Positions 1 through 64,000 of a stretch of 64,000 nucleotides of DNA are shown piece by piece. Position 1 is the first letter of the stretch, and each line of letters starts with the position of its first letter. The stretch lies in contig OZ022584.1 of NCBI GenBank assembly GCA_963669155.1, positions 7,027,362 through 7,091,361 of the forward strand, in the 5' to 3' direction. Made by a program: the position numbers and the translations under genes. The notes below the pieces were generated by a model. The model saw only the letters and a program-made list of their open reading frames with translations. It was not told where the DNA came from and did not search any database. Origin of the DNA: Arbacia lixula (taxonomy: Eukaryota; Echinodermata; Echinoidea; Arbacioida; Arbaciidae).

Positions 1-1318
1 ACATGTTAGAGTTTTGTACAAGTCTTACAGGTGCAAATTGGTTGTTTTGTACTAAGATATGTGTACTTATGTACTAGATTAAAATAAACAGTGCTTTGTC
101 TTGATGATGATGCTCTACTTATATTGTATCAAGATTTACAGCTTTCTCAATGATTATGTTGCCCCTATGCATGTAAGTAAATTCTACTTTTCCTAGACAT
201 CAAATATATGGAAGATTATATTGATATATTCTGCTTTGTAACACTGGTATGTCATGAAGGAATGATAATGCTAATATAAAACATGTGAAATCAGTACAAC
301 TCACAACATATTTGCATTTTGACATACTTATTTCTTGGAAATGTATTTCAAAACATGCCCACGCCTCTCCCAAACAACACACCTAAATCCCATAAACAGG
401 TAGCAGTATTTTGGTTGGAATGTAAAGGGTTAAAATCACTAGTTTATTTAAGGTCGACAAAATTTGTGCTCACCTTCTTGTCATAGAACGTGTTAAATGT
501 CGCTGAAAATGATTAAAAGCAATCCAGTAGGCTTTCACCTATTTCAAATACATGGATAGAGTGTGGACACTTGTTATATCATCCAAAAGCTCTGGAATTC
601 AGAGAATTTCATGGTTCCATGATGCAGGGGAATATATGAGGAATGTTGATGTTAATTAATGCAACAGCAGTTGGATTTGCACAATTTCCCGTCAGTATAA
701 GTCTTGGAATGAGAAAACAAGAGGATAATGTATTCATGGTCACTGTGAGTCTTACGTTTGCACACATACTAATGGTAGAGTGAAGCTTTTATTCCTTCAC
801 CAGACACAGTAGGTAGTTTCTCACCTTTCCATTTCCAATTTACAAGATTAAGGTGCTGAAAATGTTTTTTTTTGTGCATTTATACCTCGTCCAAGTGGCT
901 CTGCATGGGAAGGTTCTCATAGTTGTGTGAGTGCTGTAGCTTGCTGTAGTACTCATAGCTTGCTTTAGCCTTGCAAGTATCTTGGGAACCATGAAGAAAA
1001 TACTCACAAATTTGAGAAAGTATGTACTAGATTATGGGTATTATATATCTGGGATATTGCCAGAAGTTTGCTTTCACACTGGCAAAATCAGTGGTATTTT
1101 TGGCTTAGGGAGGTCTGAAAGTACCTATGGACACTAATTGTGACTGTTTATTTCTTATGCATTGTAGATATTTGAAAGTTTTATTCATTGACTATACACA
1201 GTGGGTTGGTTGCTTGGATTAGCCATGCTGCATTGACCACCCTTGTCAAGACAGACATGTCCATGCAGGCAGACTGGCAGGCAGACCCTTGTCCTGAATG
1301 TCAGGGAGACATTAACCC

Positions 1319-1690
1319 TTAAAGGGAATATACTGGGAAGGCAAAAAAACCCTTCCAAAATGTGATCATGAGCAATCTTATTGCCAATGATCTTAAATTC
1401 ATGTATTGTCCATTTTTATAAACCTGCCAAAAGTTATTTGCCCTCAAATGATCCACATTTTGTTTAAATAGTGATTAAGTCACAAATCCTCAAATTGTTT
1501 GGCCCGAACATTTTGAGGACTTGTGATTTAATCACCAAGTGCCCCAAATGTGGATCATTTGGAGGCAAATCACTTTCTGCAAGTTTTTAAAATGAACAGT
1601 ACATGAATTTAAGACCATTGTCAAGGAGATTTGCTCACGATCACCCTTTTGAAGGGCTTTTTGTCTTCCCAGTACAGTTATTCCCTTTAA
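1319..1690. mobile_element. TTAA-flanked foldback MITE, copy 1
   Basis: The two halves are inverted copies of each other: AGGGAATATACTGGGAAGGC at the left and its complement at the right, with TTAA at both outer edges (1319-1322 and 1687-1690). The arms are about 150 bp and the centre includes TTTGGCCCGAACATTTTGAG. Three more copies lie at 15669, 24529 and 59855. TTAA target duplications are typical of piggyBac-type insertion, but no transposase is present, so the superfamily is inferred. Confidence 0.85.
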
Positions 1691-2217
1691 CATGCTACTT
1701 ATTTATTTAACTTTATATTATTACTTACTTATTATTTACACATCAATACTCATGAATCCCATAGAACAGCATTTTGTCTGACACACGAAGGGGAAAAAAC
1801 AAATTTGTGTGTGAAAATATCCATGGTATGAACAGTGGCTCTGCCGTAACACAGACTTCAAGTATGCAATGATATACAGGATGAGCTAGCAAATGCTATT
1901 TTTCTCCCTTTTTTCCCCCTTTTCAGAGTGAAAATGTAGATGTGTCAGATGTGAACGCAATGCTATACATTTGTATTGTTATCTTTTTAGCAGATCAGAA
2001 ATGTCAATATAACCTTCAGTGTGATTCTATAATATTTGTCAGAATCTGGTACAAGGCCATCAATTATTGAGAGATGAAAAAGTTAGGCATGATATTTTGC
2101 GTCATTGTTCTTTTATCTTTGTTAAAAGGCCACGACCTTATCAATAATTGAACACTGCTATTGCAACTAAGTTAGTGTCTGGAACAAAGTCAGTTATCAT
2201 TTAGGGAGTAACGGTAC

Positions 2218-2953
2218 TAAACACAACAAGAAAGTAAGTCCCCCCTCCCCCATGCAAAATAGCAAAACTTTTTATCAAAGAGGTTTTGGGCAAAATAATT
2301 TGGCAGGATTGTTTCTTAACTTATTGCCTAACTTATGTGTGAAAATCATATTAATCCGATTAGTCATGCATGAGTGCGCAAATTTTAAAGGCAAAAAATG
2401 GTAATTTTGGGATTCTGTCATATGAATTTTTGATGAATTCCATTTCTGGTGCATAATTTATGTCCTTTCAATGTTTATCATCTGTCTCTCGATGCACTAA
2501 CACCTATCCCGACACTTAACTGATTGTTCTGGTTGACTGAGCACCATTTAACAAATACTCATCCTTCTTGAGTTTGAAACTTTTAAAAAAACCTTTATTT
2601 TTGTGAAAAAATAAAACTCTTGATATTTTGACAAATATGTAGCATGACCTGTTATGTAAGCATAAGAAGTCGTTTTAGTGTCATGGTTGAGTGAAAACAC
2701 TTTAAACATCGCACAAAAATGCAAAAATGTATTGTTAAAACGGCATAAACAATTACCCTTGTGACTTTTGAAAAGTGACATTTTTGCCTTATTTGCCCAC
2801 TCATGCATGACTTATTGGTTTAATGTGATTTTCACACAGAAGTTAGTCTATAAGTTAAGGAACAATCCTGCCAAATTAATTTGCCCCAAACCTTTTCGAT
2901 AAAAAGTTATGTTATTTTGCTTAGGGGGGACTTACTTTTTTTTTTTGTGTTTA
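2218..2953. mobile_element. Foldback element with TAAACACAA termini
   Basis: The left arm (from 2218) and right arm (to 2953) are inverted copies covering TAAACACAA, AAGTAAGTCCCCCC, the GGCAAAATAATTTGGCAGGA block and GTCATGCATGAGTG. The arms are diverged by several indels. A third arm with the same terminus and the same TTTATGCAAAATAATTTAACAGG-type block starts at 63883 and runs off the window. It is non-autonomous, with no coding sequence. Confidence 0.75.
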
Positions 2954-3335
2954 GATAGATTTATTCACAAAGAATTAGTTTTTACTCAACAGTCTCCATT
3001 GGTATTGCCAAAGCCATGTACTCCCTCTGAGTAGAAATGTGTATATTTGTGTCAATATAATGCCACATGCCAAATTTTTTATAGATGTTTGTCTACATGA
3101 TTACAGTTTGACATATCCATTGGTGGTGTGGTCAAAGCCATTAATAACATCAAGTAGAAATATAGAAATGCATAAATCATCATAGCATCTCTTATCATAT
3201 GACAACATTCATCAGTGCCGTTAGTGACATTAATTGCAATGATAAAACAAATATATCCATGTGTTGTGTCTTTATTATCATAGTCTTTATTTTTGACAAT
3301 AGCCATGAGAGTCACAAATTACACATAAAAAAGAA

Positions 3336-3482
3336 AAGCTTCCCACCTTCAATCTTCCACATGTTGTCAATTTCTTTTGATGCACTTCGCATGAGAGCCA
3401 GCGCAGCAATGCTCCATCAAGCTCAGTAGTGCATCGAGAGAAATGGACAACATGTGGAAGATTGAAGGCAGGAAGCTTTGTC
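3336..3482. repeat. Imperfect hairpin, about 50-bp arms
   Basis: AAGCTTCCCACCTTCAATCT at 3338 pairs with AGATTGAAGGCAGGAAGCTT ending at 3480. Pairing continues inward through the CACATGTTGTC/GACAACATGTG block to GATGCAC/GTGCATC, leaving a loop of about 45 nt. It lies in the intron just upstream of the first visible kinase exon. It may be a very short MITE or a transcribed hairpin; nothing distinguishes these. Confidence 0.6.
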
Positions 3483-3847
3483 CAAGTCGTGGCCAGAATG
3501 ACAATGAAATGGAACTTTTCAGTGAAGATAATTTATTGATTTACTGGTTCTCTTGTTTATATTTCTTGATTTATAAGCATACACATAAACTTTACGCTCA
3601 TTGTTTGAGTGAATGCTTTTGTTTGTGTCTCAGCAGGTAATCACCTGACCTGGCGCAAATGGGTTTTGACACTTTTTCAAACAATGGCTGTTGTGCACTC
3701 AACCATAACAAGAACACTGAAACAAATTTTACCAAGTGACAAAGGAATATTTGCCCTATCCATACATTCTAGAAATTCTCTCTGAATCCCATATTTCCTT
3801 TAAAAAATACTTAATTTTAATTTCTGACTCGGCCTGTATACAGGTGA

Positions 3848-4021
<174 letters not shown>

Positions 4022-4185
4022 TAAAGATAGCGTTTGTGATTGGGACACATTTTATGCGATGTAACCTCTTCGTTTATGCCCTCAAATGTACCGGTACTGT
4101 GACATTTTTAAAAGCAGTGTACATGATTTAAGATCAGCTAGATTAAAGGGCATTCTGGGGTGATTTCAATTTGAAAAGATATTTT

Positions 4186-4510
4186 AGGTGTACACCAAAG
4201 AGTAGTAAGGATACTTTGCACCATCGTGTAAATGAAAAATAAGTCAGAAAATATCTTGGAACCAGAAGGGTTTGAACCTGCAATGTACGATGCTTACTGG
4301 GCAGCAACTTAAAACCATCAGGCTATTTCTACTATCCTCTTTTATTTGTTTCCATGTTATCGTGTCTTTATCCATGAACTAGAAATAATCTAATGGTAAG
4401 TCGCTGCCCGGTGAGCAAAAGATTGCCGGCTCAAATTGTTTTGGTTCACTTGTTTTTCATTCGCTTACAGGATCGAGCATGCTATCTTATACTGTTGGGT
4501 GTATGCCTAT
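4186..4510. repeat. Inverted pair of tRNA-derived (SINE-like) sequences
   Basis: The two arms are inverted copies (ATGAAAAATAAGTC... against ...TTGTTTTTCATTCGC). On the minus strand about 4257-4326 has an A-box-like TAGCCTGATGG and a B-box GGTTCAAACCC at tRNA-like spacing. The plus-strand arm has a weaker version (AATCTAATGG, CCGGCTCAAATTG). It does not fold as a clean tRNA, so a SINE or tRNA-derived foldback is the better reading. Confidence 0.5.
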
Positions 4511-5004
4511 AAATTCATGTCAAAAAGATTTCAGATGAGTTTTGATCTTGATGCATAGCAAAACTTTCTGTGCACATTTTGTTAGTATTGATATATAAAT
4601 ATAAACATGTTGTTCCCCCAGAAAACCTGAAACCAAGATACGTGGAAGCATCCTCAAGATTTGTTTTCCATAGTTCATATGAACTGTTAAAGTTTGCCAT
4701 TGATGAAATTGAAAATAAAATACCATCCATTGATAGTATATCTATCAATATATCCCTTTTTCAAACTTGGGTAAATTCCATTAATGATCTTGACAATTTG
4801 TTAAATCATTGTGAGCTTGTGGGACCAGGAGTAAAGCAAAGACCAAGTGCGATGGAATTGGATGCTGTGGTCATAATCTGTCTATTACTGAGGCAACCAC
4901 ATAATTATATTGCTATGTGTATCATCATGGGCTTTTCTTTGATGATATAAGATCTTTTTGTCTCGCCCACCGGAGGTGAAGGCGAGACTAAGGGATCCAA
5001 ATGG

Positions 5005-5098
5005 CGTCCGTCCGTCGTCCGTCCGTCCGTCGTCCGTCCGTCGTCCGTCCGTCGTCCGTCCGTCGTCCGTCCGTCGTCCATCGTCCGTCGTCCGTCAC
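5005..5098. repeat. CCGTCCGTCGT microsatellite-like array
   Basis: Repeats of CCGTCCGTCGT and variants run without interruption for about 94 bp between the left terminus of the enclosing element and the 157-bp satellite. No coding role is apparent. Confidence 0.85.
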
Positions 5099-5099
5099 A

Positions 5100-6198
5100 A
5101 ATGTTAAAGTTTACCTGCAAGACTCTCTTTTGACAAATAACTTCACATGGATTGCTTGGATTACAACCTAACTTGGGTCATAGATGCACTGGGGGTACCT
5201 TCATGTTATGGTGCCGTTGGAGGTCACAGGATAAGGTCAAAGGTCATTTGAGGTCATACGTTAAAGTTTACCTGCAAGACTCTCTTTTGACAAATAACTT
5301 CACATAGGTTGCTTGGATTACAACCTAACTTGGGTCATAGATGCACTGGGGGTACCTTCATGTTATGGTACCATTGGAGGTCACAGGATAAGGTCAAAGG
5401 TCATTTGAGGTCATACGTTAAAGTTTACCTGCAAGACTCTCTTTTGACAAATAACTTCACATGGGTTGCTTGGATTACAACCTAACTTGGGTCATAGATG
5501 CACTGGGGGTACCTTCATGTTATGGTATCGTTGGAGGTCACAGGATAAGGTCAAAGGTCATTTGAGGTCATACGTTAAAGTTTACCTGCAAGACTCTCTT
5601 TTGACAAATAACTTCACATGGGTTGCTTGGATTACAACCTAACTTGGGTCATAGATGCACTGGGGGTACCTTCATGTTATGGTATCGTTGGAGGTCACAG
5701 GATAAGGTCAAAGGTCATTTGAGGTCATACGTTAAAGTTTACCTGCAAGACTCTCTTTTGACAAATAACTTCACATGGGTTGCTTGGATTACAACCTAAC
5801 TTGGGTCATAGATGCACTGGGGGTACCTTCATGTTATGGTGCCGTTGGAGGTCACAGGATAAGGTCAAAGGTCATTTGAGGTCATACGTTAAAGTTTACC
5901 TGCAAGACTCTCTTTTGACAAATAACTTCACATAGGTTGCTTGGATTATAACCTAACTTGGGTCATAGATGCACTAGGGGTACCTTCATGTTATGGTGCT
6001 GTTGGAGGTCACAGGATAAGGTCAAAGGTCATTTGAGGTCATACGTTAAAGTTTACCTGCAAGACTCTCTTTTGACAAATAACTTCACATAGGTTGCTTG
6101 GATTACAACCTAACTTGGGTCATAGATGCACTGGGGGTACCTTCATGTTATGGTACCGTTGGAGGTCACAGGATAAGGTCAAAGGTCATTTGAGGTCA
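5100..6198. repeat. 157-bp satellite, seven tandem copies
   Basis: The word TACGTTAAAGTTTACC recurs at 5257, 5414, 5571, 5728, 5885 and 6042, an exact 157-bp period. Copies differ by only a few bases (for example TGGTGCCG, TGGTACCA, TGGTATCG), so the array is recently homogenised. Each copy contains several spaced AGGTCA words (GGTCACAGGATAAGGTCAAAGGTCATTTGAGGTCAT). Confidence 0.95.
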
Positions 6199-6497
6199 GG
6201 GATACAATTCTTTTGCGTAGCAACGGAGATCGCGATATTTCTGGTTATTTTCGCAAGTGGGCGAGACACAATATTGCTAATGCCTTGTTTATTCAACACT
6301 TACTTTAAAAACTAGCATTGAAAGTCTTATTTAAAAATATACAATGAACAGAAAAATTGTACAATTTTACCAAGCACAAAACCCAAAATGAAAGGAGGTG
6401 TTTAAGAATAGGCAGGAAAACCAACCCTTCTTAGGAGTCCATCCTACTCAAGAAATTATCAGAGTTTGAAATAAGTATTATGGAAAGTTATGCTTGA

Positions 6498-7420
<923 letters not shown>

Positions 7421-7557
7421 TAAACAAGATTTAAACAATTTAAGTAATGCAGCATAGGTATAATCTGCTAACACCAAGCATATTCAAACTTTTGCAGGCT
7501 ATTCCTAGGGGGATGAACCCCCTGTAACCACTGTAGCATTGTGGCACCAGAAATACC

Positions 7558-7785
7558 TACACTACAGCTCAAAGGAATTGGCATCGGGTAAAGGGAAAGG
7601 GAAGGAGCCGCAGTTTTAAAATGCAGTATATTTTGTCCAGTTCAGCAGGAAACACGATGCATTAGCCTAAAAAGCATCATGTTTCATGCTGAACTGGACA
7701 AAATATACTGCGATTCAAAACTGCGGCTCCTTTCCTTTCTTCCCTTTCCCTTTACCCGATGCCAATTCCTTTGAGCTGTAGTGTA
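7558..7785. mobile_element. TA-flanked palindromic MITE (CACTACAGCTCAAA termini), copy 1
   Basis: Nearly the whole element is one palindrome. CACTACAGCTCAAAGGAATT at the left matches AATTCCTTTGAGCTGTAGTG at the right, and TATATTTTGTCCAGTTCAGC pairs with GCTGAACTGGACAAAATATA at the centre. TA lies at both edges, as for Tc1/mariner-type insertion. A second copy is at 30337-30571. Confidence 0.85.
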
Positions 7786-7832
7786 CTCTCCCTAAGGGGG
7801 AGCATTTGGTATTGTGTAGAATGTGTCAAAGC

Positions 7833-7957
7833 AAAAGTCCACCCTGAAATTAGTACTTTTACTCAAAACAGAAGCGTGAAAGCAACACATTTTGACAAAA
7901 ATCTGTTGAAAGATTGCTGTGATTGAAACGAATTTTACAAAGGTGTGGACTTTCCTT
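7833..7957. mobile_element. Short foldback MITE (AAAGTCCACCCTGAAATTA)
   Basis: AAAGTCCACCC at the left pairs with GGTGTGGACTTT at the right, over about 125 bp. The inner words CACCCTGAAATTA and GTGAAAGCAACA resemble those of the 6651 and 19707 elements, so it may be a shorter relative. Confidence 0.5.
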
Positions 7958-8387
7958 TTAGCCCTCTCAGTCCCACAGGTAAAGAACTGTGTTGTGAGTG
8001 ACATGGAGCTATGGCTGCTAGGTTCTGAGGGAGTTGTAGAGGATTTAAAGCCATACAATATGTTCATGGGAGGAACTGCAAGAGGGAAGTGGATTTGAAT
8101 TACGACTCCACCAGATGGGGCTGCTGGTGCCGCTTTGCAGCAAGCTGGGAATGGTCTGGTGTTCAATAGAACGAGACAATGGCCGTAAGACTGCAGGCTC
8201 AATGGACGACCCAGAAAATGTTTGGCTGCTTTGCTGCGATTCCGACAGAGAGATAGGGATCTGGAGGGAATCTTGAAGACAATGCTCTGAGCATTTCTTG
8301 TTCTTTGTTTTGCTGTCTGGGTTTTACAAGGCAATCTTTTCTCATGAAAACCTCTGGGCATTTCTTTTGTAGAAAGGAGTTCAAGAA

Positions 8388-8585
8388 TGAAGATGGGGGG
8401 GGGGGGGGGGGGGGGGTTCGGAGCTATCGCCTGAATGAGGTCTGTAGGTACATTGGCATATTGTGGGGGGGGGGGGGGGGGAGGGTTAGATCGAGCTATT
8501 GCCTGAATGACGTCTGTAGGTAGATTGGTATATTTGAGGGGGGTGGGGAGTGGGGTGGTTACGAGCTATTGCCTGAATTAAATGA
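8388..8585. repeat. G-run minisatellite, about 70-bp unit, three copies
   Basis: Each unit has GAGCTAT(C/T)GCCTGAATGA, TCTGTAGGTA and TTGG(C/T)ATAT followed by a long run of G. The G runs reach about 20 consecutive bases near 8395-8416. Such runs are prone to quadruplex formation and to assembly length errors. Confidence 0.8.
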
Positions 8586-8689
8586 TGCTTCATATTTTAC
8601 ATGCTCACGATTTAATGCCTAATTGTTTCCATGAACTTGTAGAGTAAGAAGAGGATGATTGCAAACAACCTTGTTACAAACAACCTTTA

Positions 8690-9005
8690 GACTCCCCCCC
8701 CCCCCCCCATCAAGAAGAAACAAATTGGTGCCACATGCCATATTTGGGATCTCCATGCAGAAGGATGCCTTTTTGTTCCTTTAGACTCTTCCTTCTATGG
8801 GTAGGAAGGTGATCGTGACAGGCAATATTGGTGAGGAAGGGGGTGGGGGCAGCCCTTCCCCCCCCCCCTCACACCCCCCTGAAGTAGAAACAAAATGGTG
8901 CTGTGAGTGGACCATAGGATCTGCACGCAGTAGGATGGCTTTGTGTTCCATCAGAGACTCTTCCGTTGGGAGGAAGGAAGGCGATCGTGACAGGCATCCC
9001 CATCG
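8690..9005. repeat. Diverged tandem duplication, about 165-bp unit
   Basis: Two adjacent segments share GAAACAAA.TGGTGC, GGATCT.CA.GCAG.AGGATG, AGACTCTTCC, and GG(C/T)GATCGTGACAGGCA in the same order. They start near 8700 and 8870 and are separated by short C or G runs. No open frame persists across both. Confidence 0.65.
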
Positions 9006-10200
9006 GTGTTGACTCTCCAGGATCCAGTTTCTGCGTGTTTGCCCAGAATGTCCAGGCAGTGTTCCAGCCTGCTGTACTGTTTGCAGAGGCTACAGTAATG
9101 GCATTATCATGGCGGCGATAAGACACTGGAGGAATCAGCCTCCACTGCGTGGCCGAGGTGCAAAGATGCACCGCAAAATAGATTTATCATGACATTATCA
9201 TCTCATCACCTGTGAACTGGCGCAAAGGTTCAAGTGAGCCGACATCAATCTTATTCCCATTTTCCGAGAGAAGGACAGACTCCCATGGAGAGGGATAGCC
9301 TTCCTTAGCCTGTAATACTCAGTATGTAGATGCTTAATCCACTCATAGTGCTCCACTGGATTAAAAACTTCGAAAATGTAGACAGTCAGTCTTTGAATGA
9401 ACATCATCTTTAATCCCTTTAAAGACTAGATGAGCCATGAAAAGAATCGCCTGATTGGGCTCCACAGACATTAGCCTTCACTTTTAATCAATTGATGCAT
9501 CTCTAACGTGTGGTTGCAGGAGTTTGAATTGGTTTCTTGAGAGCATCTACTGTATAGTGTTCAATAAGAAGTTCATATCATCTCATCTTGAACTTAATTT
9601 ATTATGAGGAGGCGCACAAAAGTATTACAGTCTTTTCCCCCCACATAGGGGTGTCACGCTCACATGCAAGCCTGGCTCTTTTGTACTTGAGTAGGACTTG
9701 AACCCATGACCCTGCCTGGAAGAGAGATATACCATATGTATATCATGATTCATTAGAAATATTGTGATCAAGTACTCTTCCTTATGCATGCAAATTGGGA
9801 ATCAGCATTATTCTTCCAGTCAGAATGTAATTATTATACGTATATTACATAAAATATATATAAGTATATATCTTGACAAAATAATGTTGCTCTGATATGG
9901 AAAGGGATAATCTAAAGGGTAATTTTGAAATTTAGTCTTTTGCAACAGCCATCTTGGAAGCCATTATGAATCAGGAAACCTGCTCAAAAACTGCATAAGA
10001 AGTTACAGTTACTTGTGCCGGCCTTTTGTTTAAATATGATGCCTAAAAGCAATATGGATTCAAGCAAACAACTAGCACAAGCAATTGCTACTTTTCATTC
10101 ACACAGCGCATTAAAGTGACACACATATGTTAGCACATGAAAGATTAGTGATGTCCCAGGACTAAATGAATGTGATTTATTTGATTTGTGTTTGCTGCAG
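9006..10200. other. Intron sequence without recognised features
   Basis: No exon or clear repeat is visible. GAGTAGGACTTGAACCCATG near 9690-9710 resembles a tRNA B-box on the minus strand but lacks a convincing A-box. The acceptor of the next kinase exon (TTTGCTGCAG) closes the stretch. Confidence 0.4.
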
Positions 10201-10317
10201 AGACCTTATGACATTCATGCCAACTCCTCCATCTGTGACATCCAGCACTTGTTTTCTACCAGTTCTGTGCATTACCCTTCCACATGGAATCCATCCCTGA
10301 CGGACCTTGTTAAACAG
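10201..10317 (+). CDS. STK32: STK32-like kinase, RPYDIH exon
   Basis: The acceptor is TTTGCTGCAG and the donor CAG/GTAAAA; phase 0 at both ends, 39 codons. It starts RPYDIHANSSICDIQHLF and continues STSSVHYPSTWNPSLTDLVKQ. RPY(E/D/H)I and the V.YPS.W block are characteristic of STK32 C-lobes, after the APE/DWWSLG exon and before the L-DP-R segment. Confidence 0.95.
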
Positions 10318-10710
10318 GTAAAACACTGCATGCAGTTTTCTGTTTAATAACGGTATATACTCAGTTATCACACTCTAAAAATATGTCCATCTGATCTACT
10401 TACCAGGTGAGACTTTTTATTTTATTCGTTTGCGTGGTTATTTACTGATATATGTATTTTTTTTTATCTGTTTGTCGCTTTATCATATTTCTCCTCCCCC
10501 CCCCTTGAACAGCAGATGGTGCTGAAAAGTTCTTACGATATCTCTCGATCTTTTCAACTATCTATCCATCCATTAGATGATATGTGTATAGTGCCTGTCT
10601 TTGCCAAAAAGAAACAAGTGACAAATCAACCAAATTTATCTATCAATCTATCTGCTTAGCTATATGTACTCATCTATCCTTTTATAAATGTACATCATCT
10701 TATAATTTTC

Positions 10711-10815
10711 CACCCATCCATCCATCCATCCATCCCTCCATCCCTCCAACCATCAATCTCTCCATCAATCTTTCCATTCTTCCATCCTTCCATCCATCCA
10801 TACTTCCATTAATCT
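10711..10815. repeat. CATC/CCTC tetranucleotide repeat
   Basis: Imperfect CATC repeats mixed with CCTC and TTCC words run for about 100 bp in the intron. A reading frame through it (Ile-His-Pro-Ser repeats) is an artefact of the repeat. Confidence 0.85.
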
Positions 10816-10869
10816 CTTCCCCTCCTGGCTATGTTTGTCCTTGGCAGCAATATCTGTATGATTTATAAA

Positions 10870-12247
10870 GCATATTGGTTACAAGCAGGGATAATACAAC
10901 GCTTTCTCAAATTACATGTTAAATCACTTGATCAAATTTGGAGGACATGAACCTAATGAGAAATTAATCTGAGTAAAAAGCTGAACAATTGGAGAAGCAC
11001 AATGCCAAAAGCTTGTGCCAAATTGAAACTGATTAACAATTTTTGTAAACATCACAATCCTGTGTCCTAAAACTCACAATGTAATTGCTTAATCAAGGTA
11101 TCACTACAGTAGTTGGTTTTAATTAATGAATTGATGCATGACTCTTGATACAGATGAAGAAGCAAAAGGAGAGAGGTTGTAATCACATAGCCTCTTGCTA
11201 TGGAAGTAGATTAAAACTGCACAAAGAATATATTAGTTATATTTCTGAGTGATCAACATAGTGAGGGTTGCATATATGTTTTTTACAACGTCTTTTGGCT
11301 TATGGTCTGAGCGCAATTACTTTTATCAGTCAGGATACAGTCTGTCATTTCGTTCAACAATGACTGTAAAAAGTCTGTCGTAACATGAAATATGGCTTAT
11401 TTATACTTTTCCAGACTTTACAATCTGACAGTTTCGTTTATGATGACCAAACTAATTAGCAAAACTGAGAGGTAGAGGACATTTAATGTTTAACAAACAT
11501 GTACTCCCCTTCCATTCTAAATTTAGACACTCCTTTTCCCAGTATAAATGGGATAAGTGTCCCTGCTTCAATGGAGGTTTGTGTTTCACTTGTTATGTTT
11601 TCATAATTGTAAAGTATAATTATAAAGGAAATGTGTTTTGATATGTTTGTTGTAGTATGTAGGTTCATGCAAATGTCTTTTTAACATTTATACACAAATT
11701 ACTGGCTGTTTATGACTGCACAATCTGCAATAACTAGTCCCATGCTCCTACAAGCTTCAACACATGCTGTTGTCAATTGTGTTGTTAAAAAGCGATTGAC
11801 TTTGTACAAAATTGTTTGTTTAGTATTATTTTGAGAATTCATTATGGTGGGGGTTTTTTAGGTTAGCTTTGTTTTTGCATAATGAATCACTGCAATGGTG
11901 TGTACACTTCAGTTTAAGAATTAATGTGCCTCATTGAATAATTTTGCTGGTAGAATGTAAAGGACTTTATCAGCCATGTAAATTCTACCCAGAAAGTATA
12001 TGAGGCATCATAGATTGGACATTATCTATTTGAGAAAACACAGAATGCAATAGAATATTGTGTGTGTGAAAATGTATCAGTATCAATCAGTGTTTGAGTG
12101 AGAGTAGCATGTGTGACCACTACGATATCTTACCAGTCACAGAGGGATGCCGCTAACTTTTTACAAGGAAAGAAGGCGGAAACATGTGTTATTTGAAACA
12201 AACGAAAGCCATATGAAACAAATAATATATCACATTTTAAACTCATT
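10870..12247. other. Intron, no recognised feature
   Basis: AT-rich sequence with frequent stops on both strands and no exon-like block or obvious inverted repeat. Confidence 0.5.
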
Positions 12248-12560
12248 GGGCCATACTCTGAACAGAGGCTTAACGCAAACAGTGTACTGAACCTTGACTT
12301 ACTCTATGGGACGCCAAATAAAAGAAAGTGAAGCATTATTATTGATTTAATATAAGTGATTTTGTCCTTGGAATCACTTAGGTTTATTGAGTTTATCCAC
12401 ATAGAAGGTACAATAAATAATTGAAATCGACCACTGTTGTGGTTCTGTGATGAAAATCAATTCGGGGGTAGCATCGGACAATTTATTTGGCGTCCCATAA
12501 TGTTAGTCCAGGTTTACTACACTGTTAGCGTTGAACCTATTTTCAAAATAAGGGCCACTG
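12248..12560. mobile_element. MITE with about 70-bp inverted termini (GGGCC ends)
   Basis: The left terminus GGGCCATACTCTGAACAGAG, then GCTTAACGCAAACAGTGTAC and ending TATGGGACGCCAAATAAA, has an inverted counterpart TTATTTGGCGTCCCATAATG...ACACTGTTAGCGTTGAACCT...AAGGGCC on the right. The centre is AT-rich spacer. The long termini and short body suit a non-autonomous DNA element; the superfamily is not assigned. Confidence 0.8.
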
Positions 12561-13429
12561 AAAAAAAAGGGACTGCCATATCCTGCTACCCTTGCCCGGC
12601 TTATACCGCTTGGAAGCGTTTTCTAAATGTAACTTGAAAGTAGCTTTCCACTCCTGCTGTCAGCCTATTTGAGTGCTTGTATCCCTTGAAGCTCTGTGCC
12701 CTGTTCTGCACCTGGTTGTCGGGTGTCAGGCAGGGCTGGGCCCATACCCATTCTAGTTTCAGTTTCAGATTACCTCCCAGTTTTCCAATTTATCAAATTG
12801 AGCCCATTAATGTCGGGAGATGAACTTATGGACTCCATTTAAAGTTCAAGCATGGGCTGGGTTTGCTCCCGGTGGATTACCCAGTGGATAGCCTCATAGC
12901 ACGTTTTGAGAATAATTTAGTTGCATTTGCCAGGCAATCTGAACTGTGCTGCGGTGATAGATTTACTGTAGTGTGAGAAGGCATGGTATCGCTTTCCCTG
13001 AACATAATGCAGAGTCTCAATCTTCATATCCAATGTATCTTTTAAAAATGTTCTTTTAAGGCAAATTAAGAATTGATGGATTTGTAACCATTTAAAAGCA
13101 ATTACAAAAACAGGAACAATATTTAGTATTGTGAATCAATAAGAGGAAAGAAATTGGATTTCTTTTATGGTATTGGGGTCCATCAATATTAAGTCTTTAT
13201 GTGTTAGTGCACATTGTCTGATATACAAAGAGTGCACTTCATGTCAGATCATTCCTAAAGAGCACTTATCTACCACAGGAAGTCAGTGGTTTTCTCCCTG
13301 GTGGGGCTGGTATGTACTAATCATTGACCCCTAGTCGTATGGACTGAGCTCATGTTAGTATAGCTGATGTGAGTGTGAGCTCAGTGCTGGGGTTAACGTG
13401 ACTTCACTTTTCCCCTCGGAGGATCCAGT

Positions 13430-13532
13430 TCCAAGCTGAAGCAGAGAGCAAGCAAGTAGATGGAGATAGGGGGAGGGAGAGAAAGGAAAGAGTGAAGGGT
13501 AGAAACAGTGGAAGATAGAGAGAGGGAGAGAT

Positions 13533-13582
<50 letters not shown>

Positions 13583-13933
13583 AGAGAGAAGGAGGCAGAG
13601 GGAAAGAGAAAAGAGATGAAGGGAGAGAGAGATTTACAGAAGGGAAGAGGAGAGTATGGGATGGGAGGGAAGGAGAGAGGGAGAGGGATGGATAGATAGA
13701 TGAAAGGATAGGTGCATTATGTAAGAGAAAAGAAGGGGAGCGAGAGGAAAGAACAAATGAAAGGTGAGAGGGACATGTGAAGGGACAAAGAGAGGATGAA
13801 ATATGGATGCATAAATGAGGCAAATGTAAAAGGGGGATGAGAAAGAGAACAGGAAGAAAAAAAGTGTGAGCAAGGAGGAGAAGAGGGAAAGAGCAAGGAG
13901 GAGAAGAGAGAAAGAGAGAGAGGGGGGGGGTAG

Positions 13934-13999
<66 letters not shown>

Positions 14000-14454
14000 G
14001 ATGGAAAGGCTAGAATAGAATAGTGGAATAAAAGTCACATAATATTGGGAGACTATTGGAAATCCTACTCACATCTCTGCATAATGCTGTAGTCCTTTGG
14101 TCAAGTAATCACATTAGAGTCTGCCTAATTTTATTGAGGAGGACACTTGCATCTTGCATTGATGGTATGTGGATAGGTTCTTAAAATTATCAAATGTTGA
14201 TATACATGTAGTGAGGGTGGAAAGACATTGGGGAGGGGGGGGGGGGTACAGGGACAGTCAGAGCCAGAGAGAGATACACAGTGTAAGATGTAAGATATTA
14301 ACATATCCTCAAGAAAAACCATTCCTCTCTTGCATTGGTGACTTTGTGTTTTTAATTTGTCTATTAATCTGCAATGCAGTTGAGAGAAAGATAGAGTCCG
14401 ATAAAGGAGGGAAAAGAGAAACAAGCAAAGAGACAAAGAGTAAAAAAGGAACGC

Positions 14455-14502
<48 letters not shown>

Positions 14503-14740
14503 GAGATTGGTAGTCAGTTCAGAGGGAAAGATACTGAAAGGGAGCAAGAAAAGAGACACGTAAAGAGAGAGATGTGGAGTGTCATGCAGAGAGAGGGAGA
14601 GAGACTGACAGGTAGCAAGAAGAAAAAGATCAAGGAAATAAAGTGAGAAAGATAGATTGGGAGTCGGTTTAGAGGGAGAGAGATCAGTAAAGAGAGCGAG
14701 AGAGATATGCTGAATCAGGTAGAGAGGGGGAGAGGAGAGA
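13430..14740. repeat. GA-rich purine-tract region
   Basis: Four or more GA-dinucleotide arrays (about 13528-13575, 13938-14000, 14455-14500) are embedded in diverged GAGA/GGGA purine-rich sequence over about 1.3 kb. It lies in the intron between the exons at 10201 and 16078. Long Ser/Leu-rich or Arg/Glu-rich frames through it are repeat artefacts. Confidence 0.85.
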
Positions 14741-15039
14741 TAGACCCAGCCACTCTCTAGATGCGAGCTTGAGGGAACGTCGCGGCAACGGCTCTGTGCA
14801 CTTTCGTCGAGGTCGAGTGCCCGTCTTCCACGCGGCTCCCGACTTTGACGTCACCCCACACTCCACAAACACCAGCCTGACAGTCGCAGGCCGGGGTTGC
14901 TGCCATGCCCAAATACCTGTAGGGACATTCAATAATGTGCTTGACATGCCTCATGCAAACTTGAAGATGCACAGCCAGCCACCAACAGTCTTCGGTCCTC
15001 TCATTCTCTTGGTTTCAGACACTGTTTCAGATAATGTGG

Positions 15040-15577
15040 GTGTAGAGAGAGAGAGAGGGGGGGAGGGGGGAAGTTTCCCTTCAAATGTGTGTGTATTTTG
15101 TACAGAGAGAGAGGGATAATTATCCGTACAAATGTGTGTACATGTATAGTGCTCAGAAAAAGAGAGAGATAAGTTTCCTCGCAAATGTGTGTATACTGTG
15201 CAGAGAGAGAGAGAAATTATTTACTGTACAAATGTGTGTGTATAAGTATTCAGGAAAGAGAGAGAAACTTCCTCACAAATGTGTATATATTTGGCAGGCT
15301 GCAGAGAGTGTGTGTATAGTGTTCAGAGAGAGAGAATAAAAAAAAACACATTCTGTCAAATATGTTTCAAAAGTTTCAGATAATGTTTGTGAGGGATAAT
15401 TATCCTTACAAATGTGTGTGTAAAATTGTTCAGAAAAAGAGAGAGATAAGTTTCCTTAAAAAAGTTATGTATATTGTGCAGAGAGAGAAAAATCCTCATA
15501 AATGTGTATATATTTTGTAGAGAGAGGAAAATGATTTTCCTTTCAAATTTGTGTGTCTAGTATTCAGAATAGTATAT
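15040..15577. repeat. Minisatellite, 55-60 bp unit with CAAATGTGTGT and GAGAGA
   Basis: About eight imperfect units carry TTTCCT(T/C)(A/C)CAAATGTGTGT, TAT..TG..CAG and AGAGAGAGA in order. The array runs directly up to the decayed kinase exon copy at 15578. Confidence 0.75.
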
Positions 15578-15660
15578 GAACCCCCGGAGAGAGGATTTCT
15601 TACCTGGAGTAGCTGGCCAAACACCAGATCATGGCTGATGTTGACTGGGATGCCAGTGTA
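15578..15660 (+). pseudogene. Decayed duplicate of the STK32-like exon at 16078
   Basis: This segment aligns to 16090-16170 over about 80 bp, including GAGAGAGGAT, ACCTGGAG, CTGGCCAAACA, TCATGGCTGA and GTTGACTGGGATG. In the homologous frame it reads ERISYLE, then a TAG stop, then LAKHQIMADVDWDA, matching ERIANLEALAKHPFMADVDWD. There is no upstream pyrimidine tract and no acceptor. It sits between a minisatellite and a MITE, so it is an exon fragment made by local duplication and no longer able to code. Confidence 0.85.
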
Positions 15661-15668
15661 CTGCCATT

Positions 15669-16042
15669 TTAAAGGGAATATACTGTCATGGGAAGACAAA
15701 AATGCCTTCAAAATGTGATCACGAGCAATCTTCTTGCCAATGGTCTTAAATTCATGTATTATCCATTTTAGAAACTTGCTGAAAGTTATTTGCCCTCACT
15801 TAACCCACATTTGGAGTAATTAATGATTATTAGTGAAATCCTCACAATGTTCGGGCCGAACATATTGAGGATTTGTGATTTAATTACTAATTACTCCAAA
15901 TGTGGATCATTTGAGGGCAAATAACTTTCAGTAAGTCTCTAAAATGGACAATACATGAATTTAAAACCATTGGCAATAAGATTGCTCATAATCACCCTTT
16001 TGAAGGGCTTTTTGTCTTCCCAGTACAGTATATTCCCTTTAA
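15669..16042. mobile_element. TTAA-flanked foldback MITE, copy 2
   Basis: Same family as 1319-1690, with TTAA at 15669-15672 and 16039-16042 and inverted arms starting AGGGAATATACTG. It lies exactly between the decayed exon copy and the functional exon and ends 35 bp before the latter, so it may border the splice branch-point region. Confidence 0.9.
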
Positions 16043-16077
16043 ACCATGTATGTTCTTTGCATGTGTTCTTTCTTCAG

Positions 16078-16203
16078 CTGCTAGCGGTGGATCCCAGAGA
16101 GAGGATAGCTAACCTGGAGGCCCTGGCCAAACATCCCTTCATGGCTGACGTTGACTGGGATGTGGTGTTCGGGCTGGAGATCAAACCCTCCTTCGTGCCG
16201 CCA
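16078..16203 (+). CDS. STK32: STK32-like kinase, C-lobe end exon (LLAVDPRERI)
   Basis: The acceptor is TTTCTTCAG and the donor CCA/GTAAGT; phase 0 at both ends, 42 codons. It begins LLAVDPRERIANLEALAKHP and continues through FMADVDWDVVFG to FVPP. L..DP..R is the subdomain XI arginine motif, and the DWDAVF and P.FVP/IP block that follows is typical of this family. The arginine pairs with the APE glutamate in kinase folds. Confidence 0.95.
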
Positions 16204-16217
16204 GTAAGTTCACTGTC

Positions 16218-16805
16218 CTGGGACGGTATTCAATTCCATACTGAATACAGAAATATAAGTATTTTACTTGTTTCTTCCTAAGTTAAATACTTAGCCCAAA
16301 TCTGTATTCAATTCGCAAAATGGCCAAGTATTTTACTTTTGACTAACGATTCTGACTTAGCAAAATACTCAGGTAAAATACTTTTGTATTGAATTTGCAT
16401 TTTTTGGTTAAGTATATTACCTTCAGTATAAGTCAGTCAGGAAGCAGACTAATTTGTTGTCTCTGTGATTTGACCATAACATGTAAATTAACATAGATAA
16501 TGGAAAAAGTTTTGAAATACAGATAATTTATTGTTTTGAAACACTTATGGAGTTGATAAACGCGCCACCATAGTCTCACGCGAAGGAAGCACGCATTGAA
16601 AAACGTTTAAAAACGCATATTGTAGATACGCGTTTAGTAATGCTTCCTTTTACTTTAGAAAGACGTTTCACAGTGATTAAGTATGTTGGCTTATTCAGCT
16701 TGCTTAAGTACAATGTTGTAATGTAATCTAAATATGGCTTAGGCCATTTTTCTTAGCCAAGCCGAATGCTAAGTAAAGGTTGAGTATTCATTTGAATACC
16801 GGCGC
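16218..16805. mobile_element. Foldback element with GGTATTCAA termini
   Basis: ACGGTATTCAATTCCATACT at the left has a diverged inverted counterpart (AGTATTCATTTGAATACCGG) at the right. Repeated inner words such as TAAAATACTT and TGTATTCAATT occur in both orientations. It begins about 15 bp beyond the preceding exon donor. Borders are approximate. Confidence 0.55.
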
Positions 16806-17611
16806 TGGTCCCTCTATATCAGTGCATTGACTCTGATGCTGTTGCAATGACTCCAGACCTGTAGATTGATAGTGGTGTCTTCACGCTGAGACAACATAAC
16901 CAAATCATTACATGTGTCCATGTCAAACTCTCTCTCTCTCTGCCATTTTTAATTTGTACATGTTGGTACAAGAAACTCCACACAAATCCGAGAGAGCAGC
17001 AGAACTAAGGGTTCAATTCTCTGCATATCCTTTCAATGGAATGCAGAAACCAGGTGAACAACCGCACAGGATTGCCAGTTTGGCATCGGTGCGAACATAC
17101 CTTGCGGGCCTTTGGGGCACTGAGGGATATTTTTGGAAAATGCTAATCTTCAGAATCATCGTTTCCATAGTGAAATCATAGCAAACTACGACAGCTACAT
17201 TTTAGATATGATGTCATGCAGCATTTGCACAGACAAATGCGTAGTGTTCTGCATATTCGGCTGCAAGCATTCTGTTGGGGAAGTTGGTGAGACATTGCTT
17301 CATGGAGAAAACATTGCTGTTCAGGCCAGTCATGTGTGTGAACAATTCAGTACAATGGGTGCCATACGTGATTGATTTACCGGTAAACGAGATGATGATG
17401 TCAGTAACATCACCTTGAAAATGACCTATTTGTACATGGTGTTCAGTTCTTGTACCTGATCATTCAGGGTCACTGCCATGTTAACTGCAAGTTAAGTGTT
17501 GATATGTTGTTTCCATGGAAGTTACTATTGATAGTAAGTCACAATGATTGGAATCTATAAGAAGCCTGGCCCAGTCCTAGCAGTTGTAAAAACAGTAAAA
17601 GATGTGTTTAT

Positions 17612-17760
17612 TAGAGCCATTCTCATTGGGCTTAAAAATTGCGAAGTTAGGAAACAGGGACAATAGGACCATTCGGCTTTTGGTACAGTTGCTAGTTAAC
17701 TTTAACTTCGCGATTTTTCCAACTTCGCAATTTTTTTTAAGCCCAGTTAAAATGGCACTA
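17612..17760. mobile_element. MITE with inverted GCCATT...GGGCTTAAAAATTGCGAAGTT ends
   Basis: GCCATTCTCATTGGGCTTAA at the left pairs with TTAAGCCCAGTTAAAATGGC at the right, and GCGAAGTT pairs with AACTTCGC inside. A much larger relative with the same GGCCATT(C/T)TCATT terminus and GCGAAGTT words occurs at 52909-54498. Confidence 0.75.
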
Positions 17761-17834
17761 TTGATACACAATAACAGTGTTACTTGAACTCTTTCAAAAG
17801 GAGCAGTGAGCAGTGTAGCCACTCACACCAGGAC

Positions 17835-18295
17835 CCCATTGCATAAAACTTACCATTAATGGTAATTCTGCCATCAATGGTAAGTACCATAGTAAAATAG
17901 CTCAACAGCCCATCAAATTCATAGTTTCCATAGCAGTTGCCATTCATATTAAATTTACCATCAATGGCAAGTTTTATGCAACAGGGCCCAGGACCGTGTT
18001 GCATATATGTTTCCATTTGTTGTAACTTGCCATTAATGGTAACTAACATGGTAGCAGCCATTGTGATTTCAGCTTTACTGCTGTTGCTATGGCAGTTACC
18101 ATCAATGGAAATTAAAATAGTTGAAAACATGGAACATGGCCCTGCTGCATAAAACTTCCCATTGATGGTAACTCACATCAATGGTAACTACCATGGTAAC
18201 ACCGCTCAACAGCCAATCAAATTCCAGGTTTCCATAGAAGGCGCCATTGATAGCAAAGTTACCATCAACAGTAAGTTTTATGCAACAGGGCCAAA
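17835..18295. mobile_element. Three tandem foldback units with TTGCATAAAACTTACCAT words
   Basis: The words TTGCATAAAACTTACCAT and ACCATCAATGG(C/T)AAGTTTTATGCAACAGGGCC recur in inverted pairs. They define units at about 17835-17995, 17996-18140 and 18141-18295. Within each, (T/A)ACCATTAATGGTAA-type palindromes repeat. The middle unit is the most decayed. It looks like a MITE that inserted into itself or was tandemly duplicated. Confidence 0.7.
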
Positions 18296-18299
18296 AAGT

Positions 18300-20183
<1,884 letters not shown>

Positions 20184-20745
20184 CCTCCTCTTGTGCCACA
20201 GCAGCATGTTTGCATTGATGAGACATGCAAAACCCTTAAAGCACCATTTTGTTTGGTACAAAAGAGGCGGAAAATCAGATAAAAGTTGAAACATTGCACA
20301 CTAATGTCTGCTCAAGGAAATTTGTCTGCAGACTGATATGTTGTAATTTTGGTCTAATGCAAAATGTAAATAGCATACTATTCGGTCAGCAAATTTGTCT
20401 TTTTAAATATTGGGTTATTTCGTGGTCTGTGTTCATTAGTCTGACAGGACTACAATCACTGATTGAGTGGTGGTGTTGTGCTACAGCACTGTGTGAGGAG
20501 TGCTAATCACAAGATGAAAGGTAAAAGACCGTGCCATTTTTCATTTTGCTTTAGCAGATTTATTGACAATCAGTTTCAACATTAGGTGATAAAATTCCAT
20601 CAAGTCATTTTTTTGTATATTTAGAGCACAGATAACAGTATTAGATATGTGCATATCCTGGGCATGTACATGTAGGCGAGATATAAAATGAATACTTCTA
20701 CCCATCCCCCTCTCTCTGTCTTTCCTTCTATCTTTTTCCTCTCAG

Positions 20746-20810
20746 GATGAAGAGATGCAAGCCACACTAGACACCCTGAGTGCAGAGTTCAGAGTCTACA
20801 ATAGAGAGAA
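20746..20810 (+). CDS. STK32: STK32-like kinase, penultimate exon (EFRVYNREK)
   Basis: The acceptor is TTTTCCTCTCAG and the donor AA/GTAAGT; enters in phase 0 and leaves in phase 2. It encodes DEEMQATLDTLSAEFRVYNR followed by E and the first two bases of the next codon. The (E)F.(I/V)(F/Y)NREK motif is the usual end of the conserved STK32 tail. Confidence 0.92.
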
Positions 20811-21167
20811 GTAAGTCTTGCATGGTGCCAATTTACATATATATGGAAGCGTTATCCACTCCCAATTCAATTATTTTCCCACAAATGAAAAAATTGCACT
20901 GGTTAAGGGCAATGAGCCCCCCTCAATGCAAACAGAGAGCTTGCGACTAATCACATGCTCATGTGCAGACAGAGAAGTAAGGGTGAATTGTGTGAGTAAT
21001 ATTTAGACCCATGTTGAGTAATTTAAGAAGAATCGAACAATTAAAACTGTGGAAAATGAAATAAACTTTCACTGATTTCTAGTAGGGTTTGCATAGTTTT
21101 TACCATGAGGCCGACTGAAAATGAAAGAGATAGCTGATGTTTGCATTTCTATGTTTCGATTTGATAG

Positions 21168-21312
21168 CCGAACAACAAATCACCATGAACTGAGACATTC
21201 TCAAGAAATCTTTAACACGCCAACCAAGACCATGTCCAACACTGAGAGCAGTGCTGTGAAGGAGGAGGAAGCTTCATCGTTACCGTTGGAAACGGAACCG
21301 CCCGCCACGTAG
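21168..21312 (+). CDS. STK32: STK32-like kinase, last exon and stop codon
   Basis: The acceptor GATTTGATAG joins in phase 2 to the exon at 20746, and the frame ends at TAG 21310-21312. The tail is polar and Ser/Thr/Glu-rich (NTPTKTMSNTESSAVKEEEA and so on), as expected for the variable C-terminus of this family. The seven exons in the window total 773 nt, which with one upstream base makes 257 codons plus stop in a single open frame. The exact acceptor is less certain than the others because the pyrimidine tract is weak. Confidence 0.8.
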
Positions 21313-22260
21313 CCGGAAGCAAGCACCCTCTCTGACTTGAAGAATGCCTTCCTGGACTTGTCATGAATCATGTGAAGCGCTCAGGGTGGCTAGAGGGATT
21401 GGACTGCACACCGCGTGGTGTGGATGCTTATATTCCGAGGACAAAGCAAAATTGATGGTGTTTTTATTTGAACATGGTATCGTGCACTGGTTGTGCCTGT
21501 ATGTTCCTGGGCAGATGATGATGTAGTCTCTGTCTCTGTCTCCTCATCTATCTTGTGTCTGCCTTGCTGGCAAATAAGCTCACAAATGGAGACTACCTGG
21601 GCACTGTTTTTGTCATTTTCGCAGTCAACTGAACATACCTCCAAAGCTTGCAGATGATGTGGCTTTCTGCCAACCAATGCCAAGCATATAGAGACAGACA
21701 CCTCTATTTTAAGATGTTCACTAACATGGGCATATTCAATGCTCAAAACGACAAACTACATTGTGTATTTAAAATTCTAGGAAATGATGAGTATTTGATG
21801 CCATTTCCATTAAATCAATCTTTCGTTGTCATCTAGAATTAAAATTGGGAAATTTTTTTTTAATGAAAGCACCTCTAAGTCAATTTTGTTACAAGAGGGC
21901 AGACATCCTTTTTTATTTTATTGGTCAGGTTTTTGATTGGTGTGGAGAGATGGCATTACTGCTGATCACGCCTAGGAAATGATGTGTATATGTCAGAGTC
22001 TCAACATGTGTAGTCAGTAATTGGTCAGTGATTCTAGCAGTTCCTTGTTTGGTATAAGGACCTGCGAAATACACCAGTGCTCCTGGGCATCTCAGACTCC
22101 TCTGGAGTTGGGCTGAGGAAAATGGCCTTAATTTTTCATGCATTGTAGAGGGAACTTATGAGGCAACTCCACTCTTTTATATTTTGCTAGTGTAAATCAA
22201 AATCAAGTTGTCTATATTGGTCTTCTTTAATTCAGTGACAGTCAGGGTCTTAAAATAAAT
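21313..22260 (+). other. STK32: Probable 3' UTR of the STK32-like gene
   Basis: No frame is conserved beyond the stop. AATAAA occurs at 22254-22259 and again near 22426, giving candidate poly(A) signals about 0.95-1.1 kb after the stop. The true end needs transcript evidence. Confidence 0.45.
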
Positions 22261-24528
22261 CTCAGCATTTAAAGTGGAAACATTAATCTTTAAATTTATG
22301 TTTCATGTGTGGCTTTGCAATTAAAATGTCTTACTTCAATTTGTTGCAATTGTTTTTCTTTGTTCAAAGGAAAGGGCTCATGCAATTTTTTTTAACCTAC
22401 CTAAGACTGTGCCAATGACACCGGATAATAAAATCCTGGATAAGGAGCAAGAAATAGGTGCAGAGTGCCATAATTTTCAGGAATACCAGGCAACTCATCA
22501 GAAAGTTTCAATTTTGTGAGCATTATCAGTACTAGCACCGGAAGTCATTGTATGTCAGATCCCTTCTATGAATATTCACAAATATTCTGGGAATGTGATT
22601 GGTCAATTGATGCTCGCAGAATGCAAAATAATTTCACTAGAAACTAAAATCTCTGCCTTGGCTCCGAATATCTTTTGCTTTTTTTTCCTGGGGAGCACTG
22701 CGCATGCTCTATTTACTATTTTCTTCATTGGCATTACTAAGCATGCTCTCTACCTGGAAAAAAAAATTGTTTTGACTGCGACGACACGCCGCGCACTGTG
22801 CACTATAATTCATGCCTGCTCAATTCCGACCGAGATTGTAAACAAACATGGCGACCTTTCTTGTTTCTTTTTTGTTATTGTTTTACAAAAGGGATATAAA
22901 ACAAACATACCAAGCAATGAGTTTGCAAGTATAGTGGAAATATCCATCTTCGGAGGGACTGGTATAAGTTCCTATTTTTATCTCGGGGGGCTTCGCCCCT
23001 TGGAAAAAATAGTTCTATGCTTAAATAGATAGATAATTTCCACTATACAATCTCACAGCTTGGTATATTTGTGTACTTTTTTGACCCAGTCAGGACCAAT
23101 CACTTCAACTACATGGTTGTGGCTATAAATTTTGATGGAAAGTGTTTATAAAATTGAAATATGCTTCAAATGAAAGGGCACAAATATTTGCACAAGATTA
23201 ATAATTTTTGTTAGCTTCTTTCATGATTGAAGTGATTTTTAAAAAAACGAAATTAAGATGAAATAATCAGTAAATCTCCAGTTTGACAATATGCTGGAAA
23301 TGTTTACACTTCATATTTTGCTCTTCAGTTGGAAGAATTGTTGCTCTAAATGGAATTTGTTTACATTTGTTTCATTTACAATGCAATGTCCATTCTGTTT
23401 TACAATATACAACTCTGATTTGTGAAAAAATAATGTTGCCAATTTGAAAACAAAATAGTGATCACTTTTGTCCTTGTCATGACACTCTATAAGCCGTTTG
23501 TGTGTGTGACACAATTTGCAGTACTTGCCATTATCCATGTTGAAGCATCAAGAAAATAATGGTTAGTGTATCATCCAAGGCCAAAAGAAATTGACAATTC
23601 AATATGTCAGGGCTGGAATTTTATGTTAAACTGATGGTCTTTAGTAGTGTGTGGCTTCCTCTTTCATTTCCATTTGGATGAAGGTGACTGTGTAGTAAGT
23701 CGAAGGCCATGCAATGTAAGGATAAAATCCCTCATTTGTGTCCCCAGCATTTCTACTTACATAGCACCAAACTCATTTTCAAGGGCATTAACCCTCTTCA
23801 TGTATGCCAAATTGCTAACCCCAAAGCTTGCCTGACATTGCAACAACTATAATTACATTGAATTGAATAAGGAAGCAGAAAATAAGTAATTTTTTTGTGA
23901 AAAACAGACCTATTGTAAGAAGGTTTTGAATTTTTGAAAAGAACAGCATCTTTATTATTAACGTTCATTGCAACTTAGTTGGTTGGCACTGATGTACCTT
24001 TCAATGTTCTTTTTTACTATACATAATAAAACAAGGCAATTCTCAGCATTTATTTTAAAGCCTAAAATCACTGATCTATACATGGTAAGGTTGTAATTAG
24101 ATGAGAACTCTGCCATCTTGGTCAAGATGCTTTTATGCTAATAAGCCAGTTCATAATTGCAATGCGTGCATGAGCAAATTATTGCTGATACGGATGACCT
24201 CGGTCGTTGGTACCACTCACAGAGTACAAAAAATTTGGTGGTTTTGGTCAACCACGTTCATGCCCATTATCATCCAGATACAATAACAGAAGGCAGTCAA
24301 AGAATGTCCCACTGTCTGCACTTGCTTCTATTGTTTTTATATGGATGCTGCAAAATGTCTTTACATCCATCAACTAGCACAGCTTCATGAGCAAATCCCA
24401 GTCTGCATTCTAGTAGTATGTGATTCAGTGGATTGTCTACCTATGGTGTAACTATGAACTGGCTTATTGCCTCATCGTTGTGGTCATTTGATGGATTATA
24501 TGAATAGACTGTCTACAAACAAGCTCCT
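22261..24528. other. Convergent intergenic region, part 1
   Basis: There is no recognised gene. A short inverted-ended unit lies at 22934-23046 (TATAGTGGAAAT and ATTTCCACTATA) and contains a GC-rich hairpin, GGGGGGCTTCGCCCC. Several AATAAA words occur. The rest is AT-rich and featureless to inspection. Confidence 0.5.
22934..23046. mobile_element. Small element with TATAGTGGAAAT inverted ends
   Basis: TATAGTGGAAAT at the left and ATTTCCACTATA at the right enclose about 90 bp that include a GGGGGGCTTCGCCCC stem-loop. It could be a tiny MITE. No second copy was noticed in the window. Confidence 0.4.
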
Positions 24529-24900
24529 TTAAAGGGCATATACTGTACTGGGAAGACAAAAAAGCCTTCAAAAGGTGACTGTGAGCAATCTTCTTGCCAA
24601 TGGTCTTAAATTCATGTATTGTCCGTTTTAGAAACTTGGTGAAAGTTATTTACCCTCAAATGATCCATATTTGGAATAATTAGTGATCAAATCACAATTT
24701 TCTGAAATGTTCGGCCCGAACATTTTGAGGATTTGTGAATAATCACAAATTACTCGAAATGTGGATCATTTGAGGGTAAATAACTTTCACCAAGTTTCTA
24801 AAACGGACAATACATGAATTTAAGATCATTGGCAAGAAGATTGCTCACAGTCACCTTTTGAAGGCTTTTTTGTCTTCCCAGTACATTATATGCCCTTTAA
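24529..24900. mobile_element. TTAA-flanked foldback MITE, copy 3
   Basis: TTAA at 24529-24532 and 24897-24900 flank inverted arms beginning AGGGCATATACTGTACTGGG. The centre retains TTCGGCCCGAACATTTTGAG as in the copy at 1319. Confidence 0.9.
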
Positions 24901-26867
24901 TCTAATCATATCTACTACTTGATACAGAGTTAGAACACCAGGGTGTCTCTACCAGTTCTAATTAGGAAACACAGTGAGTCACCATAGGTGCCATATTGTG
25001 GGAATTCTCCTGCAGATGATGAAATGTCAACCCAAACTCAACTCACAGTCATGCGCAGCAGGTGAAAAGTGAAATATATTTGAAGCCACTGTCGTCTATC
25101 TTGAGAGAGTACAGTACCTATAAATTAAATATTTTTAATATCTAATGGAATTAAATGTGATAGTTGAGCATATTTAAGGTGATATCTTATATGTAGGTTT
25201 GAAAGCATACTGAGTATAAGATTTGAAACAGCTTCGGACCTCTCTGCCAAACCAGTAGACAAATTACTTGATATTAATGTAAACATGTGCAATTTTTTCT
25301 ATATTTTTCTATCTAAGCTTAACATCTGTTTGTTACTCTATTTACTATTTATTTTTGTATTTTAAATGCTGAGCTAGAATTGCATTTCCATTAATCTCAA
25401 TTGAAAGTGCCAATCAATTGGAAATCTTTTCTTAGGGTCATGTTGCAGGTGTTTGCGGGTCCTGGGGACACTATTCACTCACAAACATTGCCGTGGTTGC
25501 TAAAGTTGGTTCTGCCCTATTTTGAGTGGCTAGTACACATTTTGTAAAAGTGTTGTTTGCTTCTAATAAGCTCAGTGTACAATGGTTCCTGAGATACTCT
25601 TCACACTTCACGTTTTATGCCTTATATAATTATGTGGGTATCGGCAGGTATCAACAGGAACTGTGGCCCTCCTCTTGAGTTAACTGAACCTCTGTCTACC
25701 CTCATGTATGGTGTAAGAGTTAAGAGTGGAGGGTGGGCTGTACAACTATTGTGTTTTATGGAAAAAGCAATTTGGTCAACCGCCCTTATACCTTATGGGC
25801 ATTATTTCACCAGGTATACAATCAATTCTATAGGGAAGTACAGTAAAAGTTAATGACCAAAACAATGTGTTTGTTATCCAAGCAGTTTTGTAAGTGAGGG
25901 TCTACAGCAATTATGTAAGTTTTTCTCAATTTTAAAAATGAATCTTTAATCAACTCAAGATGGGAATTTATATCATGGAAATATATCATCCGTTGTATTT
26001 CCTTCATGTTTTATTTTTTTCCTGCCTAAAACAACAAATGTCATTAGGTTTTGGTCTCATTTCATTACACTTTTGCTGTGTAATACTTGTTCACGATTGG
26101 CAACATTTTCTTAGGGAACATTCATGTTATCCTTTCTAGATAACATGATGAAAAAAATCATTTCAAATAATGGATGAACTTGATACTAGAACAAAAATTG
26201 TCTTCTTTTCTTAGGAATAGATATATTCTTTGTATTTTGATGGAATGCCTGTATAGTCTAGTGTAAAAGAGATATACATTTGTATGTACACATGTGTTAG
26301 CGGTTGAAACGTGTATTGTATTATTCTATTTTGTATAGAAAGAAGCTTTCTATGCTAACTATACTGTACATAAAACTACACCTTTTCACAGGAAATTGTA
26401 GCATTTACAAAGAACAAAGACAGACAATGCTGAAAATGTGTTGGTGTTTGTATAATCTTGACTTGTTTGTGAGCTGGTTTCCGTGTTCTGATTATGTAGA
26501 TATATCTCTGGACGAAGTGAGCACGACGGATCTTGCCTACGAGCATTATTTCATTAAAATCTTGACCTTGGCTGGAAATGATTCTAAATGTTGAGTGTTG
26601 TTTATTCTGAATATATTGAGTTTAAGGAGTAGTACTCTAGAAGTGTAGATTACAGACTATACTTTTAGTAAACGAGGCCTAATATTGGTAGATTTCAACA
26701 AAAAATGGAGGGATTCTTTTCTGGGATGCTAAAATTTATCAAGAATGGAACCCATGTTCGTGACATAAATACACTCCACTTGTTATGTAGACTTTACCAC
26801 TGCTACCCCTCTCCTGCAGAAGCGTGGGTTATTTATTATCTGTTAGCACACCAACGTATGCACAACA
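24901..26867. other. Intergenic, no recognised feature
   Basis: AT-rich sequence with no supported exon. Short frames here have neither family similarity nor exon-like composition. Confidence 0.5.
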
Positions 26868-26918
<51 letters not shown>

Positions 26919-27092
26919 ACTCACACACACACATACACACTCACACACACACATATACACACACACTCACATACACACTCACACACACACACACACACAC
27001 CCACACACACACACACTCACACATACACACTCACCCACCCACACACCCACATACACACATACACACACTCACACACACACACACACACACAT
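26868..27092. repeat. CA microsatellite, about 225 bp
   Basis: An almost uninterrupted CA array with scattered CATA, CTCA and CCCA interruptions. Long Thr-His frames through it are repeat artefacts. A purine-rich stretch (27200-27310) follows. Confidence 0.95.
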
Positions 27093-27310
27093 GTGCTTAC
27101 ATAAAGATGCATGTCGATGTCAATTATTTGCATGTCCCACGTGCATGTACAAGGAAAAAGGTGCAGAACTATACCTGGTCCACAGGTAACCCTAAACTAA
27201 GATAGATAGAAAGAAAGGGGGGGGACATAGAGAGAGGAAGGAAGAGGGAAGACAAAAAGTATGGGGAGCGAAGAGAGAGAGAGGCGAGTAGAGGGCGGGG
27301 GAGAGTGCGA

Positions 27311-29818
27311 AAGCCTTACAAAGATAGACACATACATTTCCATTTTGTGATAATGCAATAAAATATATGGTTAAGTTTCATTATTACATGAACTTCTTGA
27401 AAATTAACGTTTGAATGTCAGCTGTATATGGATTAACATGTATGTGAAGAATATATTTTTAAACCAATACGATCAATTCTCCTGTAAGATTAATACAAGT
27501 GCGTTCCTCAATCTGCATCTGATCACCAAACCTAACTCCTCTGAGATAAAACAAATACATCTACAACATTTATTTACATGGAGAATTTATATAATTTACC
27601 TTTATTTCATGAAGTATGTAGCTGCAAGACTGGATACTCCATGTATCACAATGTATGATGTATCATTTACTTTCCGTTTTCTGACCATTTCGTTATATAA
27701 ATGGTTATCAACAAAAAGTATTTGTCACAATCCTTCACTTTTCAAACAAGATACAATCGTTGACACAAATACACTGCATCAACAACTTCCATTGCCACAA
27801 ATTCATACGGGCTCCAATTAGCATAATGTGCAGGTAGAGGTCGACTATGATGCCAGTTCAGACTTACACGCTTGGCAGTATGGCATAATATCATTCAAAG
27901 AGACCAACAGGAGCTTGAATGAACTGGTTCAAAAATCAAGCTACGCCTCCCTGCCACCACCTTTCGAAATGAAGTATGCACTTATAAAAAAAAAACTAGC
28001 CTTTCTTGTGATAAATTAATCTAAATAAGCCAAAGAAATGTAAGGGAAATTGGAAGTGCAGCTCGTGTTTTAGTATCCACCCATGATCGAACGCGGGTCA
28101 GTGGCTTACATACTGCTGTCTTTTTAACAGCTAGGCCACGGAGATATTCAACCATGAATATGGTCTTATGTTATGTAGACAGAATTTCGAAAGATCCCTT
28201 TTAAATTGTACCTGTTTAAAAAAAAAAAAAAACATGTTCACTGACTACAAGTTTAAGATCAACTAACTTTGATCATGCTCTTTCACGAATCAGTCTAGAT
28301 TTGTGAAAAATGTATTCCATGTCGTATTATATTTACATTGAATTGAAATAGCGCCATCACAATTATTCATGCTCATGATATAGAGGGATAACTCAACTCA
28401 TACCTCGCCACATTAAATTCTTTAGACTTAATATGTTTAACTGACTCAATATAGATATTGGTATAATCAATCTTATACTATAATTTCAATCATATATTCA
28501 TCACAAATATAATGATGTTTCATAATGAGTAACGTTATATAGCTTATACGTTTTACATACATAACTTTATCAAAGCTGTTACAATCAGGTGTGTTGCTCA
28601 AAAGAAAGTTGCTTTTGGGATAATTTTGCTTAAATCTGTGTGCATTTTGCGAGCAAGAAAATGGAATTACTTGTTGCCTGCAAGCGATCTCATAAACAAT
28701 GCTTACACATGCATGCAGAGAACAAATACTTTTTATTCTTCCGTGAATGATGTTCACACACTGATCTCTACACTGAACTCTATACATTAATGTAGAGATC
28801 ATCACACCATCGTCACATTTTGTTATGCTTTTGATGAGGAACTGCTCGCTGAAGACAAATAATGAATTTCACCACAAGTAGAAGGTTATACACGCGGACA
28901 AAGCAATTGCCTAAAGACAGTGTGTTCCTTTTGCAGGTCAAAAAAGAGATGGTAAAAAAACATGGAACATGTAAAAAGATGCAGTATCAGAACATCCCTC
29001 CAAATGATAGATCCGAAAACTGAAATCGCTAGATTTTGAGCGGGTTGTCCGAAACCTATAGCCTAGAGATCGGAGACCGCTATATGGTCCGCTTCACTGT
29101 GCATGCAATCCAACATCGCGTTCTAACAGGAACATTATGATTATGAATGGAGACTATGGTCGGTGAGTTTCAAACGAGGAAACAAGGAAAGTTTTTCATG
29201 TTTCCTGAAAATGTTCGCGAAGCTATGACTGTGCAATTTTATTCACGTTATTGTTGGGGTATACTGCTGATTCCTGCGGAGTTTCATGACTTTGGCAAAT
29301 GGGACACCCCGTCTTTACAGGCTGATCCTGTGGTAAGCAATAACTTGCGCTCGAAGCAATTGCAAATTTTCTGTCTTTTTTTCTATTAATACTTCCCATT
29401 GATAAAAATTAAGGTTTACAGGGTCTTCTTCAAACGCCAAAAGCTTGGATTCAAGCAGAGATCTAATCAAGAGTCTCGCCTACGTCTTTGTTTCATTTCT
29501 GAAGTCTAATATTTACTCAAAATGAGACACCTTTTTCATTAGAGGGGCAAAACATATCTTCTTACATAGAAGAAATTATGCAAATCTGTTTCAATCTTTT
29601 GAGTTTTAGATTTCCCCAAACCTGTTTTCGGTATACAAAGCTGTGCTATGAAAATGTGTTCTTGTTCTGATGGAAACCCCAGACGGTGTTTGACTCTACA
29701 TATCTCTCGTTGGTATGTCCTGCTTGCCTCTGTAGCAAGAGTAGAGAGCCTCTATGAACCACAAGAAACACTGTCAAGAAACGAAAGTTGCTAGTAGGAA
29801 GAGGGCGCTGTGCAAAGC
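27311..29818. other. Convergent intergenic region, part 2
   Basis: No exon is supported. A tRNA-like segment lies at 28078-28143. Frames such as 27411-27821 (plus) and 29147-29389 (plus) are open but match no family recognised here. Confidence 0.4.
28078..28143 (-). other. tRNA-like sequence, possible SINE head
   Basis: On the minus strand TCCGTGGCCTAGCTGTTAAA begins an A-box-like region, and GCGTTCGATCATGGG matches a B-box (GTTCGATC) about 45 nt downstream. The acceptor-stem ends do not pair well, so a functional tRNA is unlikely; a tRNA-derived retroposon remnant is more plausible. Confidence 0.35.
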
Positions 29819-29824
29819 TTTATT
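29819..29824 (-). promoter_or_regulatory. FMO: Candidate poly(A) signal for the FMO gene
   Basis: AATAAA on the minus strand lies about 100 nt past the FMO stop codon, a suitable distance for a short 3' UTR. Confidence 0.5.
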
Positions 29825-29922
29825 GAAAAAGATATCAACCCTGTTGAACCTCTGGTGAATTTTTATAATAAAACCCCAGACCTCCTTTGTTATCTGCTGA
29901 ATCATCTTTTTGTTGATATGTC

Positions 29923-30288
29923 CTACTTCTTACTTTGGTAAGCCTTTGTGAGCCAGAAGAGGCACTGGAAGCATATAAAAGTAGTTGCTAGAAGGACGGC
30001 AATGACGGCGTGTGGTGTATTGGAGGCCAAAGACGTGAGCACCCCGCATTTCCTCGCTCTGTCCGAGCACAAAATGACCGGCCTGTTTGTCGGGACGGTG
30101 GTGATGTTGAGTAAGGATTCGCGGGCACCGGGTATGGAGCGAGGCCCGAAGAGGCGGTAGGAGACCGGGTAAGCCGGCTTGCAGTAGAAGTGGTAGGCGA
30201 GCACGGGATCGCTTAGGAGAAGGCGTACGGGGTTGGGCATGGCGCCGATATCAGCGGCAAGCTGGTCTTTGTAGGCTGTCCCTGATAG
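29923..30288 (-). CDS. FMO: Flavin-containing monooxygenase, exon 7 (C-terminus, membrane anchor)
   Basis: The acceptor TTTACAG precedes CTATCAGGG, and the frame runs 121 codons to a stop. It starts LSGTAYKDQLAADIGAMPNP. The YKDQLA..IG.MPN, LLLSDP.LAYH and YR(L)(F)GP...GAR blocks match the conserved C-terminal part of animal FMOs. The last 25 or so residues are hydrophobic then basic (LLATTFICFQCLFWL, ending KAYQSKK), the usual C-terminal anchor holding FMOs in the endoplasmic reticulum membrane. The middle (about residues 470-510 of the whole) is poorly conserved. Confidence 0.92.
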   Translation of the reverse strand, partial: LSGTAYKDQLAADIGAMPNPVRLLLSDPVLAYHFYCKPAYPVSYRLFGPRSIPGARESLLNITTVPTNRPVILCSDRARKCGVLTSLASNTPHAVIAVLLATTFICFQCLFWLTKAYQSKK

Positions 30289-31855
30289 CTGTAAATAACA
30301 ATATTAACAAAGAGAGTTCGGAGCTATCATCAAGTATACACTACAGCTCAAAAGAATTGGCATAGGGAAAGGGAAAGGGGAGAAAGGGAATGAGCCACAG
30401 TTTTTAATCGCGGTATATTTTGTCCAGTTGAGCATGAAACACTATGCATTAGCCTAAAAAGTATCATGTTTCATGCTGAACTGGACAAAATATACCGCGG
30501 TTCAAAGCTGCGGCTCCTTCCCTTTCTTCCCTTTTCCTTTACCCGATGGAATTTCTTTGAGCTGTAGTGTACATGTTGGTGGGACACAGTGGATCTTAAC
30601 CTCGAAGGCCTTTCAAGCTCGCGAAAGTCATGTGCTACAAAATATACTGGTTCATTCAAACTATATGGCTTGTTCATTTTGTCAATCACAATCTTGAAGG
30701 GTCACAATGACTGTCTCGTTCAATTAATTGGAAGGTTTATCATTCACTGTGCAGAATCCTTGAAAGGTCGATGACCTCTGCTTCTCCCTCCACACATTTT
30801 ATTACTGCTGTTAGTGTGTTATGTTATTATGTTTCTTTTTTCATATATCAATATGTAATGTGATTGAAGTTTGTCGAAATGAATGAAATACAAATAAATT
30901 AAATGAAACTGACTATGAATAGCAGTGTAAGTGTTGAATATATCTGGCTCGCACAAGTTTATGACGTTTCAGGTTATTTAAATAGCTTTTCAAACTGGTG
31001 GTTTGACATTTTCCTATTCCTCCGACATGTATGATTAAAGAAGGAAGAGGAAAATGTATTACAAATATTATCTTGCGTCAGATGGAGTAAATGTGAGACA
31101 CCCCTGATCAATGCTGAATAAAGTAGCTCTACGCTAACACCAGAGCAGCGGTGCCTCATTCTGCCCTAATCTGACAAAAGGACGCAAGTGACAAATCACT
31201 CTAATCTGGGTTATTGGAATTCTTAGATTGTACCCAGTATTCCCTACATACAGGAAAAATATGGACAAGAAATCTTGCTGCGATATCAATCTCACATGAT
31301 GTGGTGTTGCACTGTTGCCAATGCAAGTGACAGACACATTTTGCTCATTTACAAGAAAAGTATCTTTTCTTAGTTGCTTCCTTTTGTCAGGGTAGGGCAA
31401 TATTGGTCTGCACCTTGAATGCCATGGGAATCGTACGTTTCGAATCAAATCCCGTTCCATCGTATCTATTTCCCACAGATGCGGTCAGTATGTCACCAAC
31501 GTGTTATTTTTTAGTACGGGAAAGAAAATGGATGACGTCAACAATAGCTGTTCTGCACCAAGAGACGACTCTTCAGATCGTGTAATAAGAATCTATAGGC
31601 TAGACAAAAGCACATCTTAATGCAGTAACATTGATTAACATACCAATGATTATTATGTATATTGTAAAACATTTTAGTCCAAATTAACCATGGATGAAAA
31701 CATTTGATTTTGCTTTTTATTCACAGTTCACTACACGAGATATAGGTCTACTCAGGGTGTGAATTTACATGGGTGCAATCATTTATACTTGCTTTGGAAC
31801 ATACACTTTGGAGTAAGTCGCTCCATGTATAAAGAAACATGTAGGTCTACCGTAC
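30289..31855 (-). other. FMO: FMO intron 6
   Basis: It contains the TA-flanked palindromic MITE at 30337-30571; no exon is supported in the rest. The splice sites are GTACGG at 31855 and TTTACAG at 30289 (minus strand). Confidence 0.7.
30337..30571. mobile_element. TA-flanked palindromic MITE (CACTACAGCTCAAA termini), copy 2
   Basis: Same family as 7558-7785: CACTACAGCTCAAAAGAATT to TTTCTTTGAGCTGTAGTG, TA at both edges, and the same central TATATTTTGTCCAGTT/AACTGGACAAAATATA stem and CATTAGCCTAAAAAG loop. It lies in intron 6 of the FMO gene. Confidence 0.9.
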
Positions 31856-32103
31856 CAAGGGTGTAAATTTCCCGTAACGCTCGGTCTTCTTCCTCCTGTC
31901 TGTTGAGATCTCTTGGAGCATCTTTGTTCTGCCTGGAAGTGAGATCTTCTTGAGAAGAACTTGGACGGAGTAGCGAGCCTGCAGCTCCACGATGGGGCTG
32001 ATTCCAGACAGTCTCTGGAGGATGAAGCCGATGACTGACAGGGTCGGGTGGGCCAGGCGCGCTGGCAGCATGTACTTGTACAGGTTCAGGTCCCTGAAGT
32101 CAT
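31856..32103 (-). CDS. FMO: Flavin-containing monooxygenase, exon 6
   Basis: The acceptor CTTCCTGCAG joins in phase 1 to the exon at 32325, and the donor is TTG/GTACGG in phase 0. It encodes (D)DFRDLNLYKYMLPARLAHPT and then LSVIGFILQRLSGISPIVEL QAR. LYK..(L/F)P..L.HPTL.VIG and P..ELQARY are conserved FMO C-terminal-half motifs. Confidence 0.94.
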
Positions 32104-32324
32104 CTGCAGGAAGAGTAGTCAGGCCCGAGACTGCTTGGTTAGCATTTAACAAGAGTAAATGTCAGACCCCCTTAGTGTGCTACTTGTGCTATTTTTAGCA
32201 GCTGTAGTGCACTTAATCTCGTATAGGGGCAATGTGTATGTCACACAAAGAGTTCATAAGCGTATTATGTTCGGGGCATACAAACTAAGTACTGTATGAA
32301 AAATGACTGTTAAGTTCTTTATAC

Positions 32325-32715
32325 CTGCTAAATCCTTGTCCTTGATATATGGAACGTTGTTGCGGAACCCTGTAGCGAAGACCACACAATTGATGTCCGT
32401 CTGACACGTCCCGTCATCGAAGAAGACCTTCCTTCCTTCAAAGCGATCAACCCCACTCCTGATCTCCACATATCCACTCATGATTTTCATAGGCAGGATA
32501 TCGTTGACCATGAGCCCCTTGAGCTCATGGGGCAGCTCGCTACGGAGGCCGAGGCCCGATAGGTCGCAGGCTTTCTCCATCCTGTCTTTGATCCGGTAGG
32601 CTTGAACAGCCTCTGGCATGAGGTTCCACCAGCGAGTGTTGTCCGGGAGCTCTTGAGGCTGGCAGTCAACCACCCTTGGCATGAGCCATGCCCCGCGCCG
32701 CAGACTAAGGTATAC
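32325..32715 (-). CDS. FMO: Flavin-containing monooxygenase, exon 5
   Basis: The acceptor CACTATGTAG precedes GTATACCTTAG and the donor is GCAG/GTATAA; phase 0 in, phase 1 out, 130 codons. It starts VYLSLRRGAWLMPRVVDCQP, with VYLS.RRGAW the conserved strand after the NADPH motif. Later it has DILP...SG, V..F.G..V.F.DG and VVFATGF (about residues 321-327 of the protein), the FMO FATG(Y/F) motif that links the two dinucleotide-binding domains. A 163-nt CT tract (minus strand) ends 59 nt before the acceptor. Confidence 0.96.
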
Positions 32716-32770
32716 CTACATAGTGTGACAAGGCAGAGCGGGGTAATTACCACTGTGTGCCAATCTGGTG

Positions 32771-32938
<168 letters not shown>

Positions 32939-33439
32939 AAGCTCTCAACCAATCTGTATGTGTGCCAAGTCATTAAAAAAAAAACTCTTCGTGTTCAAGA
33001 TTTCCAAGGAATTAAAAATACAATCTTTAGCATTATGTTGACAAACAAGATTATAGACCATATCAAAGTATTCATATGCTATACATATACTACACATTTC
33101 ACTGTCTTAATCAAAAGTTTCTATGCAAAAGCGTATGATTTAACATGTTGAATGTAAAGATTACCTGGAGTCTGCATTTCCATTCACAGTGACGTGAATT
33201 ACTTGAATGCAAAGCGAGAAGAAGATATGGAGAATGGGGGACACCAAACCAGCCTCCAGGATTACGAGTCAGTCGCACCACAGCCGTTTCCTGGACAACT
33301 TTATATCATTCTAAATTGGTATTCTTTCTTTTCATCCTAATCCAAATGGGAAATATAATCTAGCTGACATTCAAAATTGAAAGATTTATGTAAATGTGAT
33401 GGAAAAAATGTGTTTGTTTCTCTCTCTCTCTCTTTCACG

Positions 33440-33567
33440 TCCAGGTGCACTATATGTGTCCTCTGGTCTCCCCAGTCACGGTGAACACGGTGATCCACCG
33501 ACTGCCCCACGCCCTCATCCTCACAAACAGTTCAGAGGCTACCTCTGTCAGGTCCACATCAGCTCTT
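33440..33567 (-). pseudogene. FMO-like decayed or alternative exon in intron 4
   Basis: On the minus strand one frame reads ADVDLTEVASELFVRMRAWG followed by SRWITVFTVTGE and, eleven codons after it, a TAG. It resembles the NADPH-motif-to-RRGAW segment of FMOs ((S)A.DVA..LS.VAS.V.L..R.G.W). It lies between real exons 4 and 5 and repeats the content of their junction. The upstream acceptor choices put a TGA in frame and no good donor is seen, so it is probably a remnant of a duplicated FMO exon. A plus-strand reading with a good acceptor (CTTTCACGTCCAG) exists but matches nothing recognised. Confidence 0.4.
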
Positions 33568-33823
33568 CAAAGGATAAACCCTACAAAAGGCCAAAAGGGA
33601 CCACAATGCAATATCAATTTAATCTAACTTCATCGAAATATTCTTAAATGTTATCGAACTCCTTGTTTGTGTTGTTGAATACAGGGCTAATTTCAATTCC
33701 TGACATTACTTTTTGGTTGTATTTGGGTATTTTTAATCATTGCTGGAGAGGCGTTTCTTCTTTTCCCTCTCACTCTTTCGATGTGGACCAGACCCCAGGC
33801 AAGCTCTGTATCTCAAGATGTAC

Positions 33824-33879
33824 CTTGCGGGCATATTCACAGGACAGCGTGCTTACGTCGCCAGCAGAATGGGAACTCC
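33824..33879 (-). CDS. FMO: Flavin-containing monooxygenase, exon 4 (NADPH motif)
   Basis: A 56-nt micro-exon. The acceptor is TTTTCATCAAG and the donor AAG/GTACAT; phase 1 in, phase 0 out. Joined to exon 3 it gives VIGSSHSAGDVSTLSCEYAR and K. The G.S.SAGD segment is the NADPH-binding GxSxxA motif (about residues 192-199). Without this exon the NADPH fold would be broken, so the small exon is required. Confidence 0.9.
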
Positions 33880-34269
33880 CTTGATGAAAATGAGGAAGGA
33901 AGTAAGAAATCTTCATTAATTGGAGGAAGAAATCGGAATTCGTTACAGTTGTCATGGAGAAGAGCAAAAAACCCTTCTTCCACCCTTATGACATTGTGTC
34001 TATCTGTTGATCTATATCCATTCTGATCCCGAGCAAACAACTACATTTCACATGATTACTGGTTTCAACTTTGTTTCCACAGAAAGCAATCGAGAGCTGG
34101 TACTATATGGGTCACTAGTGTGGTATGGGCAAATGTACTTTTTTTTTTTTTACTGGAGATTCACAAAATACGGGACCGCTTCATCCTTTACCCAATGAAG
34201 CATTCCAAATAGCGTCAGATTGGTTTTCTTCAGACTACTTACTGATTAAATATAATTCAAGTTACATTT

Positions 34270-35350
34270 CAGTGTGATAAGTGTGAAGAGCTTGTTTGCA
34301 AAAGGAGTTAGATCCACTTTAGACCATTCTCTTTTATACACCCATATTGCAATATTCTTATGCGAAACTAAATTATCATGATATACTACCCTACCATGTG
34401 TACATAACATTGGGTTTAAAAGAAATCTACCTGTCTTCATATAGTTAAAAAAAAAATCAAAAAATTACCTTTGTGGATCTAGCCCCTTTTGCAAACAAAC
34501 TGAAATGGATCTAACTCCTTTTGGAAAAGAAATTATTTTCTTTGCCATTTTTCTTCACTTTTTAATGGAAATTTCAACTTTTCTTTGGTATCATCTCATA
34601 GAGCTACTTAAAATCTATACATTTAGAAAAAAAAATCAAATTTGAAGAAAAATGGATCTAACCCCATTTGCAAATGAGCTCTTCATTTTGTTAGCAAGAG
34701 GGGTTAGATTCACATTTTGTTTGCAAAAGGGGTTAGACCCATTTAAGACCATTCTGAGAAAATCTACTTTTTCATTCTCCAGGAGGGCGTTTCATGAACA
34801 TTTTTCGTCTGACAAGCTGTCTTTTTCCGACAGCTACCATAGTAACAGTCAGAGGCTAGTGCCTCTCAGCCAATCAAAACCGAGGATTTCACTGAAGTTG
34901 TCAGCACTGACCAACAGCACTGTGCTGGCAACGTTCATGAAATGCCCTCCAGTCTTAAAATATTTTTATACGAAACTAAACTGTCATGATATGCTACCCT
35001 ACCATGTGAACATAACATTGGATATAAAAGAAATCTACCTGTCTTCATATTTTCAAACTATTCCCCCCCCCCCCCAAAAAAAAAAAAAAAAAAAAAAATA
35101 CCTTTGTGGATCTAGCCCCTTTTGCAAACAAACTGAAATGGATCTAACCCCTTTTGAAAAAGATGTTATTTTTCTTTGCCATTTTTGTTCACTTTTTAAT
35201 GGGAATTTCAACTTTTCTTTGGTATCACCTTATAGAGCTACTTCAAATCTATATATTGAGACCCCCCCCCAAAAAAAAATAAAAATAAATAAAAATAAAA
35301 TAAAATTTGATGAAAAATGGATTTAACCCCTTTTGCAAATGAGCTCTTCA
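34270..35350. repeat. Tandem duplication of an about 430-bp unit in FMO intron 3
   Basis: Two adjacent copies (about 34270-34700 and 34700-35350) share GGATCTAGCCCCTTTTGCAA, TTCACTTTTTAATGG, ACTACCCTACCATGTG and GAAATCTACCTGTCTTCATA in the same order. The word AACCCCTTTTGCAAA recurs in both orientations. Only the second copy carries the MITE at 34782-34950, which explains its greater length. Confidence 0.8.
34782..34950. mobile_element. 169-bp MITE with GGAGGGCGTTTCATGAAC termini
   Basis: GGAGGGCGTTTCATGAACAT at the left pairs with AACGTTCATGAAATGCCCTCC at the right; inside, CTGACAAGCTGTC and GACAGCTACC give further stem words. It interrupts the second copy of the surrounding tandem duplication and is missing from the first. 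Confidence 0.85.
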
Positions 35351-36041
35351 TATAGTAAAATCACTTGGACTTGATATTCCCCATTTTTTGGAAGCGGTGC
35401 AAGCAAGCCATGGGTTGGAAGGTATGGGAATATTCTGAACGCTGACAGATGAGTGCAACTACACACCCTCTTGTTCCCGCAAAGTTCTCAGTCCAAAAAT
35501 GTTGTGCACGTGGAATGGACAAATGTTATGTCTTGGAAGCAGAAAGACCCTGTAGCAGTGGTGTCAATGAAGAAGTTTATCCGTCCAATCAGAGTGCTCT
35601 TACGATAATTGCAGCAGCACTGCTTAATGTCCAATCTACATCTAGGCTCTTCAGGAATAGCTTGAAGATCGGTATGTATAGACATAACAGGTTGGAGATT
35701 ATAAACTTCCAGAGGGCGTGATCATCAGGAGCGCTTCTATAAGTCCACTGCAGACGATGTGATTGTGCCATGATATAGCCGTCGTAAGGTCCTATGACTG
35801 GACATGTGATGTCCCCTTCTTGTACAACCTCCGGGTCCTGCGATTCAGCTGACAAGACCCGTTTTGCAGCCCACTACCTGTGATGACCTGTTAAATACAG
35901 GGTGCAATTCAAAATATCATGAAATGGAATCCTGCTCTCCTAGTGCCTCCTGGTGCCCCCACCACCGCCACTCCAAAGAACCTAGCGACATGAAGACTGA
36001 AAGTAAAGAGACACTTCCTTCCTTTGGGTTCATAGACTCAC

Positions 36042-36360
36042 CTATAACAAGAACCGTTTTCCCCTTGACATCCGAGCCGCCTCTGAACTGACAGCTATGG
36101 AGAACCTCTCCTTCGAATCCGTCCAGTCCAGGATACTCTGGAATATAGCCTTTGGAGAGATAGCCGCTGCAGATCATGACTGCATCGAAGACTTCAGTTA
36201 CCTCCTCGCCCGCCTTCTCCCGTACCGTCACGGACCATCGTCCTGTGTCTGCGTAGTCATCAGCGGCTCTCAGCCTTATCACTTCATGGTTTAACCGGAT
36301 GTGCTTCTCCAGATGGAAGTGTTTGGCGTAAGCTTTGTAGTATTGGTTAACATCGATTCC
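36042..36360 (-). CDS. FMO: Flavin-containing monooxygenase, exon 3 (FMO signature)
   Basis: The acceptor is TTTAAACCAG and the donor ATAG/GTGAGT; phase 0 in, phase 1 out. It begins GIDVNQYYKAYAKHFHLEKH. FEGEVLHSCQF (about residues 167-177) matches the FMO-identifying motif FxGxxxHxxx(Y/F) exactly. It is preceded by VMICSGYLSKGYIPEYPGLD, the usual FD.V..C(S/T)G....P..PG.., and followed by GKTVLVIG, the start of the NADPH Rossmann strand. Confidence 0.97.
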
Positions 36361-36556
36361 CTGGTTTAAAAGAACACTATATCAAATGTATAGGTCTGTA
36401 AAGGTTCACAGAATTTTAACTATAATTTGTTTTAAAGGTATGCAGTAGTAATGGTAATAATTACGGGCCATATATGATGACAGAACGGTTTTATCGTCAT
36501 CACGGTGTCTGGATTTTGTTTGATATCAACGCTTTACCGATTTAAGATGATTCTTT

Positions 36557-36714
36557 CGTAGTATCCCCTAATCAAACTAGAATGGGACAGCAATGGTCAT
36601 GTTAGTATATCACTCCATTGATGAGGGTTCGTCTTTACCACCCGCAGTCCCCCGTACCGTTACACAAAGCATCAGACATGTTAAAGAGGACTACTGATTA
36701 GGGGTACTAACAGA
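36557..36714. repeat. Short inverted repeat (TAGTATCCCCTAATCA)
   Basis: TAGTATCCCCTAATCA at the left and TGATTAGGGGTACTAA at the right enclose about 125 bp. It is possibly a small MITE in FMO intron 2. Confidence 0.45.
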
Positions 36715-37019
36715 GTATTTCAGAAAGGTCTATATGATGTGTTTCTTCCTGTCAATCCCTTTCCTGAGACATAATTTTTGGGGGAGGTTCAGTAAAATTC
36801 TTATTAATTGGACTATTATCCTTGAAGATCAAGTTTTTACCAATGTTTTTTTGACCACCATATGTGGTTTGAAGAATGTCTACTATACCACGTGCAGTTG
36901 TAAACTTTATATTTGGGAACGGCTGGTCCAATAGATAGCAGTTTATGTACAGTAATGGTTGTCACGAAAATTAATTGGTTGATGTTTATATGATGCTTTT
37001 CTGGAGTGTAAATGATAAG

Positions 37020-37061
37020 GTGTGTATGTGTATGTGTGTGTGTGTGGGGGGGGGGGGGGTC
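37020..37061. repeat. TG microsatellite followed by a G run
   Basis: TGTGTATGTG repeats lead into about 13 G in FMO intron 2. A similar TG-then-G junction occurs at 57787-57834. Confidence 0.85.
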
Positions 37062-37208
37062 ATAATTGCAGTGGGATATGGGGTGATATTAAAGTACGCC
37101 CCGGATCATGAAACAAAATAACAATGATAATTCATGTTACCTTTCTGTGCAAATGTAAGTCTGTGGCACTAAAATGATACGCTACCCAAATTCTAGGAGA
37201 CGGATTAC

Positions 37209-37357
37209 CTGAGGGAAAAGAGGTGCGTCCTTGGGAAAGGGGAAATCGCTAAAAGGTGTCAATTCTTTGCAGATATTGGTGAGCATGCCCCGGTAGATGG
37301 CGGGCGGGCCGTTCGGGTCTAGCCTCACCTTCTCCTCCTCGAAGAACCACGTCCCAC
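37209..37357 (-). CDS. FMO: Flavin-containing monooxygenase, exon 2
   Basis: The acceptor is TCCTTTAAG and the donor CTCAG/GTAATC; phase 1 in, phase 0 out. It encodes (G)GTWFFEEEKVRLDPNGPPAI followed by YRGMLTNICKELTPFSDFPF and ending PLFPQ. GG.W.F and (M)Y..(L).TN..KE...FSDFPFP are hallmark FMO sequences that follow the FAD motif. Confidence 0.96.
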
Positions 37358-37854
37358 CTTAAAGGAGAAATGCATTTTCATGTCAAGTTCTTAAGCCCTA
37401 TTTATTTCAAGCTCTGGAACCATGTTCACCTCTCATTCAATATTTTTTTTAATTTCAAGTTCTGAAACACTTCTCAGTCTATAGGTATTTTCACGATAAA
37501 CGTTACACGGCACAATTTTACCCACTTTTCGATGTGTGTATCTCTCTTGCTAAAAAAATAACTAGAGTTTGTTATTGATACAGTCAATAAAATTGACCTT
37601 GGTGTATAAACTGATATTAAGATTTTCAATGCAACTGCATTTGTTACACTTCAGTGAACAAAAATGTGTCGATCAGTAACTGACGTTACATGAAAAGGAC
37701 ATGCAATTTTAGGGTGTTCAGTAAAATTGAAAGACCTCATGTCTCTAATTGGAGAGTGATGAGTTCAATGAGTAAATATAACTTTGTTACCAGGTTAAGA
37801 TATGTCAAAATATTAAATGATTTGTTATTGTATTTTGAGCATTGGCGAAAATCC

Positions 37855-38090
37855 CGGGGGGACGGGGGGGTCGTGCCCCCCCCCCCCCCCCACACCATTT
37901 CGAAAGGGGGGGGGGGACACAATATGAAATGTCCCCCCCAGTATTTTCGTTCGTGTAAATTTTTTTTTAGAAAAACGTCATAACCCCTCCCCCCCACCAC
38001 CACCACCATTTGGAAAGGGGGGACACAATTTCAAATGTCCCCCCAATACCATCACTACCCCCCCCCCCCCCCCCCCCCCCCCCGCTCAGC
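37855..38090. repeat. C/G-run minisatellite, about 120-bp unit, two copies
   Basis: Each unit contains a C run, CACCATTT(C/G)(G)AAAGGGGGG, GGACACAAT.T.AAATGTCCCCCC, then a spacer. GGGGGGACA...TGTCCCCCC makes each unit a strong stem. A run of more than 20 C closes the array, so exact length may be unreliable. Confidence 0.8.
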
Positions 38091-40380
38091 TACTTCTTGA
38101 GGAAAAACATGTCCCCTCCACCTTCGGGGAGCGATTTCCGCCCATGATTTTGAGGGCTATGATAACTAACTGGCGTTACGTAACTGACGTTACACTTACC
38201 TTTGTCGTTCGATTTACATAGACAGCCATGATTAGTTATCAGTTTGTAAGATCTCAAATCCCAGACTTTTCAAAATATCCAACTGAAAAAAAACTGCAAA
38301 ATAATTGGTAATAATTAAGATTTTTTCCATACAATTGAATTTTTGTTATATGTTATCCCACATGTACCATTTTATGTGCTGTTCATATACTCATTAACAG
38401 AAACGTAACAGAAAGAAATAAAGGTGGTAAATGGTAGCCTTATAGTTCCTGCATAATTTCTGATGCAGTGAACTTTGAAAGTTTTTGAAGCAGATCCGTT
38501 TGAAAAATGAGAAGGATGTCCATCTGTCGTGAACTTGCCTAATGAGTGTTTTTCCTGCTCACCTGCACCGCGTACTATTGCCCAGATCAATCAGCGGATT
38601 CGAACATATGAAATCAAGGAGATAATCTTTGTAAAGCATTCTTTTGCGACTAGAAGAACAGTACAATGAATCTTGATTAAAAAGTCCTGATAGTACTCGA
38701 TCTGTAATTTAAACATTTAATTTAAACTTGATTTCAATCATAAATCTGTTTGTTGCCTGTAAATACACAAGGCCGGTAAACACGGCGAAAGGAACATAAC
38801 GCATGTGGTTTTGTTCTCATTACATGTTTGTTCTGCTGCACAGTTGGAATTCATAGCTCTCTTACATTGCAGATACACGTTTACAGGTAAGGTTTCTGCT
38901 TGAATAAGGAAATGGTAATTGAATTAAGTATGGATTAATTGGTTAAATTGGACTCTCAGTAGAAATCGCATAAGCTAAACGCCCCGTAACGTCGACATAC
39001 ATGTTGAATTCCGTCGATGCGGTGTAGTATAGAATTTATTAAAATATCACTAACTGCACGCCCACAATGTCAATGATTATGTATAATTTATTTACAAAAA
39101 AAATTATTTTCTCAGTGTTCCACCTCACCGCTAAGCTCCACCTCTAAAAAGGTCATTCAAATCAGGAATTTTGACATGACAATTAATGAAATGAACAATA
39201 TACAAGTATTATGCGAATATTAATTCATTGCAGCAACTACTTACAATGGCTCACAATGTCAAAATGATGCACAGATATGAGTGGGTCGGTACGAATTGTG
39301 TACAAAAGATCACTTTGTATAGTTTAAAGACACAAGGGTTAGCCGAGTGTGTTTTCGACCATGCCAAAGTTACCCCACTATCATTTGCTTCAAAGAATGG
39401 GCAACAGCAACAATAGCAGCAGCAAGAATTACTATGCAAATAGCTCCCGGGCAAAATATACCGACGCATGGCAACATTTATCGACCCATTCGAATACATT
39501 TCCACATATTTTGGCAAATACATTCGCCAAGTTTATTTCCACAAGGTGGCTCGCGAGACTCAAGTCTCGCCTGATTTCGCTATCAATAAACAGTGCTAAG
39601 TTGTTTTTCAAATATTTAAAATGGTGCCGATATGACCTTTGACCTCATCATTCATCAACACACGTGGTAATACCCAAGGATCATTTGAAGTATGAACACA
39701 ATTGATGCAGAAATAAAAAAAAAAAAACTGAGGGGAAGTTAAACCAAAACTTTAAGAACAAGCCCCTGCACATACAGTAACTGTTCCAAGTTTGATCTGA
39801 CCTGAAATAAAGAAACGTTTTTAGTTAAGAAAAAAAAAAAAAAAAAAAAAAAACTATGGTGGACATGGCCTCAGATTATTTGACCATTTGACCCCTAGAT
39901 GACATTTGACCCCATCATTCTCATGAAGACACATGTGGTATTACTACCCTAGGATCATTTGTACCTAGTGTGATCACAAATGATGAAGAATTAAAGAAAT
40001 GAGAGCAAGTTATTAGCAAAAACTAACACTTTTGTAACAACATGGCCTCATATTATTTGACCTTTGACCCCTCGATGACCTTTAACCCTATCATTCTCAT
40101 GAAGACACATGTGGCATTACCTAAGGATCATTTGTACCTTTGTACCAGCTTTGATTGCAATTGATACAGAATAAAGAAATGAGAGCAAGTTAAACAAAAA
40201 CTTTAACATTTTGTAACGATATGGCCTCATATTATTTGACCTTTTGACCCCTATATGACCTTTGCCCCATCATCCTCATGACGATACATGTGGTATAACC
40301 CAAGGATCATTTGTACCAAGTTTGATCACAATTGATGCAGACATAAAGAAATGAGAACAAGTTATAGTAAACAAAAAATA

Positions 40381-41442
40381 CGAGGGGGATCAAAAAGTAA
40401 TGCCTCCATAGGCACCAAATCTTTAGCAGTGATCCAACGAACACTAAATTTACACAGATAGCCTGAGGACTCCTCTACATGGAACGACTGTTCATAGTAA
40501 CCATGTCTTTCGATGCATTTACGCCACCGTTGAACCCAAGCATCAAATCCGGCTTGGAAATACTCTGGAGCTGAACTTTTAGCCACTAAACATAAGCTTT
40601 CCTATTCCATAACTTAACAACTGATTTGACTTCAACAAAATCTTCAAATCTCTAGAAAGTTTATCATAAACCATGTAAGTAGAGGCGGGTAGAGGTGTGT
40701 CAAGAGCTCCTAGATGCATTTGAAGCTGAGGGAAAAGACTTCTTCCAAAATGTGGTTACTGGCCTGAGACATGGGCATACCTGTATGACCCAGAGAGTAA
40801 GATTCAATCCAAGCAATGGCGCCATAGCTTTTCACCACGTCCCAGGAAATTCAAGGCTGCCAGATCCACTTAGATCAGGTGATGGCTACAATGTATTAGG
40901 ACACAGAGGGTGTTATTCTCACAGACTTCTTGCCTGAGGGTCACACATTCAACAGTGAAAGATACATAACTACACCTCACAAGCTGAGGGAAGCCATCAG
41001 GAAGAAGAGACCACATTCATTCCATAGAGCTCCATCACGATAATGCAAGGCCACACACGTCACTTTTCACAACCCAGGCAATAGCCAAAATGGGGTGGTC
41101 TATGATACCTCATCCACCATACTGTCCTTACTTGGCACCTTCAGACTTCTATCTATTTGGGCCAATGAAAGAAAGTCTCCGTGGTTACCCATGTGAAGAC
41201 GTGGATGAAGTCAAGTCATCTGTTAAATCATGGGCCAGAAAGCAAGCCCCAGAGTATTTCCAAGCCGGATTTGATGCTTGGGTTCAGCGGTGGCGTAAAT
41301 GCATCGAAAAACATGTGACTATGTTGAACAGTCGTTCCATGTAGAAGAGTCCCCAGGCTACAATCAGTGTAAATTTGGTGTTCGTCGGATCATTGATAGA
41401 AATTTGGTGAAAATGGAGGCATTACTTTTTGATCCCCCCTCG
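40381..41442 (+). mobile_element. Defective mariner element, TA target duplication
   Basis: Termini CGAGGGGGATCAAAAAGTAA and TTACTTTTTGATCCCCCCTCG are flanked by TA (40379-40380 and 41443-41444). The inverted match extends about 190 bp, because the left end carries an inverted copy of the transposase 3' end (for example CTCTGGAGC, CCAAGCATCAAATCCGGC). This is an internally rearranged element whose transposase 5' half has been lost. Confidence 0.9.
40690..41440 (+). pseudogene. Broken mariner transposase (DD34D C-terminal half)
   Basis: Fragments in shifting frames include CQELLDAFEAEGKDF, ETWAYLYDPES, LHHDNARPHTS, and PHPPYCPYLAPSDFYLFGPM. Between the Asp of HDN and the Asp of APSDF there are exactly 34 residues, the DD34D spacing of mariner transposases. 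The first catalytic Asp, expected in GDETW, is lost at a frame-shifting change (GGCCTGAGACATGG). Stops and several frame changes follow, so it cannot encode an active enzyme. Confidence 0.92.
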
Positions 41443-42112
41443 TATAACATTTTTGTAACAACATGGCCTCATATTATTTGACCTTTTGACCCCTAAATGA
41501 GCTTTGACCCCATCATTCTCATCAAGACACATGTGGTATACCCAAGGATCATTTGTACCAAGTTTGATTGCAATTGATGCAGAATAAAGAAATGGGAGCA
41601 AGTTTTAAAAACAAAAACTTTAACATTTTTTAACGATATGGCCTCATGTTATTTGACCTTTTGACCCCTATATGACATTTGAACCCATCATTCTTATGAC
41701 GACACATGTGGTATAAATCAAGGATCATTTGTACCAAGTTTGATCACATTTGATGTAGACATAAAGAAATGAGAGCAAGTTAAACAAAAACTTTAACATT
41801 TTTGTAACAGACCGACGCACAGTGGGCCAGGCGTGAGCAAAAGTGCGCCAAAATAGGGGTTGGGTCATCAAAACAATATTTATTTTTTTCACATTCTAAG
41901 CAAAGATTACAACCTCTGGCATACCTCTGAGCAATATTTCTTCTTGAAATTGATTTTAAGTGGGTCATTTTTCTTTAAAAACATCGGATATTTGGATGAT
42001 TAAGTAAATTGTGTATAAAATGTATTACTGCGTTTTTTTGAAGTTTTTTGCTAAACGAATCATTTGATCTCCATAATATTGCATTTGCCTGTTGTAGAAT
42101 AGTTATTTCACG

Positions 42113-42960
42113 TCACTATACAGTTTAGAGGCAAACAAATGTTCCTCCCGGAAGTAAGTCATGATGCAACACAAAATAATGACAGGAAAACAGCATATAT
42201 TTTTTCATGCTCAAAAGTGGTCAACATTCCCGTCGATTCCCGCGCTACAAATATCATGATTGCCTTCATTACAGTTCATGCTTTACAATGGTACCAAATT
42301 TAGCTGCAGGTTTTTGCAAGTTTTTGAGTAATTCCTGTTTTCCACCCGCATGTTCGTCCTTTTTTCGCTTAAATCTGCCATGCGATACTGAGCGCGCACT
42401 GTGTACAGTACATACGCAGGCAACTCACACACACAACATGTACGCGTTTGTACACGAATACCTATATCACAAGCTTCACAGTCTACTTGCATTTTTCTTA
42501 GCTGATGAGACATGAAATGTCCGAGAATAACTCGTATTGATATAAAAACATGTGGATTGCATTTTGATATTCAGTGGGAGCACAACACTATACAGTTTAG
42601 AGGCAAAAAATATGCCTCCCGGAAGTAAGTCATGATGCAACCTAAAATAATGGCAGGAAAATGGCATATATTTTTTCATGCTCAAAAGTGGTCAACATTC
42701 CCGTCGATTCCCGCACTAAAAATATCATGATTGCCTTTATTACAGTTCATGCTTTACAATGGTACCAAAGCTGGCTGCATATTTTTGCACGTTTTTGAGT
42801 AATACCCATTTTCCACCCGCATGTTCGTCCTTTTTTCGCTTAAATCTGCCATCTGTGTCCAGATCATACGCCGGCAAATCACACACACATCATGTGCGCG
42901 TTTTTACACGAATACCGTATATCACAAGCTTCACAGTCTCCTTGCATTTTTCTTAGCTGA
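42113..42960. repeat. About 475-bp direct repeat within the Transib-like element
   Basis: CTATACAGTTTAGAGGCAAA, CCCGGAAGTAAGTCATGATG, TCAAAAGTGGTCAACATTCC and CATGTTCGTCCTTTTTTCGC occur in the same order at about 42118 and 42590. The copies are about 90% alike. Each holds a frame of 65-100 codons ending in a similar hydrophobic tail, unlike any family recognised. Confidence 0.85.
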
Positions 42961-43012
42961 TGGGACATGACAGAGAGAAAAATAGAGAAAGAGGGGATGA
43001 GAGACAAAGAGT

Positions 43013-43043
<31 letters not shown>

Positions 43044-43074
43044 AGGGGTATCAAGTGTCTGATCACTCTAAATC

Positions 43075-43650
43075 CCAACGTTTGAACAAATATTTTAAAG
43101 AAATACTTAATGATTTCGAATTATTGTAACACCATATTTATGACGTTTCTAAATGTATTCTCACAGCCAATCACATAGTGGTATCTAAATGACGTCATAT
43201 GTGTTTGAAAATATTTTCAGTGGATTCTAAGAGTCCATTCACCTTTAATCCCAGAATTGGAACATAAACTTTATGTAAAACTATAGTGATTACGAATCAT
43301 TATAACATGATAGATATATTGCTCAATGCATTCTCACAGCCAATCACAAAGCGGTATGTAAATGACGTCATATGTGTTTAAAAATGTTTCCAATGGATTC
43401 CACGTGTCTGATCACCCTTATTCCTAACCATTCAACATAAATCTATTAAAAAGACAGAGTGATCACCTATTAGTCTACAAATCATTTGTAACATTGTGTT
43501 ATTTAACATTGTATTTTCACAACCAATCAGAAAGCGGTATTTTAATGACGTCATATGTGTTTGAAACTATTTTCATTGGATTCCGCGGGTCTGATTTCCA
43601 TACAAACCAACATTTAAACATAAATTTTAGAAAAATATTGGTGATTGCGA
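43075..43650. repeat. Three and a half tandem units, each with CCAAT and CRE (TGACGTCA)
   Basis: Units of about 173-183 bp repeat CAGCCAATCACA(T/A)AG.GGTAT and AATGACGTCATATGTGTTT. The palindrome TGACGTCA is exact at 43190-43197, 43363-43370 and 43546-43553, each about 20 bp after a CCAATCA box. This pairing resembles a promoter arrangement for ATF/CREB and NF-Y factors, though function is unproven. Confidence 0.85.
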
Positions 43651-44135
43651 GTTTTGGCGCACTTTGAAACCATTCTGGCCCACTGTGCGACGGGCCAACA
43701 GACCAACAGGAAAAGTGAACTTTGTTCAGGCGAGACAAAAATACGCAGAACGGCTCCTTATTTTGTACAATCTGCATTATAATGCAAATTACAATGCATT
43801 ATAAGGGGGAAACTGTTGAAGTGGGAGAATTCTAAGAAGATTCTTGAACCCATTCTATAAAATCACATACCTTGCAATATTAAAAACAACCTGTTAGACG
43901 GTGGCGCGCACCGCGACGGGCTCGAACAAAGGGTATCAGCTAGGTGGCAGAGTCGTGAACGTTCACCATCCAGCCCACAGTGCTTTCATTCGGGTCTTTC
44001 GCAATTATTGCTTACAACAGGTTATGGGTTAACCCTCGGATTACTATTGGCATTAATTTATGCAGTTAGTCAATCTGCTTTTGCAAGGGTGTGCAATGTA
44101 AGGGTTTAATGGGCTTGACTGTTTCCGCATCTCAC

Positions 44136-44241
44136 CTATGTCAGTGGCCTTCTCGAAGCACACGGGTTCGAGTCCCTCCTCGAGACAGGACTTCACGGAG
44201 ACCAATCCCGCGACCCCAGCTCCGATGACGGCTACGCGCAT
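44136..44241 (-). CDS. FMO: Flavin-containing monooxygenase, exon 1 (start codon and FAD motif)
   Basis: The start ATG is at 44241, and the donor is ATAG/GTGAGA in phase 1. It encodes MRVAVIGAGVAGLVSVKSCL then EEGLEPVCFEKATDIG. GAGVAG (residues 7-12) is the GxGxxG FAD-binding motif and FE(K).(..)DIGG..W continues into exon 2. This Met starts exactly where FMOs usually start. The seven exons (106, 149, 319, 56, 391, 248 and 366 nt) sum to 1635 nt, so the protein is 544 residues, normal for the family. FMOs use NADPH and oxygen to oxygenate soft nucleophiles such as amines and sulfides. Confidence 0.95.
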
Positions 44242-44288
44242 TTTGACTGCATAGGCATAGAGGGATGGTGGGGGAGAGAGAGGTAAAA

Positions 44289-44345
44289 GGCGGGGTAAAG
44301 GGCGGGGTAAAGGGCGGGGTAAAGGGCGGGGTAAAGGGCGGGTAA
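44289..44345. repeat. 12-bp tandem repeat (GCGGGGTAAAGG) just upstream of the FMO start
   Basis: Four full units plus a partial of GCGGGGTAAAGG lie 48-104 bp upstream of the FMO ATG (5' UTR or core promoter on the minus strand). The regular G runs could form a quadruplex, and GGGGCGGG/GGGCGGGG-like words resemble GC boxes. Confidence 0.9.
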
Positions 44346-45570
44346 CATGAGCAGCGGAGGAGAGGGGTGGAGTAAAAAGATTGAACGAGATATCCCAAAA
44401 GGGGGACAGGGCGGCGGAGGGGAGGGGGAGAACGTATAAACGAAAGAGAGTGGGTGAGGGGAGCGGTGATGGTAAATCAGGAGGGTGGGAAGAGACGGGA
44501 AAACATGAGGGAGGAGATTGAGGAGAGAGGGGGAAGGAAAGAGAAATAGCATAAGAGATTAAAAAAAAAACAGGTAGGTAAAAAGTGCAAAAGAGAGGGA
44601 GAACGACATCGGGGAAAGGGAATAAGTAAAGAAGAAAAGTGGAGAGAGGGGTACAGGAAGGGGTAGGGAGACTGAAGTCATTAACGTACACGTGGGAATA
44701 TATCCAGAGAGGGAGAGGGAGAACAAGGAACGGAAACAAGGATTATGATATGAATATGAACCTCGAAGTCCATACGATAATCATTCATGTAATACGAAAA
44801 GCACAGAATTGTATTTCACAACTGGGTGGATGCAGCCTTTTGCCAAAGGGTTGGGAGGGGGAGGGGGGGGGGGGGGCAGCTAGGAGCGAGACTTTGCGTG
44901 CGGGTCTTCGGAGGAGAGATTCGTTTGTCCGATCGGGAAATCATTACTTGAGAGTGAAGGGGGGGGGGGGGTGGGATTCAACCTCATAAATCCCCTTCTT
45001 TAAAAAAAAAATCGGGAGGGGGGGGGGGGGGGGCGTTAAACCCCCTAAATCCCCAGATTTTAGGAGGTTTAACCCCATGCACCCACCCGTAGATCCGCCA
45101 CAGGTTCAATCCCGCTCCTGACACTAAACGTCTATACGTTCTGAAGACAAGAAAGCGGCTGTTTTTCATGTTACTTGTCCGAAAGGAAAATACATCTATC
45201 TGAAAGTAACGTTTCATGCAATTTTGTAAGCAGGTATAATGCGGAACATTGAGACTTTTATACTGCAACATGATATCACGTTTAGAGTCTTTTTGCCATA
45301 TTCCTCGGTTGAATCTTTACTGATGCATCGTAGGTATTACATGTCACAACTGCGCAAGCATATGGGGTGAGGATATTTTCCCAAATTCTTCTGCGCATCC
45401 GATTTTGTTTATACGTCAAATGCAGGCAAAACTCATCAAGAGAATCGGCGGCATTGAACATCGAGATCAAAGAGAAAATATCTGTGAAGGGTTCTTTTGT
45501 GACTAGAAGGAGAGTACAATGAATCTGCATTAATTAAATGGCTGATGGATATCCATGTGCTTAAACATCC
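44346..45570. other. Upstream of FMO: purine-rich sequence and G runs
   Basis: 44350-44720 is strongly purine-rich on the plus strand (diverged GAGAGGG words), with long Ser/Pro/Leu frames on the minus strand that are composition artefacts. G runs occur at 44855-44874, 44959-44970 and 45018-45033. No coding exon is supported. Any FMO promoter would lie here. Confidence 0.4.
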
Positions 45571-45745
45571 TTGGTATCACGGACTACGTATGCCCTAATC
45601 CCATCCTCGCAATCCTTGCTCCTGAGAGGGAAAGGTATCAGAGGAGCCATGACGTAATCAGGGCATAGTCTGTTTTACCAGGCATAGTTGTTAACAGACT
45701 TGGTTGTGCCCATGCACCTCACAGCCATATACATAGGCTACACAA
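45571..45745. mobile_element. Hairpin MITE, copy 1 (partner of 55558)
   Basis: ACTACGTATGCCCTAATCCC and AATCAGGGCATAGTCTG are inverted. The sequence through TACCAGGCATAGTTGTTAAC and CATGCACCTCACAGCC matches the copy at 55558-55745. The outer left arm is missing here. Confidence 0.65.
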
Positions 45746-46242
45746 GGTCTTACAGTTGTTCGCTTATACAGCCATGCAGTCGGCAGGCAGCAGAAAACAC
45801 GCGTATTTTATTTTCAGCTCGGTAGTCGTGACCTTCACTTGACCTCTCGAACCGAGGAAAGGGTCTCCTTTATTATCCCATGAATAAACCATATTTTCGT
45901 ACACTTTCTTTTGCAACTGTATGTTGGAGGTCGAAATGTACCAAGTGTGAAAAAAACATTTAATTAAAACAGGCAGAAATATATTACAAATTCGAGATAA
46001 ATATGTGGTTCTAATTAAAAAAAATGAAAATAAACTATATTTCAATGTCAATCGCTTTTGAGCCCCAAATACTTATAGATCATCTGAAGCGGAATTTTTC
46101 CGCCTTTCAACCTTTCCTTGTAGAAGGGTCAGAATCCAGCAAAATATCAACCATGTTCAAATCCAATATAATTATGTGAGACATGACGAAAATGTGAACG
46201 ATCCTAACCAGTCAATCATGGTCCGCGATAATGACGCTGTTG

Positions 46243-46384
46243 CACCACAAATTGTCGTCCGTGCACAAATTGTCGCCGGCGTCAATTTGTGCAGAACCCT
46301 GACACCACAAATTGTCGTCCCTGCACATATTGACGCCGGCGACAATTTGTGCAGGGGGCTGACACCACAAATTGTCGTCCACCC
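46243..46384. repeat. Array of ACAAATTGT palindromic words, cluster 1
   Basis: Seven words of the type (C)ACAAATTGTCG or CG(A/C)CAATTTGTG occur in about 140 bp, in both orientations and separated by GTCC, CCGGCG or AGAACCCTGA-like spacers. ACAAATTTGT-type symmetry and regular spacing suggest protein binding, as in subterminal transposase sites. Confidence 0.8.
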
Positions 46385-46999
46385 TCGAAACACATTCAAT
46401 ATGATGTTGAAGCCTTCAAGGCCATTAGGGGCTTACATTTTTGGTAATATAATAATTCCTGACAAACATAATACATGAAAACCAACACATAACTCAAGTG
46501 TATGAATGCACACAAACCAAAATAAAAGGTCACGTTAAAGTTTGCAGAGTGTGTGTGTGTGTGTGGTGTTAACACAAATACTGCTCTAAGAGAATAAAGA
46601 CAGTTAACACAGTCAAGTTTTTAGTTCTAACACATAAAAGTGGGGCAATACCAGAACAAACAATTCATAAACTGTCTCCCCTGTTTTCGTATTATTCCTA
46701 GAAGGAGATAATGAAATTTGACTTTAACTGACTCGCTGTCTTTACTCTAGAGCATTGTCAGTTATTTTCATTGTGCCTTATTGGCACGATCATAAGGGTG
46801 ATCATATTTTGATATTTGTTTATAATTCCATTCACCATCATGACATTTCTTTTTTGTAATCACACCAATATAGTAACCCCGATGACCATCGTCACTGTGT
46901 AATTTTTTATTATATTTATAGAACAATGAAACAGAGGGCAATGCAAAACCCATTGGCTATAATTCTTCAACACAAATACACGACTTCACATCTACACAA

Positions 47000-47395
47000 T
47001 GTACACATACACGCGCGCTCGCCCCTCCCCCCCCCCCCCCCCCCCCACACACAATAACACAACCACCACCATCACCATGCACCCACACATAATATTCCGT
47101 ACTTACACAGTTCCGCACACATATATTGCACACACCCACCTCAACATCCCCATCACGCACACATACATACCAGCTCAACACTCATCGCTATATAACACAC
47201 GCACACGCAAACAATCTAGCCCATACGCCAGCACGCGCGCAACACACACACACACACATACACACACACATTCACCCACCCACACACACACCCACACATA
47301 TACACACATACACACATACACACACACACACACACACACGCACACACACAATTACACACACACACACACACACACCTTACATACACATCACAGGC
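47000..47395. repeat. CA-rich microsatellite
   Basis: ACAC arrays with CATA, CCCA and C-run interruptions lie between the two ACAAATTGT clusters. Long His/Thr frames through it are artefacts. Confidence 0.9.
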
Positions 47396-47429
47396 ACAAC
47401 CACACATGGCAATATTTTGTAGACAGGGA

Positions 47430-47632
47430 CTGGTGACAATTTGTGCAAGGGGTGACAATTTGTGCAACTAGCTATCAGTTTGCCTGCACAAATTGTCGTC
47501 CGTGAGGGTGAAAAATGGTAACATCACCTGCAGCACAAATTGACGCCGACAATTTGTGTAGGGGACGACAATTTGTGGTGTCAGGTTTTGTCAAATTTGT
47601 GCAGCGACGACAATTTGTGGTGCAACAGACGC
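47430..47632. repeat. Array of ACAAATTGT palindromic words, cluster 2
   Basis: About eight copies of GACAATTTGTG(C/G) or GCACAAATTG(T/A)CG occur, inverted relative to cluster 1 overall. The end GACAATTTGTGGTGCAAC mirrors GTTGCACCACAAATTGTCG at 46239, so the two clusters form an inner inverted repeat about 1.4 kb long. Confidence 0.8.
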
Positions 47633-50064
47633 CATGTAACCGGCGATTCGCACATGATTTTCACACTAGGTAAATTTCGACCATCAACATACAGTTGCAA
47701 AAGAAAGTGTACGAAAATATGGTTTATCCATGGAGATATCGCAGTTTGAAAAGGTCTCCTTTTCCGTGGTTCGAGAGGTCCAGTGAAGGCCACGACTATC
47801 GAGCTGAAAAGAAAATAGGCGAAAAAAACGCCCACGTTTTGTTTAGCACGAGCGAGCGCTGCCGATAGACTGTTTACATCGAGGTGATTTATGAGGTGAG
47901 GAGGTAAACCGGGTTTGCGAGGTAGTACTGGGGAATAATGTGAACACTGAAAAGAAGTACAACAAAGAGCTTTGCATTTCAAAACTTAGAGCCATTCCAT
48001 CGTGTTTATGGCAGTCAATCGGCAGCGCTCGCTCGTTCTATAGAAATCGTGAGCGTTTTATTTTTCGTCTCGCGAGATCTCACGCGCAGATTTTGCTGCG
48101 CCTAGATTATGAAGGAATTCGACATGCTCGCGAGATCTTTTGCTGGTGTCCTCTGTAAGCATACTAATCAGGAATTTTTTAGACAGGGATTGAGATTATA
48201 TGTTTCTTAATAAATATTTTCATTTTTTTTTCGAAATCCGCAAAGGACTTTTTATGTTATTTGCTTTCAAAAACAGGCCTCAATTTTTTTTTTAAAATAT
48301 GTAAGCTCTCAGATCTTGCTGGATCCTGACCCTTCTATGGATTGTACGATAATGACAGCGGCTCTAAATAGCCAATACTTCAGCGGAGATTTTGATTCCA
48401 ATATTGTTTGGGCTCAAAAATAAAACATTTTTGCTATTCGTCTTCAAAGTGACGCGAGATTTCAGAAATCGTATGGACTTCGCAACCGATATATATGTAA
48501 GCTCTCAGACTTTGCTGGATCCTGACCCTTCTACAAATTGGACGGCAACATCAGTTACAGCTTTGGAAAGCCAGTACTCTAGCGGAGAATTTGATTCCAG
48601 TTTTATTTGGGCTAAAAAATAAAACATTTGTGCTATTCGTCTTCAAAGTGACGAGCATTTTCAGAAATCATACGGACCGCGCAACCGATATTCGTCCGCA
48701 GGCAGCAGAAAACACGCGATTTTATTTTCAGCTCGGTAGTCGTGACCTAGTTCACTTGACCTCTCGAGCCGCGAAAAAGGTCTCCTTTTCAAACTGCGAT
48801 ATCTCCATGAATAAACCATATTTTTTGTACACTTTCTTTTGCAACTGTATGTTGGAGGTTGAAATTTACCAAGTATGAAAAAACATTCAATTACAACAGG
48901 CAGAAAAATATTGCAAATTCGAGATAAATATGTGGTACTAATTAAATGAAGAAAAATGAAAATAAACTCTATATTTCAATGTCAATCGCTTTTGAGCCCC
49001 CAACACTTATAGATCATCTGAAGCGGAATCTATTGTACTTCGTGATCATACTATTTTTTTTTCAACCTCTCCGTGTAGAAGGGTCAGGATCAAGCAAAAT
49101 ATCCACCATGTTCAAATCCACACTGCATGAGACATGGCGAAGTTGTGAGCGATCCTAACCAGCCAATCATAGTCCTCGACCCTTGGATCGCCGGTAGCAT
49201 TTCGCTATTATCGTGGACTGTGATTGGCTGATTAGGATCGTTCACAACTTCGTCACATCTCGCTTATTTTGGATTTGAACATGGTTGATGTTTTGCTGGA
49301 TCCTGACCCTTCTATGGGGGGAGAGTGAAAAATGATGGTATCTCCATAAAGTACAATAAATTCAGCTTCAGATGACCTCTAAATGTTAGGGGCTCGAAAG
49401 CGATTGACATTGAAATTTATTTTCATTTTTTAAATTTTTATTAGAACCACATATTTATCTCTAATTTGCGATATTTTTCTGCCTGTTTTAGTGAAATGTT
49501 TTTTCACACTTGGTACATTTTGACCTCCAACATACAGTTACAAAAGAAAGCGTACGAAAATAATTATCCATAAAATACATTAAATTCCGCTTCAGATGAC
49601 CTCTAAATATTAGGGGCTCAAAGCGATTGACATTAAAATATAGAGTTTATTTTAATTTTTTTCTATTTTCATTAGAGCCACATATTTATCTCGAATTTAA
49701 AATATTTTTCTGCCTATTTTAATGAAATGTTTTTTCATAGTTGGTAAATTTCGACCTCCAACATACAGTTACAAAAGAAAGTGTACGAAAATATGGTATA
49801 TTCATGAAGATATCGCAGTTTGAAAAGGAGACGTTCTCCGCGGTTCTAGAAGTCAAGTGAAGGTCACGACTACCTCGCTGAAAATAAAATAAGCGTATTT
49901 TCCGGTGCCTGCCATTTGGCTGTATACAGTAAGTCATTTAGACAAACAGGAGCTAATCCATGGAAACATTCATAGACTAATAACAATATCTTGAACTTAA
50001 CGCGAGACTGGACCGGTAACCAATGTAAATTACGTAAGACAGGGGATATTGAAGCAGGGAGGTG

Positions 50065-52325
50065 TTATGAAGGAGAAGAAACTCGAGGTAATACATTCAA
50101 ACATCTGTATGGGTTCTAAAGCGTGTTCATGAATGTCAAAAGCATTCCATGATCATGACAATGCTTTGATGTTCCATGTGCTGGGCCGACATCTAATAAT
50201 CTTTAATTGCCCATTTGTCTCTAGATGCTTTGTTTTTGACAAATTTGTTTGCAAATCATAAGGAAGTTAAGTACAGATTATGACAGATCCTTTACTCTGC
50301 TTTTGTTTCGAAAAGTAATGAGGAATCATTAAAAAAAAAGGGAGATATAAGATATTTGTGTTGCTTTCAAACTTGACCAATTTCATCACTTTCCGACATC
50401 TTGTGCATTTGTGGGATCCAACCATTCTGAAAATGATATATTAAGCTGTGTATTATCATTAACGGTGTTTGTGTGCGTTTGCGTGCAGCGGAGATATTTT
50501 ACTTAAAAATCTTGTTTATTTGTGTTTGCTGATACCTGTTATGCTCATGGAAGTATTAATTCCATTAACAGAACGGGACAAGCGAAATGAGACTGTACAT
50601 TTCTTTTGTTCTCTCTGAGAAGCCGTTTTGCCACGCAATCATGTTCATAATTGTTCAAACACCTGAACAGCACCTGTTGAGAACACCATAACTTTTCAGC
50701 GGCTTGGCACATGGCTTCAAAGAGAGAAAGTTGCTTCATCTCCTTCCATAACACATCCCTGATTGAAGCATGTTTCTTCGTACGTGTAACATTAAGTCGT
50801 GCTGTTGAATTTTGGATAGTTTGTAGTCTTTGAATTTTGCGAAGTGGTAATTGAAAATGGAGTTTATTGTTGGTCAAGGAGCGCAGATAAAACAGACTCA
50901 TACTGATCAATACGAGAATTTATATCATCACATAGCAACAAAAATAATTCAGATCGGATAATGTCTTGTCTAAACTCTTCAACGTCGATTGCATGAATTT
51001 TCCTCGTATTAATCTGTAACTTTATTTGCTCAGCTTTAGATGATGTTCAAGGAGCATTTTATAGCTACATGATCAGATGAAAGGTAACTAATTGAGCCGA
51101 CATCACTGACAAAAGTATCAGTTCCACGTGTTAAGATAAGGTCGAGAGCATGTCCGTCCTTATGTGTTGCAAAACATATTATGCTGTTGAAGGTTAAGTG
51201 AAGTTATCAAGTTCAAGAGATTATACAGTGTACTAATATCACATCTAACCTTGTTTGATAGACTGGAGCTACTTCCCCTAGTACCATTTTTAGTGTTATA
51301 TGCATTAACAGTAGAAGGGCCTGGATTAGAGTGGATGCATTATATTAATTGTAATTGAAAAGGTACATGAACATGAATCTGTGGGATAACACAGTACTCT
51401 TTTCCCAACGTACTTTCCATTTACACCTTGAAAGCACCTTTCATGTAAACTTGTAAACATATATGTATTGATATACAGTTCAGATGTAGGCCTACATGTA
51501 CAGTATAGGTAAGTACGTGTACAAGAAGAGAGCAAAGGGACAAGACTTACAGTCACGGATAGCATATGAATGAAACCATAATGAATAAGTGCTTAAGTCT
51601 GCTATGAGCAGCATGAACATTCAAGTAGAATCAGGGATATGTTATGGAAGGATATGAAACAACATTCTTTCTTTGAGCTCATGCGTGGCACCGCCGAAAA
51701 AATATGTAGTCTCAGCATGTGCTTTTCAAGTTTTTTAACAATAACGAACAGGATTGCCAGCAACGGTTTCTCAGAGAGAACAAAAGAAATGTAGAGTCTT
51801 ATTTCGCTTGTCCACTTCTGTTGGATTGCATTAATACTTTTATGAGGAAAGATATCAGCGAACAAAAATAAACAGTTTTTTAAGTAAAATATCTCAGCTG
51901 CACGCAAATTCACGCAAACTGTGTTAATGAAAATAAACAGCTTAATATGTAATTTTGATAAGGATTGCATCCAACATTTCCGGAAATCTCCGGAAAGTGA
52001 AGAAATTTGTTAATTATGTAAGTAAGAATATTATCTTATATCTCCGTTTGTGCATCATTCGGCAATAATTTAGAAGGAAACACGAATACAGAATCTTTAG
52101 TGGTGTTGACTTTATCTTTCTTGGAAATTACAAAAAAAATATGATAAGAAACACAGCTTCGAGAAACAAAACAGGGAATTAAAGATAAGTTGACGGCAGC
52201 AAAATGACGGTGCGCACATGGGACATCAAAGCAATGCAGTGATTGTGGAATGCTTTTGACATTCATTAGCACGCGTTAGTATCCATACAGATGTTTGAAT
52301 ATATTATGCTTGAGTTGTCACTCCT
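50065..52325. mobile_element. 2.3-kb foldback of two inverted LINE-derived arms
   Basis: The left arm (about 50065-50780) and right arm (about 51605-52325) are inverted copies. CATTCAAACATCTGTATGG at 50096 matches CCATACAGATGTTTGAATAT at 52284, AGCATTCCATGATCATGACA and CAAGCGAAATGAGACTGTAC have partners at 52240 and 51810. The left arm encodes a reverse-transcriptase tail fragment, so the pair is two head-to-head 3' fragments of a retroelement or a foldback that captured one. Confidence 0.65.
50545..50910 (-). pseudogene. LINE reverse-transcriptase C-terminal fragment
   Basis: A 121-codon minus-strand frame contains LPLRKIQRLQTIQNSTARLN followed by RTKKHASIRDVL WKEM. This resembles the L..(L)Q..QN.AARL....(K/R)..HI(T/R)..L stretch near the end of non-LTR reverse transcriptases (CR1/L2/Jockey-like groups). 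The catalytic palm motifs are not present. The inverted arm near 51605-51970 carries a more decayed counterpart. Confidence 0.6.
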
Positions 52326-52908
52326 TCCTAACATATCCCTGGTAGAATCAGGAAGGTGTTAGTACTGGAGTCAGCACGAAGAGTAATTTATTCCTACACC
52401 AGTTGCGTTCATTGATAGCACAATAGAATATTCAACGAGTTTGGTTTTTTGATCCAATGACGACCGCCGCCAAATATGCAAAACAAATTTTGGATGCATT
52501 TAGAGGAATATATATTCTGTGTGCACAGAAGATTTCAGAGCCACTTCATGTACTGAAGTGCATGTGCAGTAGTCGGACATCTTATAATGATACGATTCTG
52601 TGAATTTCAAATTATATCGTCGCTTCGTTTTTATGATAAATTGAGAATACTGTGGAAAGCATGTCAGAGAAATGCCTCCATGTCGCACATCGGGCAGTAA
52701 TATTTCCTTATAAATATCTTGTAAATCGTTTATTGAGTGTTCCACCTTCCATGGAAACACTGCCTCAATTTCGTGTCCGGAGGTGTCCGAAAAAGTTACG
52801 GACCAAATTATTTCTACAATTTTATCAAATTTTCCCTTCGCTCACCCCCAAACTAATTCCCAGTGTGTGTCAGAGGAAGGCACTACCTATGAGGCGGCGG
52901 TCATCATA

Positions 52909-54498
52909 AGGGCCATTTTCATTACAAAAAATCGAGAAGTTAAAAATCGCAAAATTTTACAATCGTGTTACGCGAAGTTAGAAAAATCTCGATTTTTCGG
53001 AACGAACTACGCATGCCCAGCACGCTCGATCGACCATTCCCGGCATGCAATTCGTTTCGCGCGAAGTTTGTTACACAAAATTGATTCGCTCGGTCAAGCT
53101 AGCTTCAAGCAAAACTTAGTAGGGTTCGAATGCATGTACGCGTACGCACAATCGCCGTGTACAAAACAGCAATCTGACGTAGTATTTTCCCGAAGGAGCA
53201 GGGCAATCCCATGGTGTAAACATCTTTAACAGTTCAACATCTTCCGTGACTAGGCTAGTCGAACATCTCGATTAGTTGTTAGACTCATCCCAGATAAGGT
53301 TAGTCCAAAGTTCATCTGTGACTACGATTAGATTAAACGTTAGGTTACCGGCACGTTTATTAATTTTCCGTGGCTAGTACTAGCAGCAGCTACCCAGTAC
53401 TGCTAGTGCTACATGTAGTGCATAACAACGTTAAGCGCGTCAAGATGAAAACGCACTACAGACCAACTTTTTAAGACCATATTTATCAGTTTCTCTTATA
53501 GTTGCAGAGTATGTAGCGCAGTGCGGTCATCAGCGAATTGATCTAGTTTAGTGAGTGCAGCTGCCGTCCATACAGATCTGCTTTGATGTTGATAGATAAA
53601 TAAACAATACACAGTAGAAACATGCAGTACTATATAGTACGACACTCCGCATCCGATATGACAGTAGCCTAGCCTAAAATGTACGTAGTACTGGAGCTCA
53701 CATATCAGCTGGCTACTCAATCGCGCGCTACTGCATAGCAGACGCCGGAAGTCACGTGAATAAAATCGAGATTTTTTGCTGTGTGTGTTCTCATTGCAAA
53801 AAATCGCGAAGTTACGGTGCGAAGTTAGAAAAATCGCGCTCTGACTTGCGAAGTTTCATGCGAAGTTTCGGACGGCTGTTGGAACGGTTGCTAGGCAACT
53901 TTCACCCTAACTTCGAGATTTCTTAAAGGTGATATTCATAGGAAATAAAATCAAATAAATGTAGTTTATTTTATCATTGAATGAGTTATTAAAGCAATTT
54001 ATGCAGCTAACATGCCATGAAAGTGTTCAGTTTTGTGTTTAATGAAAGTCAAATTTTACTAAATTGACTCTCTTCCTGACCTACGAAATCGCCTCAGGGA
54101 AAGTGGCGTTGTGTGTTCGTCACAGCCGGGATACGCTTCACAATGACCATTGTGTATCACACCTGTTAATCCACTAGCAACTGCCATCACAGTTTCATTA
54201 ACAATGCATGATGCTTCAGGCGGAAAAGCTAGAAGCTGCGGATTGGCATGTTTGATGCACAATAACGCATCCCTTTTCTTACGTCAGACCTAAAGGCCGT
54301 TTCGGATGACAGTAGGTCAAATTTGTCCCCGAGAAAACGGTGATTGTTTTCACCCTAATTTCGCTTTTTGGAAAGTGATATATTGTTTAAACGTCATCCA
54401 AGCTCATTGTATGGCTTATAAGCTTTCTGTAGATGAATATCTTCATATTTTTGGATTTTCTATGAATATCACCTTTAAGTCCAATGAGAATGGCCCTA
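52909..54498. mobile_element. Nested 1.6-kb element with AGGGCCATTTTCATT ends
   Basis: AGGGCCATTTTCATT at the left and AATGAGAATGGCCCT at the right are inverted, flanked by ATA. The body repeats GCGAAGTTAGAAAAATCGC-like words, as does the short relative at 17612-17760. The other arm of the surrounding foldback (near 57095) preserves the empty site. It is itself interrupted by the element at 53923. Confidence 0.8.
53923..54478. mobile_element. TTAA-flanked element inside the nested element
   Basis: TTAAAGGTGATATTCATAG and CTATGAATATCACCTTTAA are perfect inverted ends with TTAA at both edges. The interior (TGTATCACACCTGTTAATCC, ATGATGCTTCAGGCGG, TTGATGCACAATAACG) is about 70-75% alike to 58310-58440, so another decayed copy lies there. 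Confidence 0.8.
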
Positions 54499-55008
54499 TA
54501 GATCAAGGGAAGTCATCCGAGCGCAGTCCATCCATGATAGGTCCATAGTAGAATCAAGCATCTAAAAATGGTTTACTACAATAGCACCGACACAGATGGC
54601 CACACATAATGAATAGGCCTTTGGCTACACGTACACACTAGAGACCTTTTGGTTGTGTACAAATGCATTAGGCCAACATGGCTACAGCTTTCTACTTACA
54701 GTCTGAAGAAATCCAAAATGAAGTTCAAGTTAATGCTGAAACAACACTCAATATTGTCAGTTGAAGCCAGTCCAGTAGAATCACTACCACATAATGATCA
54801 ATCTGCTACAAAATTCAACACTTGATAGGAACTCAGTACCAATAAATCTAAAGTACAGAGGAGAGAGCTGGAGCAGCTGTCACGCGCTCCACCAAGCCTC
54901 TCAAGAAAAAAAAAAGTGCAGCTCAAATGTGCAACTCAAAAGTGCAGCACAGCAACAACTTACCATCACCCTGAGTTACACTAACAGCGCTCAAACTTTC
55001 TGAATATA

Positions 55009-55293
55009 CTAACATGGAAGAATTTTATGGTTCAAATCGTGTTTCCACAGAATTGCACAACCGCCATGTGGCCTTCCTGATACTAAAACCCGATCATCCA
55101 TAGCACTGACACAATGTTTACCCACACCATTGCTGCTGTCAAGTTTATCAAACCAGTCATATTGTGATTCATACAATCCTTGTTCTTGTAGAAATAAAAT
55201 GTCACACTGTTTAAAAACATGGTTCAGAAAAGGTAACTTTGCGTCATTACAACACTGACAGTTATGGGATATAAAAGTTAAGTTGTGACTCAT
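55009..55293 (-). pseudogene. LINE endonuclease-domain fragment
   Basis: A 95-codon frame reads LTFISHNCQCCND, CDILFLQEQGLYESQYDWF and VGKHCVSAMDDRVLVSGRPH then GGCAILW. The LQE metal-site glutamate and the (V).GRP.GGCAILW block match the apurinic-type endonuclease domain of non-LTR retrotransposons. Later parts of the element are absent nearby. Confidence 0.8.
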
Positions 55294-55521
55294 ATTCTCA
55301 TTGGAGGTTCACGGTTTATTGTCAACTATTCCCGGGATTCAGTCTTTTATCCCTCCATTTCTGAACACACTCAGAAGGCCGTGTGTTTCCGTCCATGACC
55401 TGTCCTTACAAGTAACCGGAACATATGTCGCGACCGGATTTTTCACTTCAACCCACTGTTATTGTCTTTTAACACGCTAATAAGACGAGTTGCAGAGTTC
55501 TGTACAACCCGACACAACCAT

Positions 55522-55553
55522 TGAACTATACCACTACGTAGTGGTATAGTTCA
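55522..55553. repeat. Perfect 32-bp palindrome
   Basis: TGAACTATACCACTAC is followed directly by its exact complement GTAGTGGTATAGTTCA with no spacer. It abuts the hairpin MITE at 55558. Confidence 0.97.
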
Positions 55554-55557
55554 GTGG

Positions 55558-55745
55558 ACACAACCCAGTCTGTCAACATCTATGTTTGGTAACATAGACT
55601 ATGCCCTAATCCCATCCTCGCTCCTTCTCTTAAATGAAGCCAGAGGAGCTATGACATAATTCGGGCGTAGTCTGTGTTACCAGACATAGTTGTTTACAGA
55701 CTGGGTTGTGTACATGCACCTCACAGCCTATAGTACCTAGGCTAG
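55558..55745. mobile_element. Hairpin MITE, copy 2 (full-length)
   Basis: ACACAACCCAGTCTGTCAAC at 55558 pairs with GTTTACAGACTGGGTTGTGT ending at 55711. Inner pairing includes TTTGGTAACATAGACTATGC and its complement. The downstream CATGCACCTCACAGCC is shared with copy 1 at 45571. Confidence 0.8.
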
Positions 55746-57050
55746 GAAGGGGCCGTTCCGAAAAATAAAGGTGACACATCACAAATGCACGAATTAATCG
55801 CTCCGTAGTTAATCTATCACACTGCCAATATTTCCAATTTTGTGAAGTGCAAAAGATGCAGATCTGCATTTCCGTGAAACAAAATTGTCCGTAGTATCCA
55901 TCTAATACATTTAACTCTGGGATGTGTATGGTTGACTCGAGGAGGTCATACGTACCAGCAATAATCTATTCACACTCACTCTTAATATGAACCCCCCCCC
56001 CCCCCTCCCTTCCCCCGATAACATTATGAATGATTGCAAAGATAGTTATGATAAAGATACATCCCTTCACGTTTCGTCCTCACATAATGACATGATAACA
56101 TAAAGATGTGCATACAATATGCCTGGTATCTTTCTGGAGGAAACAAACTTAGTCTCACTCACCAATATGCCTATACTCCACTCGCCAGCGATCCGCCCAA
56201 AAGCGATGTAAAATTGATAGCGCATGTCAGGTGCTTGCAGATCATGGGCTTGTTTGTCAGAATGAGAGTCGCACGGGGTATTATATAACGTTCTGCTAAA
56301 TATATAGCGGTGTGTTATTGAGGCGCTGTTTACAATATATGACGCACGACTAATTTTGAATTTTTGTTATGCAACAATGATGATTGTGAATTCGTAAAAG
56401 GGCTCGGGGAGAAAAGGCTAGGCATGGAGTGGAATCAGATATCATTGTATTGATATTCCCCGTGACATATATGGTACATCACGTCGCCTATAGTTATCAT
56501 CATGTTCATATATTATTACGAAATACACCGCAATTGGAGTGGTTCATTATTAAATGCTCTCTCCTCCCTCTCCCTCTCTCCCTCATTCTACCCCCTCTCC
56601 CCTCTTTCTCTCTCTCTTTCTCTCTTTTCCCTGTCTCCTTCACTCTATCATCTAATATGTTATAAACATATTTACATACCATCAAGCCTTGGCTTGTCGT
56701 AACAATCTGCTTGCTATTATATTTTAATTGCATATATTGGGTATCAAACAGAAAATCTAGCTTTTTGTCGAGGGGGGAGGGGGGACGAGAGATGCCAAAA
56801 TCATGTGTGTGAACATATCATATCTTTGTATAATGTGTTTGTACATTTTGTATATATGCATATGTGTGCACGATTGAACCCTTGTCTGTATATGGGTGTT
56901 TGTAAAGTGTGCACATGAGGATGCATAATTATGTGCTTCAAAATGGGTTAACGGATCATTTGTTTGGACTGTTGACTACCGTCTGTTTTGCATATTACTG
57001 TAAAAGAAATCGTATGATGTGAATATAGGAATAATTAAGAGTTTCATAGG
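55746..57050. other. Core of the 5.4-kb foldback, no gene
   Basis: It contains a C run near 55990, a pyrimidine-rich stretch 56555-56645 and otherwise AT-rich sequence. No recognised coding feature. Confidence 0.4.
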
Positions 57051-57786
57051 AGCATGGACCTGTCATGGATGGACTGCGCTCAGACAGACTTCCTTAATCA
57101 ATGATGACCGCTGCCTCATAAAAATTCAAGACATTCAGGTGTTTTTAAACAATATGCTGTATTTCTAATTAGGTAGTGCCTTCATCTGAATAACAAAAGA
57201 AAATCTGTTTTGAGAAATATGTCAACCGTTCAGCCTTCGCTGAGAGTTAAAGGCTGATCCCTTTACACACACTGGAAATTAGTTTGGGGGTGAGCGAAGG
57301 GACATTTTGATAAAATTGTAGAAATAATTTGGCCCGTTACTTTTTCGGACAGCTCCGGACCCGAAATTGAGCTTGTTTCTATGGAAGGTGGAGCACTCAA
57401 TAAACGATTTACAAGATATTTATAAGGAAATTTATGTGCGACATGGAGGCATTTCTCTGACATGCTTTCCACCGTATTCTCAATTTATCATAAAACGAAG
57501 GGACGATATAATTTGAAATTCACAGAATCGTATCAATATAAGATGTACTACTACTGCACATGCACTTCAGTACATGAAGTGGCTCTGAAATCTTTTGCGC
57601 ATACAGAATATATATTCCTCTAAATGAATCCAAAATTTGTTTTGCATATTTGGCTGCGGTCGTCACGGGATCAAAGAACCAAACTCGTTGAATATTCTAT
57701 TGTGCTATCAATGAACGCGACTGGTGTAGGAATAAATTACTCTTCGTGCTGACTCCAGTTCTAACACCTTCCTGATAGGAGGGAAG

Positions 57787-57834
57787 GTGTGTGTGTGTGT
57801 ATGTGTGTGTGTGTGTGTGGGGGGGGGGGGGGGG
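57787..57834. repeat. TG microsatellite followed by a G run
   Basis: TGTGTGTG arrays run straight into about 17 G just outside the right end of the 5.4-kb foldback, the same TG-to-G junction as at 37020. Confidence 0.9.
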
Positions 57835-59557
57835 TTGTACAAGATGGATCTACCGGTACGCAGATCTCTTTACACAGTTTGGCAAACTCATCGACTGGCG
57901 CAATTTTGTGAGCATCGGGTGGTTCTAGACGTATTATAGTACAGCGCCCCACGGAACTCCTATCAGCACAACGATTCGAGTGATCGCGCGATCATCCGTC
58001 GCGCGGTGTGTACACGAATTCGGACTGATAAAACACGTCTAGATTCTAGACCAGGGCGGTTATGGTATTCACACTGTAAACTGTAGGTATAATATTAAAA
58101 CAAAACTCTTAAAACTTGAAAATGATTAACAAAAGGTTACAACTCAAATCAATCTGAAAATTTCACATCATAAATTCAAAGGATGTCAAACTTTTTAGAA
58201 GCATAATTTCGTGACATTTCATCTCTTATTATTTTTGTAATAGTCCTTGGAATATTTTCACTTTTTGACCTCAAAAGTTGGGTGTATTAGATTATCAATA
58301 CAAATCACAACAATGTTAGTTGTGCATCACACCTGTGAATTTACTTCCTACTTCCATTACAGTTTTTTTAATAATTCATGAAGCTTCTGGCAGAGATTTT
58401 ACGGGTTGACACTTGATGCACGATTGTGTTCTGATTGATTATCCGATACACACAAATTTTGAGGTCCAAATTTGTCCAAAAGTTATATTCTCATTTAATA
58501 TCCCAGATATAATAACAAGAAAAATAACTGATCACATTTAAAGTAGCCTACTCTTAAATTTGTTTAGCTTCACTCGAGTTGTTACTAATTTTGTCATTAT
58601 TTTTCAAAAGTGTTGAAACACCTAGTACATAATCATAATCTTATACATGTATATTTTGTCTGTTTCAGTCTCATTTTTCTCGCTATTTAATCTCTTCACT
58701 TCATGTAGTAGACCAATTAATTATTGCCTCTCCCCATTGCATTAACTTTGCTGTCCTTCTTATATGTTTGACAATATTATGTGCGTCTCCCATGTCCAAA
58801 ATTCATATGAACTCTGCATTGAGGTTTCCTTGTTTGAAATCATTTAGGCGTAGACTTCTTTAAAATCAAGACGAGCACTGTTTTTCATGTGCCCTCATCT
58901 ACTTTTTATTTCTTTTTAGCAATCTGTACATGGATGTTCATTAACTGTTTTTTTTTTCTTAATTCTAATTTTAGTTCTCAAGTTCCAGCTCTCTCTTTCT
59001 AAATGCTCTTACTTTCTAATACAACTTTCTCAATTACATGCATTACATGTATTTCTATTTGATCTTCTTTTCACCTGTCAAGTCCCTTCACTCCTTCTTT
59101 TAATTCTTCAACAATGCAAAATACAAAGTTGTATATAAAGATATTATCAAGAATAAATCTAAATATTTACACAAAAATTCATGTATAAAATGGCAATATT
59201 GCGTGATTAGATTACAGATCATGTTACCTGCTTTAACACATACTAAATATTGAAAGACTATGGCCTTGAGTACGAACACATGTATCACAGTGCAGTTTGG
59301 TTATATACGTCTTGCGAACAAGGAACATGGTTAAACCCTGACTCGATTCATGTACCTTAATATCCTATCAAAGGATTCCTGATATGCCCCAAACGTTTTT
59401 CTCGGCAGTTTGTAAACATTTAGAAAAAATTACCAAATGGGGGTAGATTTCATATATCATGATCATATACCAAGCAAGACATGAAATCACATAATAGTTG
59501 TTATTGATATGTCCATTATACTGTAGATAGGAAATAAATTAAAGATATGATTAAATG

Positions 59558-59594
<37 letters not shown>

Positions 59595-59854
59595 CGAAAG
59601 AGGCGCTGATCTACCTCAGAGATGCCAAGGTCAGAGATCAGCAAGGCGTGAGATTTTGCGCGAGGGTCTTCGGTCGTAGAGAAAAAAAAAACGGTCTAAA
59701 AAAAACCACTTTATAATATCCCAAGGAGCGTGGGGGGGGGGGGGGTAATGAAATCTTACAGTAAAAGCTTCGCATCTGAGTCATATCCAGCAATAACTCG
59801 TATCACATTGGACCAGAAGCAGATCATACCAGAGTGCTTTTCTCAGAGTTCCAT
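57835..59854. other. Intergenic, AT-rich, with decayed repeat copy
   Basis: 58310-58440 is related to the interior of the element at 53923 (TGCATCACACCTGTGAAT, AATTCATGAAGCTTCTGGC, CACTTGATGCACGAT). An AT microsatellite (TA, about 31 bp) occupies 59562-59592. No exon is supported. Confidence 0.5.
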
Positions 59855-60080
59855 TTAAAAGGAATATACTGTACTGGGAAGACAACAAAGCCTTTAAAGG
59901 TGATCGTGAGCAATCATCTTGCCAATTAATGGTCTTAAATTCATGTGTTGTCCGTTTTAGAAACTTGCTGAAAGTTCCAAAATGGACAATACATGAATTT
60001 AAGACCATTGGCAAGATTAATTGGTCACGATCACCTTTTGAAGGCTTTTTGTCTTCCCAGTACATGTACATTCCCTTTAA
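59855..60080. mobile_element. TTAA-flanked foldback MITE, copy 4 (loop-deleted)
   Basis: TTAA lies at 59855-59858 and 60077-60080. The arms match the family at 1319, 15669 and 24529, but the central block with CCCGAACATTTTGAG is missing. The two arms therefore meet almost directly at GCTGAAAGTTCCAAAATGG, giving a 226-bp near-continuous hairpin. Confidence 0.9.
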
Positions 60081-60260
60081 CCATTTACAGCCTCTTCTGT
60101 CACTTTATTGCAACAGAGTTTATCCAATTGAACTTTATTGAAGACCTTCCCTACATTGGCTGCATTGTTCATCCTCTGTCATTGAAGTTTTTCCTTCTTG
60201 ACTTCTCCGCTCTTTGGTTAAAATGTCTTTGAAGTTTGATCATTGTATTTTTCCTCGCAG

Positions 60261-60370
60261 TACATTTGCAGTTCGCACTCCCACGGTGTTCCCGGCATCC
60301 GATGTGTACGTGGAAGTCAGCTTGAAGTTCCCTGTCAGGTCAAGTGGGGTTACACTGTCCATGCGATCAC
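60261..60370. other. Exon-like block of unresolved strand
   Basis: This GC-richer block stands out from AT-rich flanks. On the plus strand it has a good acceptor (ATTTTTCCTCGCAG) and a donor (GTCAG/GTCAAG) around a 76-nt exon, with VRTPTVFPASDVYVEVSLKF in one frame. On the minus strand an acceptor (TTTTTGTGACAG) precedes LDLTGNFKLTSTYTSDAGNT. Neither is recognised, and the strand cannot be decided from sequence alone. Confidence 0.3.
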
Positions 60371-61508
60371 CTGTCACAAAAACACATAATGAGATTGACA
60401 GTGATATTTTGTCTAAGGAAAATGAACATACCTTTTACTTTAGTTAGTGAAACTGACTGAGCTGAAAATGGTATTTTCTCCCTTTTCCCGATTATGATAT
60501 CATTATTTGACACGAGCATTTTCTAGTTAATGTTCAAACTGGTTGCCTAGCTCATACAGTCTCGACCTACTGGCTGTTTCAGAAAAGTAAGAAAGGGTCG
60601 TCCATAATAGGCGAGTAACTGTAATCACAGTTCCGTAATTTCAGGCGATTTTATATTTCACTAACAGTGACATTGAAACTTAAAAAATTAGTGGGCTCAG
60701 TGGCGGTTTTGACATACTATTGCATTAGCAGCCCTACCTCCTAGGTAATGGTGTCTGTGAATGCACACGGGAATAGGGCATCAGGGGTTTTTCCAAAACT
60801 TGAGGCACACTTTTACCTCCCATATATTTCTTCTTTCAGGATCTCAAATTAAAACGCTACATTCTTGTCCCCTGTTCAGCTGGATTAGCTAGAGCACCTG
60901 TTTGCTACACAACATGGCATTTCCCCTAGTTTTTCCGAGGTTGACGTAGTGAAAATCAATCTCACATACACAGATCTGTGTGGCGTTGTTATTGTCGGTT
61001 TTCTAAGGTTGCACAGTGACGCCTTGGATCACGTGATAAAAAAATATCGAATCGAGTTGGCCAAACTCATTGCCGGTACGTGGCTGTACGAGGAGAACTA
61101 CTTTCACGCTTGCGCGTTCGTTCGTGCGCGCCAGCGCCACACCCTTGCGTGAGTGTACCTGTTTGTGCGGTCTCGCGTTCGTAAAATGAGATTATTGTCG
61201 CATATAAGGCAATACCTTTGCTGTCATCATCTATGATAGCTGAATATAACAATGGTGATGAAGCATTCAATCATTTGTAAGTGAGAGATGGAAAACCAAG
61301 TTGGACAAGGTTAAAAGTTTACCTCGCTCTTGTCCAGCATTCAAATAGATTCTTTGCCATACATCGAGTTTCTTCCTCCTATCATTATTACCATTTCTGA
61401 CTGAAGAATCAGCGGATAAACCACAGTCCTTGCCCCTCACATCATCTTTGATGCTTTGCTTTATCCATACTCTTCGCAATTTCCACTGTGAAACCTGAGG
61501 AACTGGAA

Positions 61509-61566
61509 ATGGGGGCAGGAATAGTGGTAGGTGTGTGTTGCATCATCATCGTCTGCTTGTCAGGAG
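61509..61566 (+). CDS. Candidate first coding exon with signal peptide
   Basis: ATG at 61509 opens MGAGIVVGVCCIIIVCLSGG, a short N-terminus with a strongly hydrophobic core and small residues at the end, as in a secretory signal peptide. The frame meets a consensus donor GGAG/GTAAGT at 61567 in phase 1. A CpG-rich stretch at about 61025-61190 lies 320 bp upstream and could be the promoter region. Downstream exons would lie right of the window, since none is recognised before 64000. Function unknown. Confidence 0.4.
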
Positions 61567-62261
61567 GTAAGTTTGAACGATGGGGGATGACATCCGGGGA
61601 TGTCATCACCCAGATGGTGGTGGTAAAGCGTAGATACTAGGTTATCGTTTGAAATATATGATGATGACGATGTTATCAGCTCAGCACAAAATAATTCAAT
61701 GACACAACAATACCATACAAACAGTTGTAACAGTGTAAATAAATGTAAGTTAAGTATACCCATCCAGTTGCAGGTGTTGTATAGAAAACCAACAAACATA
61801 AAGAATACAACTATTTTGAATGGTCACAAGCAAATGTCGAGGCATTCTGGGGTGATTCTTAATTTGAAAGTAAGATCACAAAAGCAAAAGCAAACAGTGT
61901 GAATGAGAACCTTTTCGCAAACATTTCATCATCACGAATTTGGCCCCAAATACATAATTTAATCTAGCTAGAAATCCATTGAACCGATTTTCAATCCAAG
62001 ACGATAAAGGATTGAATTACCAATATGGAGTAAACTTTATAAGCTTGCGGTTGTTAGAAACGTCAAAACTCACGCAACTTGACCGAATGGTTGTCTTGTC
62101 AGGGTTTAGTTTATTTAGGTCATTCATCAAAGCCATTGTTCATAGCGAATAGGTCGATCGGTAAATATCAAACGGACTTTGTATAAAACATAAAAATATT
62201 ACGCGTGACCTCTTCTGCGTAAAGTTTGCCCAGTCTTATCGTGTGGACGATTTAGGCTAAT

Positions 62262-63608
62262 ACCGAGGGAGCAAGACAGGTTTACATGACATGGGCTGTT
62301 GTAAAAGGATGTTTGGTATCAATGTGTTCGGAAGACCAGTCTGCACATTTTCTATGTGGACTACATTTGCGATATGCTGCTGGAAAGAAATGGCAGCCAT
62401 TTTTCAAAATGGCCGCCGTGGGAATGTAGTATTGACCACTATTCAAGATAACATATGAATGTAACATTTTCCCACATAATATGGGGTACCATATTAAGGT
62501 AAATTTCCTACAAGATGGTACCACATTTGTACCATGATTTTTGTAACAGTTCGGGGCAAAGAATGTAAATTTTTACAATATTTTCCAAAGATTTTAATTT
62601 CAGGGTAATACACATTCCTTCATATTTCCGATTATTTATTCATGAACGAGATGAACCATGTCAGAAAACTGTCCAAGCATCTGTCCTATACGATGTGCAA
62701 AAATCAATTACATTGCTTATCTTAATATGAAGTTATAGTAATCTAAAGTTTATACCTTGATGTTAGACAAAGCAGATTTTTGTACATTTCTGTTCCTCTG
62801 CCATATGTTTAACACGCAAAACCGTTATCATGATGATGAAGACAAGAAACAAATTGTAATATGGGAGAAAATGTAGACACAAGAGGCTCATAATGGACAC
62901 AAGGAACAGACATACTCAATATACGGTTTTGCGTGTTAAACTTATGGTACAGGAACAGAAATGTACAAAAAACGGCTTTGTCTATCATCAAGGTATAGAC
63001 TTTAGATTACTATAACTTCATATCAAGATGAGCATTGTACTTGATTTTGCACATCGTACAGGACAGATATTCAGACAGTTTTCTGTCAAGTTTCCTTTCG
63101 TTAATGAATAAATTATCGGAAATATGAAGGAATGTGTATTACCCTGAAATTAAAATCTTTTAAAATCTTTGGAAAAATCTTTGGAAAAATCTTTGGAAAA
63201 TTCATATTCTTTGCCCCGAATTGTTACGGAAATCTCCACAAAGTCTAAAAAATTTGGTACCATCTTGTAGGGAATTTTATCGACTTCAATATGATACCTC
63301 ATATGATGTGGGAAAATGTTCTATTTAAATGTTATCTGAAATAGTGGTAAATACTACATTTCCACAGCAGCCATTTTGAAAAATGGCTGCCATTTCTTTC
63401 CAGCAGCATATCGCAAAGGTAGTCCACATAGAAAATATGCGGACTGGTCTCCCGAACACATTGATACCAAACAACATTTTACAACAGCCCATGCACGAGC
63501 CCCCCCCCCCCCCCCCAAAAAAAAAAAAAAAAAATAAAAAAATAAATAAATAAATAAATAAAAATGAATAAATAAATAAATAAATAAATCGGGTTTTGCT
63601 CCCTAGGT
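62262..63608. mobile_element. 1.35-kb near-perfect hairpin element
   Basis: ACCGAGGGAGCAAGAC (62262) and GTTTTGCTCCCTAGGT (to about 63608) are the outer ends. Pairing continues through CATGGGCTGTTGT, TGGCAGCCATTTTTCAAAAT and TTAACACGCAAAACCGT to a loop of about 98 bp at 62824-62921. The arms are about 560 bp and over 85% alike. A C run, A run and AAAT microsatellite (63500-63590) interrupts the right arm. No transposase. Confidence 0.88.
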
Positions 63609-63882
63609 ATAACTTGATCACAGAAGTTTTACCACAAGTTAGCTAGTCCCATTCCTAACAAACACAGTTTGCATATTGGGTTCGGAATAATTTGAACATT
63701 AATTGAGGAGCATCAATCCGAAGGCTCGTTATTCCAAAGGTTCGTTAAATCCGAAAAATGAAATAGGGTTCATTCATCTGGAAATAGAATAAGCTTCTTT
63801 AAGTAAATACTACGGTGCGGCCTATAGTAATCATTTTGGGATTCACGAACTTGATTCAATTTTCTGATTGACAAGTCCTGTC

Positions 63883-64000
63883 TAAACACAACAACAACAA
63901 AAAAAAATCCCCCCTTAAACAGGTTTATGCAAAATAATTTAACAGGCATATTCTTACATTCATTGACTTAGTTCTGTGTGAAAATGTGATTGATCCGTCA
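63883..64000. mobile_element. Left end of a TAAACACAA foldback, cut by the window edge
   Basis: TAAACACAACAACAACAA, a C run, ATGCAAAATAATTTAACAGG and TGTGTGAAAATGTGATTGAT match the left arm of the element at 2218-2953 in the same order. The rest lies beyond position 64000. Confidence 0.75.

Follow-up and report, generated by a model that had tools for sequence, protein, structure and literature searches.

A gene-less element with RSS-heptamer ends in a sea urchin genome: very probably a non-autonomous Transib transposon

The Transib superfamily of DNA transposons gave rise to vertebrate RAG1, the antibody-shuffling enzyme, and gene-less Transib elements are a known kind. In a 64,000-bp stretch of Arbacia lixula DNA, analyzed whole and referred to here as the window, positions 41818 to 43687 hold a 1,870-bp element, both ends of which begin with the heptamer CACAGTG. 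The locus raises the question of what such an element is: a Transib, a passenger of a RAG-like transposon, a member of some other superfamily, or a chance inverted repeat. We conclude that it is very probably a non-autonomous member of the Transib superfamily, because its family shows 5-bp CGNCG duplications and because Transib transposase sequence is present in two larger relatives, L023 and L087.

Ends and surroundings of the window copy

The extent of the element was read directly from the window sequence. Its 13-bp inverted ends consist of CACAGTGGGCCAG at 41818-41830 and the reverse complement at 43675-43687. Immediately outside them lies an exact 5-bp target-site duplication, CGACG, on the left at 41813-41817 and on the right at 43688-43692, so that the inverted ends and identical flanks described in the earlier note are indeed what the sequence reads. 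The two ends are alike beyond the first 13 bp. The left terminal inverted repeat (41818-41853, plus strand) is made up of CACAGTGGGCCAG, a 9-bp spacer that differs between the ends, and then AAAGTGCGCCAAAA (element positions 23-36). The right one (43652-43687, minus strand) has the identical 13-bp and 14-bp blocks at the same 9-bp spacing.

The earlier note had likened both ends to an RSS with a 23-bp spacer. The heptamer part of that comparison holds, CACAGTG being the RSS heptamer consensus (available text of PMC8289069), and the nonamer part does not. The blocks CCAAAATAG and CCAAAACTC, 23 bp past the heptamer, agree with the nonamer ACAAAAACC at five and six, respectively, of its nine positions. 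Across both strands of the element, matches of at least 5/9 occur at 7.8% of positions and matches of at least 6/9 at 1.7%, and at other spacings both ends hold nonamer matches that are as good or better. We therefore dropped the nonamer with its 23-bp spacer as specific evidence, since it lies near background. The inner block common to both ends starts within the supposed 23-bp spacer, and a layout of 13 bp plus 9 bp plus AAAGTGCGCCAAAA suits the ends better than heptamer-23-nonamer. A weak nonamer fits the picture of Transib ends given in the accessible part of PMC8289069, where most Transib families are said to have symmetric ends with similarity to the heptamer and little or none to the nonamer.

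The window copy encodes no recognizable protein. All of its open reading frames (ORFs) are 110 amino acids (aa) or shorter, and the longest had no Pfam match. The element had no match among phage records, and no Rfam families were found in the 64-kb window. Elsewhere in the window, a tandem array at 5103-6198 contains seven copies of a 157-bp unit with 98% matches. The interval 12001-16000 is strongly skewed on the plus strand, with more G than C and more A than T (GC skew, 0.297; AT skew, 0.147), and its minus strand carries long serine/leucine frames of low complexity.

The left flank of the element is part of a repeat that is present elsewhere in the window. At three paralogous sites, L001, L003, and L088, this repeat runs into right-flank sequence with no element between, and all three are without 16 bp present around the window junction. 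Similarity to the right flank at these sites extends only a short way, breaking up after exact runs of about 21 to 25 bases, and a search of the window with a 25-base junction sequence gave nothing. This supports insertion of the element into a preexisting repeat, the exact target aside.

About 380 bp from the right end of the element, an ORF on the minus strand (44053-44742) matches the flavin monooxygenase family over its last ~59 residues (PF00743, E = 3.3e-15). If this ORF is a first coding exon, as seems probable, the element would sit in an intron of, or close beside, a flavin monooxygenase gene.

Copies, duplications, and pairing of ends across the genome

We searched the genome (606,990,701 bases in 590 contigs) for the exact 13-mer CACAGTGGGCCAG and found 92 occurrences, versus 6 for the reversed pattern. 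All 92 places were fetched, which gave facing pairs at 24 loci on 15 contigs, and most of these pairs aligned at length to the window copy. A chance inverted repeat within repetitive DNA would have been compatible with the window taken by itself, where three sites with up to two mismatches stood against 1.03 expected; these counts are weak because 9 of 100 shuffles also reached three sites. Set against the genome-wide copies, such a coincidence is so improbable as to be negligible, and we dropped it.

An exact 5-bp duplication bounded 18 of the 24 facing pairs. In 16 of these 18 it had the form CGNCG; the remaining two were CAGCG and CGCCC. Six pairs had no exact duplication (L012, L019, L023, L027, L029, and L031), and none of the 24 had a duplication of 6 bp or longer. 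When the 92 ends were typed by their inner sequence, 51 were of the left type, 30 were of the right type, and 11 were neither. CGNCG preceded 56 of the 81 typed ends, some of which have flanks in common (for example, L037/L038 and L069/L070) and so are not all independent insertions, versus 2 of the 11 untyped ends; its background frequency was 50 in 64,000 window positions.

These flanks bear on a further explanation, that the element belongs to the hAT or another superfamily with terminal inverted repeats and begins with CACAGTG by coincidence. Terminal inverted repeats starting with CA, like noncoding interiors, occur across several superfamilies, so these features would suit such an origin. 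The hAT superfamily makes an 8-bp duplication. The earlier note had named flanks of that length, or a hAT transposase in a relative, as evidence against a Transib. Tabulating the flanks of the other copies, as it had proposed, gave 5-bp duplications that were mostly CGNCG; no 8-bp flanks appeared among the 24 pairs, no duplication exceeded 5 bp, and the relatives with these ends carry Transib transposase sequence and no hAT transposase. We consider the hAT explanation extremely improbable and set it and the other superfamilies aside on the strength of the CGNCG flanks and the transposase match.

Among 13 copies of 1,600 to 1,950 bp, picked by length from 22 oriented copies, the median pairwise K2P distance was 0.038 and the maximum was 0.234. 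One outlier, L011, which is probably rearranged, was retained in the set; its distance to the window copy was 0.213. A median this low suggests a fairly recent spread of the family. Diverged ends at L046, L057, and L091 retain the bipartite layout with one to five mismatches, and the two of these loci that have a facing pair showed no matching 5-bp flanks. Diverged Transib-like elements with bipartite ends lie at L091 4488-8046 and L046 1001-1968, and the former holds a transposase-like stretch.

One copy, L062, differs in the way its ends are paired. Both of its ends are of the left type; the element measures 1,859 bp, its arms are 81% identical over 499 positions, and an exact CGTCG duplication flanks it. 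Left-left pairs were also present at L019 and L031. As neither of these has an exact duplication, it is L062 that bears on whether the ends are interchangeable. We tentatively suggest, with slightly less than even confidence, that the two ends are functionally equivalent, such that a pair of left ends would serve the transposase and fold-back derivatives could jump. If true, equivalent ends would offer a natural counterexample to any 12/23-like requirement that the two ends differ.

At seven loci (L040, L054, and L062 to L066), four of them on contig 21, a common sequence ending in CAATAGACGTCG lies directly before the left end. L062 has the variant ATGTCG at this position, and part of the common sequence forms an inverted repeat inside L062. 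We read this sequence as a second repeat, one that either bears a Transib end or stops at one.

Transposase-bearing relatives and origin of the gene-less form

The 2,817-bp copy L023 has both ends exact and a 247-aa open frame that matched the HzTransib chain 6pqn (E = 9.5e-32); it retains just a C-terminal part of the transposase. A genome search with this 247-aa protein returned 12 matching stretches, L023 included, on six contigs. L023 and L087 to L091 together cover all 12, and their frames are broken or partial. No intact transposase was found among these loci in a check of the best candidates as unspliced frames.

A second copy, L087, is about 4.4 kb long; its left end, at 509, is exact, and its right end is degraded. 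Its left and right noncoding parts are 91 to 96% identical to the window copy, and between 2005 and 4096 it holds four transposase pieces split by in-frame stops and a frame change. A 254-aa piece matched HzTransib (E = 4.5e-51) and, up to E = 10, had just one further match, a UPF0642 protein (E = 1.1); a 150-aa piece matched HzTransib alone up to that limit (E = 6.4e-15). The N-terminal 205-aa piece matched nothing meaningful among solved structures. Pfam gave no match for L023 and none above the cutoff for the four L087 pieces. The 254-aa and 150-aa pieces align to HzTransib chain positions 249-480 and 125-237, respectively. The catalytic residues of HzTransib are D126, D225, and E436 (PMC6941560, available portion). 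Applying a chain offset of 17 that we derived, D225 and E436 are kept in the L087 pieces, and D126 falls outside the aligned part. The glutamate of an EARNK motif was invariant in an alignment of 11 proteins, selected from this genome and including 9 of 28 relatives found; through the same offset, we equate it with E436. The long transposase-coding copy that the earlier note had suggested looking for is represented by L023 and L087, in which the HzTransib-like sequence is broken or partial.

The element might instead be a passenger of a RAG-like (ProtoRAG or TransibSU) transposon encoding RAG1L and RAG2L, as the earlier note had allowed in naming the ProtoRAG family. RAGL transposons likewise have 5-bp duplications and a heptamer-like end (PMC7204232, in the part available), TransibSU has been reported from the bat star (PMC4411706, likewise), and two proteins found here have their nearest named relatives in sea urchins. 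The catalytic L087 pieces, however, matched HzTransib, and up to E = 10 they hit neither RAG1 nor any RAG1-like chain. No RAG2-like domain was present in the four L087 pieces or in five further L087 ORFs, the longer ones, that were scanned. Given the HzTransib match and the lack of a RAG2-like part among the pieces scanned, we regard a RAG-like passenger as very unlikely and dropped the ProtoRAG assignment.

What we found instead are the features of a Transib: a CG-rich 5-bp duplication, heptamer-like inverted repeats that start with CAC, and transposase sequence in relatives with matching ends. The other half of the earlier proposal, a non-autonomous Transib, finds support in the CGNCG duplications and the transposase in the larger relatives. 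No published description of this family was seen among the titles and abstract beginnings of the literature matches listed.

A larger locus, L021 (8,144 bp), was considered as an autonomous element and turned out to be a non-autonomous copy holding a nested non-LTR retrotransposon. The retrotransposon lies on the minus strand at 842-4465 and 5646-6581 inside the Transib copy and has a 1,208-aa endonuclease/reverse transcriptase frame whose five best relatives are 62 to 65% identical over the full length.

The anatomy of the window copy can be read against these relatives. Its left subterminal part (41818-42589, plus strand) is shared with L023, at 84.9% over element positions 1-772, and in pieces with L087, at 95% over 1-221 and 92% over 383-700. 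An internal duplication of about 400 bp lies on the plus strand, with copy 1 at 42114-42515 and copy 2 at 42586-42970, the two being 88% identical over 403 aligned positions. The right subterminal part (43053-43681, plus strand) is shared with L087 at 95.6% over 630 positions. It contains three diverged direct repeats of 159 nt spanning 43146-43660 on the plus strand (43146-43304, 43319-43477, and 43502-43660), the second and third being 74% and 64% identical to the first.

Each 159-nt repeat contains one copy of the palindrome TGACGTCA (43190-43197, 43363-43370, and 43546-43553). It may be a CRE-like factor site or belong to an internal promoter.

In L087, the gene sits between the two noncoding parts, of which the left reaches element position 1243 and the right begins at 1236. 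Both the gene and the internal duplication are missing from the 1.4-kb copies L020 and L026, which lack copy 2. Because of this layout, loss of the gene and the duplication look like separate events, and L087, L020, and L026 do not agree with a replacement of the gene by the internal duplication. Judging from the alignments, copies of the window type probably descend from an autonomous element that would have lost its coding region near element position 1240 and, separately, undergone a tandem duplication of its left part.

Movement of such a copy would depend on a Transib transposase supplied in trans by a larger relative and binding the bipartite ends. The enzyme would cut just outside CACAGTG, presumably through a nick and a hairpin, the route reported for HzTransib. 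It would then insert the element into a CG-rich target with a 5-bp stagger, the repair of which would make the CGNCG duplication.

Comparison with known systems

The closest point of reference is HzTransib from Helicoverpa zea (PDB 6pqn and five further entries), to whose chain the L087 pieces align. It is 3,518 bp long and encodes 489 aa, with the 5-bp duplication GCTCG (PMC1852546, available part). Like the window family, it makes a 5-bp duplication and has symmetric ends with an RSS-heptamer-like start (accessible text of PMC8289069). It differs in the sequence of that duplication and in having a gene, whereas the window copy is gene-less.

Transib N1 to N3 of Anopheles gambiae are presumably gene-less too, which we take from the convention behind their N names. 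They have Transib ends, as does the element here, a likeness drawn from their description (PMC8355894, available portion). In that same text they are cited among elements with 12/23 asymmetry, whereas the ends of the window element are equally spaced.

Two elements from the bat star resemble the window element, by description and not by the letters of their ends, in what is available of PMC4411706. TransibSU-1_PM has 13-bp identical ends with a 7-bp terminus like that of Transib and the RSS, and TransibSU-2_PM has a printed duplication of CCAGG; 13-bp ends and a 5-bp duplication are also found here. Unlike the window family, TransibSU-1_PM is reported to encode RAG1L and RAG2L. ProtoRAG of Branchiostoma, as far as the accessible part of PMC8289069 describes it, shares with the window family GC-biased 5-bp duplications and a terminal heptamer-like block followed by an inner conserved block. 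Its terminus is CACTATG, its spacing is asymmetric (27/31 bp), and it encodes RAG1L and RAG2L, whereas the window family has CACAGTG, symmetric ends, and only a Transib transposase among the proteins found.

The window element leaves the accepted picture of RAG1 origins unchanged. It adds a well-sampled Transib family with RSS-identical heptamers, a sharp preference for CGNCG, and transposase sequence still recognizable in its relatives. Such a family should help in setting Transib ends beside RAG signals and in asking whether a need for unlike ends predates V(D)J recombination.
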